Shown: piece by piece, positions 1 to 64,000 of the stretch
Layout: each line of letters begins with the position of its first letter
How positions within the stretch are numbered: position 1 is the first letter of the stretch
NCBI GenBank assembly: GCA_020853095.1
Contig: JADYZN010000040.1
Span: 1-64,000 of the forward strand
Length of the DNA stretch: 64,000 nt
Source of the DNA: Phycisphaerales bacterium
Lineage (GTDB): Bacteria; Planctomycetota; Phycisphaerae; Tepidisphaerales; Tepidisphaeraceae
Reading direction: 5' to 3'
Program-made: the position numbers and the translations under genes
Notes under the pieces: generated by a model
The model's input: only the letters and a program-made list of their open reading frames with translations
Told to the model about the DNA's origin: nothing
Databases searched by the model: none

Positions 1-185
1 AGTGACGGACATGACGCATTGATTGCGATCCATGGATGATACGTCGCACCAGTTGCATCAGCAAAAGAATAGTCAGTTGATACAATAAGCGCCAACAACA
101 TGACTGGCATCATGTTCCGGCCAAAGAGCATCTTGGCCAGGAGCCAGTATAAAGCAAAGCCGCAGGCAGTGTATACTATCCACAT
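1..185 (-). CDS. Putative secreted phage protein in gene III position (partial)
   Basis: An open frame starts at an ATG at 183-185 and stays open for 61 codons to the window edge, so the C-terminus is missing. An in-frame TAA lies two codons upstream, so this is the first possible Met. The N-terminus is strongly hydrophobic in two stretches, followed by a likely signal-peptidase site (TDYSFA/DATG, about residue 42) and the start of a polar, presumably exported domain. Internal Met codons near residues 19 or 25 would give a shorter, more conventional signal peptide. It lies immediately after the coat gene and its hairpin, the place of the adsorption protein pIII in Ff phages. That role is inferred from position only. 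Confidence 0.45.
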   Translation of the reverse strand, partial: MWIVYTACGFALYWLLAKMLFGRNMMPVMLLALIVSTDYSFADATGATYHPWIAINASCPS

Positions 186-193
186 ATCTTAAA

Positions 194-223
194 TCCGGCG
201 GCCAGATTTACCCAACCGCCGGA
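194..223 (-). terminator. Hairpin downstream of the coat protein gene
   Basis: Perfect 8-bp inverted repeat (TCCGGCGG at 194-201, CCGCCGGA at 216-223) with a 14-base loop, located 19 bases after the coat gene stop. There is no clear U-tract. Ff phages have a terminator at exactly this point after gene VIII, so a role in limiting read-through from the coat gene into the next gene is plausible. Confidence 0.5.
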
Positions 224-241
224 CGGGGTGAAGGAGGCTTG

Positions 242-508
242 CTACTTCACAGGGCGAGTTGCCTTGCGGGTGAATGCCTTAACGATTGCCGTCAGGAATG
301 CCAACCCAACGACGATACCAATGCCCGCCACAATCCACGTCTTGGCCTCATTGGCCGCGTTCGTAATGATCGCTGTTGGCTGAAGTTCAGTAGGCAACGG
401 CGAAGTATAAGTCTGGGCGAGTGCCATGCCAGACGTAACAACCGTACCGATGCCCACTCCCACCGCAGCAACTTTGCCACGGACGAACGTTTTGAAACGT
501 TCCATCAT
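242..508 (-). CDS. Major coat protein, pVIII-like
   Basis: An 88-residue precursor. Residues 1-31 form a signal peptide with a basic N-terminus (MMERFKTFVRGK), a hydrophobic core and an ALA/Q cleavage site. The mature protein would have 57 residues: a short amphipathic N-terminal part, one transmembrane helix at about 58-77, and a basic tail ending KAFTRKATRPVK. This is the layout of the filamentous-phage major coat protein: the mature Ff pVIII has 50 residues with one membrane helix and a lysine-rich C-terminus that contacts DNA. The start has a good ribosome site (AGGTGG), and the gene begins 8 bases after the preceding small gene. No sequence identity to a known coat protein is claimed; the call rests on architecture and position. 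Confidence 0.75.
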   Translation of the reverse strand: MMERFKTFVRGKVAAVGVGIGTVVTSGMALAQTYTSPLPTELQPTAIITNAANEAKTWIVAGIGIVVGLAFLTAIVKAFTRKATRPVK

Positions 509-516
509 AGAACCAC

Positions 517-690
517 CTATCTGCCGGACTTCCGGCCGTAAATGTCACGCCGTAGGCTTGAGAGCATGGGCCATGCCATATCTAAAATTCCCAAACCTAT
601 GACGAGCAATCCCATTTTGTATTGACCGACGGCCAACATTGGAACACCAAGAACCACTGCCAACACGCCTGTCTTACTCAAATGTCGCAT
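517..690 (-). CDS. 57-residue hydrophobic phage protein (minor coat candidate)
   Basis: A small frame of 57 codons from ATG at 688-690 to TAG at 517-519. It overlaps the 3' end of the upstream gene by 17 bases and ends 8 bases before the coat gene start. The product has a positively charged start (MRHLSKTG), two adjoining hydrophobic stretches around residues 9-22 and 27-45, and a very basic tail (SSLRRDIYGRKSGR). Size, hydrophobicity and position directly before the coat gene fit the small Ff end-cap proteins pVII or pIX. A direct homology cannot be judged from such a short sequence. Confidence 0.55.
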   Translation of the reverse strand: MRHLSKTGVLAVVLGVPMLAVGQYKMGLLVIGLGILDMAWPMLSSLRRDIYGRKSGR

Positions 691-1153
691 ATGCAGTACC
701 CCTCATCCTTTTGTAGAACCATGCCAGCCCGAACATGCCCAGGTGTAATCCCATGGCCGCTGCAAACCCATACATCACCAGGTACGTTTGCATTCCCGTA
801 TGCCACGTCCACCCGTAGTCCAGATCATTAACTACTATCTCAAAGCCAGGACCGTTCATCGCAATGCCTGCAAGACCATTACCAACGTTCCAGTGATAAG
901 TATCATCAGGTACCCAAACCAAATCACTGCCATCAGGATCGAGGATACCAACGATACCACCTTGTTTGACTGGATACCCGGCATCGTTATCACTCCAGAC
1001 CATAGTAATCGGTTGTGTCACGACTTGGCCAGTGGACTCATAGTCCTCAATGGTAATCTGTCCACGCATGATAATCGGGAAATGATCCGGTGGCGCCGCT
1101 ATTACGTCATGGCTCATAATCAGGACGGAAATCACGGCAACCACCAGGATCAT
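674..1153 (-). CDS. Exported, C-terminally anchored phage protein
   Basis: A 159-residue protein with a signal peptide (residues 1-20, cleavage near VIAA/PPDH), an extracytoplasmic domain of about 100 residues rich in Asp, Gly, Trp and beta-branched residues, one transmembrane helix at about 122-146, and a short basic cytoplasmic end (FYKRMRG). This is a type I membrane protein, a layout shared by virion proteins of filamentous phages that wait in the inner membrane. The start has the ribosome site GAGGTG and overlaps the stop of a hidden 30-codon frame in an ATGA arrangement. I do not recognise the family. A minor virion protein is possible; so is a surface factor. Confidence 0.6.
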   Translation of the reverse strand: MILVVAVISVLIMSHDVIAAPPDHFPIIMRGQITIEDYESTGQVVTQPITMVWSDNDAGYPVKQGGIVGILDPDGSDLVWVPDDTYHWNVGNGLAGIAMNGPGFEIVVNDLDYGWTWHTGMQTYLVMYGFAAAMGLHLGMFGLAWFYKRMRGTAYATFE

Positions 1154-1242
1154 TTAATTGCACCTCTACTACATACTGCCTTCACGTATCTTCTGATAAA
1201 GGCGAATGCAATAATAATCAGAATTGCGGGAATGAGCCACAA
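1150..1242 (-). CDS. Tiny hydrophobic peptide, 30 residues, or frameshift extension of the PEP-CTERM gene
   Basis: In the -1 frame relative to the end of the PEP-CTERM gene, an open frame runs to a TGA that overlaps the next gene's ATG as ATGA. From a TTG at 1240-1242 it encodes a 30-residue peptide with one membrane segment (WLIPAILIIIAFAF) followed by RRYVK, like the 32-33-residue Ff peptides pVII and pIX. No ATG or GTG precedes it after the last in-frame stop, and the ribosome site is poor. The same frame is reachable from the PEP-CTERM gene by a -1 slip on a run of nine T (1274-1282). The ATGA coupling argues that the frame is translated, but neither route is proven. Confidence 0.35.
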   Translation of the reverse strand: MWLIPAILIIIAFAFIRRYVKAVCSRGAIK

Positions 1243-1700
1243 GGCTGTTTGCCCCGCCGTCTCAGCAATGTATAAAAAAAAAGTGATGCGCCGAGTGCCA
1301 GGCCAGTTGGCTCAGGTACTGATGCAGTCACTGATGAGAAATTGGGATTTGCCATGTCTATCATCGTACTTGGTTGATAGTTCATACTTGTAATGGAACC
1401 ATCACTGGTATCGTTGCTTCCTAGCCATGTTGCCATGCCATCACCGTCACTGGTGGACATGCGAACGAGTACATTACCAGGCTGTGGGTAGTCAGTCTGG
1501 AGTCTCAAAGATGAAAAGCCGTCATTATATCGGTCCGATGCGTAGTCACTGTGGACCGGATCCCATATCAAGTGATTCATTCCTTGATACTGGCCTGATC
1601 CAAAGGTCAGATCGTACGTTACTAGACTTTTGTCGTAAGCAGCGTAAGAAGGGACAGTGATCATGGTCATCACAACACATGTGAGAGTAATAATCCTCAT
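1218..1700 (-). CDS. PEP-CTERM sorting-domain protein carried by the prophage
   Basis: A 160-residue protein with a signal peptide (residues 1-20, TVPSYA/AY), a beta-rich region with many Gly, Ser, Thr, Asp and aromatic residues, and a C-terminal PEP-CTERM signal: VPEPT at 128-132, a hydrophobic stretch at 133-145, then RRR at 147-149. PEP-CTERM signals are normally recognised by exosortase, which removes the tail and releases the protein to the cell surface or matrix; no exosortase gene is in the window. The tail beyond RRR is about 11 residues longer than usual. The ribosome site (AGGAGA) is strong. It lies between the gene V-like gene and the coat genes. Function in the phage is unknown: surface receptor masking, attachment or superinfection exclusion are guesses. 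Confidence 0.75.
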   Translation of the reverse strand: MRIITLTCVVMTMITVPSYAAYDKSLVTYDLTFGSGQYQGMNHLIWDPVHSDYASDRYNDGFSSLRLQTDYPQPGNVLVRMSTSDGDGMATWLGSNDTSDGSITSMNYQPSTMIDMANPNFSSVTASVPEPTGLALGASLFFYTLLRRRGKQPCGSFPQF

Positions 1701-1709
1701 TTGTTTCTC

Positions 1710-2003
1710 CTATAAGAGTAGTTTTTCGACATCATTGCAAATCATATCACGGATGTTCTGTGGTAGTTCCACAGTATCAGAAGCAGCAAACCAGCCCTTT
1801 TCTGACTTAAAAACGGTGCATGTCATTGTAACTACGGTTGCTCCAATGATCATCGCACTTTCCTGAGTGTGATACTTGTCGTCCTTACCTTTGTAACGTC
1901 GGGTGATTTTAACCGGCAATCCTTCTGGCATGTATGCGATCCATACGCGTCCAATTGTTTTGCCTGTTGGATCCGCTTGGAATCCAGTGATATCGTGTTT
2001 CAT
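1710..2003 (-). CDS. Small basic phage protein, candidate ssDNA-binding protein (gene V position)
   Basis: A 97-residue protein without membrane segments. Its start overlaps the stop of the Rep gene (ATGA), and the ribosome site GAGGAA sits just inside the Rep 3' end, so translation is probably coupled. The N-terminal half is basic and aromatic (GRVWIAYMPEGLPVK, then ITRRYKGKDDKYH) and is followed by beta-branched residues (IIGATVVTMTCTVF), compatible with a small beta-barrel. In Ff phages the gene directly after the replication initiator encodes the 87-residue ssDNA-binding protein gpV that coats the genome before assembly. The match here is one of size, charge and position, not of recognisable sequence. 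Confidence 0.5.
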   Translation of the reverse strand: MKHDITGFQADPTGKTIGRVWIAYMPEGLPVKITRRYKGKDDKYHTQESAMIIGATVVTMTCTVFKSEKGWFAASDTVELPQNIRDMICNDVEKLLL

Positions 2004-2947
2004 GCGTTCCTCATTAGTTCGTGCTCCCTATACTTAGACAACACATCGTTCAATTCAAACTGATCTTTGTATACTACCTCCCTTCCATTTTTTGACTTCG
2101 TTCCGATGCCAGCATCATACAACGATGCAATGTCGATATGTAGACGACGAATGAACTTTCTCGAGCATTGGACTTTTCCATTCTGATCAACGCGTTGCAA
2201 GTCATAGAACACGTTACAGAATTGTCCGCACGACTCGACTATTTGACCGATTGTGCGTTTACTGTTGTTATTGTCCAATCCTTCATCATCATCGCTTTGT
2301 TGATAGTCTGATGGATTATCCAGGGCGTCATCGTACTCGATTCCATCCCAGAATCCGCGACTTGTCGAGAATTTACGGATGTTGTATTGGGCATCCAGGA
2401 CCCATCGTGGATACCCTTGTGGTGGGTACTTGATCATGTACTTGGTTGCATAATTGGCCGCAGTCACGGAAGCAACATTGCACGTTGTGACACTCTTTGC
2501 GGTAAATCGCACACTACCGAACACGCGAACATTGCCGTCAATATGTACCGATTGTTTATTCCAAGCATCACATATCGCGTCGAAGGGTATGTAACTTGAG
2601 TTCAATATTAGATGGAAGTGGACATTTTCTGTATTGCGCTGCCATTCTACGACGTAGAAGTAATCATTGGTGATTAGGTGTTGTTTCAATTCGCGAACCG
2701 TTTCAGCAACGCAGCGATGGCGCTTGATATATTGATATGCCTGTTCAGGATCTTCGAAGTGCTTGGGATCAATGGTGAGTGTTACCATGTACAAAGATTC
2801 GAACTTAGACAATCGTTGCCGAAGTCGATTGCCAAGTTCAATGCCAAGTGATACGCAACACGATTTACAGAACCGCGAGTTACAACGGCATGATGCAACT
2901 GTAAGCGATGCTTTGAGATTTTGTGATGTTACGATTGACATATTCAC
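2000..2947 (-). CDS. HUH-family rolling-circle replication initiator (Rep)
   Basis: A 315-residue protein with the three rolling-circle Rep motifs in order: motif 1 YMVTLTIDP (about 53-61), motif 2 VHFHLIL with metal-binding His110 and His112, and motif 3 YATKYMIKY (166-174) supplying the nicking Tyr and a Lys. The N-terminus has a Cys-rich patch (CRCNSRFCKSC, 20-30) that could bind zinc, as in several phage Reps. Such enzymes nick one strand at the origin and stay covalently linked to the 5' end to start rolling-circle synthesis. The start is GTG at 2945-2947, or ATG two codons later. It follows the 83-residue gene by 3 bases and is coupled to the next gene by ATGA. Confidence 0.85.
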   Translation of the reverse strand: MNMSIVTSQNLKASLTVASCRCNSRFCKSCCVSLGIELGNRLRQRLSKFESLYMVTLTIDPKHFEDPEQAYQYIKRHRCVAETVRELKQHLITNDYFYVVEWQRNTENVHFHLILNSSYIPFDAICDAWNKQSVHIDGNVRVFGSVRFTAKSVTTCNVASVTAANYATKYMIKYPPQGYPRWVLDAQYNIRKFSTSRGFWDGIEYDDALDNPSDYQQSDDDEGLDNNNSKRTIGQIVESCGQFCNVFYDLQRVDQNGKVQCSRKFIRRLHIDIASLYDAGIGTKSKNGREVVYKDQFELNDVLSKYREHELMRNA

Positions 2948-2950
2948 AAT

Positions 2951-3202
2951 TCATTCAAAAAGCGTACCTGCGATATCATCACCACGCGCTATTTTGCGTA
3001 ATGTCTGTATTTTCAGTTCGATATCTTCTGTAAGTTTCTTTACAAATTCCTTATCATTCTTTAGTCTATGTATGGCGACAAATTTCTGTCTTTCTAATCC
3101 CGCAATAGTTTCGTCTATTCGTTTAAGCGCATTCTTGGTAACAAGCGACTTATTGCCGCAGATGACTTGTTTCTTTGTTTCTTTGACTTTGTTCTTACTC
3201 AT
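2951..3202 (-). CDS. Small charged helical phage protein, unknown function
   Basis: An 83-residue protein very rich in Lys and Glu, with a heptad-like helical stretch (about 25-70) suggestive of a coiled coil and no membrane segment. It ends 3 bases before the Rep start and so belongs to the same early transcript. I recognise no family. Given its place before Rep, a DNA-binding or regulatory role is a guess. Confidence 0.55.
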   Translation of the reverse strand: MSKNKVKETKKQVICGNKSLVTKNALKRIDETIAGLERQKFVAIHRLKNDKEFVKKLTEDIELKIQTLRKIARGDDIAGTLFE

Positions 3203-3239
3203 GACACAGTATCCCGTATTTATTCAAGATAAGAAGACA

Positions 3240-3488
3240 TCAGTTGACCCCTAGACTAAAAGTGGCCGGCCGGGGCGTAAAGCCCTCGGCTCGGCCACCG
3301 CTTAGGTACTTGACCACGACTTCTACAGACCCATATGCGTATAGTGTTTTACGAACCTGAAGAATCGACTTGATGCGGTATGACCGTTTCTTGCCGGTGA
3401 TGAACAGCGTCCACGAACTACGCTCGTATTCGGCATGGCCAACTACAAGCCGTCCTGAAACTCCAACTATTGCAATTGCTCGGTCCAT
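3240..3488 (-). CDS. Small phage protein, unknown function
   Basis: An 82-residue basic protein, the most upstream gene of the element. The start (ATG at 3486-3488) follows a plausible ribosome site (GTGGA). The first 60 residues look like an ordinary small beta-rich protein, while the last 20 are encoded by a GC-rich stem-loop that may have another job. No family recognised. Confidence 0.45.
   Translation of the reverse strand: MDRAIAIVGVSGRLVVGHAEYERSSWTLFITGKKRSYRIKSILQVRKTLYAYGSVEVVVKYLSGGRAEGFTPRPATFSLGVN
3262..3298. other. Strong GC-rich stem-loop, candidate phage origin or packaging signal
   Basis: A 15-bp stem: GTGGCCG at 3262-3268 pairs with CGGCCAC at 3292-3298, GCCG at 3269-3272 with CGGC at 3287-3290, and GGGC at 3273-3276 with GCCC at 3282-3285, around the loop GTAAA. 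Single unpaired T bases sit at 3286 and 3291. It stands out from its AT-richer surroundings and lies upstream of Rep, where filamentous phages keep their intergenic region with replication origin and packaging hairpin. It also overlaps the 3' end of the 82-residue gene. Confidence 0.45.
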
Positions 3489-3565
3489 CGTTCCACTTTT
3501 CGCTTAGTGAAACATGGATTATCGGACGTAGGGGGGGGGGTGATGTTTTGATTGTTATCTCAGGC

Positions 3566-3585
3566 AATGGATTTCAATGGATTTC
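3566..3585. repeat. Tandem 10-bp repeat at the prophage/smpB junction
   Basis: AATGGATTTC occurs twice, directly abutting (3566-3575 and 3576-3585), and the second copy covers two of the three bases of the smpB stop codon. A run of ten G (3531-3540) lies just outside. This could mark the attachment site of the prophage, but the left end is outside the window so the matching copy cannot be checked. Confidence 0.35.
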
Positions 3586-4051
3586 ATTGTCTTCGGGTCA
3601 TCGCCCTGCGGACATCCCGATCCATTTCGCGTTTGCGGATGGCATCCCGCTTGTCGTGCTGCTGTTTGCCCTTGGCCACGCCCAGTTCCAGCTTGGCCCG
3701 GCCATCCTTGAAATAGATCGCCAGCGGGATCAATGTCGTCCCTCGCTCCTTGGTGGCCTCTTCCAGCCGTTCGATTTCGCGGCGATGGGCCAGCAGTTTG
3801 CGCTCACGCAACGGCTCGTGGCCATATTTGCCGGCCTTGTCATAAGGGTCGATATGGCAGCCGTGCAGGATCAATTCGCCTCTTTCCACCCGCGCAAACG
3901 CCTCCTGCAACTGCGCATGACCCTGACGCAGCGATTTGACCTCGCTGCCCACCAACGCCAATCCGCATTCCAGCTTGGCTGTGATAAAATACTCGTGCAT
4001 CGCCCGGCGGTTGGTGATGCGCGGCGAAGCTGCTTGCACTTCCCTGGCCAT
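3584..4051 (-). CDS. smpB: SsrA-binding protein SmpB
   Basis: A 155-residue protein of normal length for SmpB, the partner of tmRNA in rescuing stalled ribosomes. The family core is recognisable: the N-terminal ITNRRAMHEYFI segment, GLALVGSEVKSLR, the helix-turn HIDPYD, and the C-terminal basic tail with the KKQHDKRDAIRKRE-type helix that mimics the decoding stem in the ribosome. I chose the ATG at 4049-4051 because the protein then starts like other SmpB proteins and because a TATGAT hexamer (4058-4063) lies 6 bases before it, implying a leaderless mRNA; a GTG at 4087 would add 12 residues. The 3' end is intact although the prophage lies immediately beyond it. No tmRNA gene was found nearby. 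Confidence 0.9.
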   Translation of the reverse strand: MAREVQAASPRITNRRAMHEYFITAKLECGLALVGSEVKSLRQGHAQLQEAFARVERGELILHGCHIDPYDKAGKYGHEPLRERKLLAHRREIERLEEATKERGTTLIPLAIYFKDGRAKLELGVAKGKQQHDKRDAIRKREMDRDVRRAMTRRQ

Positions 4052-4057
4052 GCCAAA

Positions 4058-4063
4058 ATCATA
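4058..4063 (-). promoter_or_regulatory. -10 element of smpB (leaderless)
   Basis: TATGAT on the minus strand, 6 bases before the smpB ATG. No convincing -35 was found. Confidence 0.4.
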
Positions 4064-4107
4064 ACCCTTCCGATTGTCACCCGCCACGAAACGAATGAAA
4101 CGCGCGG

Positions 4108-5310
4108 TCAGGGAACAAGCCGCGCATATCGCCGGCCCAGTCGCAAAACCACCGGCCCGGAGATGGAATGTTCCCGCTGCGGATCGGTGATTTTATTCCC
4201 ATCCAGGCTGACCGCGCCCTCGCGGATTTTACGGATCGCTTCGCTGTTGGTGGCGGCCAGTTTCGCCTTGACGATCAATGGGGCCAGTTTCTGACTTTCC
4301 CCCCCAACCGCGAATTCAGGAATGTCATCCGGAACTTCGTGTTTCACGAACTGCTTGATGAAATCCGCCTCGGCCGCATCGGCCGCCTGTTGCGTATGCA
4401 GCCACGCGATGACGTGTTTGGCCAGCGCGATCTTGGCATCCCGCGGCTTTTGTTGAATCTGGACCGCCACGGCGTCCATCGGCAGGTCCGTCAGCAGCCG
4501 GTAATAGCTTTCCAGCAATGAATCCGGCAACGACATGATCTTGCCGAACATCCCTTCAGCGCCCGATGGTGGATCGGTCACGGCGATGTAATTTCCCTTG
4601 GATTTGGACATCTTGATCTGGCCGTCGGTCCCAACCAGCAACGGCGTCACCATCACCACCTGCGCGGTTTTCCCGGCCTCGGCCTGCAAATCCCGCCCCA
4701 CCAGGTTGTTAAACAACTGGTCCGACCCGCCCATCTCCACGTCCGCATCAATCATCACCGAGTCATATCCCTGCATCAGCGGATAAATCAGTTCATGCAG
4801 GCGGATGTCCACCCCCTCCTTGTAGCGGTTGTGAAAATCCTCGCGAGCCAGCATCTGGGCGACAGTCTTTTGGCTCAACAGGCGGATGATCCCCACCAGG
4901 TCCATCTTGGACAGCCATTGGCCGTTGTATTGCACCTCCAGGTGCTGGGGATCGGTCAGCAGGATTTTGCCCACCTGTTCAACGTAGGTCTTCGCGTTGG
5001 CGTCGATCTGTTCGCCCGACAAAACCGGCCGGGTGGTGTTTCGGCCGGAGGGATCGCCCACCCGCGCCGTGTAATCGCCGATGATGAGGACCGCCTTGTG
5101 GCCCCATTCCTGGAACTGCCGCACCACCTTTAACGGCACGCAATGGCCCAGCGTCACATCCGGCGCGGTCGGGTCCATCCCCAGCTTGATCCGCAACGGA
5201 CGGCCGGTTTTGCGGCTCTGTTCGAGTTTTTGCCGCAGTTCCGCTTCCGGCACGATTCGTTCCACGCGGCGCTGCAACCGGCTGATTTGTTCATCCATCG
5301 TAAGCGACAT
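4108..5310 (-). CDS. tyrS: Tyrosyl-tRNA synthetase
   Basis: A 400-residue class I aminoacyl-tRNA synthetase that charges tRNA-Tyr. Visible signatures are the HIGH-like motif in PDVTLGHCV (about residues 50-58), the KMSKS loop as KMSKSKGN (about 230), and a C-terminal S4-like RNA-binding domain (SLDGNKI through VLRLGRRYARLVP). The sequence is of the TyrZ-like subgroup, which lacks the classical long linker. The ATG at 5308-5310 lies 8 bases after a TACAAT -10 box with a good -35, so a leaderless transcript is likely. smpB follows downstream on the same strand. Confidence 0.93.
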   Translation of the reverse strand: MSLTMDEQISRLQRRVERIVPEAELRQKLEQSRKTGRPLRIKLGMDPTAPDVTLGHCVPLKVVRQFQEWGHKAVLIIGDYTARVGDPSGRNTTRPVLSGEQIDANAKTYVEQVGKILLTDPQHLEVQYNGQWLSKMDLVGIIRLLSQKTVAQMLAREDFHNRYKEGVDIRLHELIYPLMQGYDSVMIDADVEMGGSDQLFNNLVGRDLQAEAGKTAQVVMVTPLLVGTDGQIKMSKSKGNYIAVTDPPSGAEGMFGKIMSLPDSLLESYYRLLTDLPMDAVAVQIQQKPRDAKIALAKHVIAWLHTQQAADAAEADFIKQFVKHEVPDDIPEFAVGGESQKLAPLIVKAKLAATNSEAIRKIREGAVSLDGNKITDPQREHSISGPVVLRLGRRYARLVP

Positions 5311-5318
5311 GGCATCGA

Positions 5319-5347
5319 ATTGTAGGGATCGACCCTTCGGCCATCAA
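5319..5347 (-). promoter_or_regulatory. Promoter of tyrS
   Basis: Minus strand TTGATG (5342-5347), 17-base spacer, TACAAT (5319-5324). The tyrS ATG follows after 8 bases, so transcription would start within a base or two of the start codon. Confidence 0.65.
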
Positions 5348-6195
5348 TGAACCATCAGCCATTGATACTGCACCACGGAGACCAGGTTGAACAGCGCGTG
5401 CATCGTGATGCTCGTCCACAGGTTGCCCGTTCGTTCATAGGCGTATCCCAGACACAACGCCAGCACGAAGATCGGCGGCATGGTCCATGGTTCGTGGACG
5501 GATGCGAACAACAGCGCGCTCAGAAAGATCGCCAACCACGCCCGGCCGGCGTGCGGCCGGTTGATGGGGGATTGAAGATCCGACTTTCCCTGGCTGATGA
5601 GGGTTTGAATCAGGCCGCGAAAGAGAATTTCCTCGAAGATCGGGGCCAGCACCACCGCCGTGACGACGATCAGGGCCTGCATCCACAGGGCATGGGATGA
5701 TCCAAACACCTCAAGCATCTCATGGGCGTCGGGGTGTTCGACCCCGTATTTCCGGTAGATCAATTCGGTCAAAACGCCCGACCAGAAAATCAGCGGTTCG
5801 ATGAGAAACAATCCGACCGCACCCCATCCGATGCCGCGTCGAATCCCCCCCGCATCCAGCCTCACCCCTCCCATTCCCCCCCGCCGCATCGCGCCGTTGC
5901 CGACGATGAAAACCAGGATGCCGGCCAGGTTGGACACCGCGCCGATGACCACCAGCTCGGTGGTGGAAAGGTCCTTGCCCCGCATCGAACCCAAAAAGCT
6001 CGGAATGCCGATCCACACCCCCGCGACAATGAAAAACAGGATCAACAGATTGCCAACGTTGGCCGGTGGTTCGATGCGCGACGGCCCGGCGATGCGAAAT
6101 CCCCGGCGCGCCAGCAGAACCCCCCCCACCACCAAAGACAGGGCCGTCCAGGCCCAGACGACAATTTCGGCACTGGTTGGCAACTGCTCCATCAA
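5344..6195 (-). CDS. CPBP family intramembrane metalloprotease
   Basis: A 283-residue polytopic membrane protein with about eight hydrophobic segments. The CPBP (CAAX protease and bacteriocin-processing, Abi) signature is present: the EEILFRG box (motif 1, glutamates and arginine), an FASVHEP box with the second metal ligand, and the C-terminal SITMHALFN box. These enzymes are Rce1-like glutamate-type or metal-assisted proteases cleaving within or near the membrane; the bacterial substrates are mostly unknown. It ends just upstream of the tyrS promoter, whose -35 box it overlaps by 4 bases. Confidence 0.85.
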   Translation of the reverse strand: MMEQLPTSAEIVVWAWTALSLVVGGVLLARRGFRIAGPSRIEPPANVGNLLILFFIVAGVWIGIPSFLGSMRGKDLSTTELVVIGAVSNLAGILVFIVGNGAMRRGGMGGVRLDAGGIRRGIGWGAVGLFLIEPLIFWSGVLTELIYRKYGVEHPDAHEMLEVFGSSHALWMQALIVVTAVVLAPIFEEILFRGLIQTLISQGKSDLQSPINRPHAGRAWLAIFLSALLFASVHEPWTMPPIFVLALCLGYAYERTGNLWTSITMHALFNLVSVVQYQWLMVH

Positions 6196-6302
6196 ATCCT
6201 CGGATCGACTTTCCTCAAACGCCTACAATTGACATCGCCCGCCCGCGGCATAGAGTTCGCCGTCCGGGGCGGGCATTGTAGAATCATGACCCTGGATTTC
6301 CT

Positions 6303-7112
6303 ATGAGCAGCATTCTGGATCAGATCGTGCAGACCAAGCGGGAAGAAGTTGCCCTGCGGAAGACCATCTCACCGCTGGAACAGCTCAAGGAGACCATCGA
6401 CACCCTCGGCCGGCCGCGTAATTTTTTCCATGCCGTGACGCGAAAGACCGACAAGCCGCTGAACCTGATCGCCGAGGTGAAAAAAGCCAGCCCCAGCGCC
6501 GGGGTGATTCGTGAAGATTTTGACCCCGTCGAGATCGCCCGAACCTACGCCGCCGCCGGAGCGGACGCCCTGAGCGTCCTCACCGATGAAGAGTATTTTC
6601 AAGGGAAGCTGGAATACATCCACCAGGTTCGCGACGAGGTTCGGCTGCCGGTGCTGCGCAAAGATTTCATCATCGACCCCTATCAGGTCTGGGAATCGCG
6701 GGCGGCCGGCGCGGATGCGATTTTGCTCATCGCCGAATGCCTTGAAACCAGCCGGATGATCGACCTGCAGATCCTCGCCACCGAGCTGCACATGACCTGT
6801 CTGATCGAGGTGCACGACCTGGACAACCTGATGCGCGTCCGCGATGCGGTCATCGGCTTCCCCCACCGCAGTTACAGCCTCCTGGGGATCAACAACCGCG
6901 ACCTGCGGACATTCAAGACCGACCTGGGTACGACGCTTCGCATGGCCGAACTGGTCGAGGATCGCCGCGTGCTGGTCAGCGAAAGCGGCATCCACACGCG
7001 TGAGGATGTCCGCAAACTCTCCGAGGCCGGCGTCAGCGCCGCCCTGGTGGGTGAAAGCCTGATGCGCAGCCCGGACATCTCCCAGAAAATCCGAGAGCTT
7101 TTTGGCCAATGA
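6303..7112 (+). CDS. trpC: Indole-3-glycerol phosphate synthase
   Basis: A 269-residue TIM-barrel enzyme that closes the ring of CdRP to form indole-3-glycerol phosphate in tryptophan synthesis. Family blocks are clear: LIAEVKKASPSAG with the catalytic lysine at the end of strand 1, LSVLTDEEYFQG, LPVLRKDFIID with the general-acid lysine, the GADAILLIAECL strand, and LLGINNRDLRTF. It stands alone; the other trp genes of the window (trpF, trpA) are 12 and 23 kb away. A TAGAAT box lies 18 bases before the ATG. Confidence 0.94.
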   Translation: MSSILDQIVQTKREEVALRKTISPLEQLKETIDTLGRPRNFFHAVTRKTDKPLNLIAEVKKASPSAGVIREDFDPVEIARTYAAAGADALSVLTDEEYFQGKLEYIHQVRDEVRLPVLRKDFIIDPYQVWESRAAGADAILLIAECLETSRMIDLQILATELHMTCLIEVHDLDNLMRVRDAVIGFPHRSYSLLGINNRDLRTFKTDLGTTLRMAELVEDRRVLVSESGIHTREDVRKLSEAGVSAALVGESLMRSPDISQKIRELFGQ

Positions 7113-7143
7113 ACAACCCACGACCAATGTGGCCGTGGGTTGT
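7113..7143. terminator. Hairpin between trpC and rpmB
   Basis: ACAACCCACG (7113-7122) and CGTGGGTTGT (7134-7143) form a perfect 10-bp stem starting right after the trpC stop, between two convergent genes. It could end transcription from both sides, though no long T-tract follows on either strand. Confidence 0.5.
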
Positions 7144-7188
7144 GGATAATTCAGTTGAATCAATCAAAATCAGTCAGGCAAAGCCGGA

Positions 7189-7455
7189 TCAGGCGGTCGC
7201 CGTCTCGGGCTTCTGGTAGCGGCGTTTGACCGGCTTGACGACCAGCCCGCTGCGAATGGCCTTGGCGCTGACCTTGATCCGGACGATCCGGCCTTCAATG
7301 ACGGCACGGACCTTCTGGATATTTGGCTTCACCTTGCGGGCGGTGATGCCGGTGATCTTGGTCCCGACTCCGCCCAGATATTTGGCCTTGCCGCGATGGG
7401 TCACCTGGTTGCCGAACGTTGTCTTCTTACCCGTAAAATAACATACCCGTGGCAT
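7189..7455 (-). CDS. rpmB: 50S ribosomal protein L28
   Basis: An 88-residue basic protein matching L28: MPRVCYFTGKKTTFGNQVTH start, a lysine/arginine-rich centre, and the IRIKVSAKAIRSG-type C-terminal part. L28 is a late-assembling protein of the large ribosomal subunit near the E site. Unlike most of its neighbours in the window it has a proper leader with ribosome site AGAGGT and a clear promoter 37 bases upstream. It is encoded alone, without rpmG. Confidence 0.93.
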   Translation of the reverse strand: MPRVCYFTGKKTTFGNQVTHRGKAKYLGGVGTKITGITARKVKPNIQKVRAVIEGRIVRIKVSAKAIRSGLVVKPVKRRYQKPETATA

Positions 7456-7491
7456 TGCTACCTCTTTTGGTCGAAAAATTAAGAGTCAAGC

Positions 7492-7519
7492 ATTTTATCC
7501 CCATTTTCCGCCATTGCAA
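7492..7519 (-). promoter_or_regulatory. Promoter of rpmB
   Basis: Minus strand TTGCAA (7514-7519), 16-base spacer, TAAAAT (7492-7497), 36 bases before the rpmB ATG, leaving room for a ribosome site. Confidence 0.6.
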
Positions 7520-7619
7520 GCGGCCCGAATCCTGAAAATTCATAAAATTTGCCCAACTCTCATGTCAGGGGCGATGATCTCGACGATAAATGCCTCCAAA
7601 GATAGGATCATCTGATCCC

Positions 7620-8402
7620 ATGGTGGAATTTCCCTGCCAGTTCTGCCAGACCCGGCTGAGCGTCCCCAACACGCTGGAAGGCCAGATGGCACGCTGCCCG
7701 CAATGCCGGGCCGTGGTGCGCGTTCCCAACAGCGCACACGTTGTCGTTGGACAGACCCTGCCACCCCCCCCCCCGCCGGCGGCTATCCTTCCAATCGGGA
7801 TGCCAACCCATCTCGGCGGCCCCGGCCGGCGGTATGGGTTTAGCTGTGGATATTGCTCCTCCCGCCTGGAGGCCGTCGAATCCATGGCCGCACAGGATGG
7901 TCAGTGTCCCACCTGCGGCAACAACATCACCATCCCCATTCTCGACCGTTATGGCCGGCTGATCGACCCCAAAACGCGCCAGATCATCCGGTCAGACCCC
8001 CATCCCGTCCACGCCTATGCGGCCGCGGGGGGCCGCGCCCCCAAAATCATCCGCCAACCCACCGGCGAACAATCCATCCAATGCCCCCGCTGCATCCGGA
8101 TATCCCCCATCACCGCCAACAACTGCCAGGGGTGCGGGATGCCTTTCACCATGGAAGGAACCACCTCACAGGCTTCCACCGACAACAACGGGTATTGCAT
8201 CGCCTCGTTGATATTGGGCGTGATCGGGTTGCCGTCGATGTGCTTTTTTGTCCCGTCGATTCTGGCGATCATCTTCGGCATCGTGGGGCTGGTCCAGATC
8301 GGCCGCGCCGGCCACACCAAAGGCCGCGGGCTGGCCATCGGCGGCATCGTCACCGGGGCGGCCGGATTGTTGATGTTTGTGACCCTGGTCCTCAGCCGGT
8401 GA
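7620..8402 (+). CDS. Zinc-ribbon membrane protein with C-terminal DUF4190-like region
   Basis: A 260-residue protein. The N-terminal part has two CxxC-x(n)-CxxC zinc ribbons (CQFC...CPQC near residues 5-27; CGYC...CPTC near 78-98), a third CPRC...CQGC pair near 155, and the C-terminus has two transmembrane helices separated by a short Gly-rich loop (SLILGVIGLP, then GRGLAIGGIVTGAAG), the pattern of DUF4190. Such proteins are common and uncharacterised in planctomycetes. The frame also has an ATG at 7590, but the MVEFPCQFC start puts the first ribbon at the N-terminus as usual. It lies just before bamA with the bamA promoter in between. Confidence 0.7.
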   Translation: MVEFPCQFCQTRLSVPNTLEGQMARCPQCRAVVRVPNSAHVVVGQTLPPPPPPAAILPIGMPTHLGGPGRRYGFSCGYCSSRLEAVESMAAQDGQCPTCGNNITIPILDRYGRLIDPKTRQIIRSDPHPVHAYAAAGGRAPKIIRQPTGEQSIQCPRCIRISPITANNCQGCGMPFTMEGTTSQASTDNNGYCIASLILGVIGLPSMCFFVPSILAIIFGIVGLVQIGRAGHTKGRGLAIGGIVTGAAGLLMFVTLVLSR

Positions 8403-8440
8403 TATCCAATGGCCGATGGTCAAAATCGCGGATTCCGATT

Positions 8441-8468
8441 TTGACATCACGGCGTCCTTGGCTACACT
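8441..8468 (+). promoter_or_regulatory. Promoter of bamA
   Basis: TTGACA (8441-8446), 16-base spacer, TACACT (8463-8468): near-consensus sigma-70-type promoter directly after the zinc-ribbon gene. Confidence 0.65.
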
Positions 8469-8542
8469 CTGCGGCTTCCATGCAAGCCGATTGCGCGATC
8501 GGCACGACGGGCAAATTCAATCCGTTACGAACCGGAGCCGGC

Positions 8543-10990
8543 GTGAAGAGGGAACTTCGAAGCCTGCGGTCCAAATCAGTGATTGCGATGGCCGGAACGC
8601 TGATTGCGTTTGGCGGCCCGGCCGCATTGGCGCAAACATCTCCCGCATCGCAGCCGGCCGCGCCCGCGGCAACCCCGGAAAATCGATTGCCGGACGATCT
8701 GCGCGCCCTGCGCGGGCGGACCATCGAGTCCGTTCGCATCATGGGCAACCGCACCGTCCCCACACCCGTCATCCTCAATGCCATCCGCACCCGCGAAGGC
8801 GAGGCATTCGACCCCCAGACCGTCCAGGAAGATTATCAGCGCGTCTACGGCCTGCAAAAATTTTCCAACGTCGAGGCCAAGGTTGAACCCACCGCCACGG
8901 GCGTCATCGTCGTTTTCATCGTCACCGAACAAAATCAGATCACGCAGATCGCCTATCGCGGCAACGTCTCGATCAACACCGAAGACCTGCAAAACGCCGT
9001 CGATCTCAAGGTCGGCCAGGCGATTGATCTATTCCGCATCAATCTCGCCCGGCAGGCCATCGACCGGCTCTATCGCGAACGTAATTTTCCGTATGCCCAC
9101 GCCGAGGTCTCACAGGAAGATTTAACCCGCGCCGGCGAAGTCGTCTTCACCATCGTCGAAGGCCCCAAAGTCACCGTGCGCAAGGTGGGATTTGTCGGCA
9201 ATCACTCTTTTACGGCCGACAAGCTCAAGGACCAGATCAAGACGCAGGCGTGGTTCTGGATTTTGCGTCCCGGCACGCTCGACCTCGAACAGGTGGAGGA
9301 GGACGTCGCCTCGTTGCGGCAGTTTTACCAGGGCAAGGGATTTTTTGACGTTCGCATCGGCCGAAAAATCATCGTTTCGCCCGATCAGTCCGAGGTCGAA
9401 GTCGATTACGTCATCGAGGAAGGACGGCGATACGTCGTTCAGCACGTCAGTTTCAAGGGCAACAAAACCCTGACCGACGCCGCCCTGGGCGGGGAACTGA
9501 AGCTCGTCGAAGGCCAGCCCTTTGACCAGGACCTGCTCCAGCGGGACATCCGCCAGATCGTCCGCGCCTACAGCCCCTTCGGTTTCATCTACCAGCCCCA
9601 ATCCGACAACCCCGACTACCTCCGCATCGGCCGGCGCGAATATCCCTATGGCGCCAAGGTCGTCTTCCAGCAGGAGCCGGGCAAGGTCGAGCTGGTCTAC
9701 GAAATTCACGAAGGCAAGCCTTTCCATCTGGGGCGAATCCTCGTCAAGGGAAATGCCAAGACCCAGGACAAGGTCGTTTTGCGAGAGATGCGCGTCGCTC
9801 CGGGCCAACTGTACAATTCCGGCGAAGTCCAGGATGCCACCGACCGGCTGCGCGCCACCCCTTATTTCACCGCCGTCACCATGACCCCCATCGGCGACGA
9901 TGCCGAATCGCGCGATCTGCTGGTCGAAGTCACCGAGGCCCGCACCGCCTCCTTCACCGTCGGCGCGGGCGTCAATTCCAACGGCGGCGTCGGCGGCAAT
10001 TTGACCTTCGATCAACGCAATTTCGACATCGCCAACTGGCCATCCTCCTGGAACGACATCTGGTCCGACCGCTCCTGGACCGGCGCCGGCCAGGAATTCC
10101 GCGCCTCGCTCGAACCCGGCACCGAGCAGACCAACGCCTCGATCCGATGGTCCGAGCCGTGGCTGTTCGACCAGCCCTACAGCTTTACCTCCGAAGGCTA
10201 TCTCCGTCAGCGCGAACGCGAACACTGGGATGAAAACCGCATGGGCGGCCGGGTTTCCTTCGGCAAACGGTTCAATTACACCTACTCCGGCCTGATCACC
10301 CTGCGCGGCGAAGACGTCAAAATCAAAAGCATCGAGCAACCCCCCATTCGGGCGCGCGAGATCGTCGCCCTCGCCGGCCACAGCACCTTCACCTCCGCCG
10401 CGTTCCAACTCCGCCGCGACACCACCGTCGGTGGGATGCTACCTTATCGTGGATCAACCGCCGTCGTCGGCATCGAACAATACGGAGCCTTGGGCGGCGA
10501 ATTCAGTTTCCCCAAGCTCAACGGCGGCATCGACTCATACTTTACGCTTTACGAAGACCTGCTGGACCGCAAAACCATCCTCGGCCTGCATCTGGACACC
10601 GGCTGGATACCGACCAACGACGCCCCCTTCTTTGAACGCTTTTACGGCGGCGGCATCGGCTCGGTGCGCGGCTTCCAATACCGCGGCATCTCCCCGCGCG
10701 GCGGGCGGGCCGACGATCCGGTCGGCGGCAATTTCATGGTCACCGGTTCGATTGAACTGTCCTTTCCCCTGGCCGGCGACATCCTTCGCGGCGTGGTCTT
10801 CACCGATGCCGGAACGGTGGAGCAGGACGTCCGCATCTCCACCATCCGCTCCAGCATCGGCGCGGGCATCCGGCTTGTCGTGCCCTTCCTGGGCAACGCA
10901 CCGATCGCGCTGGATTTCGCCTATCCGATCACCAAGGACGATCAGGACGACGTGCAGTACATCAGCTTTTCATTTGGAGTCGTTCAATAA
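8543..10990 (+). CDS. bamA: Outer membrane protein assembly factor BamA (Omp85)
   Basis: An 815-residue Omp85 protein: signal peptide (VKRELRS...AALAQ), then five POTRA domains (about 50-450) with the typical RTIESVRIMGNRTVPT and GRILVKGNAKT repeats, and a C-terminal 16-strand barrel with the conserved GGIGSVRGFQYRGISPR (VRGF lid-lock) box and final FSFGVVQ strand. BamA inserts beta-barrel proteins into the outer membrane, so the cell is diderm. I prefer GTG at 8543-8545, which follows GGAG by 6 bases; an ATG at 8480, 11 bases after the -10 box, would be a near-leaderless alternative adding 21 residues. The long open frame upstream of that is spurious. The 3' end overlaps the convergent pseudopilin gene by 7 bases. 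Confidence 0.92.
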   Translation: MKRELRSLRSKSVIAMAGTLIAFGGPAALAQTSPASQPAAPAATPENRLPDDLRALRGRTIESVRIMGNRTVPTPVILNAIRTREGEAFDPQTVQEDYQRVYGLQKFSNVEAKVEPTATGVIVVFIVTEQNQITQIAYRGNVSINTEDLQNAVDLKVGQAIDLFRINLARQAIDRLYRERNFPYAHAEVSQEDLTRAGEVVFTIVEGPKVTVRKVGFVGNHSFTADKLKDQIKTQAWFWILRPGTLDLEQVEEDVASLRQFYQGKGFFDVRIGRKIIVSPDQSEVEVDYVIEEGRRYVVQHVSFKGNKTLTDAALGGELKLVEGQPFDQDLLQRDIRQIVRAYSPFGFIYQPQSDNPDYLRIGRREYPYGAKVVFQQEPGKVELVYEIHEGKPFHLGRILVKGNAKTQDKVVLREMRVAPGQLYNSGEVQDATDRLRATPYFTAVTMTPIGDDAESRDLLVEVTEARTASFTVGAGVNSNGGVGGNLTFDQRNFDIANWPSSWNDIWSDRSWTGAGQEFRASLEPGTEQTNASIRWSEPWLFDQPYSFTSEGYLRQREREHWDENRMGGRVSFGKRFNYTYSGLITLRGEDVKIKSIEQPPIRAREIVALAGHSTFTSAAFQLRRDTTVGGMLPYRGSTAVVGIEQYGALGGEFSFPKLNGGIDSYFTLYEDLLDRKTILGLHLDTGWIPTNDAPFFERFYGGGIGSVRGFQYRGISPRGGRADDPVGGNFMVTGSIELSFPLAGDILRGVVFTDAGTVEQDVRISTIRSSIGAGIRLVVPFLGNAPIALDFAYPITKDDQDDVQYISFSFGVVQ

Positions 10991-11880
10991 CCGGCCGGAA
11001 CCAGGTAGCTGTCCGCCTGCCACGATGGCCCGATCTGCGAACCCAGGAACCCCCGGCTGGTGGCCGGCGGCTTGGTCCCCCGCAAAGGGGTCTGTGTCAG
11101 GGCGGTGTAGATGTTGTCGTTGCCAAATCCGCAATAAGGCGTGCGCGTAAATGCCACGTGGCCATCCGCATACAACACGTTCTGCCCGGCACGGTCGTGA
11201 TTGCGCGAATTGCCCCGCGCCTGTTCCAGCGGCGGATCGCCAAACCCCGCCGCCGTGACGTCCGGCAATCCGGGATTTTTGTCCGCCAGCACCGCGAATT
11301 CCGAAGGCTGCGTGTCGTTCAATCGATAATCCACCGCGCTGCTGAAGGGGGAGGCGTAGGAATAACTGAGGTTTTCCCCGCCTCGAAAATTGCCACGCTG
11401 GCCGACCGATACCGCCTGCCATGACCCATTCACCATCGGGTCGGCCGAATCATCGCTGCTGGGGCAGATGAATTCGTCGGGGCCTTTTAACAACCCCAGC
11501 CGCAAAAGCAGCCACAGGGAGGCCGTCACGTCATTGGGCTTGACGGCCGAATCGGCCGCGAACGGATTGCCCGAATCCGGCCCCGTGAACGCCACGTATC
11601 CATTGGGGCTGTTCTGCGCATCGTACCGCACGCGCGGAAAATTGTTCCCGTTGTCGGCCGCGTAGGCGGTCAATGCCACCTGGATCCGCCGAAGGTTCTC
11701 CTGGCACGCCAAACGGTGATTGCTTTCCCTCACGTTCCGCAGGTACGGCACGAAAATGCTCAGCAGAATCACCCCGATCCCCAAAACCACCAGCAGTTCC
11801 ACCAGGCTGAACCCCGCCGGGCGCGTGCGGCACCTGAGACCGTCGCATGAACCGATCCCTCTTCGTCGATCATGGCTCAT
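10984..11880 (-). CDS. Type II secretion/type IV pilus-like pseudopilin
   Basis: A 298-residue protein with a prepilin leader of about 24 residues ending in G/FSLVELLVVLGIG, where prepilin peptidase would cut and methylate, then a hydrophobic helix that anchors and polymerises, and a large C-terminal domain ending with the DGHVAF region (VLYADGHVAF), the H-X9-DG-type mark of planctomycete DUF1559-like pseudopilins. Planctomycete genomes encode many of these; what they build or secrete is not known. Its start overlaps the end of rlmN by about 10 bases on the same strand, suggesting co-transcription. Confidence 0.8.
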   Translation of the reverse strand: MSHDRRRGIGSCDGLRCRTRPAGFSLVELLVVLGIGVILLSIFVPYLRNVRESNHRLACQENLRRIQVALTAYAADNGNNFPRVRYDAQNSPNGYVAFTGPDSGNPFAADSAVKPNDVTASLWLLLRLGLLKGPDEFICPSSDDSADPMVNGSWQAVSVGQRGNFRGGENLSYSYASPFSSAVDYRLNDTQPSEFAVLADKNPGLPDVTAAGFGDPPLEQARGNSRNHDRAGQNVLYADGHVAFTRTPYCGFGNDNIYTALTQTPLRGTKPPATSRGFLGSQIGPSWQADSYLVPAGY

Positions 11881-12952
11881 TTGAACCGCTCCTCCCCTGG
11901 CCTTCTTTTCTTCTCAACTGCCCGCAGGCCGCGTCGATGTCCCTCCCGCGGCTTTTTCGCACGTGCGCATTGACCTGGTTGTCCCGCAAGACCTCCTGAA
12001 ACGCCACCACATCCGAAGATTTCGGTCGTTTGTATTCCAACCCCTCCACCTCGTTGTAACGGATCAAGTTCACGTTCGCCCGCATCGTTTTGCACAATTT
12101 CGCCAGTTGCCTCGCCTGTTCCACCTGGTCGTTCACCCCCGCCAGCAGGATGTATTCCAACGTCACCTCACGCCCGGTGCGTTCAAAATAATACCTCGCC
12201 GCCGACAAAATATCCGCCAGGCTGAAATGTTCCGCCCAAGGGATCAGTTGCTTGCGCAACGACTCGGTCGGCGCATGCAATGATATCGCCAGGTTCATCG
12301 GCAACTGCTCGTGCGCCAAATCCCTGATCCGCTGCGGAACCCCCACCGTCGAAATCGTGATCCGCCGGGCGCCGATGTTCAGCGCCCCCGGATCATGCAG
12401 GATTCGCACCGCCTCCATCACGGCGGCATAATTCGCCAGCGGCTCTCCCATGCCCATGAAAACGATGTTGGTGATCCGCTCGCCGGCCTCGCGCAATTGC
12501 AAATTCAACGCATACACCTGCTCGACGATCTGCGCGCAGGTCAGATTCCCCTTCACCCCACCGATCCCGCTGGCGCAGAACCGACACCCCACCGGACACC
12601 CCACCTGCGAGCTGACGCACGCCGTCCGTCTTGGCCCATCCGGGATCATCACCGTCTCGGCCTCGTGCCCATCCGGCCAGCGCAACAGCAGTTTGATCGT
12701 CCCATCATCGCTGATCTGCCGCCGCACCACCTCGGCCGACCCGAAATCCGCCCTCTCGGCCAACATTGCCCGATCCGCCCTGGACAGATTGCTCATTTGT
12801 TCGGGGTTCGTGACAAATTTCTCAAACACCCACTGGCGAATCTGCCGCGCGCGAAACGCCGGCCACCCCCACTCCCCCACCGCCCTGTCAAACGCATCGG
12901 GCAATTGGGCGAAGATGGAAATTTTTTCAGGACTCAACGGTTTTACCGGCAT
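11870..12952 (-). CDS. rlmN: Dual-specificity 23S rRNA A2503/tRNA A37 methyltransferase RlmN
   Basis: A 360-residue radical SAM enzyme. CPVGCRFC is the CxxxCxxC cluster motif binding the 4Fe-4S cluster; GMGEPLANY and ISTVGVP are standard SAM-binding blocks; the C-terminal region with RGRDIDAACGQL carries the methyl-carrying cysteine. RlmN forms 2-methyladenosine in 23S rRNA and some tRNAs. The upstream in-frame extension is not conserved in type, so I start at MPVKPLSPEK (12952), where a TACCAT hexamer lies 7 bases upstream. Confidence 0.92.
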   Translation of the reverse strand: MPVKPLSPEKISIFAQLPDAFDRAVGEWGWPAFRARQIRQWVFEKFVTNPEQMSNLSRADRAMLAERADFGSAEVVRRQISDDGTIKLLLRWPDGHEAETVMIPDGPRRTACVSSQVGCPVGCRFCASGIGGVKGNLTCAQIVEQVYALNLQLREAGERITNIVFMGMGEPLANYAAVMEAVRILHDPGALNIGARRITISTVGVPQRIRDLAHEQLPMNLAISLHAPTESLRKQLIPWAEHFSLADILSAARYYFERTGREVTLEYILLAGVNDQVEQARQLAKLCKTMRANVNLIRYNEVEGLEYKRPKSSDVVAFQEVLRDNQVNAHVRKSRGRDIDAACGQLRRKEGQGRSGSNEP

Positions 12953-13046
12953 AGGATCAATGGTATGCGACCACGGGAGCGCCTGATCGTCAGGGTATTT
13001 CTCCCGTTGACGGCCGGAACGATAGCTGCTTTGCTGAAGGTGTGCA

Positions 13047-13778
13047 ATGAGCATTCCCTCGACCAACAACCGCGAAGTACAGCGGCACATCGGCAACGAC
13101 AAGGACCTCAACCCCGACCGCCTTGCCAAACCCCACATTGCGCCCGGCGCACGCGCCCAGGTCAAAGGCCAGACCCCCGTCGATCAACGTACCGACGAGC
13201 AGTTGCTTGCCGCCTATCGCCAGGGAGATCGTTCCAGTTTCACCAAACTGGTCGAACGCTATCAGCGCGAATTGTACCTTTTCCTGGTCCGCTTTCTGGG
13301 CAACCGCGCCGCCGCCGAGGACATCTTCCAGGAGGCCTTTCTCCAGGTCCATCAGTCGGCCGACAAATTCGACCTCGACCGTCGCTTTCGGCCGTGGCTT
13401 TTCACCATCGCCGCCAACAAGGCCCGCGACTTCATGCGAGCCCAATCCCGCCGCCCCGCCAATCCCCTTCAGGCCGCCATCAACCCCGGCGACGAGGAAA
13501 GCGGCCAGTTCATCGACCTGATGGAATCGGCGTCCAATCTTCCCGATGAACCGCTCGAACGCCGGGAATTGCAACAACTGGTCCAAAAAACCGTCATGGA
13601 CATGCCCGATCATCTGCGGGAAATTATTCTTCTTTCATATTTCCATCAGTTTCCTTATAAACAGATCAGTGACATCCTGAGCATACCCCTTGGAACGGTC
13701 AAATCCCGCCTTCATTCGGCGGTGGCTCATTTTGCAAATCGATGGAAGGCGGCGAACCCGCCTCATTCATCGTCGTAG
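13047..13778 (+). CDS. ECF-type RNA polymerase sigma factor
   Basis: A 243-residue sigma-70 family protein. Region 2 is clear (LLAAYRQGDRSSFTKLVERY through AEDIFQEAFLQVHQ, then FRPWLFTIAANKARDFMR) and region 4 ends with a helix-turn-helix (YKQISDILSIPLGTVKSRLH). An N-terminal extension of about 50 residues is longer than in classical ECF factors. It is followed after about 150 bases by a small acidic/histidine-rich gene that may be its partner. ECF factors redirect RNA polymerase under stress signals; the regulon here is unknown. Confidence 0.88.
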   Translation: MSIPSTNNREVQRHIGNDKDLNPDRLAKPHIAPGARAQVKGQTPVDQRTDEQLLAAYRQGDRSSFTKLVERYQRELYLFLVRFLGNRAAAEDIFQEAFLQVHQSADKFDLDRRFRPWLFTIAANKARDFMRAQSRRPANPLQAAINPGDEESGQFIDLMESASNLPDEPLERRELQQLVQKTVMDMPDHLREIILLSYFHQFPYKQISDILSIPLGTVKSRLHSAVAHFANRWKAANPPHSSS

Positions 13779-13932
13779 ATGTATCAGTGGGGGCACGTGA
13801 TTTTTGGCTCATGTCGGATGAAAGGACATTGGCCCGTCAAAGACCCGCTGGACCGGCACGCTATCACGCCGGCCCGATGAAGCATGGGGCGACGAAGCTG
13901 TCGCACCCGTTACAACGGCAAGGGATGGCTTT

Positions 13933-14226
13933 ATGACAAAACGATTGAACCATCAGGATCGAGCCGCCGTGGACATGCTGCTGGATCAGCACGCTTCCAG
14001 TCACCATGAAGGACACCCCGCCGCCGCGATGGCAACCCTGTCTTCCCGCAAGCGACTTCATGCGGCCGAAAAACTCCTGAGCATTCTGGACATCTGGCAA
14101 CCGGCCGTCCCTTCGGCCGACCTGACCGTGCGAACCCTCCGACGCATACAAGATGCCGATGAGGAACGGACCAATGCCGCCCATCCCCGTCAACCTGAAA
14201 CACAACATCCGCGCCCTGTGGTGTAA
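13933..14226 (+). CDS. Small hypothetical protein downstream of ECF sigma gene
   Basis: A 97-residue soluble protein, helical in look (DRAAVDMLLDQH..., RLHAAEKLLSILDIW), with a polar C-terminal tail rich in Pro and His. It lies behind the ECF sigma gene in the same direction and ends 2 bases before the convergent bioF. By location it could be a cytosolic partner or anti-sigma factor, but it has no zinc-binding HxxxCxxC and no membrane segment. I do not recognise it. Confidence 0.5.
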   Translation: MTKRLNHQDRAAVDMLLDQHASSHHEGHPAAAMATLSSRKRLHAAEKLLSILDIWQPAVPSADLTVRTLRRIQDADEERTNAAHPRQPETQHPRPVV

Positions 14227-14227
14227 A

Positions 14228-15415
14228 TCACCTTACGACTTCGTTCACCTGCCGAACGAAATTCCGCACCTGTGTTTCGGTGTGTTCCGCACAGACCGTC
14301 ATCCGCAGCCGGCTGGTTCCTCTCGGCACGGTTGGCGGCCGCACGGCACTGACAAAATACCCCTTGTCCCTCAACAATCCGGCCGCCTCCAACGCCTGCT
14401 GCTCATCATTCAGGATCAGCGGAACAATCGGACAATCTTCCAAACCCGGTATCTTCCATCGTCCGGACAATGCTTCCCGAAGTTGCCTGCCGCGCTGCCG
14501 AAGCCTGGCTTGCAGATCAGGTTGACGGCCGATGACTTCGATCCCCTTTTCCACCGCCGCCGCAATGGCCGGCGGAATGCTGGTCGAATAGATGTACGGC
14601 CGGCCCCAGTTGATCACCCCCTGACAAAACAACTCGCTCCCGCAGATCGCTCCGCCAACGCACCCCAGCGCCTTTGAAAACGTCACCACCGAAACATCCG
14701 CAATATCCTGCAATCCCAATTCCGCCGCGTAGCCGCTGCCGCCGGGACCGTACGCTCCGCTGCCATGGGCCTCATCCAGCAGCAACACAAAAGGATGGCG
14801 TTGTTTCAGATCGGCCAATCCCCGCAGGTCGGCCGCATCTCCATCCATGCTGAAGATCGATTCGGTCACCACAACCTGCATTTGCCCCGCGGGCGCCTCC
14901 GCAAGCAGCCGTTTGAGCTTGTCCAGATGATTGTGCGGAAAGATCCGCATCGCCATCCCCGTCCCCTTCGCGGCGTCGATCAGCGAGGCGTGAACGAGTT
15001 TATCCACCAGAAATCGGACGCCATTTTTGTTGGATAATTGTCCCAACGACGCCAACGTCTGCACCGCCGCCAGGTTGGCCTGGTATCCACTTGGAAATAA
15101 AACCGCGCTGCCGGTCCCTTTCCATCGTGCCAATGCCGCTTCCGCGCGAGCATGAGCTGGACCATAACCTCCCAAAAGGCCCGCCGCCCCGCTTCCAAGG
15201 CCGTGGGCCTGCATGGCTTCCTGCGCGGCCTGAATCACCTCCGGATGAAAACAAAGCCCCAGGTAGTCGTTGGAGGCGAATTGCACCAGACTGCGTCCAC
15301 CCAACTCGATATGCGTGGAATCCATTCGGCGAACCATCGGCCGCTGCCGCAACTGATGATTTTGCCTTCGCTCAGAAAGCCGTGCCTCAATGAAACGGTC
15401 CAATTCCATGGCCAA
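14228..15415 (-). CDS. bioF: 8-amino-7-oxononanoate synthase (or related alpha-oxoamine synthase)
   Basis: A 395-residue PLP enzyme of the alpha-oxoamine synthase family. Visible: SNDYLGL at the N-terminus, the GSGAAGLLGGYG stretch, the LLDEAHGSGAYG block with the PLP-pairing aspartate, and TFSKALGCVGG with the PLP lysine. BioF condenses pimeloyl thioester with alanine in biotin synthesis. The family also holds 2-amino-3-ketobutyrate CoA ligase and serine palmitoyltransferase; the length and motifs favour BioF but no other bio gene is near. It is transcribed in the same direction as the HU-like gene, separated by a terminator hairpin. Confidence 0.82.
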   Translation of the reverse strand: MAMELDRFIEARLSERRQNHQLRQRPMVRRMDSTHIELGGRSLVQFASNDYLGLCFHPEVIQAAQEAMQAHGLGSGAAGLLGGYGPAHARAEAALARWKGTGSAVLFPSGYQANLAAVQTLASLGQLSNKNGVRFLVDKLVHASLIDAAKGTGMAMRIFPHNHLDKLKRLLAEAPAGQMQVVVTESIFSMDGDAADLRGLADLKQRHPFVLLLDEAHGSGAYGPGGSGYAAELGLQDIADVSVVTFSKALGCVGGAICGSELFCQGVINWGRPYIYSTSIPPAIAAAVEKGIEVIGRQPDLQARLRQRGRQLREALSGRWKIPGLEDCPIVPLILNDEQQALEAAGLLRDKGYFVSAVRPPTVPRGTSRLRMTVCAEHTETQVRNFVRQVNEVVR

Positions 15416-15428
15416 TCAACCAAAGGCA

Positions 15429-15458
15429 AAGACCGGGCGGATTGGGCCGCCCGGTCTT
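15429..15458 (-). terminator. Rho-independent terminator after the HU-like gene
   Basis: 12-bp perfect stem (AAGACCGGGCGG at 15429-15440, CCGCCCGGTCTT at 15447-15458), 6-base loop, followed on the minus strand by TTTGCCTTT. It lies between the HU-like stop and the bioF start. Confidence 0.7.
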
Positions 15459-15502
15459 CAAAGTCATTGCTGCCAACGGGTTAAATCCCCTGGCACGGAT
15501 TC

Positions 15503-15850
15503 TTATTCGTCGTTCTCTTCCATGTCGGACACATCGCCCGCATCATCGTCGATGGCAGCTCCGGTCATGGCGGCCAGGCGCTGTTTCATCAACCGCCCGA
15601 TCTTAAACTTGACGGTCCGTTTTTCAGGAACCTGAACCGGAGCCAAAGTCTTGGGGTTCTGGGCTTTGCGCGCTTTTCGAACTTTGGTCTCGAAAACGCC
15701 GAAATCCCGAAATTCCAAGCGATTGCCACGGCCCAGCTCGCTGATGATTTCGTCCAAAAACTGCTGGACGACTTTTTTCACCTGAACTCGGCGGTGTTTT
15801 GTGCCTTCGGAGATACGGTCGATCAATTCTTTCTTCGTGATGGTTGCCAT
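15503..15850 (-). CDS. HU/IHF-family DNA-binding protein
   Basis: A 115-residue histone-like protein. The HU fold is clear: KKELIDRISEGT start helix, the LEFRDFGVFETKVRKARKAQNP beta-arm with its proline that intercalates into DNA, and IGRLMKQRL helix. It differs from classical HU (90 residues) by a C-terminal tail of about 20 residues rich in Asp and Glu (DDDAGDVSDMEENDE). It probably bends DNA and packs the nucleoid; the acidic tail may weaken nonspecific DNA binding. A good ribosome site (GAGGG) precedes the ATG. Confidence 0.9.
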   Translation of the reverse strand: MATITKKELIDRISEGTKHRRVQVKKVVQQFLDEIISELGRGNRLEFRDFGVFETKVRKARKAQNPKTLAPVQVPEKRTVKFKIGRLMKQRLAAMTGAAIDDDAGDVSDMEENDE

Positions 15851-15963
15851 GCTTCCCTCAAAGGACCTTGTGTTAAAGTGAGACGGGCAACGGACTTAGT
15901 ATGATCGGTTTGGAAAGAAAATGCAAGAAAGAAGTAACCAGACAATTTTTGTCAACGGTTCAG

Positions 15964-16290
15964 CTATCGGTAGGTTACGCCAAATTTCTCGGTAATCGCC
16001 CGCCGGGCGGGCCATCCATACCAATCGCCGGAGAGTCGATCATCCGTTCGGACGTAATAGTAACTGGTGTAAATCGAGTCATAACCCACGAATGCGGCAG
16101 GAGTTCTGTTCTCCCGCGACAAATCCAGTGCCGGCAGGTTCGCGGCAATGGGAGGATTAAAAACCAGCGCCGATGCCGTCGAGGACTCGTATCGAGACAA
16201 ACTGTCGCGGTTGGCGGCCGATGGATGTTTCTTATTGGCGACACATCCGCCCGCAACCAGTAGCAACAAAATGACACCCATCGTTTTCAT
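15964..16290 (-). CDS. Small lipoprotein, unknown function
   Basis: A 108-residue protein with a type II signal peptide: hydrophobic LLLLVAGGC with lipobox cysteine at 16, so it is probably lipid-anchored in the inner leaflet of the outer membrane or in the periplasm. The mature part is polar with several Tyr/Ser residues (YDSIYTSYYYVR). No family recognised. It stands alone between HU and cysE. Confidence 0.6.
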   Translation of the reverse strand: MKTMGVILLLLVAGGCVANKKHPSAANRDSLSRYESSTASALVFNPPIAANLPALDLSRENRTPAAFVGYDSIYTSYYYVRTDDRLSGDWYGWPARRAITEKFGVTYR

Positions 16291-16424
16291 CTGCCGATAT
16301 TAGACTCAAACCCGATGCCAAACGGTTCCAACGCCCTTTCTTCGCATGGTTTAAGACAAGCCATTATCGGAACATGCCGGATGTGGTGAAAAAGCAACGA
16401 ATGATGTTGCATTTGCGCAACAGT

Positions 16425-17390
16425 TCAGATTTGAAAATCCCAATCCCACTCCATCCGCCTGGCCGATTTGGGACGGCGGTCACGGTATTTGAGCTTGGGA
16501 GGTTCGGCACTGACCTGATTTTGCGGCGGGACGCTTGAGGTGATAAACACGTTGCCGCCGATCACCGAACCTTTGCCGATGACGGTGTCGCCGCCCAGGA
16601 TGGTGGCGCCGGCGTAAATGGTCACATCATCCTCGATGGTGGGATGGCGCTTTTGGCCGCGAAGCAACTGGCCAAACGCCGGCGCCAGCGCGCCAAGCGT
16701 CACGCCCTGGTAGAGCTTGACGTTGTTGCCGATTTCGGTGGTTTCTCCAATGACGATGCCGGTTCCGTGGTCGATGAAGAATCGACGGCCGAGTTTCGCG
16801 CCCGGATGAATGTCGATGCCGGTCAGGTTGTGGGCGTATTCGGTCATGATTCGCGGCAACAATGGCACTTCCAGAACAAAAAACTGGTGCGCCAGCCGCT
16901 GCACCATGATGGCGAACAGCCCCGGATAGCAGAAGATGGTCTCATCGGTGCTGCGGGCGGCCGGATCGCCGTCAAAGGCGGCCTGGACATCCGTCGCGAG
17001 GACCTCGCGCACCGAGGGTATTTTCGCGAAAAAATCCGCGACGATCTGGATGGCCTTGCGGTCGCAATCTTCGCAAGGATCGCCATTTTTGACCTGTTCG
17101 GCGTTGATCTCGTGATACCGCAGGCAGCAGCGCACCTGGTCAAAGAGCGCCGATGACAACTCATTGACCAACTCTCCGATTCGATAGGTGACATTCTGAG
17201 CGGTCAATCCTTGTTTGCCGAAATATCCGGGAAAGATCAACTGTCGAAGCAGGTCGATGGAATTGACGATGACATCGCGATTGGGCAGCGGCGCCAGATT
17301 CAGATGCTTCATCCCCTCCTGGGCCATGACGCTGTTCACCAGTGCATCGACGATGCCGGGTACGTGTTGGCTGAGCTGATTGCGATTCAT
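16425..17390 (-). CDS. cysE: Serine O-acetyltransferase
   Basis: A 321-residue protein with an N-terminal helical domain and a C-terminal left-handed beta-helix of hexapeptide repeats (IDIHPGAKLGRRFFIDHG, TGIVIGETTEIGNNV, VTIYAGATILGGDTVIGKG). The DHGTGIVIGET block carries the catalytic Asp-His pair of serine acetyltransferases. It makes O-acetylserine for cysteine synthesis. The length fits the long SAT type found in many planctomycetes and plants. I begin at MNRNQLSQHV (17390); the in-frame upstream codons lack support. Confidence 0.87.
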   Translation of the reverse strand: MNRNQLSQHVPGIVDALVNSVMAQEGMKHLNLAPLPNRDVIVNSIDLLRQLIFPGYFGKQGLTAQNVTYRIGELVNELSSALFDQVRCCLRYHEINAEQVKNGDPCEDCDRKAIQIVADFFAKIPSVREVLATDVQAAFDGDPAARSTDETIFCYPGLFAIMVQRLAHQFFVLEVPLLPRIMTEYAHNLTGIDIHPGAKLGRRFFIDHGTGIVIGETTEIGNNVKLYQGVTLGALAPAFGQLLRGQKRHPTIEDDVTIYAGATILGGDTVIGKGSVIGGNVFITSSVPPQNQVSAEPPKLKYRDRRPKSARRMEWDWDFQI

Positions 17391-17586
17391 GATGGTCTGT
17401 AGCTGAAGATTCGTAGCCGGGTTATTGAGGGATCGACGCGACAACGGCAAGCCCAAGTTGCATCAGGCGTGCCGGCCGGTACAGACGCACGTTGTTCGTC
17501 GTGAAAGGAGCGACATCGCAGGTGATTTTAGGGAGAAACTGGTGCAAAGGCAAACGATTCAGGCAAAACGAACCGTTTGAAATCCG

Positions 17587-17614
17587 TTGACGGACCCGCG
17601 GGTGGGCCTACAAT
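17587..17614 (+). promoter_or_regulatory. Promoter of dapL (leaderless)
   Basis: TTGACG (17587-17592), 16-base spacer, TACAAT (17609-17614), then 8 bases to the dapL ATG. Confidence 0.7.
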
Positions 17615-17622
17615 TCGCCGCC

Positions 17623-18867
17623 ATGATCGAATCTTACATCCAAAACCTGTTCGCCGAGCGCATTGGCGGAAAGCGCTATGGCAAAGGGACCGAAATCTAC
17701 AAATTTGAAAAGATCAAACGCGCCAAGCGTGCGGCATTGGCCGCCCAGCCCGGGGTCGAATTGATCGATATGGGGGTGGGAGAGCCGGATGAAATGGCTT
17801 TTCCCCAATGCGTTGAGGCGTTGTGCCGGTCTGCGGCCGATCCGGGCAACCGGGGATACGCCGACAACGGCGGAATGGCCTATAAACAGGCCGCGGCACG
17901 GTGGATGGAGCAGGTCTGCGGCGTGGGCGGCATCAACCCGGAATCGCAGGTGGTCCATTCCATCGGCTCCAAGGCGGCGTTGTCGATCCTGCCGGCCTGT
18001 TTCATCAATCCGGGCGACGTGGCGCTGATGACCACACCGGGATATCCGGTCTTTGGAACCCATTCCAAATATCTTGGCGGCGAAGTCTTCAACCTTCCGC
18101 TGCTGGAGAAAAACCGATTCCTGCCTGATTTGTCGAGCATCCCGGCCGACAAATTGTCGCGGGCCAAGACACTGGTGCTGAATTATCCCAACAACCCCAC
18201 CGGCGCTTCGGCGACATCCGAATTTTTCGCCCAAGTGGTGGATTTCGCCAGACAACACAACCTGATCGTGATCCACGATGCCGCCTACGCCGCACTGGTG
18301 TTCGAGGGCAAACCCCTGTCGTTCCTGTCGACGCCGGGTGCGATGGATGTGGGAATCGAATTGCACTCGATGTCCAAGGGGTTCAACATGACCGGCTGGC
18401 GGCTGGGGTTTGTCGCCGGCAACCCGCTGATCGTCAAAGCCTACGCGGACGTGAAGGACAACACCGATTCGGGCCAGTTTCTGGCCATCCAGCAGGCATG
18501 CGCCGAGGCGCTCGATCAACCTCAAATCACTCAGAAAATCGCCAACAAATACGGCCGGCGGATGGATGGGCTGGTAGCCGTTCTGAACAAACACGGATTT
18601 GGCGCAACCAAGCCCAAAGGTTCGTTTTTCCTATACGTCCGATCCCCCAAATCGGCGACAAAGGATGGCCAACGCACCGCCTTTGAAAACGCCGAATCGT
18701 TCAGCCAGTGGATGATCACGCAGAACCTGATCAGCACCGTTCCATGGGATGATGCCGGGGCGTACGTGCGGTTCAGCGTGACTTTCATCGCTGAAAATGA
18801 AGCCGATGAACGCCGGGTATTGGCTGAAATCGATCGTCGGCTGGGAACCTCCCGGTTTGAATTTTGA
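17623..18867 (+). CDS. dapL: LL-diaminopimelate aminotransferase
   Basis: A 414-residue class I/II PLP aminotransferase that converts tetrahydrodipicolinate to LL-diaminopimelate in one step, bypassing the succinylase route for lysine and peptidoglycan. Recognisable are the N-terminal FAERIGGKRYGKGTEIYKFE region typical of DapL, the GVGEPDE loop, LNYPNNPTGA with the PLP-binding asparagine, and the SMSKGFNMTGWRLGF block with the PLP lysine. The start at 17623 is fixed by the promoter 8 bases upstream. It converges with trpF. Confidence 0.92.
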   Translation: MIESYIQNLFAERIGGKRYGKGTEIYKFEKIKRAKRAALAAQPGVELIDMGVGEPDEMAFPQCVEALCRSAADPGNRGYADNGGMAYKQAAARWMEQVCGVGGINPESQVVHSIGSKAALSILPACFINPGDVALMTTPGYPVFGTHSKYLGGEVFNLPLLEKNRFLPDLSSIPADKLSRAKTLVLNYPNNPTGASATSEFFAQVVDFARQHNLIVIHDAAYAALVFEGKPLSFLSTPGAMDVGIELHSMSKGFNMTGWRLGFVAGNPLIVKAYADVKDNTDSGQFLAIQQACAEALDQPQITQKIANKYGRRMDGLVAVLNKHGFGATKPKGSFFLYVRSPKSATKDGQRTAFENAESFSQWMITQNLISTVPWDDAGAYVRFSVTFIAENEADERRVLAEIDRRLGTSRFEF

Positions 18868-18876
18868 GGTTTATTC

Positions 18877-19569
18877 TCAGCCGGATTGACGTTCGGTTGA
18901 GCGAACCGCGGCAAAAAAGTCCCGCAGTTTTTGTTCGGATTTTTCACCGAATTTTTCTTCCACGCCACTGCTGACATCCACGGCATAGGGATGCAGTTGC
19001 TCGATCACGCCGGCGACGGAGTGCGGGGTTAAGCCGCCGGCCGCGATCAATGGGGGAAGGCCGTGCGCATGGCCGGACTGCTGGTGGGAGGCGATGGTTG
19101 TCCAGTCGTTGGGCTGGCCTGTGCCGCCGGGCAGGTCCGAGGGTGTTTCCAATACCAGCCCCCGAAGCCCGCTCAGTTTCAACGCGGCAATCGCCTTTCG
19201 CCAATGATCCAGGGTTTGTGCGAATTGTGCGGGATCAACGCGGATGGCCTTCAAAATGACCATCGGTTGACCGGATTGTTGCAAATCGGCAATGAATTCG
19301 GGGGATTCGTGGCCGTGCAGTTGGACGTGGTTGAGATTTACCGCCCGGACGGTCTCAAGGATGGATTGCACGGTGGCGTCCACAAACAGCCCCACCGGGG
19401 TGGTCATCGGTTCGATGGCCGCCAAAATCCTGCCGGCCCGTTCAAGCGAGACACATCGGCGCGAAGCGGGATGAAAAATCATGCCAATGGCATCCGCGCC
19501 CAATTGGCTGGCCAGCGCCGCATCCTGGGGTCTGGTAATACCGCAGATTTTGATTCGAGTACGCCGCAT
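18877..19569 (-). CDS. trpF: Phosphoribosylanthranilate isomerase
   Basis: A 230-residue TIM-barrel enzyme of tryptophan synthesis. IKICGITRPQDA with the catalytic cysteine opens the barrel; VQLHGHE and the C-terminal AGGLTPHSVAGVIEQL with DVSSGVE (phosphate-binding and catalytic Asp) complete it. It isomerises phosphoribosylanthranilate to CdRP, the substrate of TrpC encoded 12 kb away. I start at MRRTRIKICG (19569). A TTGCCC/TAGCAT promoter with 17-base spacing ends 11 bases before this ATG. Confidence 0.91.
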   Translation of the reverse strand: MRRTRIKICGITRPQDAALASQLGADAIGMIFHPASRRCVSLERAGRILAAIEPMTTPVGLFVDATVQSILETVRAVNLNHVQLHGHESPEFIADLQQSGQPMVILKAIRVDPAQFAQTLDHWRKAIAALKLSGLRGLVLETPSDLPGGTGQPNDWTTIASHQQSGHAHGLPPLIAAGGLTPHSVAGVIEQLHPYAVDVSSGVEEKFGEKSEQKLRDFFAAVRSTERQSG

Positions 19570-19693
19570 GGTCGAGACAAATGCTATGCGGACGGGCAAT
19601 CATGGGCAAATCAGCGCATCGGTTGGTTAAGCCGCCGACATGACAGTCCGATACACAAGTTAGGGTGAGATTGATTTCAGTGATCCAAGGGAG

Positions 19694-20134
19694 ATGAGGA
19701 TGGATCTGACATATGATGAATTTGTGGGGATTTTGGCCTCATTTCGCACGCCCGACCGGTCCAAAGATGCCGGCGATCAACGCCGGGCAAGACGAATTGG
19801 TTATCGGGCGCAGCTCTATATAACCCTCTGTGACAACGATGCTTTTGATCGAACCAAACCGCGTATTCCGATTTTGATGAGGGATTTTTCATCCCGCGGC
19901 ATCAGTTTTCTGTGCGACATGAGCCTCCAGCGAGGCCAATCCTTCGTGTTGCACCTGAATCGACCCAACGATGATGCGATTGAGATGCTCTGCTCGGCCG
20001 TCCATAGCAAGAGTTGCCGGCCGGGAAATACGGCGCCATTCCAGATCGGGGCGGAATTTGTTTGCCAGGTGCATCCTCAAGCATCCGACTCGGATGACGA
20101 ACTGGATCGCATCAGACAGTCGGTTTTGGGTTAG
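19694..20134 (+). CDS. PilZ domain protein (probable c-di-GMP receptor)
   Basis: A 146-residue protein made of one PilZ domain. The c-di-GMP-binding motifs are present: an arginine cluster RRARRIGYR (about 29-37, RxxxR) and DFSSRGIS (about 64-71, D/NxSxxG). A short helical start precedes the domain. Such single-domain proteins often control flagella, adhesion or exopolysaccharide; this cell has a flagellar cluster, but there is no direct link. The 3' end overlaps convergent thyX by 23 bases. Confidence 0.8.
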   Translation: MRMDLTYDEFVGILASFRTPDRSKDAGDQRRARRIGYRAQLYITLCDNDAFDRTKPRIPILMRDFSSRGISFLCDMSLQRGQSFVLHLNRPNDDAIEMLCSAVHSKSCRPGNTAPFQIGAEFVCQVHPQASDSDDELDRIRQSVLG

Positions 20135-21032
20135 CATCCGCCTGATGCAGGCCCAGCCTGACCTTTTTCTGTTCCCATTCGGCGGTTTCACGCTTGTTTT
20201 CGGTGGCCAGCGGCTTGCCCGTGCGCAATGATTCGATCTCCAGCCGGGTCAGGTGCATTGATTCAAGGTTGTAATCAACAAACGCCTCGGCCGCGATCGG
20301 CACGATCGGACGAACCAGCGCGAACATGGCGTTGGCATAATCGCGGATTTCCTGCTGCGCGTGCGGGTCCATGCGCAACGACAGGAAATGAAACAGGTTG
20401 TGCAAGTCGATCTTCCAATACCATTCGGTGTAGACGCTGGCGGGCAGGGCGATGCGGGCCAGCTCGCGTGCGACCCCTTTTTCGATGAAATACTCGTATT
20501 TTTCGTACTGTTTTTCGATCTGGTCCAGCCAGTCGCAAAATTCCTGGGCCGTCAGGGAATCCATCGGCTGGTCGCCCCCCTGCCGGTTGGCGGCGCTTTG
20601 CTGGCGGATGTTTTCGGCGCCGGGATGGTAAAAGCGATCCTGGACGACCGAATAGCGGGCGGAATATTCGTTGACGTTGGCGGTGCGATGACGAATCCAC
20701 TGGCGCGCGACAAAAATCGGCATGATGTGGTGGAATTTGAACTCCACCATTTCAAAGGGGGTGGTGTGGCGGTGACGGGCGAGGTATCGCAACAGGCCGC
20801 GATCCTCGTTGACCTGCTTGGTCCCCTGTCCATACGAGACTCGGGCGGCCTGCACGATGGCGAAATCGGAGCCTTTGCCCTTGGGAACCAGCCGGGGCAT
20901 GACGTCAACCAGCGCCACCATGCCATGGTCGTGTACCTTGATTTCCCATCGTGATGCGCCGTCCATGATGTCATGGACTTCGGCTTCGTGGGGTTTTCGG
21001 TCGATATTGAAGCGCTCGAACTGTGGGTCCAT
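20112..21032 (-). CDS. thyX: Flavin-dependent thymidylate synthase ThyX
   Basis: A 306-residue FAD enzyme making dTMP from dUMP with methylenetetrahydrofolate and NAD(P)H. The ThyX signature RHRTANVNEYSARYS is complete (flavin and dUMP-binding Arg, His and Ser). It has about 40 extra residues at each end compared with short ThyX proteins. I start at MDPQFERFN (21032), 9 bases after a TATGAT box (21042-21047), again a leaderless arrangement. Confidence 0.93.
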   Translation of the reverse strand: MDPQFERFNIDRKPHEAEVHDIMDGASRWEIKVHDHGMVALVDVMPRLVPKGKGSDFAIVQAARVSYGQGTKQVNEDRGLLRYLARHRHTTPFEMVEFKFHHIMPIFVARQWIRHRTANVNEYSARYSVVQDRFYHPGAENIRQQSAANRQGGDQPMDSLTAQEFCDWLDQIEKQYEKYEYFIEKGVARELARIALPASVYTEWYWKIDLHNLFHFLSLRMDPHAQQEIRDYANAMFALVRPIVPIAAEAFVDYNLESMHLTRLEIESLRTGKPLATENKRETAEWEQKKVRLGLHQADANPKPTV

Positions 21033-21087
21033 AGAATGCAGATCATACACGCGGGATGAAAAATTTCGACCCCGCCGATGATCCGGC

Positions 21088-22188
21088 TCACCATCGCCCG
21101 CCAAAGACGACCGTCATGAAAAGGTATGCGCCATACACCACGACCAGCCCCATCGATTCGAGCGTTCCCATGGTCCATCGTCCCAGGGCGACCGGCAGGA
21201 GAAACAACCCCAAAACCACCAGCAGGACGGTGTCGATCCGCCAGACGGCCAGAGGGAACGCCAGGCCGGGGTGGGGTGGCTGCGCAAGCTCCTGCGGCTG
21301 CGTGGCGGTGGGCTGAGTCGTCGGTACGGTGGATGGGGCCGACATCGAAGTCTGATGAAAAGCGGTAACCTCGGCACGGAAAAGCCAGTTGGCCGGGACA
21401 TAAGTCAGGGCGATCAGCAATGGCAGCAATACGCACAGGTTCAACAAAACCACGCTGACCTGTGTGCTGATGGCGGCCCAGAGATGCCCCGCCTGCGACA
21501 GCGCCACGCCGCTGACCACCATCGCAAAACTGAGGCACATCCCCAATGTGACGGCGGAGATCACGCCGGGGCTGAACAATGAACTTTGCCGGCTGAGATC
21601 GAGGATCCCCCGGCAAACACCCCACCCGCCGACCACCGCCAGGGCGATGGCGATCAGCGCCTGCGCCCATCGCAGGGAAATGGAGGTCGAAGGGGGCGAT
21701 GGCACGGCGGCGGCCGGTTGCGATTGAGATCGGTCCATCCAAAGCAGCAGAATGGCCAACCCTTGGGCGATGAACATGGCGGCATGCCAGATCGTCAATC
21801 GGGCATGAAAGCCGGCCAGCAACACCAGCAGCGCGGCCGGCAATACAAATGCCCAGGTGCGCCGGCCGGGATGCGGAGTCGCAATGGGTGGCCGCAGCAG
21901 CAGCGAGATGCCCAGCACCAGCGTCAGCGCCGCCACGCTGCTGGAAAAGACCGCCGCGATGGCCATCTCAAAATGGCCGAATTCCACGGCCGCCAGCGCC
22001 ACCACGACAATCGGAATCCACAACGCCAGCGCCCGGCGTCCCGGCGATACCTGTCCCCGTCCCGCCAGCGCATCCACCAGCGCCCGCCCCGAAATATAGA
22101 GCATCAATGCGCACAGGACGACCAGGCTGGGACCGAGATTGCGCGGCAAGGAAAGGGCCGGATGGAGCATACGCGAGGATCCAATCAA
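21088..22188 (-). CDS. Multi-pass membrane protein, unknown
   Basis: A 366-residue protein with about nine hydrophobic segments and a proline/threonine/glutamine-rich loop (TVPTTQPTATQPQ) near residue 295. The LWIPIVVVALAAVEFGHFE and SSSVAALTLVLGISLL stretches vaguely resemble a cation-exchanger repeat, but the acidic signature of that family is incomplete, so I give no function. It lies between metG and thyX on the same strand. Confidence 0.6.
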   Translation of the reverse strand: MIGSSRMLHPALSLPRNLGPSLVVLCALMLYISGRALVDALAGRGQVSPGRRALALWIPIVVVALAAVEFGHFEMAIAAVFSSSVAALTLVLGISLLLRPPIATPHPGRRTWAFVLPAALLVLLAGFHARLTIWHAAMFIAQGLAILLLWMDRSQSQPAAAVPSPPSTSISLRWAQALIAIALAVVGGWGVCRGILDLSRQSSLFSPGVISAVTLGMCLSFAMVVSGVALSQAGHLWAAISTQVSVVLLNLCVLLPLLIALTYVPANWLFRAEVTAFHQTSMSAPSTVPTTQPTATQPQELAQPPHPGLAFPLAVWRIDTVLLVVLGLFLLPVALGRWTMGTLESMGLVVVYGAYLFMTVVFGGRW

Positions 22189-22215
22189 AAATGTACGACC
22201 TCGGAATATCTCCGA

Positions 22216-23766
22216 TCAGGCCGGCTTTTCCACCCGTGGAAACAGCGGCTGTCCTTCGCCGAACTGCCGGCCGTCCGACGGTGGCGTTGTGAGCAGTTGT
22301 TCCAGCGTTTTGCCATCAAGAACCACGCCCAGTTGCTGCAATCCCGCCGCCGCCTTTTCAGGCAAAATCGGCAGCAACATCAGCAGCGAACGATAAATCG
22401 CCTGAGCCGACAGGTTCAACACCGTCTCCAGCCGCGAGGCTTTGGCGGGATCCTTGGCCAGCTTGAACGGTTCGGTGGCGTCGATGTAACCATTGGTCGC
22501 CCGCGCCAGCTCGATGGGGAGCATCGCACACTGCTGCAATTCCACCCGCGCAAACGCATCGGCCATTTTTTGTGGAAGCGCCTGGGTCTGCGACATCAGA
22601 TGATGGTCGATTTCCTCATAAGGTTCGTGCGCCGTCGGCAGCACGCCCCCGCGATACCGCCCCACCATTTTCACGATCCGGTTCAGACAATTGCCCAGCA
22701 CGTCGGACAATTCCTTGAATGATTTGGCGAAGTCCGTCTCGGTCCAGTCCAGATCATTGCCAAACGGCGCGGCCCGCAACAGGTAATACCGTAACGCATC
22801 CAGCCCATAATCGCCGATGACGCCGCGCAGTTTTCCCAAATCGATGAAATTTCCCATCGACTTGCTCATCTTGCGCCCCTCGGCCGTCCACCAGCCATGC
22901 GCATACACCTGTCGCGGCAGCGGCTGCCCGACCGACATCAGCATCGCCGGCCAATAGACGGTATGAAACCAGAGAATCTCCTTGCCGATCAGATGCACGC
23001 CGGGCCAGTATCGTTGATACAACGCATCGTCGGCCTGACCATATCCCAGGGCCGTGATGTAATTGCTCAGTGCATCAATCCAGACGTAAATCACGTGCTG
23101 CGGATCGTTGGGCAGTGGAATGCCCCATTTCAATGACGAGCGACTGATCGACAAATCTTCAACCCCGGCCGACAGCTTGCTGATGACCTCGTTGCGCCGG
23201 GCTTCCGGTTGGATAAAATCCGCCTGCGACCGGATGTGCTCCAGCACCTTTGGGGCATATTTTCGCAACTTGAAGAAATAGCTTGGCTCCTTGTATCGCA
23301 CCAGCGGACGGCCGGAAACCGAAGACTTGTACTCGTTGGTTTTGGCCTCGGTCTCGGTGACGAATTCTTCCTGACCTTCGTCGTACCACCCCTCATAACT
23401 GCCCAGATAAATGTCCCCGCTGTCGAGCATTTTGCGGACGATCGCCTCCACCCCCCGCTTGTGACGATCGCTGGTGGTGCGGATGAAATCATCGTTGGTG
23501 ATGTTCAATTCCCGCCATAATGACTGGAAAATCGGCACGTTCTTTTCCACCAGTTCCGCCGGCGTGGTGTTCTGCGACTCGGCCGTCTTGACCATCTTGA
23601 TGCCATGCTCATCGGTGCCGGTCAGAAAGTAGGTGTCATCGCCGATCAACCGATGGTATCGGGCCAAAACGTCGGCACAGATGGTGGTATAGACGTGCCC
23701 CAGATGCGGTTCGGCATTGGGGTAATAGATCGGTGTCGTGATGTAAAATCGGCCGCGGCTGCTCAT
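22216..23766 (-). CDS. metG: Methionyl-tRNA synthetase
   Basis: A 516-residue class I synthetase. YITTPIYYPNAEPHLGHVY carries the HIGH motif (HLGH), KMSKSMGN the KMSKS loop; between them lies the connective domain (residues 115-190) without the zinc-binding cysteines, so this is a zinc-free MetRS1 type. The C-terminal anticodon-binding helical domain is present but no EMAP/Trbp111 dimer domain. The ATG at 23766 follows GATAAT by 7 bases (promoter TTGAAG, 16 bases, GATAAT); an ATG three codons upstream lies inside the -10 box and is therefore unlikely. Confidence 0.93.
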   Translation of the reverse strand: MSSRGRFYITTPIYYPNAEPHLGHVYTTICADVLARYHRLIGDDTYFLTGTDEHGIKMVKTAESQNTTPAELVEKNVPIFQSLWRELNITNDDFIRTTSDRHKRGVEAIVRKMLDSGDIYLGSYEGWYDEGQEEFVTETEAKTNEYKSSVSGRPLVRYKEPSYFFKLRKYAPKVLEHIRSQADFIQPEARRNEVISKLSAGVEDLSISRSSLKWGIPLPNDPQHVIYVWIDALSNYITALGYGQADDALYQRYWPGVHLIGKEILWFHTVYWPAMLMSVGQPLPRQVYAHGWWTAEGRKMSKSMGNFIDLGKLRGVIGDYGLDALRYYLLRAAPFGNDLDWTETDFAKSFKELSDVLGNCLNRIVKMVGRYRGGVLPTAHEPYEEIDHHLMSQTQALPQKMADAFARVELQQCAMLPIELARATNGYIDATEPFKLAKDPAKASRLETVLNLSAQAIYRSLLMLLPILPEKAAAGLQQLGVVLDGKTLEQLLTTPPSDGRQFGEGQPLFPRVEKPA

Positions 23767-23773
23767 TGGAGCC

Positions 23774-23801
23774 ATTATCAAGCACGGATGAACATCTTCA
23801 A
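23774..23801 (-). promoter_or_regulatory. Promoter of metG (leaderless)
   Basis: Minus strand TTGAAG (23796-23801), 16-base spacer, GATAAT (23774-23779), 7 bases before the metG ATG. It lies at the end of the rhomboid gene. Confidence 0.6.
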
Positions 23802-24934
23802 GTCTGGCCGGGAAGACGGGCCAGCTCGTCGCGGGCCAGCGCCGCCTCACGCTCGCCTCGTGATTTTTGCACCGCCAGATTCAGGTGCTCACGCGCCTTG
23901 TCATATTGCTGTAAGTACCGTGAATAAATCAGCCCAAGCATCAGTTGCACCTGATCGGACTGGTCATAGTTGGGATACTGCTGCAAAAATTGTTCGTACG
24001 CCGTCGCGGCCTGCGGATAAAGCTGATCGTGCGCAAGTTGATTGGCGACATCGAGTTGCGCCTGTCTGGGTAAAACCTGCCGCGGGTCCAGCGACAATAG
24101 ATGAAGATACAGGTGTGCCGCCTGCCCAAGATCATGTCGTGAGATCGCGTCGCTGATCTGGCTGCGCAAGCCGTAGGTTTGCTGGGAGATGGCATCCATC
24201 TCCTGCTGTCGAGGCTCGCGGGAGACGGAGCTGTGGCCAAAGGGATCGTATCCCTGTCGAACCAGGCTTTGATATTGCCGGCGCTTGTTCCATCGTCCGA
24301 ACAGCGACAGGATGTCAAACTGATCCCGCGGCAACAATCGGACGAACAACAGCGACAACCCCACCACGAATCCAAACAACGTTCCCCCCACGTGCGCCGT
24401 GTGCGCCACGCCGGTCGATTCGGTGAAGCTGAAAAACAGGTCTTTAAGAAAAAAGAAGGCGATGAAATAAATACTGGGAATTTCCAGTGTTCCGATCAGA
24501 TAAAAAAAATAGAGGATCGTGATGCTGGAACGGGGGAACAGGACCAGATACGCCCCCGTCACGGCCGCCACCGCGCCGCTGGCGCCAAGGACGGGATTGG
24601 GCAGGCTCTGGGTGACGACATAACCAACCCCCGCGAAGACGCCACCCGCGAGATAAAACGCCAGGTATCCGAGGTTTCCGAGTTTGTCGTTGACGTTGTT
24701 CCCGAAAATGTACAGGAACAGCATGTTGCCGATGATGTGCGCCCATCCTTCGTGCAAAAAGGCGTAGGAGAAATAATTCAGCAGATGGGGATCGCGCGGC
24801 GACAGAACGTATTGCGTGCGGATCGAGGGGTAAAGCATTTCCAGCAGGAAGACCAGGCCGTTGGCGAGAATCAACAGCCAGTTCATCCAGGGGGTGCTGC
24901 GCAGCGGGCTGTCGGTGCGGATGGGAAGAATCAT
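23798..24934 (-). CDS. Rhomboid family intramembrane serine protease with TPR-like tail
   Basis: A 378-residue protein. The N-terminal 230 residues form six or seven membrane helices of a rhomboid: HEGWAHIIGNM (loop with conserved His and Asn), GASGA with the catalytic serine (about residue 123), and HTAHVGG with the catalytic histidine (about 180). The C-terminal 140 residues are soluble and helical, resembling TPR repeats (AAHLYLHLLSLDP, ATAYEQFLQQYPNYD), suited to partner binding. Rhomboids cut membrane proteins inside the bilayer; the substrate is unknown. It may be co-transcribed with the RsbW-like gene 16 bases upstream. Confidence 0.86.
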   Translation of the reverse strand: MILPIRTDSPLRSTPWMNWLLILANGLVFLLEMLYPSIRTQYVLSPRDPHLLNYFSYAFLHEGWAHIIGNMLFLYIFGNNVNDKLGNLGYLAFYLAGGVFAGVGYVVTQSLPNPVLGASGAVAAVTGAYLVLFPRSSITILYFFYLIGTLEIPSIYFIAFFFLKDLFFSFTESTGVAHTAHVGGTLFGFVVGLSLLFVRLLPRDQFDILSLFGRWNKRRQYQSLVRQGYDPFGHSSVSREPRQQEMDAISQQTYGLRSQISDAISRHDLGQAAHLYLHLLSLDPRQVLPRQAQLDVANQLAHDQLYPQAATAYEQFLQQYPNYDQSDQVQLMLGLIYSRYLQQYDKAREHLNLAVQKSRGEREAALARDELARLPGQT

Positions 24935-24949
24935 GGTTTCAGACAGGGG

Positions 24950-25471
24950 CTAGGACGACAGGTGCGGCGTTGCCTGTTCCTCGTTTTTTTTGATCATTTT
25001 GACGCGCCGGCCGTTGGCGCCATACTCGACGGAGGTCATGTAGGCTTCCATCAGCAAAATACCCCGCCCGCTGCATTTTTCGATGTTTTCATCGGCGGTG
25101 GGGTCGGGCACGCAATGGCGGTCAAATCCGCCCCCTTCATCTTCCACCGTGATTTCGGCCTGCTGGGGCGTCACGTGATAGGTGACGTGGACGCTTTTGG
25201 CGGGGTCCAGTTTGTTGCCATGTTTAATCGCGTTGATCATCGCCTCTTCAAGGGCCAGTTTAATGGCGAAGATGGCCTGGTTGCCAAATCCGCATCGGAC
25301 CACCTTGTCGATGATCTGCTTTTGAACTTCCCGGCTGGCGCCAAAATCGGAGGGGATGGTTATTCGCACCGGCGAAGCATCGGCACGGGCCGCATCGGAT
25401 GGCGGACGAGGCTCGCCCGCGGGGCGGTGTTTGCGGCGGTCGTCATTGTTCGCACCGGAGATGCTCATCAC
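24950..25471 (-). CDS. RsbW-like serine kinase/anti-sigma regulatory ATPase
   Basis: A 173-residue GHKL ATPase. The N box LALEEAMINAIKHGN, G1 box VEDEGGGFD and G2 box GRGILLMEAYM are all present, so ATP binding is likely. In RsbW/SpoIIAB systems such a kinase phosphorylates a STAS protein and sequesters a sigma factor. The STAS gene lies 23 bases upstream on the same strand. The first 35 residues are a disordered Arg/Pro/Ala-rich extension. Confidence 0.85.
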   Translation of the reverse strand: MMSISGANNDDRRKHRPAGEPRPPSDAARADASPVRITIPSDFGASREVQKQIIDKVVRCGFGNQAIFAIKLALEEAMINAIKHGNKLDPAKSVHVTYHVTPQQAEITVEDEGGGFDRHCVPDPTADENIEKCSGRGILLMEAYMTSVEYGANGRRVKMIKKNEEQATPHLSS

Positions 25472-25494
25472 GTCCGATCCCGATGGAACAACCG

Positions 25495-25857
25495 TTACTG
25501 GGTAAAACTGGTCAGCGCTTCCTCCCGCGTGGGGAGGATGCGGAACAACTTGTTGAGCTTGGTGAGGAAAAAAACCTCCAGTATCTGTTGTTTGATGTTG
25601 GCCAGCCGGAGCTGCCCGTTTTTTGTTTTGACTCGATTGTTGATGTTGATCAACATCCCCAGGGCGGCGCTGGACAGGTGATCCACCGCTGAAAAATCCA
25701 GCAGCAGCTTGGGATAATCCCGTTCGTCCACCAGCGAAATCAACGTCTGTCCGATCTCGGCGATGTTGGCCTCGTCGAGAATTTTATTGTTGGTGAACTC
25801 GACGATGCGTATGTCTTTCTGCTGAACCACGGAGACGGGCGGTATGGATTCGGACAT
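25495..25857 (-). CDS. STAS domain anti-anti-sigma factor-like protein
   Basis: A 120-residue single STAS domain. The LLDFSAVDHLSSAALGMLI block contains the serine pair at the place where SpoIIAA/RsbV are phosphorylated. It probably pairs with the RsbW-like kinase encoded directly downstream to form a partner-switching module, whose sigma factor or effector is not in the immediate neighbourhood. I start at MSESIPPVSV (25857); the 32 codons upstream are not supported. Confidence 0.87.
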   Translation of the reverse strand: MSESIPPVSVVQQKDIRIVEFTNNKILDEANIAEIGQTLISLVDERDYPKLLLDFSAVDHLSSAALGMLININNRVKTKNGQLRLANIKQQILEVFFLTKLNKLFRILPTREEALTSFTQ

Positions 25858-25971
25858 GGGCGGCTTTCCGAAAAAACGATGACTGCGTGAATGGCCCGAC
25901 CAATGAAGGCCGCACCGACCCGCGCCCCGTCGTGAAGCGGCAATGCGGATCAATCAGACAGTACGCCCCCC

Positions 25972-27576
25972 CTAAAACCATGTCAAGCGACCGGCCGGCC
26001 AAACCAGCGCCGCGATCGCCAGCAGACCCAGGGCGGCCATCGTCATCGCACCGGCGATATCGCGCCACCCGGCCGTTTGCGAATGAAGACCACGGTCCAG
26101 CCTGGCCATCGAATCCATCTCCGGTGTGATCCGGGGCCAATCAAACAACTCGGCGTTCAAGGCGACCTGCCGATCCTCGATTTTCCAGAACCCCGGCCAA
26201 AGCCCCGCGATGCCACCGGTGTCCGCGGAGTCAATTCGCTTCCATCCCTTGCCCAACGGATGAACGGTCTGCGACTCGTAACGCGGCGTTCCATCGGCCA
26301 GATAATCCAACACATCGGTCCAGAACATCACAAACTGCGCGCTGCGGGAAAATTCGTCGCCGCCGACCCCCACCCACACCCGCCGAACGGGATGATCCGT
26401 GATGGCCAGCGCGGTCTTCTGTCCGATGGTCACCAACGGCGACCATCCGGCCGGCGGGGGTTGGTCGGTCAACCGCCAGTCCCAGCGGTCCCATTGCACC
26501 TGTGCCGTGATCGGGTGATTGATCACCTCGATCGCGCCGGTGGCGGGTTGTGATGATTGGGGCAACACCACCGCCGGCATCGCATCGGGCAAGGCCACCG
26601 CATCGGGCGCGATGAGGAGGGTTTGGTTGTGGCCGCCCGCCGGTTGCTGATGTTGATAAATCTCCATCATCCGCCCAAGCTCGGCCGGCAGTTGAAAAAG
26701 GGGGTTGATTCTCACGCTTGCCCCCCGCAACACCAGACAGGCCGAATCATCCAGCGGAATGGAGTCTGTCTCGCGCAACGTGGCTTGCACGGTCGGCCCC
26801 AATTTCGGCAGGTCGATAAACACGTTTCGCCGCCCGCCCGAAGGCGGCAGAGCCACCGGATGCACGGAAACCGTATCGGCGGTGTGGATTTCCACGTCGA
26901 TGGATTGAAGGTCCGAATGATTCGACAATTCCAGCATCACCTGGCCGCCACCGGAATTGGGGATGGCCGCCGCGCCGATGTGCGTAATCGCCACATCCTT
27001 CAATGTCCCGGCCGGAACAAATCGCACCAGTCGCGGATTGTCGATGGAGATGTCCTGATTGCTGATCAGCAGCACAAGCTGATCTTCTCGCAACGCCCGA
27101 TCGACGGCGTTTTGAACCATCGACCGTGTACTGATCCCAGTGGCGGGCCATTGTCGGGCGGCCGACCAGTCTCCCTCGGCATGGGTGGGGATGTTGATGC
27201 AACGGACACGCGATGGATCGACCCGCCCATCCAATGCTTTTTGCGCCTCATCCATCGCCTTGTCAAAAAGCGAGGGGTCGCTCATCGTAATCCCACGATC
27301 CACGATCACGACGATGCGCTGGTTGCTGATGGAAGCGGTTTTGATCCCAGGCCCCGCAGCCGCGAAAATTGCCGCCAGCGTCGCCAGGATCAGGAAAATC
27401 AACGCAACCGGAGGAATTTGCACTCGGCGGCGGTTTCGCGTGGCCGGCTCGGCGGTTTTCCACAAATCCAGAAACGGCACCCACACCCCCCGCCGCATCC
27501 CCAACAACAACCACAGCGTCAACCCCCCCCACGGCAGCAACCCCAGCAGCCAGATTGGCGTGGAGAAATCCAACAT
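25972..27576 (-). CDS. BatA-like N-terminal/VWA-related membrane protein
   Basis: A 534-residue protein with the BatA (aerotolerance regulator N-terminal) layout: two N-terminal membrane helices around residues 7-25 and 58-77 with the conserved STPIWLLGLLPW start, then a von Willebrand A-like region starting IVVIVDRGITMSD (the DxSxS metal site reads DRGIT, so it is altered), a beta-rich middle, and a C-terminal membrane helix (about 508-528). BatA proteins accompany MoxR ATPases in membrane or stress maturation; no MoxR gene is in view. It lies 10 bases after dedA, suggesting an operon. Confidence 0.72.
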   Translation of the reverse strand: MLDFSTPIWLLGLLPWGGLTLWLLLGMRRGVWVPFLDLWKTAEPATRNRRRVQIPPVALIFLILATLAAIFAAAGPGIKTASISNQRIVVIVDRGITMSDPSLFDKAMDEAQKALDGRVDPSRVRCINIPTHAEGDWSAARQWPATGISTRSMVQNAVDRALREDQLVLLISNQDISIDNPRLVRFVPAGTLKDVAITHIGAAAIPNSGGGQVMLELSNHSDLQSIDVEIHTADTVSVHPVALPPSGGRRNVFIDLPKLGPTVQATLRETDSIPLDDSACLVLRGASVRINPLFQLPAELGRMMEIYQHQQPAGGHNQTLLIAPDAVALPDAMPAVVLPQSSQPATGAIEVINHPITAQVQWDRWDWRLTDQPPPAGWSPLVTIGQKTALAITDHPVRRVWVGVGGDEFSRSAQFVMFWTDVLDYLADGTPRYESQTVHPLGKGWKRIDSADTGGIAGLWPGFWKIEDRQVALNAELFDWPRITPEMDSMARLDRGLHSQTAGWRDIAGAMTMAALGLLAIAALVWPAGRLTWF

Positions 27577-27586
27577 GACTGCTTCT

Positions 27587-28294
27587 TTATGCCTCTTCCG
27601 GCTGTTTTGCCGTCACCATCGGCTCAGCGGCCCGGTTTTCACGGCCGGAACCCCACTTCGACTTGATGATTTCAATGGCCACCGGCAATATCGAAATCAG
27701 GATGATCGCGACGATGACAACCTCAAAATGCTTTTTCACAAACGGGATGTTCGCCAGCCAATATCCCGCGAACAGGCAGATCAACACCCAGGCGACGCCC
27801 CCCACCAGGTTGAACAGAAAAAAGCGCGCGTAGTTCATCTTGCCGATCCCCGCGACAAATGGCGCAAACGTCCGCACCACCGGCACAAACCGGGCCAGGA
27901 TGATCGTCTTACCGCCATATTTTTCGTAAAACTCCTGTGCCTTCAGCAGGTGTTTCTTGTTCAACAACCGCGAATTTTCCCGGCTGAAAACTTTTGGACC
28001 CAGGCGATAGCCGATCCAGTAATTGGCCGCATCCCCCAGCACCGCCGCCACGATCAGCACCACCGCCGCGGTCGTCAAACTCAAAGGCGACCCGGGATGC
28101 GCCACCACCGCCCCCACCGCGAAAATCAGCGAATCGCCCGGCAAAAACGGCGTCACCACCAGCCCTGTTTCCGCAAAAACAATCAAAAACAGGACCACGT
28201 ATAAATTGAGCGGCCCAACGTACACCAGAAACGAATTGAGATTCTCCGGCGACAGGTGAAAAATCGTCCAGACCAGTTTGCGGAAAAACTCCAT
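27587..28294 (-). CDS. DedA family membrane protein
   Basis: A 235-residue polytopic protein of the DedA/VTT family. Diagnostic blocks: FAETGLVVTPFLPGDSLIF (re-entrant loop with acidic residues), GDAANYWIGYRLG, and FARFVPVVRTFAPFVAG-type segment (ILARFVPVVRTFAPFVAGIG) with the conserved arginines. Members flip undecaprenyl phosphate or phosphatidylethanolamine-type lipids across the inner membrane. A good ribosome site (GGAGAG) precedes the ATG. The C-terminus extends as a charged tail. Confidence 0.88.
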   Translation of the reverse strand: MEFFRKLVWTIFHLSPENLNSFLVYVGPLNLYVVLFLIVFAETGLVVTPFLPGDSLIFAVGAVVAHPGSPLSLTTAAVVLIVAAVLGDAANYWIGYRLGPKVFSRENSRLLNKKHLLKAQEFYEKYGGKTIILARFVPVVRTFAPFVAGIGKMNYARFFLFNLVGGVAWVLICLFAGYWLANIPFVKKHFEVVIVAIILISILPVAIEIIKSKWGSGRENRAAEPMVTAKQPEEA

Positions 28295-28501
28295 TCAACT
28301 CTCCATCATCAACGTTAATACAATCCCCACTCAGTCTATAACAGACCCGCCCGCCCATCCAATATCGCCTTTTGAGCCTTCGCGGGTGGCTCTAAAAATC
28401 CTTGTAAATTATTGCCGAAATTTCCTTTACATAATCATAGGCCTCCTGTATGGTCCGATAATCACGTCGGAGCGTGATGTGGGTTTTGATTCGGAGCGGA
28501 G

Positions 28502-29596
28502 TTGCAAACTCAATTTATAAAAAGATTTGCGCTGATTTTGTGCGCCGTGTGCGCCAGTTCCACGCAAGGTGCGCTGGTCTTTAATTTTACGCCGGCCATC
28601 GGCGCCTCCCAATCCAGTTACAATCAGATTCTGCCCGCATTTCAGACCGCCGCCGGCCTTTGGTCGGGGGTGCTGACCGATGACATTCAGGTCAATCTGG
28701 CGCTGAATTTCACCACCCTTTCCCCTTCCCTGCTGACATCAACCCAAATCAACACCGCTCCGTTTACGTACGCCGATTTCAGGCCCGCCCTGTTTGATGA
28801 CATCCAATCGAACGACGATGCCTCGGTCTATCAACACCTTCAAAAAGACGTATCCGACGGCCAGGCGTTTAATCTGCTGCTCAATCGCGCCTTGCTCAAT
28901 CCAGGCGACTCCAGCAGCGCCACGCCCTATCTGGACAATGATGGGGATGACAACAATCAAACCATTCAGATGTCACTGGCCAACGCCAAGGCGATTGGTT
29001 TTGAGGTCGATGCCGAAGTTTTCCCCACCGATGCCACCATCACCCTGAACGACGCCGTTTCATGGGATGCCAACCCGCAGGATGGGATCGACAACGACAA
29101 ATACGACCAGGTTGGTATCGCCCTTCGTGAAATCGGCCGGGCATTGGGGTTTGTCAGCGGTGTTGATGTTCTGGACAGCAACAGCCCTCCACATGCCGGG
29201 CCATTCGGTGATTATCAGTTCGCCAACGTCACCCCGCTGGATCTGTTGCGTTATTCTTCCGACAGTGTTGCCCAGGGCGATGGCGTCTTTGATTGGACGG
29301 CGGACAATCGCACCAAATATCTCTCGCTGGATGGCGGCGTCACCTCACTGGCCGAACTGTCCACGGGCGTCAATTTCGGAGATGGCAACCCCGCCGGCAA
29401 CTGGAAAGCCGGCCAGAACACCGGCATCATGAACCCCTCCCCCGCGCAAGGTCAGAATCTCGACCTTTCCATCGCCGATCTGCGGGCGATGGATGCAATC
29501 GGCTACAACGTCGTCCCCGAACCCTCGGCAATGGTCCTGATTCTGGCGGCCGGCCTGTTTGGGTCGGCCAGACGACCTACACGCCGCACAACTTGA
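28502..29596 (+). CDS. PEP-CTERM protein of the NF038122-type metalloprotease family, zinc motif lost
   Basis: A 364-residue exported protein. A TTG start follows GGAGCGGAG; the signal peptide ends near TQG/ALVF. The central region resembles secreted PEP-CTERM metalloproteases whose active site reads HEIGHALGFVSGVD, but here it is REIGRALGFVSGVD (about residues 211-224): both zinc histidines are arginines (codons CGT and CGG). The C-terminal sorting signal is intact: VPEP, hydrophobic stretch, RRPTRR. The protein should be sorted by exosortase but cannot bind zinc through this motif. The family name is from memory and not checked. Confidence 0.7.
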   Translation: MQTQFIKRFALILCAVCASSTQGALVFNFTPAIGASQSSYNQILPAFQTAAGLWSGVLTDDIQVNLALNFTTLSPSLLTSTQINTAPFTYADFRPALFDDIQSNDDASVYQHLQKDVSDGQAFNLLLNRALLNPGDSSSATPYLDNDGDDNNQTIQMSLANAKAIGFEVDAEVFPTDATITLNDAVSWDANPQDGIDNDKYDQVGIALREIGRALGFVSGVDVLDSNSPPHAGPFGDYQFANVTPLDLLRYSSDSVAQGDGVFDWTADNRTKYLSLDGGVTSLAELSTGVNFGDGNPAGNWKAGQNTGIMNPSPAQGQNLDLSIADLRAMDAIGYNVVPEPSAMVLILAAGLFGSARRPTRRTT

Positions 29597-29620
29597 CCCG
29601 CCTTATGGCGCTCGTATGAT
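29593..29620 (+). promoter_or_regulatory. Promoter of trpA (leaderless)
   Basis: TTGACC (29593-29598), 16-base spacer, TATGAT (29615-29620), 9 bases before the trpA ATG at 29630. It overlaps the last codon of the preceding gene. Confidence 0.65.
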
Positions 29621-29629
29621 CGCCACCCC

Positions 29630-30448
29630 ATGGTGATGTCCGCCGGCACAACTCCTCGTCAATCCATCGCCGATGCTTTCGCCCAATTAAAGCAGCGGGG
29701 CCGCATCGGGCTGATGCCATTCATCCCGGCCGGCTTTCCCGATCTGCAAACCACACAGGCGCTTCTCCCCGCTTTGCAACGCGGCGGCGCATCGGCCATC
29801 GAAATCGGCATTCCATTTTCAGACCCCGTCGCCGATGGACCGGTCATCCAGGAAGCCTTTAACGTCGCGCTATCACATAAGCTCAAGCTGGATCAGATCT
29901 TCCAGACCATCGCGACGACACGGCCGGCCGTCTCCATCCCGCTGATTGCGATGGTCAGTTACAGCATCGTTTATCGATATGGGGTGGACCGCTTCGTCAA
30001 AACCGCTCATCAAGCCGGATTTGACGGCCTGATCGTGCCCGACCTGCCCCCACCCGAAGCACAAAAAGTCTGCGATCAGATTCGCTCGGCCGGACTGGAC
30101 ACCATCCTGTTGGTCGCTCCCACCACCCCACCCCAACGCCGGCGTGAAATCGCATCGCTCTGCTCGGGGTTTGTCTATTACTTGTCCGTGACCGGCATAA
30201 CCGGCGAACGCACCACCCTGCCGGCCGACCTGGCTCAAAATCTGGATCAACTTCGCACCCTGACCGACCGTCCCATCGCGGTGGGGTTTGGCATCTCCCA
30301 ACCCCAGCACATTGCTCAGCTCGCCGGTCACGCCGACGCCGCCATCGTTGGCAGCGGGATCGTCCGTCAAATCAGCCATCTGACCGACCCAAACCCCACG
30401 ACGATCGCGGCAGCCATTGAACAATATTGCAAATTCTTGCTGTCTTAG
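29630..30448 (+). CDS. trpA: Tryptophan synthase alpha chain
   Basis: A 272-residue TIM barrel that splits indole-3-glycerol phosphate. LMPFIPAGFPD and the ASAIEIGIPFSDPVADGP block with the catalytic Glu and Asp are textbook; YYLSVTGITGER and the phosphate-binding GFGISQ and AAIVGSGIV segments follow. Unusually trpB is not adjacent; trpA has its own promoter 9 bases before its start. Confidence 0.94.
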   Translation: MVMSAGTTPRQSIADAFAQLKQRGRIGLMPFIPAGFPDLQTTQALLPALQRGGASAIEIGIPFSDPVADGPVIQEAFNVALSHKLKLDQIFQTIATTRPAVSIPLIAMVSYSIVYRYGVDRFVKTAHQAGFDGLIVPDLPPPEAQKVCDQIRSAGLDTILLVAPTTPPQRRREIASLCSGFVYYLSVTGITGERTTLPADLAQNLDQLRTLTDRPIAVGFGISQPQHIAQLAGHADAAIVGSGIVRQISHLTDPNPTTIAAAIEQYCKFLLS

Positions 30449-30561
30449 CCGACAGAGACAACCCTCTGATGTTTTCTCTTGTGCCTTGTGGGGACTGGAT
30501 TTACGCTATTTCTGAAATCGTGCGCGATACCTAACCATGACCCGATTTTTGTGTCTGTACT

Positions 30562-31182
30562 ATGGAACCCAAGGCGGCGGATAGCACCGATGTCAACCCT
30601 CAGCCGCCGTCGGATGGGCGGTTGGTTGCGCTGGTGCTGGCCGGGCAACGCCGATCGTTTGATGAATTGATCGGCCGATATCAGCGACAAGCGGTCGCGG
30701 TGTCGTATCGGCTGCTGGGCAACAGCCACGACGCCCTTGAGGTGACACAGGATGCGTTTTTGAAGGCGTATTCGAGCCTGCACACGCTTCAGAAGCCCGA
30801 AGCGTTTGGCGGGTGGCTGATGCGGATCGTGTCGAATTTGTCGTTGAACTTTCGACGCGGCCGCAAAAATCGACAGCAACTGCCGTTGGACGATTGTCTT
30901 GGCACGGGCCAGGGGCACGAAAACGGAGCCGGCGGCAGCGAATGGATGGCCCGGTCGGGCGATCCGGTTCACCGGCTTGAAAGCGAGGAGATGGGCCGGC
31001 GATTGCAAAAAGCATTGACGGAGCTGCCGGAAAAGCAGCGATTGGCGATCGTGATGTTCACGATGGAACAGATGTCGCAGAAACAGGTGGCCGAGGCGCT
31101 GCAATGCAGCGTCGAAGCGGTGAAATGGCACGTGTTTCAGGGACGAAAGAAATTGAAGGAATTGATGAAGGAATACTTTTGA
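30562..31182 (+). CDS. ECF-type sigma factor
   Basis: A 206-residue sigma factor with region 2 (VALVLAGQRRSFDELIGRYQ, ALEVTQDAFLKAYSSL, FGGWLMRIVSNLSLNFRR) and region 4 (LTELPEKQRLAIVMF, QVAEALQCSVEAVKWHVFQGRKKL). The linker between regions 2 and 4 is long and Gly/Asn-rich. It is the first gene of a three-gene run with a membrane anti-sigma-like protein and a periplasmic STN-domain protein. Confidence 0.88.
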   Translation: MEPKAADSTDVNPQPPSDGRLVALVLAGQRRSFDELIGRYQRQAVAVSYRLLGNSHDALEVTQDAFLKAYSSLHTLQKPEAFGGWLMRIVSNLSLNFRRGRKNRQQLPLDDCLGTGQGHENGAGGSEWMARSGDPVHRLESEEMGRRLQKALTELPEKQRLAIVMFTMEQMSQKQVAEALQCSVEAVKWHVFQGRKKLKELMKEYF

Positions 31183-31195
31183 TCGTTGATTGTTT

Positions 31196-31783
31196 ATGAA
31201 CCTGGAAGAACTGGAATTTTCGATTTCGCAATACCTCGACGGCACGTTGCCGCCGCTGGAGCGGGCCGCGCTGGAAGGCCGGCTGGCGAATGATTCCCAG
31301 GCTCAACGGATTCTGGCCGAGCAACGAAAATTAAATGAGTTGCTGGCATCCGCCGATCCATTGCCTTCGATCAACTGGGAGAATTTGAGCCGGCACATCA
31401 GCCGGTCGGTCGATCTGGCCGAGGCTCCGGCCATCACACGACACCGCATCGGCGGCGGGCGGATTGTCATGGGCATCGCTGCGGCGGCGTGCGTGTTGAT
31501 CGTCGCCACCGTGACGACGGTGCTGCTGAAGCCAGCTCCTTCCATCAATACAAGCAACTCCGACACGACCGCCGCCCACGTTCAAGGCATCGCCAGCGTT
31601 GCGGTTTTGACCGGAGAGCAGCCGCGGGGAACGCCCATCACTCACATCCGTGTGGGTCCGGCCCCACGGATCGCCTCCGGCACGGTCTGGCATCATTCGG
31701 ACGTGGTGGTTTCCCGGCCGGCACAGGTTTTCATCGCCAAGGGGCAGATCATTTCACAGGATACGCCTTCTTTTCCGTTTTGA
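31196..31783 (+). CDS. Transmembrane anti-sigma factor-like protein
   Basis: A 195-residue protein starting 13 bases after the sigma gene. The cytosolic part (1-85) resembles anti-sigma domains (FSISQYLDGTLPPLERAALE) but lacks the zinc-binding HxxxCxxC. One membrane helix at about 92-112 follows, then a short periplasmic domain of about 80 residues. By position and layout it would hold the upstream ECF sigma factor inactive at the membrane until a periplasmic signal arrives. The true start is ATG at 31196; a TTG two codons earlier is less likely. Confidence 0.75.
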   Translation: MNLEELEFSISQYLDGTLPPLERAALEGRLANDSQAQRILAEQRKLNELLASADPLPSINWENLSRHISRSVDLAEAPAITRHRIGGGRIVMGIAAAACVLIVATVTTVLLKPAPSINTSNSDTTAAHVQGIASVAVLTGEQPRGTPITHIRVGPAPRIASGTVWHHSDVVVSRPAQVFIAKGQIISQDTPSFPF

Positions 31784-31844
31784 ACCGCCCGCTTCTTTTC
31801 AAGTTGAACCGGAAAACTACAATCACACCGGCAAGGAGTTTGCA

Positions 31845-32987
31845 ATGGTGAAAATCGCCTCATGGACGTGGATCGGATTGCTGTTTTGCTCCCTGGCAAT
31901 TGCGCAGGACACCACCTCGGCGCTAATGAACGAAGCGCTGGACAAACCGGTGAAGCTGGAACTTAACGGCACGCTGCCCCAGGTGATGCAAACCATCGCC
32001 GAACAGACCGGCGTGCGGTTGCAGGCGACGCAGGCGGTTTGGGATTTGCTGCCGTGGGGTCAGCAGACGAACATCAACGCCAAGATCGAAAACCAGACCC
32101 TTCGCCAGGCGCTCGAAGCGATCACCCGCAAGCTGGGGTTGACGTTCGCACTCAAGGATGAGGCCGTGGAACTGGAGCCGATGCCGGCGTTGCGCCGATT
32201 GGGCCGCCGTGCCACGCCACAAGAACTGGCGGTGCTGGACCTTCTGGCCTCCACGCCACTGAATTTGAACAACGAACACCCGACCATCCGCCAGCTTTTG
32301 ACGGCCGTTGACCAGAAGCTGGAAGGCGCAAAATCTCCCTTCGCCATCGAAGACCGGGTGTTCGAGGGTCAAAGCCGGGAAACCACCGTTTTTGTTTCGC
32401 GCAACGCCACGATGATGGACGCCCTTGAAGCCCTTGACCATTCCACCGCCGCGACGTGGTATCCGTGGGGCAGGAGCATCGTCATCGTCACCAAACAGGA
32501 CCAGGTGCGCAACCAACTGGCCAAGACCGTTTCGGTGCGCTATACCGGTGTGGACATCTCGCAGGTGTTGCTGGAGTTGTCACAACGGGCGGGCGTGCCG
32601 TTTGACATCGAGCCGGGCGCGATCCAGCGGATTCCACCCGAATTTCGCAACATCCGGTTGCTGTTGGACAACGCCAGCATCAAGCAGGCGCTGGATTCCA
32701 TCTCGGGTTTCACCGGGTTGATGTACGTCGCCACCGACAAGGGTTTGTATTTTTCCACCCCCGCCGGCGCCACGACCCAGCCGGCCCGCGACCCCATCGT
32801 GGGGTTGATCCTCGTGCCGGATTTGAATCTCCAGGTCACGCTGCCGCAGTCCCAGGTTCCGCCCGATGTGCGGGAATACCTTCAATTCAAGAAACAGAAA
32901 GAAATCGAAAAACTGCGGCAGATGATGAAAGACGAGAATTTCCAGCCGACCACCCGCCCGACCACGGAGCAAAACGAAGACCTCTAA
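31845..32987 (+). CDS. Periplasmic STN-domain protein
   Basis: A 380-residue protein with a signal peptide (MVKIASWTWIG...LAIAQ) and two copies of the STN/secretin-TonB N-terminal type of fold: LNGTLPQVMQTIAEQTGVRL (about 40-60) and VRYTGVDISQVLLELSQRAG (about 230-250), each followed by a strand-rich partner segment. There is no beta-barrel or secretin core behind them. The ribosome site AAGGAG fixes the ATG. It follows the ECF sigma/anti-sigma pair and could be the periplasmic sensor or target. The tail is helical and Lys/Glu-rich. Confidence 0.7.
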   Translation: MVKIASWTWIGLLFCSLAIAQDTTSALMNEALDKPVKLELNGTLPQVMQTIAEQTGVRLQATQAVWDLLPWGQQTNINAKIENQTLRQALEAITRKLGLTFALKDEAVELEPMPALRRLGRRATPQELAVLDLLASTPLNLNNEHPTIRQLLTAVDQKLEGAKSPFAIEDRVFEGQSRETTVFVSRNATMMDALEALDHSTAATWYPWGRSIVIVTKQDQVRNQLAKTVSVRYTGVDISQVLLELSQRAGVPFDIEPGAIQRIPPEFRNIRLLLDNASIKQALDSISGFTGLMYVATDKGLYFSTPAGATTQPARDPIVGLILVPDLNLQVTLPQSQVPPDVREYLQFKKQKEIEKLRQMMKDENFQPTTRPTTEQNEDL

Positions 32988-33007
32988 CGAAGACCTTTGA
33001 GGATCGA

Positions 33008-34585
33008 TCACCCCGGTCGCCGGCCGCGCAACGGCCCCTTGGACCGGGTGGACTTGGGCCGTGGCTTGGTTTCCGAACGTCGGGGTTTGGCGGCGACGGG
33101 TTTTCTGGATTTGGGCTTGGGCTTGGGCTTGAATTGAACCGGCTTGTCGGGCTGGTCGATGTCCTCATCCGGCAATTCATCCAATGACGGCGCTTTGCCC
33201 CCCTGCTGTCGCGGGCGGATGACCAGTTTGATCGGCACTTCCGGATAAGGCAGCAGTTCGCGGAACCGATTGATCATGAACCGCTGGTAACTGTCATCAA
33301 AAAACGCCGGATTGTTGACAAACAGCACGACCGTCGGCGGGGCGACATCGGTTTGCGTCGCATAATAAATCCTCGCCCGCCGGCCGCTGGTGGTGGATGG
33401 AAACCGCTCCTCAAGAATCTGCCGAACCGCCAGATTCAATCGTCCTGTGGTCAGGCGCTGGTTGGTCTGATGATACAGATGCTGCGACAGGTCGATCACC
33501 GACTGGATGTTCCGGCTTTCGCGGGCCGTGATGAACGCGATGGGGGCGAAATTCAGATGCCGAATCTCCGCATCCAGATATTGGCGATATTCCTCCATCA
33601 ACTCGCGATCCTCCAGCGCCTCGTGCGGCTGCAACTTTCGCAATTCGCGGATTTTTTCGCGGGTCAAATCCCACTTGTTGACCACCAACAACACCGGCTT
33701 GTACTGCTCGGCGATGTACTGGGCGAGTTTTTTGTCCGGCTCCGAAATCGGCTCGGTCCCGTCGATCAGCATCAACACCACGTCCGACCGGCGGATCGAT
33801 CGCTGGGCGCGGTGAAACGAGTAAAACTCGATGTCGTTGGTGACCATCCGGCGTTTTTTGCGAACGCCGGCGGTGTCGATGACGACCAGGCTTTTCCCCT
33901 CCTTGTCAAACCGCACGTCCACCGAATCGCGCGTGGTCCCCGGCACTTCGCTGACGATCACGCGGTCGGCATCCCCTTCGTACAGCCGGGCGATGGCGTT
34001 GACGAGGGTCGATTTGCCGGCGTTTCGCTTGCCGACGATCGCCAGCAGCATTTGCGGCGGCGGAATCTCGGTCGGCGCTTCCGACAAATCCACGTTGCGC
34101 TCAATGGCCTCCAGCACCTGCTCAACGTTTCGTCCGTTCATCGCGGACACGCCGACGGGCGTCCCCAGCCCCAGCCGCGCAAAATCGCCTAACGCCACGT
34201 CCGCCTTGGGGTTGTCGGCCTTGTTGGCCACCAGGATCGTTTTGACGTTGCGCCGGCGCAACAACGCCGCGATCTGCTCGTCGGCGCTGGTCAATCCATC
34301 CGCGCAATCCACGATGAACAGGACCATGTTCGCGCGGGCCATCGCCAGTTCGATCTGATGGTGGATGTGGTCGGTCAACTGGTCGGCATCGACAAACCCA
34401 TATCCGCCGGTATCGACCAGCTCGACAAATCGATCCGCCACCTTCAACGGCGCGGCGATGCGGTCGCGCGTGACGCCGGGCATGTCCTGAACGATCGCGA
34501 TGCGCTTCTGCGTCAGCGCATTCAGCAACGAAGACTTGCCCACGTTGGGCCGACCCACGATCGCAACCACCGGCATCGGCCGCAT
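33008..34585 (-). CDS. der: Ribosome assembly GTPase Der (EngA)
   Basis: A 525-residue protein with the two tandem G domains unique to Der: VAIVGRPNVGKSSLLNAL and LAIVGKRNAGKSTLVNAIA (P-loops), DTGGYG and DTAGVRKKRR (G3), NKAD and NKWD (G4), then a KH-like C-terminal domain. It acts in 50S subunit maturation. The C-terminus carries an extra 70 residues rich in Lys, Pro and Arg (PKPKPKSRKPVAAK), which may bind RNA. I choose the ATG at 34585 because AAGGA lies 8 bases before it. Confidence 0.93.
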   Translation of the reverse strand: MRPMPVVAIVGRPNVGKSSLLNALTQKRIAIVQDMPGVTRDRIAAPLKVADRFVELVDTGGYGFVDADQLTDHIHHQIELAMARANMVLFIVDCADGLTSADEQIAALLRRRNVKTILVANKADNPKADVALGDFARLGLGTPVGVSAMNGRNVEQVLEAIERNVDLSEAPTEIPPPQMLLAIVGKRNAGKSTLVNAIARLYEGDADRVIVSEVPGTTRDSVDVRFDKEGKSLVVIDTAGVRKKRRMVTNDIEFYSFHRAQRSIRRSDVVLMLIDGTEPISEPDKKLAQYIAEQYKPVLLVVNKWDLTREKIRELRKLQPHEALEDRELMEEYRQYLDAEIRHLNFAPIAFITARESRNIQSVIDLSQHLYHQTNQRLTTGRLNLAVRQILEERFPSTTSGRRARIYYATQTDVAPPTVVLFVNNPAFFDDSYQRFMINRFRELLPYPEVPIKLVIRPRQQGGKAPSLDELPDEDIDQPDKPVQFKPKPKPKSRKPVAAKPRRSETKPRPKSTRSKGPLRGRRPG

Positions 34586-34692
34586 ACCACCCATCCTTGC
34601 ACGGAAAAACGCGCCCCCGTTCACGGCAGGGAAGGATACGCTCCGCCGATCCAATAGCAATCTCCCGTATATCCTTTGTGAACCTGTCATCG

Positions 34693-34698
34693 TATAAT
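34693..34698 (+). promoter_or_regulatory. -10 element of moaA (leaderless)
   Basis: TATAAT at 34693-34698, 6 bases before the moaA ATG (34705). The -35 region is poor. Confidence 0.5.
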
Positions 34699-34704
34699 TC
34701 GGGG

Positions 34705-35820
34705 ATGAGATTGCCGGTCGTGGACAATCTGTACCGGCCCATGGGTAATTTCGAGAATGGGCCAAAATCCATCGCAGCCGTCCGGGTGTTGCGCATCAGC
34801 GTCACCGACCGCTGCAATCTCCGTTGCGTGTATTGCATGCCCGAAGAAGGGGTGCGGTGGCTTCCCAAGGACAATCTGCTCACTTTTGAAGAAATTTGCG
34901 ACGTGGTCAACGCGGCCGTGTCGATTCACGGCATCCGCCGCTTCAAATTGACCGGCGGCGAACCCACCGTGCGGTCCGGCCTGGTCGATCTGGTCCGGAT
35001 GATCCGCCAAAACCCACAGGTCGAGGATTTATCGCTCACCACCAACGGCATGTTGCTGGAGGAACTGGCCAAGCCCCTGCATCACGCCGGCCTGGACCGT
35101 TTGACCATCAGCATCGACAGCCTCCGCCCCGACCGGTTCATCCGCATCACCCGTACCGGCGAGCTGTCCAAGGTCTGGCGTGGACTGGATCAGGCCGAAT
35201 CGGTCGGCTTCAAGTCCATGAAAATCAACTGCGTCACCATGCGCGGCACCAACGACGACGAGCTGGTCGATTTCGCCCGCCTGTCGCTGGATCGTGCGGT
35301 AACGGTTCGATTTATCGAATACATGCCCCTGGGCGATGCGGCCATCATGCACCAGAGCACAGACCTTCGGGTCTCCGATGATGAAATCGGGCCGGCCGGC
35401 GGGTGCGGCGCACAGGACCGGGGGGCCGATTCGTTCATCGCCGAATCGGAAGTTCGCCAACGCATCGAAGACCACTTTGGCCCATTGATTCCCGTGGACC
35501 GCAACCTTGAGGCCGGCGTCGGGCCGGCCATCCCCTACCGCATCGACAACCCCCGCGCCAAAGGCCGAATCGCCTTCATCAGCGCCATGTCCGCCCCTTT
35601 CTGTTCCACCTGCAACCGGTTGCGTCTGACGGCCGACGGGGTGCTGCGATCCTGCCTTTTTGAAGGGGGTGAAGTGGCGGTCAGGCGCATTTTACGCTCT
35701 GAATCCAACCCCGACCGGCGTCGCAAAACCCTCGCCCAGGCCATGGTGGACTGCGTCGCCCTCAAGCCGGATGTCCATTCCAACCACGGCAATGAGCAAA
35801 TGAGCCGATTGGGCGGATAA
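34705..35820 (+). CDS. moaA: GTP 3',8-cyclase MoaA (molybdenum cofactor biosynthesis)
   Basis: A 371-residue radical SAM enzyme. CNLRCVYC is the N-terminal 4Fe-4S motif; the C-terminal cluster ligands are CSTCNRLRL and the later cysteine in LRSCLFEGG; the protein ends in the required Gly-Gly (SRLGG). It converts GTP to the cyclic precursor of molybdopterin together with MoaC, which is not in the window. A perfect TATAAT lies 6 bases upstream of the ATG at 34705, implying a leaderless mRNA. An insert (GPAGGCGAQDRG) near residue 232 is unusual. Confidence 0.93.
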   Translation: MRLPVVDNLYRPMGNFENGPKSIAAVRVLRISVTDRCNLRCVYCMPEEGVRWLPKDNLLTFEEICDVVNAAVSIHGIRRFKLTGGEPTVRSGLVDLVRMIRQNPQVEDLSLTTNGMLLEELAKPLHHAGLDRLTISIDSLRPDRFIRITRTGELSKVWRGLDQAESVGFKSMKINCVTMRGTNDDELVDFARLSLDRAVTVRFIEYMPLGDAAIMHQSTDLRVSDDEIGPAGGCGAQDRGADSFIAESEVRQRIEDHFGPLIPVDRNLEAGVGPAIPYRIDNPRAKGRIAFISAMSAPFCSTCNRLRLTADGVLRSCLFEGGEVAVRRILRSESNPDRRRKTLAQAMVDCVALKPDVHSNHGNEQMSRLGG

Positions 35821-35944
35821 CCCCATCTTCCGCCGCCAGTGCCGATAATAACTCACCTTTTGCGGGCCGGATTGCCGAAAATATAGACAAGGCATTGTGT
35901 GCCCATGCCGCCCGATGGATTCGGGTGCGCGGAAAGTGTTGCCC

Positions 35945-36724
35945 ATGGATCTGGCCACCATCATCGGTTTCGTGCTCGCCTGGGGCGCGGTGATTTATTC
36001 AATGTTCCACGCGGCCGAAGGCCACATCGGCGCGTACATCAAGCCGCCGGAAATGCTCCTGGTGTTCGGCGGATCGCTGGGCGCAGCGCTGCTTTCCATG
36101 CCGATGCACACGATCACCGGCATCGTCTCTTACATGAAAAAATGGCTGTTCAACAAGGACATCCACGTTGAACACCTGATCAAGGAAATGGTGCAATACG
36201 CCGAAACCGCCCGCCGGGATGGGGTCCTGGCGCTGGAATCGGTCGCCCGCGAAGCGCCCGATGCGTTTTTGCGTCGAGGATTGCAATTGACCATCGACGG
36301 CACCGATCCGGAGATCATCGAACGCATCATGCGCATCGAAATCGAGGCGATGACCGAACGACACAAACACGGCAAGCACCTGTTTCACACCCTGGCAAAA
36401 TTCGGCCCTGGATTCGGTCTGATGGCGACGCTGATCGCGCAGGTGGCCATGTTCCGCAACCTCGGCGGCGACGCTTCGGCCATCGGATCGGCACTGGCCA
36501 TCGCGCTGACCGGAACCCTGTATGGCTGCATGCTGCAAAACCTGATGGCCGGGCCGGTGGCCGAAAAACTCGCCTTGCGATCGGCCGAGGAAATTTTCGC
36601 CAAGGAGATCATTCTCCAGGGCGTATTGTCGATCCAGGCCGGCAACAATCCTCGCGTGGTGGAGATGCAGTTGATGTCATTCCTGTCGACCCGCCAGCAG
36701 GAATCCATCCCCAAGGCCGCGTGA
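35945..36724 (+). CDS. motA: Flagellar stator protein MotA/PomA
   Basis: A 259-residue four-helix membrane protein. The MDLATIIGF start, RDGVLALESVAREAPDAFLRRGLQL cytoplasmic loop (torque-generating charged residues), and EIILQGVLSIQAGNNPRVVE C-terminal block are typical, and the overall look is closer to sodium-type PomA than to E. coli MotA. It forms the stator ring with MotB, encoded 45 bases downstream. The pair is 11 kb away from the main flagellar cluster. Confidence 0.9.
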   Translation: MDLATIIGFVLAWGAVIYSMFHAAEGHIGAYIKPPEMLLVFGGSLGAALLSMPMHTITGIVSYMKKWLFNKDIHVEHLIKEMVQYAETARRDGVLALESVAREAPDAFLRRGLQLTIDGTDPEIIERIMRIEIEAMTERHKHGKHLFHTLAKFGPGFGLMATLIAQVAMFRNLGGDASAIGSALAIALTGTLYGCMLQNLMAGPVAEKLALRSAEEIFAKEIILQGVLSIQAGNNPRVVEMQLMSFLSTRQQESIPKAA

Positions 36725-36769
36725 CCCTGAACGTTCATTGACGTCTCATTGACCGATCGGACTTAAACC

Positions 36770-37588
36770 ATGGCCAAAAGCTCCTGTCGATGCAAAAAAG
36801 CCGGCGAATGCGAAGAATGCCCGGAGTGGATCTTCACCTTCGCCGACCTGGTCATGCTGATGATGGGGTTTTTCGTGATCCTGTGGGTGCTTAAACCCAA
36901 CCCCGACCCCAAGGGCGCGGACGATTCGGCCGCCGTCGTCGCGGCCAACGAGGAATGGCTGGAGACCGTCGCCAGCATTCGTGGCGGCTTTGGCTGGGTT
37001 CCAGACCCCTCCAGCAGCGATCCGGTCGATCAGGCCGCCATCCGCCGCAAACAGCGGCTCAACGGCCCCGGCGAAGGGGGTAAAACCAACCGCCGTGCCG
37101 AAGGAGCCCCCGGCACCGATTACGAAGTGACCGGCATCCGCCCCGGCAAGGATGTCATGGTCGGCGGCCGGCTGCTGTTTAATCCCGGCGAGGCCCGACT
37201 GACCTCCGACACCGTCCATGCCCTGGATTCGATCGTGTCGTTGATTCGCGGCCATCGCAACATCTTCCTGATCAAAGGCCACACCTCTCTGGATGATCTG
37301 CCAGACAACGCCACCGCCCAGCAGAAGATGGACCTCTCGCTCCAACGCGCCCAGGCGGTCGCAGACTACCTGATCTCCAAAGGCGTGGAACCGGAAATTC
37401 TTCGCGTGCAGGGATGCTCCACCTTTGAACCGGTCGCCCGGCGGGCCTATACGGATGATGTGAGAATCCTCAATCGCCGCGTTGAAATCACCGCCACGGC
37501 CACGCTGGTTGAAGACCTTCAGGATCGTCCCACCACCCAGCCCACCACCGCCGATTCCGCACGGCCGGCCGAAACCAAATCCCATTAA
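36770..37588 (+). CDS. motB: Flagellar stator protein MotB/PomB
   Basis: A 272-residue protein: short cytosolic N-terminus, one membrane helix with the ion-binding aspartate in FTFADLVMLMMGFF, a plug/linker region, and an OmpA-like peptidoglycan-binding domain (residues 125-245, including LIKGHTSLDD and NRRVEI). The N-terminus has four cysteines (CRCKKAGECEEC) just before the helix; vibrio PomB has a CxC there too. The OmpA domain implies a peptidoglycan wall. Confidence 0.9.
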   Translation: MAKSSCRCKKAGECEECPEWIFTFADLVMLMMGFFVILWVLKPNPDPKGADDSAAVVAANEEWLETVASIRGGFGWVPDPSSSDPVDQAAIRRKQRLNGPGEGGKTNRRAEGAPGTDYEVTGIRPGKDVMVGGRLLFNPGEARLTSDTVHALDSIVSLIRGHRNIFLIKGHTSLDDLPDNATAQQKMDLSLQRAQAVADYLISKGVEPEILRVQGCSTFEPVARRAYTDDVRILNRRVEITATATLVEDLQDRPTTQPTTADSARPAETKSH

Positions 37589-37666
37589 CGACGATTTCGG
37601 CCCTCCCCCGTCACCACGTTCATGGGTTATCCTGCGGCCGATCCCTTGTTCCACCCGGAGCAATCC

Positions 37667-39052
37667 ATGCCGCTGGAAACCTATCGCGACAAACGACGAT
37701 TCAACAAAACTCCCGAACCTCCCCCGTTGTTCAACAAGAGCGACCATCCGCCGATTTTCGTCATCCAGGAACACCACGCCTCGCGTCTGCATTATGATTT
37801 TCGACTCGAAGCGGATGGAGTACTCAAAAGCTGGGCGGTCCCAAAAGGCCCTTCGATGAACCCTTCGGACAAACGCTTGGCCGTTGAAGTCGAAGACCAT
37901 CCTTTGGAATACGCCAATTTTTCCGGCGACATTCCTGAAGGTGAATATGGCGCCGGCCACGTCGATATCTGGGATCGTGGAACCTACGACAATCTCATGG
38001 CCGCCAAGCCCGAACCCCTGAGCCTTACTCAATCCATCGACGCCGGGCATGTCGAAGTCGAGTTGCACGGCCAAAAATTAAAGGGTGGTTTTGTTCTGAT
38101 ACGCACCCGTGGCTTTGGTGGAAATAAAAAAAACTGGCTGCTGATCAAGATGAAAGACCGTCATGCGGATCATGATCCCAAACCCGCCACGCCCATCGCC
38201 AACCCGCCGCCGCAAAGGGTCCGGTTCACCAACGCGGATAAGATCCTGTTTCCGGAGTCACGGATCTCCAAAGGCGACCTGATCAAATATTACATGGATA
38301 TCTCCGGCCGAATGTTGCCGTATCTGAAAGATCGCCCCATTACGCTGGAACGTTTTCCCGATGGCATCGCGGATGACTCGCCTCGTTTCTGGCAGAAAAA
38401 TACGCCGAGCCATTACCCCAAATGGATCCCCCGCGCACGAATCCCCACCACGGATGGCAAACCCGTGGATTATGCGATTGTCAACAACGTTGAAACCCTC
38501 GCGTACCTGGTCAATCAGGGGACCATCACCTTTCACATCTATTTTTCCCGCATCCAAACCCTCGATCGACCCGACTTTGTCCTGTTTGATCTGGACCCCG
38601 GCGATGCACCCCTCACGAATGCCATCCGCATCGCCCGCCAGATTCACGCGTTCTTGAATCCGCTGAACATCCCCGCCTTCGTCAATACCACCGGCAAGCG
38701 CGGTCTGCACATCCTGGCCCCCTGGCATCAGCCCGGCGGATACGACCAGGCCCGCGCGTGGGCATTGCGAATCGCCGAACAGGTCGTGCAAGCCATGCCC
38801 AAAATCGCGACCCTCGAACGCCGGCTCGCCGCCCGCGCCGGCCGGGTCTACGTCGATGTCATGCAAAATGCCCTCGGCCACCATTTCGCTTCCCCTTATT
38901 CCATCCGCCCCACACCCCAGGCCACCCTTTCGGCCCCGCTGCAATGGCGTGAGCTGACCACCCGGCTGGATCCCGCCCGATTCAACATCAGAACCATCCA
39001 AAACCGCGTTTTGCGCATGAAATCCGATCCCATGGCCCCCCTGCTGAAATAA
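37667..39052 (+). CDS. LigD-like protein: 3'-phosphoesterase and polymerase domains, no ligase
   Basis: A 461-residue fusion. Residues 1-175 are the LigD 3'-phosphoesterase domain (HHASRLHYDFRLE, WAVPKGPS, GEYGAGHVDIWD), which trims 3' ends to ribonucleoside-OH. Residues 195-450 are the archaeo-eukaryotic primase-type polymerase domain (NADKILFPES, LFDLDPGD with the metal aspartates, TGKRGLHILAPW, VYVDVMQNA). The ATP-dependent DNA ligase domain found in most three-domain LigD proteins is absent, and no Ku gene is near. GGAG precedes the ATG at 37667. It should work in end-processing and fill-in during non-homologous end joining or break repair. Confidence 0.88.
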   Translation: MPLETYRDKRRFNKTPEPPPLFNKSDHPPIFVIQEHHASRLHYDFRLEADGVLKSWAVPKGPSMNPSDKRLAVEVEDHPLEYANFSGDIPEGEYGAGHVDIWDRGTYDNLMAAKPEPLSLTQSIDAGHVEVELHGQKLKGGFVLIRTRGFGGNKKNWLLIKMKDRHADHDPKPATPIANPPPQRVRFTNADKILFPESRISKGDLIKYYMDISGRMLPYLKDRPITLERFPDGIADDSPRFWQKNTPSHYPKWIPRARIPTTDGKPVDYAIVNNVETLAYLVNQGTITFHIYFSRIQTLDRPDFVLFDLDPGDAPLTNAIRIARQIHAFLNPLNIPAFVNTTGKRGLHILAPWHQPGGYDQARAWALRIAEQVVQAMPKIATLERRLAARAGRVYVDVMQNALGHHFASPYSIRPTPQATLSAPLQWRELTTRLDPARFNIRTIQNRVLRMKSDPMAPLLK

Positions 39053-39098
39053 TTTCGCCCAAGCCGGCCCATCCATTTGCGTCCGCCCTTCCCGTCCC

Positions 39099-39104
39099 TA
39101 CAAT
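39099..39104 (+). promoter_or_regulatory. -10 element of the phosphate uptake pair
   Basis: TACAAT at 39099-39104 with TTTGCG 17 bases upstream (39076-39081), about 33 bases before the DUF47 start. Confidence 0.5.
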
Positions 39105-39137
39105 CACCGTGCATTCTTAATCCGGAGCCTTCGCCGA

Positions 39138-39761
39138 ATGTTCAATCTGCTTCCCAAGGACACGGTCTTCTTCGATCTGTTCGAGAACCTATCGCGGCAC
39201 ATTGTCACCGCCGCCGAGGAACTTCACGCCCTTTCCCGTAATTTTCCCAACATCGAGGACAACGTCCGGCGCATCCGCGAAATCGAGCATGGCGCCGACG
39301 ATTTGTCCCATGCCGCCCTCGACCGCCTCGACCGCACCTTCATCACTCCGTTTGACCGCGAAGACATCCACACCCTCGTCGGCCAGATGGACGACATCGT
39401 GGACAACATCGACGCCTTGTCCAAACGTTTCAAGCTGTATCACATTCAGCACATGGAAGCTGACTTCACCAAGCAGACCGAAGTCCTCGTGCTGGCCGCC
39501 AAGGCGGTTTCGGAAGCGGTTCACCGGCTTCGTAAAAACCGCAAACTATCGGATTTATCCACGCTTTTGATCGAAATTCATCGCCTCGAAAGCGTCGGCG
39601 ACGACAACAATCACGCCGCCGTCTCGCGGTTGTACAGCGGCGCCACCCAGCCGCTGGATGTCATGAAATGGAAGGAGCTGTACGACTTTATCGAAGATGC
39701 CATCGACGGCTGCGAAGATGTCGGCAATATCCTGGAACGCATCGTGCTGAAAAACGGCTGA
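39138..39761 (+). CDS. DUF47 (PhoU-like) phosphate transport regulator
   Basis: A 207-residue all-helical protein of the DUF47 family, PhoU-like, with acidic metal-binding motifs (IREIEHGADDLSH, IHRLESVGDDNNH; ExxxD pattern). It is usually encoded next to PiT transporters and tunes their activity; here the PiT gene follows after 37 bases. A TACAAT box with TTTGCG lies upstream (39076-39104). Confidence 0.9.
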   Translation: MFNLLPKDTVFFDLFENLSRHIVTAAEELHALSRNFPNIEDNVRRIREIEHGADDLSHAALDRLDRTFITPFDREDIHTLVGQMDDIVDNIDALSKRFKLYHIQHMEADFTKQTEVLVLAAKAVSEAVHRLRKNRKLSDLSTLLIEIHRLESVGDDNNHAAVSRLYSGATQPLDVMKWKELYDFIEDAIDGCEDVGNILERIVLKNG

Positions 39762-39798
39762 TTGAGTTGCATTCCTCACTCTCGGATTTCTATAACTT

Positions 39799-40893
39799 AT
39801 GCTTGCATCCCTACTTGCACAGGCCTCGACAGGTGGCGGCGCCGCCGCCGGCGGCATGTTGGCGCTGGTCGTATTCATCATCGGCATCGCCTTGGTGTTC
39901 GACTTCCTCAATGGATTCCACGATGCCGCCAACTCGATCGCCACAGTGGTCTCCACGCGCGTGCTCACCCCGTTTCAGGCCGTTGCATGGGCGGCGTTTT
40001 TTAACTTCATCGCGGCATTCCTCTTTGGCACCAAAGTCGCCGGAACCATCGGCAAGGATCTCATAAACCCAAGTTTCGTCGATGTTTACGTCGTCTTCGG
40101 CGGATTGCTGGGGGCGATCATCTGGAACATCATCACCTGGCTGCTGGCGCTGCCGACCAGCTCATCACACGCCCTGGTCAGCGGCATCGCCGGCGCGGCC
40201 ATCGCCAAGGGAGGGATTGGCGTCATTCTCTGGCCGGGCTGGATTCCACTGTTGCTGTTCATCATCCTGTCGCCCGCCATCGGATTTATCCTTGGCTCGA
40301 TCAACATGGTGGTGGTCTCCTGGCTGTTTCGCCGGGCAACGCCTCATCGGGTGGATCGACTGTTTCGACGGCTTCAATTGGTCTCGGCGGCCATCTATAG
40401 CCTGGGGCATGGTGGCAACGACGCCCAGAAAACCATGGGCATCATCCTGTTGTTATTGACCGCCGCCGGCCATTCCAACTGGGCCTTGTCCGATCATCGG
40501 ATTCTCTGGCACAGTCACAACGTCGCCTTGTGGGTCATTTTGTCGTGCCACGCGGCCATCGCGCTGGGAACCATGTTTGGCGGTTGGCGAATTGTCAAAA
40601 CCATGGGATCGGGCATCACCCGGCTTGCGCCGGTCGGCGGGTTCTGCGCTGAAACCGCCGCCGCCAGCACCATCATCCTGGCGACCCGATGGGGCATTCC
40701 GATCTCCACCACCCATGCGATTACCGGCTCCATCCTGGGCGTGGGAACCACCAAGGGCGTGCGCAGCGTACGATGGATCTGGGGCGAACGGATCGTGATG
40801 GCGTGGATATTGACCCTCCCCTGCTCGGCCTTCATGGCCGCCCTCGCCTACCTGCTGATTCACATGATCATTCAACCGCTGATGGGCGGTTAA
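39799..40893 (+). CDS. pit: PiT family inorganic phosphate transporter
   Basis: A 364-residue transporter with about ten membrane segments and the two inverted PiT signatures: FDFLNGFHDAANSIAT with TVVSTRVLTP, and SLGHGGNDAQKTMGI with ISTTHAITGSILGVG. PiT carriers move metal-phosphate with protons or sodium. It is paired with the DUF47 regulator and its 3' end overlaps the convergent PEP-CTERM gene by 4 bases. Confidence 0.92.
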   Translation: MLASLLAQASTGGGAAAGGMLALVVFIIGIALVFDFLNGFHDAANSIATVVSTRVLTPFQAVAWAAFFNFIAAFLFGTKVAGTIGKDLINPSFVDVYVVFGGLLGAIIWNIITWLLALPTSSSHALVSGIAGAAIAKGGIGVILWPGWIPLLLFIILSPAIGFILGSINMVVVSWLFRRATPHRVDRLFRRLQLVSAAIYSLGHGGNDAQKTMGIILLLLTAAGHSNWALSDHRILWHSHNVALWVILSCHAAIALGTMFGGWRIVKTMGSGITRLAPVGGFCAETAAASTIILATRWGIPISTTHAITGSILGVGTTKGVRSVRWIWGERIVMAWILTLPCSAFMAALAYLLIHMIIQPLMGG

Positions 40894-41618
40894 GCTTCGT
40901 TTCGGCGACGGCATCCCATCAGCACAAACCCACCCGCCAGGATCATCGCGGCCGAGGTGGGTTCGGGGACCGGTGGCGGGGTTTCGGTTCTTGGCTGTTC
41001 AATAAAGGTAAAGCTCTGCTTGGGGCCGGTGGGATTGGGGGAGGCCATGATCACCAAAGACCCCTTGGGAATGCCCGGCCACCAGATGTTCCCATCCGCC
41101 AGGATGCCATTGCCCAGTTCGATCCCGCGCACCACGCCCGATTCAGAAGTGGTGCCGGTCAATTCAAAGGGTTCGACGTTGAAAGGTGCGGGACTGTAGA
41201 ACGATTCATTCATGTCAAAGTGAGGCAGTCCCGCCGACCCCGCGATGCCGCCCGAAATCGAAAAATTAAACCCGGTCCAAAAAGTTCCCGTGGCGTTGGT
41301 GATGTTTTCCTGGGCAATGACGATCTTGGAGACGGCATTGGAACTGATCTGGGTGAAGTGGATGTCGATGGATTCGATGCCATTTTCACCGGACGCATCC
41401 GCAAAAACAGCAACTTTTTGCAACGCGATCCACTGGCCCTCACGAAATCCTAAAACGGTTAAAGAAACATGCGTTCCATTGGAGTTGTTCAGGGAATCAG
41501 ACCATTCGGCTTCCCAGCCGCCAAACGTAATCACCGCCGCCGGCGCGCTTTGTACCGCCAGCGCACCGGCAGCACACAACCCCACCGACATCGACAGCCA
41601 CCATTTTCTCCCAATCAC
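40890..41618 (-). CDS. PEP-CTERM sorting-domain protein
   Basis: A 242-residue exported protein: signal peptide (SVGLCAAGALAVQSAPAA), a beta-sandwich-like middle without recognisable catalytic motifs, and a C-terminal PEP-CTERM signal (VPEPTSAAMILAGGFVLMG then CRRR). It is presumably processed by exosortase and released to the surface or matrix. The start is GTG at 41616-41618, 5 bases after AGGAG; a TATAAT box (41671-41676) is present upstream. Function unknown. Confidence 0.85.
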   Translation of the reverse strand: MIGRKWWLSMSVGLCAAGALAVQSAPAAVITFGGWEAEWSDSLNNSNGTHVSLTVLGFREGQWIALQKVAVFADASGENGIESIDIHFTQISSNAVSKIVIAQENITNATGTFWTGFNFSISGGIAGSAGLPHFDMNESFYSPAPFNVEPFELTGTTSESGVVRGIELGNGILADGNIWWPGIPKGSLVIMASPNPTGPKQSFTFIEQPRTETPPPVPEPTSAAMILAGGFVLMGCRRRNEA

Positions 41619-41670
41619 AGCAACTCCTGCCTGAAGAATGTTCCATCTTCAATTTGCTCCAGCCCTGTTC

Positions 41671-41676
41671 ATTATA
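41671..41676 (-). promoter_or_regulatory. -10 element of the PEP-CTERM gene
   Basis: TATAAT on the minus strand, 52 bases before the GTG start. The intergenic stretch 41619-41795 holds nothing else I can support. Confidence 0.4.
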
Positions 41677-41795
41677 CAACCTGTCCAGTTCGCTAATTTC
41701 AAATTCCGAACCGATAGCCGGCCGCCTTGAAACGGCTGATCCAATAAGTGGGATTGGGTGAAATTGGAAGTGTCAAACTGGAGAATGTCATCCGT

Positions 41796-44165
41796 TTATA
41801 GCAGGGAGATCGGATCGACATCGACCGCGACCCGTTCAGCGCGGGTGAATTCTCCCTTGTCGCGGACTTTGGCCAGAACCGCCTGTAGTGAGGAGGCATT
41901 GGGGCTGGTCAGGACGATCTGGACGCGGTAGTAGCCGGCGATTCGGCCGATGGCGCAGGGCATGGGGCCTTTGAGTCGAACCTGATCCGGTTGATCCTGG
42001 GTGGCGATCGCATCGGCCAGGGCGGCGGCCATCTGCTCGGATTTCTGGTGAAGGCGATCCAGTTCCTGATCCCGCACGATGATGCGCGCCATTCGGGTAA
42101 ACGGGGGCAGGCCGACTTCGTGGCGATGTGTCAATTCCGAGCGTGCGAAACCATCATAATCCTGGCGCAAGGCGGCTTTGATGGTGGGATCGTCCGGCAT
42201 GAAGGTCTGGAGGATCACCCGGCCGGCCAGATCGCCCCGGCCGGCTCGGCCGGCGACCTGGGTGATGAGCTGAAACGTCCGTTCGGCGGCGCGAAAATCG
42301 GGCAATGCCAGGGCCGTGTCGCCACTGATGACGCCGACGAGGGTGACGTTGGGATAATCCAGCCCCTTGGCGATCATTTGCGTTCCGAGAAGGACGCGAA
42401 TGTCGCCGCGTGCGAATCGTCCGAGCAAGGATTCGTAATCCCTGGCGCTGCGCATCGTGTCGCTGTCCACGCGGGCGTAATTCAAATCGGGAAATTTGCG
42501 CGACAATTCTTCTTCAACGCGCTGGGTCCCCAGGCCAAAGAGCGTCATTTTTTTGTGGCATGATGGACAAACCGCCGGCAGGGGCATCACCGCCAGACAG
42601 TAGTGACAATGAAGCTGGCCGGTGTGGATTCCCTGGGCAATCGATCCGCCTTTCGCATCAGAGCCTGCGATGCGGTGATAGGTCATTGTCGTGTCGCAGT
42701 ATTTGCATTGCAGGGCTTCCTGGCACGAAGGGCAGTAAACGAAATTGGAATATCCGCGGCGATTGAGAAGCAAGATCGCCTGGTGGCCGGCCTGGAGCGT
42801 GGTGCGCAGGAGATGTTCGAGCCGTTGGGAAATCAGGTGAATGCCGCGGCGAAGTCGGCTTTCGTTCATCATGTTGACCAGTTCAACGGCCGGCATCGGC
42901 AAATCGCGGACGCGGCTGGGCAAACGAAGCAGATGGTAATGTTCCGATTTTCGGGCATTGGAATGGGAAACCACACGGCTGAAGGTTTCCAGTGATGGGG
43001 TGGCGCTTCCAAGCACCACCGGCACGGATTCAATCTGGGCGCGTTTGACGGCCACATCGCGCGCGTGATAGCGCGGCGCGGTATCCTGCTTGTAGCTGGA
43101 TTCGTGTTCCTCATCGACGACGATGATGCCGAGGTTGGGGACGGGGGCGAAAATGGCGGATCGCGCCCCCACCACGACCTGGGCCTGACCGGTGGAAATC
43201 TGTTGCCAGTAACGATGGCGGTCTGTGGCGTTCAGGCCGCTGTGCAGGATGGCCACGCGGGGAAACCGCGCGGTGAATCGACGAACGGTCTGCGGCGTCA
43301 GGGCGATTTCCGGGACCAGGACGATGGCCTGACGGCCTTGCTCCACAACCTGCTGGATGCAGCGGAGATACACCTCGGTTTTGCCGCTGCCGGTGACGCC
43401 ATAGAGCAGATTGACGGAAAATTGAGGTTGTTGCAGGCGTGGCGACAGGTCGTCGATCGCTTTTTGCTGGTCTGGATTCAATGAGGGCACAGGGGAGGAT
43501 GCCGCATCTTCATCGGTTTCAAAATCACGGACGAACGGAGTTTGCAACGGGTCCAGGTCGGCCTGTGGGGTGATGCCCACCCAGCCGAGCTTGGCGAGTT
43601 TGCGCACGGCGGCGGGTTTGGCGCTGGCTTCGGAGGCCAGTCGATGCAGTTCGATGGACTGGTCGGCGGGCAACAGCAAAAGCCTGGCGAGAATGGCCCG
43701 GCGTTTGGGGGCGCGCATCGTTTCGATCAACGTCTGCACTTCGGCACGGTCGCGGATCAGGCGAACCATCTGGCTGTAACCAAGGCCGACCTTTTTTTTG
43801 ACGGCCGAGGGGATGATGCTGTCGAGAACCGATCCGAGGGGGGCGCAGTAATATCGACTGATCCAACGGGCCAGTTGCATCAGTTTTTCATCCACCAGCA
43901 CGCGCGGATCGTCGATGTTCAGGAGCGGCTTGATGCGCGGATAGGATGTGACAGGATGGATGGAGGTCACGAAGCCGAAGGTGGATCGGTTGGATCGGCC
44001 CAGCGGCACGCGAACGCGCTGGCCGACGCGAAGCTGTGGGACCAGCGCGGCGGGGATGGCATAGTCGAGGGTTTTGTCGAGGGAATTTTCCAGCGCAACG
44101 GAAGCGAACGGTCCGGGGTGGGCCGGCGGGCGGGGTGCATCTGTTTCCCCAAACAATGTCTGCAT
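41796..44165 (-). CDS. priA: Primosomal replication restart helicase PriA
   Basis: A 789-residue superfamily 2 helicase. N-terminal 3'-end-binding domain (FASVALENSLDKTLDYAIP), winged helix, then the helicase core with Walker A LLYGVTGSGKTEVYLR, Walker B VVDEEHE (DEEH), and motif V/VI region AGRAGRGD. Four zinc-binding cysteine pairs are present (FVYCPSCQEALQCKYC, LHCHYC, CPSCHKK). PriA reloads DnaB at collapsed forks. I start at MQTLFGETD (44165), preceded by GGAGAGGGG. Confidence 0.93.
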   Translation of the reverse strand: MQTLFGETDAPRPPAHPGPFASVALENSLDKTLDYAIPAALVPQLRVGQRVRVPLGRSNRSTFGFVTSIHPVTSYPRIKPLLNIDDPRVLVDEKLMQLARWISRYYCAPLGSVLDSIIPSAVKKKVGLGYSQMVRLIRDRAEVQTLIETMRAPKRRAILARLLLLPADQSIELHRLASEASAKPAAVRKLAKLGWVGITPQADLDPLQTPFVRDFETDEDAASSPVPSLNPDQQKAIDDLSPRLQQPQFSVNLLYGVTGSGKTEVYLRCIQQVVEQGRQAIVLVPEIALTPQTVRRFTARFPRVAILHSGLNATDRHRYWQQISTGQAQVVVGARSAIFAPVPNLGIIVVDEEHESSYKQDTAPRYHARDVAVKRAQIESVPVVLGSATPSLETFSRVVSHSNARKSEHYHLLRLPSRVRDLPMPAVELVNMMNESRLRRGIHLISQRLEHLLRTTLQAGHQAILLLNRRGYSNFVYCPSCQEALQCKYCDTTMTYHRIAGSDAKGGSIAQGIHTGQLHCHYCLAVMPLPAVCPSCHKKMTLFGLGTQRVEEELSRKFPDLNYARVDSDTMRSARDYESLLGRFARGDIRVLLGTQMIAKGLDYPNVTLVGVISGDTALALPDFRAAERTFQLITQVAGRAGRGDLAGRVILQTFMPDDPTIKAALRQDYDGFARSELTHRHEVGLPPFTRMARIIVRDQELDRLHQKSEQMAAALADAIATQDQPDQVRLKGPMPCAIGRIAGYYRVQIVLTSPNASSLQAVLAKVRDKGEFTRAERVAVDVDPISLL

Positions 44166-44295
44166 GAAGGCCCCTCTCCGGTTGGCAAGTCCGAGGCGTT
44201 GTGCTAAGGTCGATGGGCCGCGACCGATGGCTGCGAACAAACCGGTTTATTATATCGCGGTATGATCTGTTTGGCAATTGTTAGGAGTTCATTTT

Positions 44296-45231
44296 TTGAA
44301 CGCCACATCAACTGTTCGTCGGCCGATCCTGACGGCATATCAACGCACACGAATCCTCTTAAGCATTGGAACCATCGCATGTTATGCGTTGTTCTGGTGG
44401 ATGTCCAAGCAATTTGATGTGCCGGATGAACCGGGATTTGGAGCCAGCCTGCTGCTTGAACCGTCGGTGGTTGGAGCATTGGCGCTGGCTCTGGTGGGAT
44501 TGTTGGTGGCGGTGGTGATCGGAACGGTGATCGCCGGCCGGGTGCGGTATGATGCGGGGTTGTTTTGCGCGGCTTTGGGGTTGATGGCATTGACGATTCG
44601 CGGGGGAACGCTGGTGGATGTGCTGCATCAACGGCCTGTGGCGTCAACGTATCTGCTGCTGGCGTTGGAGACGGCCATCCTGTGGGGATTTGTGGCGACC
44701 GGTGCATGGATCATCGGGCGATTGCGAACGATCCCCATCCTGCGCGATCCGCATCTGCCGTTGGCGCTGGATGCCGAACGGATGGACTGGGATTGGACCA
44801 AGGCCCATCATGTGCTGGCGTTGGTGTTGCAGGTTGTGATCATGGGGTTGGTGGTGGGTTTGTTGGGTCAGTCGGCGGATAAGGCGCAGGTTCTGGTGGC
44901 GGTCTTCGTCGGGGCGATGGTGGGAACGATGCTGGGGGGAAATTATTTCGCGGAACGGCGCGTGCCGGCATTTACCTGCGCGGGCCCGGCGGCGTTGGCG
45001 ATCATCGGATATATGCTGGCGTGGTTTTCGCCGGCGGGATTGGCGATTGGACATACCGGCCATTCGCTGGCCCGGCCGCTGCCGCTGGACTATCTATCGG
45101 CGGGAAGCGCGGGGGCGATCCTGGGGGCATGGGCGGGGTTGAAATATCAGATTCAGGTGCTGGACACGGTGGTGGCGATGTTTACGGGATGGACCCGGGA
45201 AGAACGAATCGTGCCGCCGGGAGCGGGGTAA
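44296..45231 (+). CDS. Multi-pass membrane protein, unknown
   Basis: A 311-residue protein with eight or nine hydrophobic segments and small charged loops; the loop LRDPHLPLALDAERMDWDW near residue 155 is the only longer soluble stretch. The start is TTG at 44296-44298, 8 bases after AGGAG (44283-44287). No family recognised. It stands alone between priA and the RNA gene. Confidence 0.6.
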   Translation: MNATSTVRRPILTAYQRTRILLSIGTIACYALFWWMSKQFDVPDEPGFGASLLLEPSVVGALALALVGLLVAVVIGTVIAGRVRYDAGLFCAALGLMALTIRGGTLVDVLHQRPVASTYLLLALETAILWGFVATGAWIIGRLRTIPILRDPHLPLALDAERMDWDWTKAHHVLALVLQVVIMGLVVGLLGQSADKAQVLVAVFVGAMVGTMLGGNYFAERRVPAFTCAGPAALAIIGYMLAWFSPAGLAIGHTGHSLARPLPLDYLSAGSAGAILGAWAGLKYQIQVLDTVVAMFTGWTREERIVPPGAG

Positions 45232-45269
45232 AGAGCAACGGTTCGGACGTACAAATCGCAAGGCGAATC

Positions 45270-45521
45270 ATAATAAAGAACCCGGTCCAGATGGAACCGG
45301 GTTCTTCGCAGATGTTGCTGCTGTGCGCTGCATTGGCAGCCGCGTAAGCCACGGGAATCTCACCCGCGGATGCTGCCTACAGCAGCCCACTCATACAGTA
45401 AGAAGTCAAGGATCACCTCCATTTCCAGTTGGGCGAATCGCCCAAGGCCATGCCCAGCCGTCGCGTTGTCCGCCGCCAGGCTCTAACTCCCGCAAACGCC
45501 TTTGCGGGAACGATTGAGGTA
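45270..45521 (-). ncRNA. Unidentified structured small RNA, about 250 nt
   Basis: A stable RNA gene is indicated by a near-perfect promoter, several hairpins and a terminator with no long frame between them. From the 5' end: a 9-bp hairpin (arms 45501-45509 and 45488-45496), a 7-bp TTGGGCG hairpin, the sequence GGAGGTGATCC (45410-45420) which is complementary over 11 bases to the usual 16S rRNA 3' end, a TTG that could start a 10-codon peptide (45377-45409), a nested GC-rich stem region, and an 11-bp terminator. I could not match it to tmRNA, RNase P, SRP or 6S RNA by eye. It fills most of the 420-bp gap between the membrane gene and guaB. Confidence 0.6.
45276..45306 (-). terminator. Terminator of the small RNA
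   Basis: 11-bp perfect stem (AAGAACCCGGT at 45276-45286, ACCGGGTTCTT at 45296-45306) with a 9-base loop; on the minus strand it runs into TTCTTTATT. It may also end transcription of the membrane gene on the plus strand. Confidence 0.75.
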
Positions 45522-45527
45522 CGAGAC

Positions 45528-45557
45528 ATTATACGTTACGAACCGGCGCGGAATCAA
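45528..45557 (-). promoter_or_regulatory. Promoter of the small RNA
   Basis: Minus strand TTGATT (45552-45557), 18-base spacer, consensus TATAAT (45528-45533). Divergent from the guaB promoter. Confidence 0.75.
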
Positions 45558-45616
45558 AATTATTTTTTTACAAAATACCGAATTCGTTGTCGTTGCGGAA
45601 TATTGTGACGGTAAAC

Positions 45617-45645
45617 TTGACTTGGGGGCGCGGTTTGCGTAATTC
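45617..45645 (+). promoter_or_regulatory. Promoter of guaB (leaderless)
   Basis: TTGACT (45617-45622), 17-base spacer, TAATTC (45640-45645), then 6 bases to the guaB ATG at 45652. Confidence 0.6.
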
Positions 45646-45651
45646 TTTAAC

Positions 45652-47199
45652 ATGGAACACTCCAAGATTCTTCACGATGCGATCACGTTTGACGATGTGC
45701 TGCTGGTGCCGGCGCGGACGGATTTTGTGCCCAGCGAGGCGGATACGCGCACGAAATTGACGCGCTCGATCGAGTTGAACATTCCGCTGATCTCGGCGCC
45801 GATGGACACCGTGACCGAATCGGCGCTGGCGATCGCGCTGGCACAGGAGGGTGGGATCGGGATCGTCCACAAGAACCTGTCGATTGAAAACCAGGCCCGT
45901 GAGGTGGAAAAGGTCAAGCGGTCGGAGAACGGCGTGATCGTCGATCCGATCACGCTGCCGCCGTCGGCGACGATCGCGATGGCCAGGCGGATCATGCGGG
46001 AATACAACGTGAGCGGCATCCCGATCGTCGAGGGGGAGGAATCGGCCGAGGAATATCTGCAACGGCTGTCCAGCGGCGTGCGACATCGGGGCAACGGATC
46101 GCCCCACCGTCACCGGCTGGTGGGGATCATGACCCGCCGGGATTTGAAATTTCAGGAGGATGACAACCGGAAGATCGGCGACGTGATGACCCGTGAAAAC
46201 CTGGTCACCGCGCCGGAGCATACGACGTTGGATGAGGCCGAGCGGTTGTTGTATCGGGCGAAGGTGGAAAAGTTGCTGCTGGTGGACAAGGACAATCACC
46301 TGACCGGCCTGATCACGATGCGCGACATCGACAAGCTGCATCAATATCCGCAGGCGTGCAAGGATGCGCGGGGGAGGCTGCGGGTCGGGGCGGCAACGGG
46401 GGTGAACGACCCGGCGCGGGTGGAGGCGCTGATCAACGCGGACGTGGATGTCATCGTGGTGGACACCGCCCACGGCCACAGCCGCAACGTGATCGAAACG
46501 GTCAGGCGGATCAAAAAGGAACACGCGATCCAGGTGGTGGCCGGAAACATCGCCACGGCACAGGGTGCGCGGGATCTGATCGAGGCGGGCGTGGATGCGG
46601 TGAAGGTGGGGATCGGGCCGGGGGCGATTTGCACGACGCGAATCATTTCCGGCGTGGGCGTGCCGCAGGTCACGGCGGTGATGGATGCGGTGTCGGTGGC
46701 GGAACCGGCGGGCGTGCCGGTGATCGCCGATGGCGGGATTCGTCATTCGGGCGACATCACCAAGGCGATCGCGGCCGGCGCATCGGCGGTGATGATGGGT
46801 TCGCTGTTCGCGGGGCTGGATGAGTCGCCGGGGGAAATGGTGATTCACCAGGGGCGGCGATACAAGACCTATCGGGGGATGGGATCGATGGGGGCGATGA
46901 TCCAAGGGTCCAAGGACCGCTATGGCCAGGGACAGGTGAAGGAATCGTCGAAGTTGGTCCCCGAAGGGGTGGAGGGGCGCGTGCCTTATCGCGGCCCGCT
47001 GGGGGATTTTGTGTATCAACTGGTGGGCGGCGTGCGGGCGGGGATGGGTTATTGCGGAACCCGGAACATCGAGGCGTTGCGCAAAGAGGCGAAGTTTTGC
47101 CGGGTGTCGGCGGCGTCGATGGCCGAAAGCCACCCGCACGACATCACCATCACCCGCGAAGCGCCCAATTATTCGGTGGATTACGCGGCGGAGACGTGA
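45652..47199 (+). CDS. guaB: Inosine-5'-monophosphate dehydrogenase
   Basis: A 515-residue enzyme oxidising IMP to XMP for GMP synthesis. Family blocks: [19 protein letters not shown], two CBS domains inserted at about residues 93-230, the [10 protein letters not shown] loop with the catalytic cysteine, the flap RYGQG-type sequence ([11 protein letters not shown]), and [15 protein letters not shown] near the C-terminus. The first CBS domain has a basic insert ([15 protein letters not shown]). The start is placed by a promoter ending 6 bases upstream. Its stop overlaps the next gene's start (TGATG). Confidence 0.94.
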
Positions 47200-47435
47200 T
47201 GGGTCGATTGGGATATCTTCTGATCCCGTGCATCATGGCCGGCGGCGGCATGGCCTGCACCGGCGGCCACGCCACGACGCAACCGGCCGGCATCGAACAA
47301 CGGCAAAGCGAGGCATTGAAAGACCCGTATGGCTATTCTCCGTTCCCACAAAAGGACGATAAAGGCAACGTGGACAAAGATCGCGATGATCGCGATGGAT
47401 TACAAAGGGACTTGGATCATGTGTTTAATCCGTAA
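47199..47435 (+). CDS. Small lipoprotein, unknown
   Basis: A 78-residue protein whose ATG overlaps the guaB stop (TGATG), so translation is probably coupled. A lipoprotein signal (IPCIMAGGGMAC) ends at Cys20; the rest is a hydrophilic, Asp/Lys/Arg-rich tail that is probably disordered. No family recognised. Confidence 0.6.
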   Translation: MGRLGYLLIPCIMAGGGMACTGGHATTQPAGIEQRQSEALKDPYGYSPFPQKDDKGNVDKDRDDRDGLQRDLDHVFNP

Positions 47436-47826
47436 TAAATCGATCAAACTGGCGGCGGCGATTCTGGGCGCGGGGCTGGCGGCGGGATGCCAGAACAAGC
47501 CGATGGGATATCACGAGGCGGTCAACGAGTCGCCGTTGCTGGTGGATGGAGCGATGGAGCAACGCAACTGGGCGCCATCGACCGCATCGTATGCCAGCGG
47601 AGCGGTGCCGGCGGGCGGGACGGGATTTTTGTTTGAGCCGTCGGAAAAACCGTGCAACGTGGTGCAGGCGCTGGTGGATCCGCCGTTGTTCACGGCACAG
47701 GTGGTGGCGCTGCCGGTGACGATCTTCATCAGCCGGCCGTGGACGTTGCGGGCGTATCACGGGGCGATCGTGGACCCGACTTACACGGCCATGCCGCCGT
47801 TGCCGCCGGGCAATGGGGCGCAATAA
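47419..47826 (+). CDS. Lipoprotein, unknown
   Basis: A 135-residue protein starting inside the 3' end of the preceding small gene (17-base overlap) after AAGGGA. Its signal peptide ends in a lipobox LAAGC. The mature part contains a hydrophobic stretch (ALVDPPLFTAQVVALPVTIF) and PWTLRAYHG. Together with guaB and the 78-residue lipoprotein it forms a likely transcript, with no evident functional link. Confidence 0.6.
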   Translation: MCLIRNKSIKLAAAILGAGLAAGCQNKPMGYHEAVNESPLLVDGAMEQRNWAPSTASYASGAVPAGGTGFLFEPSEKPCNVVQALVDPPLFTAQVVALPVTIFISRPWTLRAYHGAIVDPTYTAMPPLPPGNGAQ

Positions 47827-47836
47827 AGCGATCCCA

Positions 47837-48625
47837 TCAGACCGCGGTGGCCTGCTGAAGCTCTTTTTTGCGGTCCGCCATCTGGGCTTTGAGACGCAGC
47901 AGGATGGAGGAGTGCATCTGGCTGACGCGGGATTCGCTTAAATCCAGCGTGGCGCCGATCTCCTTCATGGTCATTTCTTCAAAATAGTACAGGATGATGA
48001 TCAATCGTTCGGCGCGGGAAAGGCCCTTGGTGATCAGTTCCTTCAGGTCTTTGCGCTGAATTTCACGGATGGGGTCGGCGCCGCGTTTGTCTTCCAGGAC
48101 GTCGATCTCCCGGACATCCTTGTTGGAATCGGTCTCAAACCATTTGCGCGAGAGCGAGACCAGGCCGACGGCACTGGCATCCTTGGCGATTTTTTCAAAC
48201 TCGCTCATGGAGATTTTCAGCCGGCCGGCGATCTCGTCGTGGGTGGGCGAACGACCCAGTTCGACTTCGAGTTGCCGCGAGGCGGAATCGAGCTTGTGGG
48301 CGCGGGAACGGACCAGCCTTGGAACCCAGTCCATCGAGCGCAATTCATCCAAGATCGCGCCGCGGATGCGGGGGGCGCAATAGGTTTCAAATTTGACGCC
48401 GCGATCCAGGTCAAAGGCGTTGATCGCGTCCATCAGGCCGAAAATGCCGGAGGACATCAGGTCGTCCAATTCCACCTCGTCGGGCAGTTTCAGATGGATG
48501 CGCTCGGCGTTGTAGCGGACGAGGTGGAGATAATTCTCCATCAACGTGTTCCGCAGTGCTTCGGTTTTTGTTTTTTTGTATTCGATCCAGACTTTGCTCA
48601 GGTCCTGTTTTGGCGTCTTGACCAT
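47837..48625 (-). CDS. fliA: Flagellar sigma factor FliA (sigma-28)
   Basis: A 262-residue sigma-70 family protein with regions 2, 3 and 4: LVRYNAERIHLKLPDEVELDDLMS, FETYCAPRIRGAILDELRSMDWVPR (the FliA/WhiG RGxMxDxLRxxDWVPR signature), and MKEIGATLDLSESRVSQMHS. It directs RNA polymerase to late flagellar genes. It is the last gene of the flagellar run. The usual anti-sigma factor FlgM is not seen here. Confidence 0.92.
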   Translation of the reverse strand: MVKTPKQDLSKVWIEYKKTKTEALRNTLMENYLHLVRYNAERIHLKLPDEVELDDLMSSGIFGLMDAINAFDLDRGVKFETYCAPRIRGAILDELRSMDWVPRLVRSRAHKLDSASRQLEVELGRSPTHDEIAGRLKISMSEFEKIAKDASAVGLVSLSRKWFETDSNKDVREIDVLEDKRGADPIREIQRKDLKELITKGLSRAERLIIILYYFEEMTMKEIGATLDLSESRVSQMHSSILLRLKAQMADRKKELQQATAV

Positions 48626-48755
48626 AAATGACTCCCGATCCTTGGGTTAGGGCGGATCAATTGAATCCGCTCGTGTTCCTGAAAGGGCCTTGAAACATGC
48701 CCCTGGACATCCTTATCCAAACCTGCACGGCACCGGCGACATACGCCACTTTAAT

Positions 48756-49001
48756 TTATCGGTCTTCGGTGGCCGTTTTCGCCTCATTATTTTTTAATTT
48801 TTTTTCCTCATCGTGCAAATTCTCGTCCAGCATCTTCTGCGCAATGGCTCCCAGAATCAACCCGACGACAAACGTGCCGACCATCGCCACCAGCGCCCGA
48901 CAGACGGTGGTGGTGAAGGTATTGTCCGCCTGCCAGCCACCGATCAGCAGGCAAATCGCAAACGCGAGGATCGCCATTGAACCCGCCAGTCTTCGTTGCA
49001 T
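48756..49001 (-). CDS. Small membrane protein in the flagellar cluster
   Basis: An 81-residue protein with two membrane helices (about 7-24 and 37-58) and a charged, Lys/Glu/Asn-rich cytosolic tail (LHDEEKKLKNN). AGGAGG 5 bases before the ATG at 49001 decides the start. It sits between flhG and fliA in the operon; I do not recognise a family. Confidence 0.6.
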   Translation of the reverse strand: MQRRLAGSMAILAFAICLLIGGWQADNTFTTTVCRALVAMVGTFVVGLILGAIAQKMLDENLHDEEKKLKNNEAKTATEDR

Positions 49002-49039
49002 CGCAACCTCCTGCAAAAGACCATTTCATGCCGGAATCT

Positions 49040-49894
49040 TCACTTGCGGAACCACCGGCCCATGCGATGGAAAAATCCACCGGTTTCGGGGCCGGGCGCC
49101 ACGCCCCGTTCCAGCCGCATCGCCAACTGGACGATGCACTGGCTGGCCGGGCAATGGGGAGATCCCATGACAAAAGGCACTCGTTTTCGCACGGCCGCGG
49201 GAACCTGTTCATCCGCCGGCAGATGGCCCGCATCCAGGACGCTGACACCAAGGAATTGTTTGGCCACCCTGGCGATTCGTTCGTAAACGATACGGCCTTC
49301 GCCGGGGGTTTTGACCTGGTTAACCAGCAGGCTGATCCGGCGGTCGCCGCCATCGCGGCTGATGACCTTGATGGCGGCATAGGCGTCGGTGATGGCGGTC
49401 GGTTCGGGCGTGGTGACGACCAGCACCTGGTCGGCGGCCCGCGTGAATGAAAGCACGTTGGGACTGATGCCCGCGCCGGTGTCGATCAGGATCAGATCGG
49501 CCTGTTCTTCCAGCTCCGCCAGCGCCACCACCAGGCGTTGGCGGTCAAAATCGCTCAGGTCGGCCATGCGAGCCAATCCGGATGCGCCACCGATGAGTCG
49601 AAAGCCGCCGGGGGCGTCGAACAACACCTCCGGCAGGTCTTTTTTGCGCGCGATCACGTGCGAAAGGTTGTAGGGCAAATCCACGTTGCACAGCACATCC
49701 GCATTGGCCAGCCCCAAATCCGCATCCAGCAGAACGACTTCCTTGCCGGCGGATGCCAGTTTGATGGCCAGGTTCACCGCGATGTTGCTTTTACCGACGC
49801 CGCCCTTGCCGCTGGTGATGGCGATCACGCTGGCGCGTGAACGCTGTCGGACCAGCGTGCGTAAATGAGTGGCTTGATCGATCATGGCCGTCAT
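49040..49894 (-). CDS. flhG: Flagellar number regulator FlhG (MinD-like ATPase)
   Basis: A 284-residue MinD/ParA ATPase: deviant Walker A TSGKGGVGKSNIAVNLA, DADLGLANADVLC, and the DTGAGISPNV switch. FlhG works with the FlhF GTPase to set flagellar number and place. Its start overlaps the flhF stop by 4 bases, so they are translated together. The N-terminal activation helix that stimulates FlhF (DQATHLRTLV) is present. Confidence 0.9.
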   Translation of the reverse strand: MTAMIDQATHLRTLVRQRSRASVIAITSGKGGVGKSNIAVNLAIKLASAGKEVVLLDADLGLANADVLCNVDLPYNLSHVIARKKDLPEVLFDAPGGFRLIGGASGLARMADLSDFDRQRLVVALAELEEQADLILIDTGAGISPNVLSFTRAADQVLVVTTPEPTAITDAYAAIKVISRDGGDRRISLLVNQVKTPGEGRIVYERIARVAKQFLGVSVLDAGHLPADEQVPAAVRKRVPFVMGSPHCPASQCIVQLAMRLERGVAPGPETGGFFHRMGRWFRK

Positions 49895-51087
49895 ACGCCC
49901 TCTCCCAGTATCAACTGCGCCAACCGCCTGCCCCGGCCCACTTCGATGTCATCCGGCACATCCTGGCCGGTGGTGACGTAGGACAGCGCCTTGTTCACTT
50001 TTCGCACCACGTTCAGCACGATGCCCGCGTGGGCGGCCTCATCCAGCTTGGTGAAGATGATTTTGTCCACCCGCACGTCCGCGAACCGCGAAATCGCCAG
50101 TTCGACACACGCCTGGCTGGCGGTGGTGGACAGGACCAGATGCACTTCATCCGGGCCGGCGGCCGACAGGAACGTTTTAAGCTCGTTGAGTTTCAGCGTG
50201 TCATTGGGGCTTCGGCCGGCGGTGTCGATCAGGACAAAATCACAATCGCACATCGACGCCACGCCGTCGCGCAGGTCTTCGGGGGTGCAGACCACCTTTA
50301 ACGGCGAGCCGATGATGTCGGCGTATTTTTTCAACTGGTCGATGGCCGCGATGCGATAGGTGTCGATGGTGATCAGTCCCACGCGATGTTTTTCGCGCAA
50401 TTTCAGATTGGCGGCAAGTTTGGCGATGGTGGTGGTTTTGCCGACGCCGGTGGGTCCGATCAGGGCCACCACGTGCGGGCCGGTGGATTTGGTCCGTCGG
50501 ATCTCGCCGGAGGTGGGAAGCATTTTTTCCAGTTGTTCGACCAGCTTGTCCCGGACAAACTGCGGTTGGGAAAGATGTTCGGGCCGAAGCTGGCGGTGCA
50601 ATGTCTTGACCAGTTCGGTGGCCAGTTCTTCGGACACCTGGTTTTGTGTCAGGTGCAGGTATTGATCGAACAGTTCTTCGGGAACCTGCGGCGACTGGCT
50701 CTGGCGGGTCTGGGTCACCAGGTCCTTGACCATGGTCTTCACGGCCGTCAATTCCTGCGTGAGGCTGAGCATCATGACGCCGCTGGCGGCGGGAGATTCG
50801 AGCAGTTGCCGGCCACTTTCCGACGCGCTGCGCATCATCGTCGAGGTCGGGATTGACCTGGCATACGCGGCCGGGGGCGACGCCGGCACGTTGCGTTTCA
50901 CGGGTCGTTGGGGCGTTCGCAAATCCCGGCCGGCCGTGATCTCCACGATCTCCTGCCGGCGGATGCCCAGCCAGTAACGTTGATGATAGGTGCGCGTATG
51001 CAGAATCACCGCATCGGCGCCCATCGTGCTTTTCACCTGTGACAGCGCTTCGGCCATCGTAGATGCTTTGAAGGTTTGCAGGTTCAT
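49891..51087 (-). CDS. flhF: Flagellar biosynthesis GTPase FlhF
   Basis: A 398-residue SRP-type GTPase. MNLQTFKASTMAEALSQVK is the conserved FlhF start; the G domain has VALIGPTGVGKTTTIAKLA, DTYRIAAIDQLKKYA, and DTAGRSPND. It recruits the first flagellar components to the pole. The start at 51087 is chosen by this conserved N-terminus. It lies between flhA and flhG. Confidence 0.92.
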   Translation of the reverse strand: MNLQTFKASTMAEALSQVKSTMGADAVILHTRTYHQRYWLGIRRQEIVEITAGRDLRTPQRPVKRNVPASPPAAYARSIPTSTMMRSASESGRQLLESPAASGVMMLSLTQELTAVKTMVKDLVTQTRQSQSPQVPEELFDQYLHLTQNQVSEELATELVKTLHRQLRPEHLSQPQFVRDKLVEQLEKMLPTSGEIRRTKSTGPHVVALIGPTGVGKTTTIAKLAANLKLREKHRVGLITIDTYRIAAIDQLKKYADIIGSPLKVVCTPEDLRDGVASMCDCDFVLIDTAGRSPNDTLKLNELKTFLSAAGPDEVHLVLSTTASQACVELAISRFADVRVDKIIFTKLDEAAHAGIVLNVVRKVNKALSYVTTGQDVPDDIEVGRGRRLAQLILGEGV

Positions 51088-51124
51088 CGTCCCTGTTTCC
51101 CGTCGCAATGGTTGTGTCGCGACT

Positions 51125-53224
51125 TTAGCCATTCAGTCCCACCAGCGCCACGGCCTCGACGGCCACATCGGCGCTCACTTCGTTGTATGCCAATACCGCA
51201 ACGTGCGGCAGGCTGGATTCGATCATTCGCCGCACGGCCGAACGCACCTGCGGGCCGCACAGCAACACCGCCGACCGTCCGGTCTGCGTCAATTCCGTCA
51301 CTTTCAACGCGATCTGCCGCACGATCTGCTGGGCCGTCTGCGGGGGCATGGTGTTGGTCTGTCCGCGTTCGGATCGTTCGATGTGCCCATTGATCAGGTC
51401 TTCAAGGGCCGGATCAAGCGTCAAACACCACAGCCGGTCCTGCTCATCGACGTATTGCTTGCAGATCGTGCGTGACAGCGCATTGCGGGCGTATTCGGTC
51501 AGAACGTCCAGATCCTTGGTCCGCGTGGCGAAATCGCCCAGCGTCTCGAGGATCGTTTCCAAATCGCGCACCGGCACGCGCTCGCGGAGCAGGTTCTGCA
51601 TCACCTTCTGCAACTCTCCGGGTTTGATCTGGGTCGGCACCACTTCCTCCACCAGCGCCGGCAGCCGCTGTTTGAGGTTGTCCAGCAGATTTTTGACCTC
51701 CTGGCGCGTCACCAGTTCATACGCATGGGATTTGATCACCTCGGTCAGATGGGTCGCCAGGACGCTGGTGGCCTCCACGACCGTGTAGTTGAGCAATTCG
51801 GCCTGTGCCCGCTGCGGCTCGGTGATCCAATATGCCGGCAGACCGAACGCCGGCTCGGTCGTCTGTTCGGCGCCGGGAATCGGGCCGGAAGTCGCCCCGT
51901 TGTCCATCGCCAGAAATTGTTCGGGATAGGTGACGCCGCGGGCGACGGCCTGACCTTTGATCTTGACGATGTAGTCGTTGGCCGAAAGCTGCATGTTGTC
52001 GCGGATGCGTATCGGCGGCACGATGATGCCCAGGTCCATCGCGACCTGCCGGCGAATCAGGCTGATGCGATCCAGAAGATCGCCCCCTTTGGCCTGATCG
52101 ACCAGCCGCACCAGACCATAGCCGACCTCCAGTTCCATCGTGTCCAGATCGAGCAGTTTTTCGACTTTTTCCGGCTCTTTCTTGGTCGCTTTTTCCACTT
52201 CCTTGGCGCGGGCGGCCACGGTGGCGCGCTGTTCGTTGCGGCTGAGGACGAATGCCAGCCCGCCGCAACAGGCCCCCATGATCAGCAGCGGCAGCTTGGG
52301 CAGCCCCGTCACCATCATCAGCAACAGGAACATCGACGCGACGATCAGGGCGCGGGGCTTGGCCAGAATCTGGCCGAGCATTTCGTCGCCGAGGTCTTTT
52401 TTGCTGCTGGAACGGGTGACGATCAACCCCGCGCCCAGCGAGACGATGAACGCCGGAACCTGGCTGACCAGCCCATCGCCGATGGTCAGTTTGGTATACA
52501 GTTCCAGGCATTTCATCAGCGGCCAGCCATGTTCCACCATGCCGACGTACAGGCCGCCGAGGATGTTCACGAACGTGATGACAATGCCGGCGATCGCATC
52601 CCCCCGCACGAATTTGCTCGCACCATCCATCGCCCCGTAAAAATCGGCTTCCTGGGCGATGTCCTCGCGGCGCTGGCGGGCCTGCGCTTCGGTGATGATG
52701 CCGGCGTTGAGATCGGCATCGATCGCCATCTGCTTGCCGGGCATGGCGTCCAAGGTGAACCGTGCCGCGACTTCGGAGATGCGGCCGCCGCCCTTGGTGA
52801 TGACGACGAACTGGATGATGAAGATGATGATGAAAATGATGACGCCGACTTCCAGCCGGCCGCGCGTCACGAAACTGCTGAAGGCCAGCACGACTTCGCC
52901 GGCCGAATGAATCGCCGTTTCCGGGCTGCCCGACGCGGTCAGGATCAGCCGGGTGGTCGCGACGTTCAACACCAGCCGAAAGAGCGTCACCGCGAGCAGC
53001 AACGATGGCAATACCGCGAATTCCAGAGGGCTTTTGACGTAAATCGTCGTCACCAGCACGATGACGGAGATCGTGATGTTCAACACCAGCAGCAGGTCCA
53101 GAATCCCCGTCGGCAACGGAACCAGGATGACCATCAGCAGCGACACCACCGCCAATGGAAAGATCATCCCGCGGTTGTCGTGCAACCGTTGAAGGATCGG
53201 ATTGGATGCCGCCGCCAAAGCCAT
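51125..53224 (-). CDS. flhA: Flagellar export gate protein FlhA
   Basis: A 699-residue protein: about eight N-terminal membrane helices with the FRLVLNVATTRLIL and RDDI-like family signatures (cytoplasmic FHIPEP loop at AARFTLDAMPGKQMAIDADL), and a cytosolic C-terminal domain of about 350 residues that docks substrate-chaperone complexes. It is the proton-driven gate of the type III export machinery. The upstream flhB ends 1 base before the start. Confidence 0.95.
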   Translation of the reverse strand: MALAAASNPILQRLHDNRGMIFPLAVVSLLMVILVPLPTGILDLLLVLNITISVIVLVTTIYVKSPLEFAVLPSLLLAVTLFRLVLNVATTRLILTASGSPETAIHSAGEVVLAFSSFVTRGRLEVGVIIFIIIFIIQFVVITKGGGRISEVAARFTLDAMPGKQMAIDADLNAGIITEAQARQRREDIAQEADFYGAMDGASKFVRGDAIAGIVITFVNILGGLYVGMVEHGWPLMKCLELYTKLTIGDGLVSQVPAFIVSLGAGLIVTRSSSKKDLGDEMLGQILAKPRALIVASMFLLLMMVTGLPKLPLLIMGACCGGLAFVLSRNEQRATVAARAKEVEKATKKEPEKVEKLLDLDTMELEVGYGLVRLVDQAKGGDLLDRISLIRRQVAMDLGIIVPPIRIRDNMQLSANDYIVKIKGQAVARGVTYPEQFLAMDNGATSGPIPGAEQTTEPAFGLPAYWITEPQRAQAELLNYTVVEATSVLATHLTEVIKSHAYELVTRQEVKNLLDNLKQRLPALVEEVVPTQIKPGELQKVMQNLLRERVPVRDLETILETLGDFATRTKDLDVLTEYARNALSRTICKQYVDEQDRLWCLTLDPALEDLINGHIERSERGQTNTMPPQTAQQIVRQIALKVTELTQTGRSAVLLCGPQVRSAVRRMIESSLPHVAVLAYNEVSADVAVEAVALVGLNG

Positions 53225-53225
53225 G

Positions 53226-54308
53226 TTACGCCACCTGCTCCTGCCGGATCTTTCCGGTCAACTCGTACACGTACGCCAGAATTTCCGCGACGGCCGAATA
53301 AAACTGTTCGGGAATCTCCTGTCCGACCTCCACCAGCCGGTACAACGCCCGCGCCAGAGGCTTGCGTTCCAGGATCGGGATTCCGTTTTCGATGGCGATC
53401 TGACGAATCTGCGCCGCCATGTATCCCTGTCCCTTGGCGACGACCTTGGGCGCGTGCATGGAACCGGAATCGTATTTCAACGCCACCGCGAACTCGGTCG
53501 GATTGGTGACGATGACATCCGCCGTCGGCACATCCTTGCGCAACCGGTTTTTCATCATCTGCTGGGCGACCGATCGCCGGCGCTGTTTCATCTGCGGGTC
53601 CCCCTCCATCCGCTTCATCTCCTCCTTGACCTCCTGCTTGGTCATTTTCAACTGTTTTTCCGTGCGATATCGCTGAAAGATGTAATCCACGATCGCCAGC
53701 ACCAGCAGCAGCACGCCGATCCGCATTGAGATCGAATAGACGATCTGCGAACCCAGTGAAAATATCTGCAAAAACGACAACTGCTGGACCATCACGATCT
53801 CATCCAGCCGGCCATGCACCGCCGAATAGGCCGCCAACCCGACCAGCGACAGCTTCAGAGCGTTCATCAGCAGTGAAAACGCGCCCTTGCCCTGTCCCAG
53901 CAGTTTTCCAATTCCCTTGAATGGATTGAGCGCCGCCACATTGGGCTGCAATCGTTTGGTGTTGAAATTAAATCCCACCTGCACCACGTTCACCACCACC
54001 GCGATCAACAGCAACCCCGCGAACACCGGCAGCAGCGCCAGCGCCACCGACACCACCAGCCGCAACACCCCTTCGGCAACGCCCACCGGTGACAATTCGC
54101 CCAACGATGCCGGACTGAGCATCTGGGCCACCGCATCCCGCAAGGCCCTCATCAATTCAAGCCCGTACCAGTTCAACAAAACCATCATCCCCAGCAGGAT
54201 CGCCGCCGCCGTCAGGTCGGCGCTGTGGGGGATGTTCCCCTGTTCGCGCGCCTCCTGTCGCCGCCGGGGCGTGGGTGCTTCGGTTTTGTCGCCCATGTCT
54301 TCGGCCAT
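53226..54308 (-). CDS. flhB: Flagellar export switch protein FlhB
   Basis: A 360-residue membrane protein. N-terminal DKTEAPTPRRRQEAREQGN, four membrane helices, and the self-cleaving NPTE motif at residues 269-272, the same number as in E. coli. Cleavage switches export from rod/hook to filament proteins. It abuts flhA (1 base apart) and follows fliR by 6 bases. Confidence 0.94.
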   Translation of the reverse strand: MAEDMGDKTEAPTPRRRQEAREQGNIPHSADLTAAAILLGMMVLLNWYGLELMRALRDAVAQMLSPASLGELSPVGVAEGVLRLVVSVALALLPVFAGLLLIAVVVNVVQVGFNFNTKRLQPNVAALNPFKGIGKLLGQGKGAFSLLMNALKLSLVGLAAYSAVHGRLDEIVMVQQLSFLQIFSLGSQIVYSISMRIGVLLLVLAIVDYIFQRYRTEKQLKMTKQEVKEEMKRMEGDPQMKQRRRSVAQQMMKNRLRKDVPTADVIVTNPTEFAVALKYDSGSMHAPKVVAKGQGYMAAQIRQIAIENGIPILERKPLARALYRLVEVGQEIPEQFYSAVAEILAYVYELTGKIRQEQVA

Positions 54309-54314
54309 AACCGC

Positions 54315-55106
54315 CTATCCCGCATGAACCAGCGAGCCAACCCATCCGTTTCGCACGGACACCATCGAATCGACGATCGCCTGTCGCATCACGTTGCTGG
54401 TCATCACCAGCCCGACGATCATCACCAGCATCCCCACCATCGACCGCACCGTCATGCCGGCCGTCATCACGTTTAACTGTGGAACCGTCTTGCTGATGAA
54501 CCCCAGCGACAAATCCACCACCAGCATCGTCACCAGCATCGGCGCGGCCAATTGGACCGCCAGTTCCGTGCTGGCCTGAAACAATCCCGTCGTCAACGCC
54601 AGCAAATCTCCGCCAACCCCCAGCGACAACAACGGCATCGCTTCAAAACTGTCCCGCACCCCGCGCAACATCGCGTGATGCCCGTTCAACCCCAGAAAAA
54701 TCACCAGCGACATCATGAAATACAGCTCCCCCACCACCGATCCCTGGGCGCCGAACTGCGGATCAAACACCTCGCTGAGGTTGAATCCCATCTGCTGGCC
54801 GATCATCTCCCCCGCCCACTGCACCGCGACGAACACGAAACTCAGCACCATCCCCATCGCCAGCCCAAAGAGCATCTCCCCGCCGATCCCCAGCGCGATC
54901 CCGATCCCGCTGTCCGGCAACCGCGGCACGGCCGGGACCGATCCCAGCATCCCCACCGTCAGCACCAGCGCCAGCATCAGCCGGACCCGCCGGGGGATTT
55001 TCGCGCTGCCGAACAACGGCGCGAACAGCATCATTCCCGCCACGCGGAAGAAGACCAGCGCGAAAGTCGGTGCGAATTGACTGATCTGATCCAACGTCAT
55101 GTTCAA
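54315..55106 (-). CDS. fliR: Flagellar export protein FliR
   Basis: A 263-residue membrane protein with six to seven helices, family blocks FFRVAGMMLFAPLFGSAKIPRR at the start, GEMIGQQMGFNLSEVFDP in the middle (FDP loop) and PQLNVMTAGM near the C-terminus. FliR joins FliP and FliQ in the spiral export channel. Confidence 0.92.
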   Translation of the reverse strand: MNMTLDQISQFAPTFALVFFRVAGMMLFAPLFGSAKIPRRVRLMLALVLTVGMLGSVPAVPRLPDSGIGIALGIGGEMLFGLAMGMVLSFVFVAVQWAGEMIGQQMGFNLSEVFDPQFGAQGSVVGELYFMMSLVIFLGLNGHHAMLRGVRDSFEAMPLLSLGVGGDLLALTTGLFQASTELAVQLAAPMLVTMLVVDLSLGFISKTVPQLNVMTAGMTVRSMVGMLVMIVGLVMTSNVMRQAIVDSMVSVRNGWVGSLVHAG

Positions 55107-55144
55107 CGCCCGAAATGCCCGATGCCCCGATCACGCCCGCCTGC

Positions 55145-55414
55145 CTATGGCAAGCTGCCCGTGGCGAACATCGCCGCGGTGTATTCCAGCAGCCGGTGAC
55201 TGATCCACGGCATGAAAAAAATCGCCGCGGCGACCATCGCCGCGATCTTGGGCAAAAACGTCAACGTCTGTTCCTGGATTTGCGTCACCGCCTGAAACAA
55301 CGAGATGATCACCCCCACCACCAACCCGATGACGAGCATCGGCGCGGAAATCACCAGCGCCAACACCAGCGTGTGGCGCACCAGATCGGTAGCCTGATCG
55401 ATCGTCAGATTCAT
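55145..55414 (-). CDS. fliQ: Flagellar export protein FliQ
   Basis: An 89-residue protein with two long membrane helices (hairpin) and the family block LVVGVIISLFQAVTQIQEQTL with the conserved QEQTL turn. Four copies wrap the FliP5FliR core. The start MNLTIDQATD at 55414 is the conserved one. Confidence 0.93.
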   Translation of the reverse strand: MNLTIDQATDLVRHTLVLALVISAPMLVIGLVVGVIISLFQAVTQIQEQTLTFLPKIAAMVAAAIFFMPWISHRLLEYTAAMFATGSLP

Positions 55415-55538
55415 CGACACACCCTTCCATGAGTGTGGCCGGACCCGCGAAGAAAATCGCCAATCCAAGCCTTGTGTTCCGGACACGCTTCCATGTGTCC
55501 CGCCTGGCGCCTCATCCATGATGCGTCAGGACAATCAC

Positions 55539-56411
55539 TTACGTCATAAAACTACCCATCAAGCTGCCGGTAATCAAGCGCCAGCCATCCACCAGCACGA
55601 ATAACAGCAATTTGAAGGGCAATGAGATCAAAACCGGCGGTAGCATCATCATCCCCATGCTGATCAAAACCGCCGAAATCACCATGTCGATAATCAGAAA
55701 TGGCAGATAAACCTTGAACCCCAGCAGGAACGCCGTCTTCAATTCGCTGAGCATGAACGCCGGGATCAGCGTCATCGTCCCCACCTGCGAAAATTCCTTC
55801 GGTTCGGGTTGATGCGAAAATTCCGTGAACAGCAGCACATCCCCTTCGTTGCCGCTTTTGCGAATCTGGCCTTCCATGAATTCCCGCAGCGGAACCTGCG
55901 CCGTCGCCAGGGCCGTCTTCTGGTCCATCGTTCCGTCCATGTACGGCCGAACCGCTTCGCCGTAGATCCGCTGCCACGTCGGCCCCATCACGATGCAGGT
56001 CATGAACAACGCCAGCCCCATCAGCACCTGGTTGGGCGGCAACTGCTGCGTTCCCAACGCCTGCCGCAACAACGACAGCACGATGATGATCCGCGTAAAG
56101 CTGGTCATCATGATGAGAATCGCCGGCGCCAGCGACAACACGGTCAGCAGGATGATGATCTGCATCGCCGCCGATAGATTTTCTTTTTTGGTCAGATCCG
56201 GAAGCTTCCCCACCCCCGGCAGCAACGGCGTCTCCTGCGAATTGACGCTGGTCGCGGGGGGTTGATTGGACGTCGCGGGCGGATCGACCGCCGGAGTCGT
56301 CTCCTCGGTGGTGTCGCCGGGCAACACCTGAGCCGCCGTCGGCCGCACCATGGCCCACAACGCGGCCACCGCCAGAATGATCGCAATCCATTGCTTCACG
56401 CGAGCCTCCAT
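55539..56411 (-). CDS. fliP: Flagellar export protein FliP
   Basis: A 290-residue protein with a cleavable signal peptide (ILAVAALWAMVRPTAAQ), a Thr/Pro-rich spacer, then four membrane helices with the FliP signatures LLTVLSLAPAILIMMTSFTRI, RQALGTQQLPPNQVL and DMVISAVLISMGMMMLPP. Five copies form the channel core. The gene follows fliO by 12 bases. Confidence 0.94.
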   Translation of the reverse strand: MEARVKQWIAIILAVAALWAMVRPTAAQVLPGDTTEETTPAVDPPATSNQPPATSVNSQETPLLPGVGKLPDLTKKENLSAAMQIIILLTVLSLAPAILIMMTSFTRIIIVLSLLRQALGTQQLPPNQVLMGLALFMTCIVMGPTWQRIYGEAVRPYMDGTMDQKTALATAQVPLREFMEGQIRKSGNEGDVLLFTEFSHQPEPKEFSQVGTMTLIPAFMLSELKTAFLLGFKVYLPFLIIDMVISAVLISMGMMMLPPVLISLPFKLLLFVLVDGWRLITGSLMGSFMT

Positions 56412-56423
56412 GCTCGACGTTTG

Positions 56424-57119
56424 TTACTTGCGAAACTGCCGCGACAAAAGGCGAACCTTATCCATCAGTCCGCTGATCTCCTGCCGCGTGACGCCCATCT
56501 CCTCGGCTTGATCGTCCTGTGCCATCTTCACCGGGGTCGAAGGCATCACATCCACGTCAAATTTCTCCTCCTGACGTCGAAACAAAACCCCGAACGTCTT
56601 GACCACCGAATCGCCCCGCTCCTGACGAACCTGCCCCACCAGCTCGGCCACCTCGGCCGGGTCGGTGATCTCGCAGACCGTATTGATCTGCGTTCCGTTG
56701 TTCGCCAAAACAACGATTCTCCGTCCCACCTGCACCAACATCAGATGTTGCCTGGGCGTCACCAGCGATCGGCCCAAAACCGTGATCGCCTTGGTGGAAC
56801 CCGCGCTTAGGTTCTGGCCAAACAATCGTTTGCCGCCCCATCGCAGAAGCAGAATCAATCCAACCACGACGCCCAACGCCAACATCACCTGGCCAAAATC
56901 AAACATCCCCTCTGAATTGGCCCGCTGGATCGGCTGGCTGGTCGGGGCGGCCGCCTGATTGACCCGGAGCGGTTGATTTTCATGTTTTCCGGGAGGAATC
57001 GCTGCAACTGCCGGCCGTGTGGCCTGCGCCCATCCCGCGGCCTGAAATGACAAGATCATCCACACGCCGGCAAGCCAGAATGCCCATGGACGAAGTTTGC
57101 CGCCGGACTGGGGCTTCAT
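56424..57119 (-). CDS. fliO: Flagellar protein FliO
   Basis: A 231-residue protein. Signal peptide-like start (residues 8-31, ending GWAQ), a disordered Pro/Gln/Ala-rich stretch, a membrane helix at about 78-96 ([17 protein letters not shown]) and the cytosolic FliO core with [23 protein letters not shown]. FliO helps assemble the FliP ring. The tail is longer than usual. The start overlaps the fliN stop as ATGA. Confidence 0.82.
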
Positions 57120-57694
57120 GTCCCCTCTTCCTTGATCCCAGCCACAATCTCGTTGATCCGGACGCAAAAATTATCGTTTAAAACCAGCACCTCGCCGCGT
57201 GCCACCAGCCGATCATTGACAAAGACATCCACCGGATCGCCGGCCAGCTTGTCCAGCTCCACCACGGACCCTTCGGCCAGTTTCAAAACATCCTCGACCA
57301 ACATTCGAGACCGGCCCAGTTCAATCTTGACGTTCAAATCCACATCCCGCAGCAGATCGATGCTGGAGACCTGGGCATCCTGAATCACCTGGTTGAAATT
57401 GGGAAGCTGAATCCCATCCGCTTCGTGAGAGGTGTCGGCCGTCGGCGCGGCGGCAAAACCGCCGGGCAGCCCATCCATTATGCCGCCGGCCGCATCACCG
57501 GCAACGGCGCCGGGGTCTTCAAAACTGGCCTGCTTGAGCAGTTCGTCAATGGAAGCCTGATCAATCGACGCCGCCGCCTCGGCAACCGCATCGAGAGCGG
57601 ACTCAACGGACTCGGCCGAAGCCTCCGCCGACGGCGCGGCTTCAAGTTGATCCGCGTTTTCGTTCCCCGAGACAGGAGGCTGTTGTTCAGCCAT
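57116..57694 (-). CDS. fliN: Flagellar motor switch protein FliN (long form)
   Basis: A 192-residue protein. Only the C-terminal 80 residues are the FliN/SpoA domain ([56 protein letters not shown]). The first 110 residues are acidic, Ala/Glu/Ser-rich and include helices [14 protein letters not shown] like those in long FliN or FliN/Y proteins. fliM is not found upstream. The stop overlaps the fliO start. Confidence 0.9.
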
Positions 57695-57776
57695 ATGGCA
57701 CCATCCTTGGCTGGTCCCGACGGCATCCATGCCGCGTTTGTATTCTCGCGCTTCCGAGGTGTGCGGACAATTCCGC

Positions 57777-58385
57777 CTAAAAATCCACCCGGAAAGGCGT
57801 ACATCGCGGAATCAGCACTTCGTCGATCATCCCTTCTCCGATGATCTCATCAAGCTGATATTTGACCTGCCGCCGCAATGTTTCAAGACCCGGTTCACTG
57901 CCACCGCCCAGCTTTTCCGGATCACTGACCGCTATGATCGTACGAATGCGATCTTTAATCAAGGCCTCGCGGTCCTTAATCATTTCTTTTAGTTTGTCAG
58001 CAAACTCACCTTTTGTCACGACAAAAATACTGACATCGTACAAAAATAATCGCCCGGTCTGCCGATTGGGGGTCTTAAAGTCGATCACGTTGATCTCGAC
58101 GGTCTTGCGTTTATCGACCGCTCCGTGACCTTCCCCTTCGCCACCCTCGCCATGCGCCCCTTCGCCTCCTTCGGTGGTGGTCAATTCCGCGCCCTGGACC
58201 GGATGAGACCCGCCGCCGATGAATTTAATGCCCGCGAAAAGGACCACCGCCTCGATGATCATGACCCCGCCGAGCAAAACCGGGGTTTTGCTCATCAGGC
58301 CGCCCCCCTTGGCTTGATCCGTCTTCTCCGATGAAGCGGCCGCTGGGGCCGGTGCTTCCGCCTTCTTGTCCTGTTTATCCGACAT
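57777..58385 (-). CDS. fliL: Flagellar basal body-associated protein FliL
   Basis: A 202-residue protein with an Ala/Lys-rich N-terminus, one membrane helix (about 32-52), a spacer of Gly/Glu/His residues ([17 protein letters not shown]), and a periplasmic stomatin-like domain that encircles the stator ([31 protein letters not shown]). The Gly/His spacer is unusual. It normally sits next to fliM; here fliN follows directly after 82 bases. Confidence 0.87.
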
Positions 58386-58513
58386 GGGCCGTTCCTCTCT
58401 ATCGTCCAATAAACGGGCGCATGTCGGCGCCCGCCATTTGCACTATCGGCAAAGACGACCGGCCCCTTGGGCGATGTTCGCCCGAATCAGGGAATATTCA
58501 GATGTGTCCGCGA

Positions 58514-58708
58514 TCAGTCGGTGATCGGCCTGCGAATCAGCCGGGCGTATTCAATGGCTTTTCTCATCACCTCGGCCAGAGATTCCCGGACCATCAGCTT
58601 TTCGCCCGTGTCCGAGCAGATGATGGTGTCGGGGGTCTGTTCGACGTATCGGATTTTCTCGGCGTTCATCACGAACGCCTCGCCATTGAGACGGGTCAAT
58701 TGAATCAT
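58514..58708 (-). CDS. flbD: Flagellar FlbD family protein
   Basis: A 64-residue protein of the FlbD family (MIQLTRLNGEAFVMNAEKI, VEQTPDTIICSDTGEKLMVRES), a small conserved protein between flgE and motA/fliL in many flagellar operons, without known activity. It lies after a strong terminator following flgE and thus starts a new transcript. Confidence 0.88.
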   Translation of the reverse strand: MIQLTRLNGEAFVMNAEKIRYVEQTPDTIICSDTGEKLMVRESLAEVMRKAIEYARLIRRPITD

Positions 58709-58756
58709 ACGGCCTCCGCGGTTGGGATTTTCACCGGCTCCGCCGGCGTCTTGAGA

Positions 58757-58801
58757 GTAAAAATGCCCCCGCGACAGCAGAATAAACACCTGCCGCGAGG
58801 G
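58757..58801 (-). terminator. Rho-independent terminator between flgE and flbD
   Basis: 12-bp stem (minus strand CCCTCGCGGCAG from 58801 to 58790, CTGTCGCGGGGG from 58777 to 58766, two G-U pairs), 12-base loop, followed by TTTTT at 58763-58759. Confidence 0.8.
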
Positions 58802-58832
58802 CTAAATTCGCGCGGCTCCAGGCCGCTCCACG

Positions 58833-60518
58833 TCATCGCGATGAGTTCAGCAGCTCGGTCAAAAGCTGGTCACTGGTCGAGATCACCCGGCTGGAAGCCG
58901 TGAATCCCGTGGACGCGATGATCAAATTGATGAACTCCTTGGACAAATCAACGTTGCTCAATTCCAGCGCGCCCGAGCGGATCGACCCCGCCCCCAGCGA
59001 CAACGGCGCGCTGACGATCGGCACGCCGCTGTTGGCGCCCGCCGTGTACATGTTGCCACCCAGATCGACCAGCCCAAGCTGGTTGTTGAACGTCGCCATG
59101 GCGACCTGTCCGAGGTTTCGAGTCAACCCATTGCTGAACGATCCGGTGATCATTCCATTGGCGCCGATGGAAAAATTATTGAGCGTGCCGATGGCCGAAC
59201 CATCCTGCTCGGTCATGACCAGTTCCGAATTGCGGCTGGTCAGCGAGGTCATTTCATCAAAATCCAACCGCATGGCCAGCGGGGTCTTGGCCCCGGTCCC
59301 CTGACGGTCGATGCTGATGGTTGAGCCGGTGCTGGACAACAGCTTGCCGTCGTTGTCGAACGTCAGCGTGCCGGTCCCCAGGCCGATCGTGCCACCCTGG
59401 TTGTCGCCCGATGAGGCGTAAAATCGCCAGGTGTTGCCGGTGTCCGCTTTGGATTCCAGCACCGAAGTCACTGAAACCGTGATGGGCGTGCCCAGTGAAT
59501 CATACGCGACGAAGCTGGTCTGAACGCTTTCGCCGGTCGGGTTGCTGGTGGGGGCATCGGTAAACGTGAACGGGGTGACGCCCGATGAATTGGTCAGCGC
59601 CGCGCCGGCCAGCGACAGGCTGTTTTCCGCGCCCAGGTTGCCGGTGACATCCAGCGTGACATCCGCTCCCGTGGTCGTCAGCGTCACTCCCGGCGTGGGC
59701 GTGGCGGCGACGCCGGTCTCGATGCCCAATCCATCCTGTAAAAACGTCTGCAAATCCCCCAGCGTGCTGGTTGCGGTGACGGTATAAGTGCTGGAAGGCA
59801 GGTCGCGGCCACCCTTTTTCCCCTGCAACGTCAGCACATCGCCGGCCGTGAATTTCGCAACCGCGTTGTTGGATGAATCGGCGATGTTGGTCAGCAGCGT
59901 CGTGGCGTCAGGCGCCGCCAATCCACCCACCGTGGTCAACGATTGGCTGTTCAAGACGCTCGCACCCGATGCCACCGCCCCATCGGCGTTCAGATTCCCT
60001 TCAAGCTTGACGTTTTCCGTCGCCTGAGCCGCCGTCATCGCGCCAATCGGAATGTTGATGTTCTGAAGCTGGCCGGGAATGATGTTAAAGTCCGAATCGA
60101 CCCCGAACCCCTGAAGAAAATCTCCACTGGTGTTGACGATCTGGTTGGAGCTGTTGAGCTGAAACGACCCATCGCGGGTGTATTTCTGCGTACTGCTTTT
60201 GACGACGAAAAATCCCTCACCATCAATCGCCAGGTCGGTCGATTTGCCGGTCGGTTCGATGGAACCGGGAGAAAAATCCTTTTCGATCGCCGCCACGGTC
60301 GCCCCCAGGCCCCGCTGGCTGGGATTGGTCCCGCCAAATTCGCCATCCGGCGGCGAACCACCCGCATCCGTGACGTAAAACTGCGGCCGAAACAACGCCC
60401 TTGAACTCTTGAAACCGACCGTGTTGACGTTGGCAATGTTGTTGCCCACGACGTTCAATCGCGTCTGGTTGACATCCAGCCCCGAAAGGCCCGTGAATAG
60501 CGTGCTGGTGAGTGCCAT
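58833..60518 (-). CDS. flgE: Flagellar hook protein FlgE
   Basis: A 561-residue hook protein. N-terminal rod/hook motif TLFTGLSGLDVNQTRLNVVG with NNIANVNTVGFKSSRA, then FVVKSS...YTRDGSF, variable Gly/Thr-rich outer domains in the middle (residues 180-430), and the C-terminal coiled-coil-forming helix (LSNVDLSKEFINLIIASTGF, ASSRVISTSDQLLTELLN). It polymerises into the hook under the cap FlgD, whose gene precedes it. Start at MALTSTLF (60518). Confidence 0.92.
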   Translation of the reverse strand: MALTSTLFTGLSGLDVNQTRLNVVGNNIANVNTVGFKSSRALFRPQFYVTDAGGSPPDGEFGGTNPSQRGLGATVAAIEKDFSPGSIEPTGKSTDLAIDGEGFFVVKSSTQKYTRDGSFQLNSSNQIVNTSGDFLQGFGVDSDFNIIPGQLQNINIPIGAMTAAQATENVKLEGNLNADGAVASGASVLNSQSLTTVGGLAAPDATTLLTNIADSSNNAVAKFTAGDVLTLQGKKGGRDLPSSTYTVTATSTLGDLQTFLQDGLGIETGVAATPTPGVTLTTTGADVTLDVTGNLGAENSLSLAGAALTNSSGVTPFTFTDAPTSNPTGESVQTSFVAYDSLGTPITVSVTSVLESKADTGNTWRFYASSGDNQGGTIGLGTGTLTFDNDGKLLSSTGSTISIDRQGTGAKTPLAMRLDFDEMTSLTSRNSELVMTEQDGSAIGTLNNFSIGANGMITGSFSNGLTRNLGQVAMATFNNQLGLVDLGGNMYTAGANSGVPIVSAPLSLGAGSIRSGALELSNVDLSKEFINLIIASTGFTASSRVISTSDQLLTELLNSSR

Positions 60519-60635
60519 ATCAAATTCCGCCGGCCGACCGTCCACCGCGTCGCCGGCTCCGCCGTCGCTGCGATCACCTGTTGTTCCAAGGCGACCATCC
60601 CGCGCCCTGACTTCCCATGCCGATCTATCGCACTC

Positions 60636-61061
60636 CTATGCCGCGATCTGGCTCGGACCCGGAGCGGCTGCGATGTTCGTCACGTTGTTGAGCGGCAATT
60701 CCTTGCCACTGTCCAATTCCAGAAACACGCCATCCTTCGTCACCCTCACCGAACTGACCAGCCCGCTGATCGACTCCTGGTTGTCGTTCGCCCCTTCCAC
60801 CATCTTGCCGATCAAATTGCCCGCCGACCCGATCTGATTCTGCAAGACCAGACCCTTGAGGCTCTCCTGCAACGACGTCGCGGACTGAAGCTGTCCGATC
60901 TGGCTCATCTGCGCAAGCAACTCCTGGTTCTTTGCCGGCTCCATCGGATCCTGATTCTGCAACTGGGTGATCATCATCTTGATGAAATCCTCGGTCTTCA
61001 GTTGCATCTTGTTGCTCTTCAACTGAGTCGGGGCCGTCGAGCTTTGCGGTTGCACTTGCAT
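60636..61061 (-). CDS. flgD: Flagellar hook capping protein FlgD
   Basis: A 141-residue short FlgD with the N-terminal assembly region (KTEDFIKMMITQLQNQDPME, LAQMSQIGQLQSATSLQESL) and one short beta-rich part; the Fn3/tudor domains of long FlgD are missing. I start at the ATG at 61061 (MQVQPQSS); a TTG at 61079 would add six residues. It is the first gene of the flagellar run, followed by flgE. Confidence 0.85.
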   Translation of the reverse strand: MQVQPQSSTAPTQLKSNKMQLKTEDFIKMMITQLQNQDPMEPAKNQELLAQMSQIGQLQSATSLQESLKGLVLQNQIGSAGNLIGKMVEGANDNQESISGLVSSVRVTKDGVFLELDSGKELPLNNVTNIAAAPGPSQIAA

Positions 61062-61211
61062 GTCATTTCGTTTCGGCAAGCATTTGCCCCATCAATCAAT
61101 AATCCGACCGGGTAAAATGCGCCCGCGCGAATCATGCGCCTCGAAGCGCCGATTCGGCGCGATTTTGGCCTCTGAACGCCACAGGGTATAAGAGAGTTTC
61201 ATGGAGGTCCT

Positions 61212-62306
61212 ATGATTCAGGTCCATCATCTGGTTGAAGCCATGGAACGCGTCGCGCCCACGCGGTACGCCGAAAGTTGGGACAACGTGGGCCTGCTGGC
61301 CGGAGACCCCTCGCGCGAAATCCACCGGATTCTCCTGACGATTGATTACACGCGCGCCGTCGCCGCCGAAGGCCAACAAAAACAATGCGATGCGGTGGTG
61401 GCCTATCACCCTCCCATTTTTCATCCGCTCAAACGCCTGCTTGCCGACAGCCTGATCTTTGACGCCATCTCACGCGGCGTTGCGATTTACAGCCCGCACA
61501 CCGCCCTGGATGTGGCCGACGGCGGGACCAATGACCTGCTGGCGGATGTGCTGGGATTGCAAAACCGCATCCCGCTGCGGCGGATCGAACCCAAGGCCAC
61601 TCAATACAAACTCGTCACCTTCGTGCCGCGCGACCATCTGGATTCGGTCAGTGAATCGCTTTTCAATGCCGGCGCCGGTCAGATTGGCAACTACTCGCAT
61701 TGCAGCTTCCGCACCACCGGCACGGGAACTTTTTTTGGCCATCAGGATACAAACCCCGCCGTCGGCCAGCGCGGCCAACTCGAACACGCCGACGAAGTCC
61801 GACTTGAAACCGTCGTGCCCATCTCCAGGATTCAATCCATCCTGACGGCGCTGCGAACAACACACCCTTACGAAGAACCGGCGTTTGACCTGCTGCAACT
61901 GGCCCCTCCTCCTGACAACAAAGGGCAGGGCCGCATCGGCGACCTTCAGCCCATCGACCGCCGTCAGGTCATCGAGCAGATCCGAAAGGAACTTGGCCTC
62001 AATCATGTTCTGGTCGCCGGCCCAACCACCGGAACCATCACGCGCGCGGCCGTCTGCGCCGGCGCCTGTGGCGAACTGCTACAGGATGCCCGCAATCAAA
62101 ATGCGCAACTTTATCTCACCGGCGAAATGCGACATCACGATGCCCTGTCGGCCGCCCTGGATGGCATGACGATCGTCTGCACGCTCCACTCCAACAGCGA
62201 ACGGGCCGTCCTGAAACGCTTGGAGAAAAAATTACTTTCTGAATTGCCTGGGATTAAGATCGAATGCAGCCAAAACGATGCCGATCCATTCCAGATATTT
62301 CATTAA
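61212..62306 (+). CDS. Nif3-like dinuclear metal centre protein
   Basis: A 364-residue protein of the NIF3/YbgI family. SWDNVGLLAG, VAYHPPIFHPLKRL (His ligands), SPHTALDVADGGTND and the C-terminal GEMRHHDAL with SNSERAVL complete the two-metal site; an insert of about 100 residues in the middle (residues 120-230, YKLVTFVPRDHLDSV) is the PII-like domain found in longer members. GTP cyclohydrolase-type activity has been suggested for some members but the physiological role is unknown. Confidence 0.85.
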   Translation: MIQVHHLVEAMERVAPTRYAESWDNVGLLAGDPSREIHRILLTIDYTRAVAAEGQQKQCDAVVAYHPPIFHPLKRLLADSLIFDAISRGVAIYSPHTALDVADGGTNDLLADVLGLQNRIPLRRIEPKATQYKLVTFVPRDHLDSVSESLFNAGAGQIGNYSHCSFRTTGTGTFFGHQDTNPAVGQRGQLEHADEVRLETVVPISRIQSILTALRTTHPYEEPAFDLLQLAPPPDNKGQGRIGDLQPIDRRQVIEQIRKELGLNHVLVAGPTTGTITRAAVCAGACGELLQDARNQNAQLYLTGEMRHHDALSAALDGMTIVCTLHSNSERAVLKRLEKKLLSELPGIKIECSQNDADPFQIFH

Positions 62307-62357
62307 ATACATGCAATATAAAGACTTATATCTGTTTAATAATCAATAAAATTACCC

Positions 62358-62386
62358 TTGACCCGCCCTCCTGATTACCGTACAAT
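62358..62386 (+). promoter_or_regulatory. Promoter of top6B
   Basis: TTGACC (62358-62363), 17-base spacer, TACAAT (62381-62386), in an AT-rich gap. An 87-base leader precedes the start codon. Confidence 0.75.
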
Positions 62387-62419
62387 CACCTAACTATTGT
62401 AGCCGGAACCCACCCGCTG

Positions 62420-62439
62420 CCGATAACCTTGGTTATCGG
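62420..62439 (+). promoter_or_regulatory. Inverted repeat in the top6B leader
   Basis: CCGATAACC (62420-62428) and GGTTATCGG (62431-62439) with 2 bases between: a 9-bp dyad about 27 bases downstream of the predicted transcript start. It could be a repressor operator or an RNA hairpin with a 4-6-base loop. Confidence 0.45.
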
Positions 62440-62473
62440 AACCTTGCAATCCCACCGACAAGGGAGGAGAACC

Positions 62474-64000
62474 ATGGCCAAAAATGCACCCTCGGATCAG
62501 TTGAAAATCCAAACCCAAGGAATCGTCAATCCCATGAAAGCATCGGAAGCGCCCGCATCGAATAAAACATCCTCCAAAGCGTCCGCGACCCGCGCGCCGC
62601 GCGAAACCGCCGAGTCGATGGCGTCCAAACAAAAAGAGATCGCCGTCAGTGAATTTTTCGCCAAGAACCGCCACCTGCTCGGCTTTGACAACCCCCGCAA
62701 GGCGCTGCTCACCACCGTCAAAGAAGCGGTGGACAACGCCTTGGACGCCTGCGAAGAGGCCGGCATCCTTCCCGAAATCTGGATCAAGATCGAAGCCCTC
62801 AATGGTGGATCAAAATCCCCCGCCCCTGCCCCGGCTGAAAAGCCCGGCAAGAAAAAGAAAGACGACCAACCCTCGCTCATCGAAGCCGCCGGTACCGACG
62901 GCGCGCAAACCGTTGCCCCTTCCATCTCCAATGCGACTCGATTTCGTGTCACCGTTCGCGACAACGGCCCCGGCATCGTCCGCGCGCAAATCCCCAACGT
63001 CTTTGGACGACTTCTTTATGGTTCCAAATTCCACCGTCTGCGAATGAGTCGCGGCCAGCAGGGCATCGGCATCAGTGCCGCGGGCATGTACGGCCTGCTC
63101 ACCACCGGCCAAAGCGTCCAGATCGTCTCCCGCACCGGCAAAAAAAAGCCCGCGCACCGTTTTGAACTTCAGATCGACACGCTGAAAAACCGCGCCGAGA
63201 TCATCGTCGATCAGGAAGTTGCCTCATGGACGATCGAAAATCTTCCCTATGCCGAAGGAGGCCCCGAAGGTCAGGAAATGGACCACGGCACGGAAGTCGC
63301 CATCACCTTGGAAGCCAAGTTCCAGCGCGGGCGGGCGTCGGTCGATGAATATCTGGAACAAACCGCCATCGCCAACCCCCACGCATTCATTCACTGGATC
63401 GCCCCCGATGGCATCACCCGTGATTTTCCCCGCGAAGTGCAGGAAGTGCCCCCTTCCCCCGAAGCCATCAAGCCCCATCCCTATGGCGTTGAACTGGGCG
63501 TTCTGATTCGGATGCTCAAGGAGACCGACCACAAACATCTGGGCGCGTTTTTACAGGAGGAATTTTCCCGCGTCTCATCCAAAGTCGCCAAGGAAATCTG
63601 CGAAAAAGCGGGCCTGAGCACCAATACCTGGTGTACGCAAGTCGCCCGTGAAGAGGCCGACCGGCTTCATGCCGCGATTCAAAACACCAAGATCATCGCA
63701 CCGCCGACCGATTGCCTGGTTCCCATCGGCCCGCAGCAGATTCTCAAAGGATTGCTGAAGGAAATTAAGGCCGAATTTTATACCGCCGAAACCCGCGAGC
63801 CGGCCGTCTATCGCGGCAACCCGTTCCAGATCGAAGTCGGCATCGCCTATGGCGGCAATCTGCCGGTGGAAGACCAGGCCCGCGTGATTCGATTTGCCAA
63901 CCGCGTGCCGCTGCTCTATCAACCGTCGGCCTGCTGTATCACCAAAAGCGTGATCGACACCAACTGGCGAAACTATGGACTCAGTCAGCCCCGCAGCGGC
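62474..64000 (+). CDS. top6B: DNA topoisomerase VI subunit B (partial)
   Basis: The first 509 residues, cut by the window edge. After a disordered Ala/Ser/Lys N-terminus of about 55 residues comes the GHKL ATPase domain: N box VKEAVDNALDACEEAG, G1 box VRDNGPGI, G2 box GQQGIGISAAGMYG. A Lys/Pro/Ala/Asp-rich insert of about 40 residues separates N and G1 boxes. A helix-two-turn-helix (LQEEFSRVSSKVAKEICEKAG) and the transducer (YRGNPFQIEVGIAYGG) follow. Topo VI is the type IIB enzyme of archaea and plants; the B subunit uses ATP to pass DNA through breaks made by subunit A. Strong ribosome site GGGAGGAGA, with a proper leader. Confidence 0.9.
   Translation, partial: MAKNAPSDQLKIQTQGIVNPMKASEAPASNKTSSKASATRAPRETAESMASKQKEIAVSEFFAKNRHLLGFDNPRKALLTTVKEAVDNALDACEEAGILPEIWIKIEALNGGSKSPAPAPAEKPGKKKKDDQPSLIEAAGTDGAQTVAPSISNATRFRVTVRDNGPGIVRAQIPNVFGRLLYGSKFHRLRMSRGQQGIGISAAGMYGLLTTGQSVQIVSRTGKKKPAHRFELQIDTLKNRAEIIVDQEVASWTIENLPYAEGGPEGQEMDHGTEVAITLEAKFQRGRASVDEYLEQTAIANPHAFIHWIAPDGITRDFPREVQEVPPSPEAIKPHPYGVELGVLIRMLKETDHKHLGAFLQEEFSRVSSKVAKEICEKAGLSTNTWCTQVAREEADRLHAAIQNTKIIAPPTDCLVPIGPQQILKGLLKEIKAEFYTAETREPAVYRGNPFQIEVGIAYGGNLPVEDQARVIRFANRVPLLYQPSACCITKSVIDTNWRNYGLSQPRSG

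Follow-up and report, generated by a model that had tools for sequence, protein, structure and literature searches.

What kind of gene, if any, lies on the minus strand at about 45522-45270 of the window, the whole 64,000-nt stretch of planctomycete DNA analyzed here? A sequence-only reading of the region from promoter to terminator (~45557-45270) had pointed to a minus-strand promoter, several hairpins, a match to the 16S rRNA 3' end, a TTG followed by a 10-codon frame ending in TAG and a terminator, and all of these elements were located as it had described them (see the table). The RNA that they delimit has a predicted fold of -118.6 kcal/mol, compared with -94.7 kcal/mol for dinucleotide shuffles (z = -5.1). 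The feature as a whole is bigger than the reader of the sequence could see at the time.

Features of the minus-strand RNA gene, in window coordinates
Feature	Position	Strand	Basis or remark
Sigma-70-type promoter, TTGATT-N18-TATAAT	45528..45557	-	10/12 matches
5' hairpin, TTCCCGCAAA-GGCG-TTTGCGGGAG, GNCG tetraloop	45487..45510	-	Loop GACG or GGCG in most homologs
Second 5' helix, GCCTGGCGGCGG...CGCGACGGCTGGGC	45453..45481	-	Strands conserved in family f1, recognizable in f4
Local hairpin TTGGGCG-ATT-CGCCCAA, just 5' of the Shine-Dalgarno	45429..45445	-	Fold
Extended Shine-Dalgarno, GGAGGTGATCC	45410..45420	-	11 nt complementary to 16S 3' tail
Mini-ORF, TTG ACT TCT TAC TGT ATG AGT GGG CTG CTG TAG (MTSYCMSGLL*)	45377..45409	-	Frame and stop conserved
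3' hairpin, helix a:d around helix b:c	45327..45388	-	Fold and covariation
Helix a:d	GGGCTGC 45388-45382 with GCAGC 45331-45327	-	
Helix b:c	GCAGC 45376-45372 with GCTGCC 45340-45335	-	
Apical hairpin CCGCGGG-TGAGATT-CCCGTGG, T-loop-like loop	45349..45369	-	Both partners change in columns 84/106 and 90/102
Intrinsic terminator hairpin, 14-bp stem	45275..45307	-	Terminator scan and fold

The obvious candidates for such an RNA are the known families, and a search against the 6S, tmRNA, SRP and RNase P models in Rfam had been proposed as a check. When this was carried out, no known family was found that explains the RNA: at the gathering cut-offs of Rfam 15, the window gave no match anywhere and the homologs (distant families included) none at the RNA. 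With the threshold relaxed to E = 10, the locus returned only weak chance matches to unrelated families. Weak matches to rnk_pseudo and McaS were taken as chance in the same way. For tmRNA, the RF00023 model matched nothing at the locus up to E = 10, and a bona fide tmRNA is present on another contig of the same genome, at G000:C34:55732-56090; moreover, a tmRNA-type tag frame, which has neither a Shine-Dalgarno (SD) nor a start codon, is unlike the frame found here, with its extended SD and a GTG, ATG or TTG in 124 homologs. The models for SRP RNA (RF00169) and RNase P RNA (RF00010) likewise had no match at the locus, and both RNAs were located elsewhere in the same genome (C13 and C65), the SRP RNA being of the small type. 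The idea of a divergent 6S RNA is not supported, as RF00013 gave no match even at E = 10 and the fold contains no long bubbled rod; 6S candidates, mostly sub-threshold, were found at other loci of relatives, and two genomes (G007 and G010) carry both a sub-threshold candidate and the RNA. Separately, repeated CTGAGGA units at L003:793-888 form a long near-perfect inverted repeat, which was the source of a spurious match to a miRNA family.

We then turned to the distribution of the RNA. By blastn, matches were obtained in 14 of 101 relatives, all within one family of Phycisphaerae. A covariance model built from the 3' half of the RNA (R1) matched 17/26 genomes of the window's family and 84/397 Phycisphaerae, and the iterated models R2 and R3, rebuilt in turn with newly found members, detected a homolog in 56/392 and 116/392 Planctomycetota genomes, respectively. 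The last figure is roughly a third of the sample, in a search set that includes some genomes that contributed to R3, and all of these prevalences are lower bounds because large searches apply stricter filters. Outside the phylum, R3 at E <= 0.001 matched none of 32 genomes (Bacteroidota, Firmicutes and others). Throughout the R1-R3 series there was one copy per genome, with no second RNA in any genome that had a match; the two matches in G010 are the two ends of a single RNA broken between contigs. Conservation, the lack of which had been named beforehand as an argument against a gene, was thus observed across Planctomycetota, and this retention of the element across the phylum, as judged by comparative analysis, rules out a chance origin.

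A few loci at the margin of this set deserve mention. The blastn match L018 and the model match L235 were set aside as unrelated. At L235, positions ~1840-2090 (G527:C81 ~37,520-37,770) hold a tandem array of two or three mini-ORFs rich in Lys codons (MKKSKPSPKKK*, MKKSKPSPKK* and MKKGKGCSPKK*), every one of them having an SD-like block of its own; they are probably unrelated to the RNA family. At L200 and L201 (family f18), the SD, the start and a 13-codon frame are kept and the standard 3' hairpin is apparently missing; these are either divergent members or chance matches.

Is the RNA a gene of its own or part of a neighboring transcript? In the window, TTGATT-18-TATAAT is the sole promoter-like site within 2 kb (0.6 in shuffles) and would place the start of transcription near 45522, while promoter-like sites with at least 9/12 matches lie upstream of 55% of homologs, compared with 7% of Markov-shuffled upstream regions. 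Terminators were found in 106/119 homologs, compared with 15% of shuffles. In the window, the terminator had been called perfect; its stem at 45307-45275 is 14 bp long, and its T-tail TTTATTATG is good rather than perfect. The next gene downstream is convergent in the window, and across 74 homolog loci (rough ORF calls) it is convergent in 41 and codirectional in 33, with no common downstream gene among them. With gene names assigned by eye from translations, the neighbors were seen to vary: guaB in the window's genus only, and fusA, ilvC, a TatD-like hydrolase and others elsewhere. The suggested comparison of syntenic regions upstream of guaB therefore carried no further than the sister genome, since the arrangement breaks down outside the genus, where the RNA is kept and its neighbors are not. 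Because the neighbors differ while promoter and terminator travel with the RNA, it stands alone: the gene is independent of its surroundings and has a promoter and a terminator to itself.

The most conspicuous element within this gene is the SD. The 11-mer GGAGGTGATCC occurs once in the 64 kb, counting both strands, and in all 49 long ORFs of the window the SD match at the first ATG is at most 6 nt. A 16S gene was sought in the window's own draft genome and not found; in two relatives, however, all three 16S genes examined end in GGCTGGATCACCTCCTTTCT, and GGAGGTGATCC therefore matches a real anti-SD. The 11-base match to the 16S tail proposed from the sequence is accordingly borne out, with positions 45420-45410 complementing the tail of the relatives. 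Nearly all homologs carry an SD-like block of 9-18 nt of 16S-tail complement, and contiguous Watson-Crick complementarity of at least 11 nt was found in 110/124 of them (usually 11-17 nt, maximum 18). Departures from the complement are commonly A to G or C to T, which preserve a G-U pair with 16S. Planctomycetes are listed among the phyla with a small fraction of SD genes (PMC5397173).

We also asked whether the SD is exposed or hidden within the RNA. In thermodynamic folds of the homologs it was no more exposed than the rest of the RNA when compared with background. Internal anti-SD sequences showed no general excess, being present in the 5' part of 24% of homologs compared with 34% of controls, and in the 3' part of 50% compared with 35%, where the top cases are mostly terminator T-runs. 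General sequestration of the SD by an internal anti-SD was therefore rejected, there being no overall excess over controls. In family f50, by comparison, the lineage of L249 and L255 has GATCACCTC pairing with the SD; the internal anti-SD, GGATCACCTC, lies right after the 3' hairpin, and the fold predicted for L255 joins it to the SD of the same RNA. Going by this predicted pairing, the f50 anti-SD would be a lineage-specific lock on initiation, not a general one.

Downstream of the SD, the mini-ORF of the window runs from a TTG start (45409-45407) through 10 codons to a TAG (45379-45377), as had been read directly from the sequence, and its frame is conserved in 123/124 homologs, where it closes after 9-17 codons (mostly 9-14). 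Among the 124 homologs, start codons were GTG (92), ATG (25) and TTG (7), situated 5-10 nt past GGAGG, and stop codons were TAG (61), TAA (36) and TGA (27). A stop within codons 7-17 was present in frame 0 in 123/124, compared with only 2 and 8 for frames +1 and +2. Since the start codon was picked partly by frame length, the evidence from phase weighs more than these counts. Counted from the start codon, the GGCTGC helix strand keeps one phase in 55/56 homologs, whereas counted from the SD its phase is mixed (29/24/3); the frame is therefore kept relative to the start codon and not to the SD. Gaps inside the frame are mostly multiples of three. Three homologs with a later ATG and a similar frame, and one with a degraded SD, were left out of the 124. 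In L124 and L129 the frame is not ended at the usual place. Only L124 (G007:C155) clearly departs from the frame rule: a 19-nt hairpin inserted in its mini-ORF shifts the frame, which ends only after 23 codons, in the T-loop-like hairpin.

The peptide behaves differently from the frame. Peptides differ strongly between families, and over 346 pairs, which are not independent, pS was 0.279 and pN 0.267; with pN equal to pS there is no purifying selection on the amino acids, and a function of the peptide is disfavored. Cysteine is present in 69% of peptides, and there is local consensus (e.g., CDCT[RK]GL), but Cys is encoded by TGT in 116 cases and by TGC in 8, so its conservation points to a constraint on the RNA or on the codon. 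Computationally, these comparisons show a frame under selection to stay open, in phase and closed by a stop just within the conserved hairpin, with no selection on the amino acids that it encodes. Because the frame is kept while pN equals pS, we infer that selection probably acts on translation and not on its product.

The last codons and the stop fall in the 5' part of the 3' hairpin, whose pairing we examined in 55 homologs from the class that do not belong to f1, the family of the window. In these homologs, 88.7% of the a:d/b:c cells pair, double changes occur in 12/13 pairs, and the covariation score is 0.234, compared with 0.123 when shuffled and at most 0.10 when slid. In contrast, the alternative pairing a:b plus c:d scored 0.136 against 0.122 for shuffles, barely above control. 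The apical hairpin is an insertion in the b:c loop that is specific to family f1; its loop, TGNRANN closed by G-C, is T-loop-like and may possibly be a docking element for tertiary contacts. The local hairpin 5' of the SD is compensated in the sister genome (TGGGACG/CGTCCCA). GNCG loops were spotted by eye first, and the sequences in which they had been seen then served to count their enrichment: 85/124 homologs have a hairpin with a GACG-like loop 5' of the SD, compared with 16 expected from shuffles, and 38/124 have a hairpin with a GNCG loop shortly after the stop, compared with 2.7. In 63 homologs, compared with 9.5 expected, GACGG lies no more than 45 nt from the stop; it typically sits 9-14 nt past the stop, roughly where the edge of a terminating ribosome falls.

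As to what the RNA does, we favor, with a probability of roughly 50%, a planctomycete small RNA that stands alone, acts in trans and is built for ribosome occupancy, with a fold that reports translation. The extended SD would capture 30S subunits, and the ribosome would read on into the base of the 3' hairpin, halting there with the stop codon in the A site. Judging from geometry, a ribosome at the stop would leave helices a:d and b:c unable to form; when initiation or the supply of ribosomes drops, the hairpin would close and the ribosome-free fold would be adopted. The GNCG-loop hairpins that flank the frame, on one side or on both, are likely sites for a protein or a partner RNA, and the RNA may thereby signal ribosome availability or translation state in trans. 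A narrower proposal, which we offer tentatively, is that this would be a core RNA of Planctomycetota and a message without a product, in which the frame is conserved for nothing except seating the ribosome at a stop inside a structural switch, so that the RNA acts as a trans sensor of ribosome availability. To our knowledge, there is no stand-alone example of regulation of this kind. The ribosome-binding regulatory RNA that the sequence-only reading had listed among its possibilities is supported by the extended 16S complementarity and by the reading frame conserved across the phylum.

The nearest rival is a decoy or parking RNA, in which the long SD would hold 30S subunits (or 70S initiation complexes) instead of serving productive translation and so lower or store initiation capacity, a form of RNA-based hibernation. 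Such a role accounts well for the SD itself, since 11-17 nt of complementarity exceed the needs of initiation and are kept in a low-SD phylum, with changes that often retain G-U pairing. However, frame and stop are both conserved, although an in-frame stop would be superfluous in a pure decoy, and the RNA would have to be abundant enough to titrate ribosomes; we regard this explanation as unlikely. The strong SD, together with the conserved start, frame and stop, would also suit a dual-function or peptide-coding small RNA with the 9-14 residue peptide as its product (a signal, or a small membrane or antimicrobial peptide), for which the frequent cysteine and the local consensus could be cited. 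Against it stand the equality of pN and pS, the strong divergence between families and the bias toward TGT, which points to RNA or codon constraint, and we consider it quite improbable.

Two further readings seem to us very doubtful. The RNA might be a cis-acting leader or attenuator of the next gene, and the earlier description as attenuator-like holds for its anatomy, which is that of a leader minigene: the stop is inside the hairpin region, where it separates the first from the second of four segments, and a terminator comes next. It fails in that nothing is attenuated in cis: the downstream gene is not conserved, is randomly oriented and is convergent in the window, a terminator belongs to the RNA itself, and covariation lends the a:b/c:d pairing weak support, all of which argues against cis attenuation. 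Similarly, a helper in 30S maturation or quality control would pair with the 16S 3' end and offer new subunits a short test message. Complementarity that runs deep into the 3'-terminal part of the tail (AAAGGAGG...) and the complete minimal start-to-stop message after the SD would be in keeping with this proposal, but it is purely inferential, and nothing found among the neighbors connects the RNA with rRNA genes or with maturation factors.

The RNA represents an unnamed family spread over a large bacterial phylum, and it has the strongest SD-16S pairing in the window, among organisms that mostly do without SD; it thus offers a handle on the use of the anti-SD in low-SD bacteria. That the frame is conserved and the peptide is not gives a clean comparative sign that the function lies in translation as such. 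In literature searches we found no description of the RNA. The Rhodopirellula-1 motif, a candidate RNA of Planctomycetes and Proteobacteria that has no Rfam number (Weinberg 2010, PMC2864571), could be compared by its table description only, and it differs in that it seems to be listed there as likely cis-regulatory (PMC2864571).

Among known systems, leader attenuators of the trp/his type share with the RNA a short leader ORF, a stop within the hairpin region, a terminator after it and, as proposed here, control of the fold by translation, and the RNA has a short ORF ending inside its hairpin region, with translation judged from conservation. In contrast to those leaders, it stands alone, with no conserved downstream gene or consistent operon in cis, it has no run of one regulatory codon, and of its two pairing schemes the nested hairpin is well supported and the competing one weakly. 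Like tmRNA (ssrA, RF00023), it is a stand-alone RNA of similar length with a short frame used by the ribosome, but it has an SD and a start codon and no recognized tRNA-like domain or CCA end. With 6S RNA (RF00013) it shares being small, structured and stand-alone. The dual-function RNAs of the SgrS/SgrT type also combine an independent small RNA gene with a small ORF, whereas here the peptide is not conserved and the SD, the frame and the flanking hairpins are. CsrB/RsmY-type RNAs resemble it in having an enriched, repeated loop motif (here GNCG) that suggests a protein-binding site; in the present RNA, however, there are usually one or two such hairpins, the loop is not GGA, and a translated frame lies between them.
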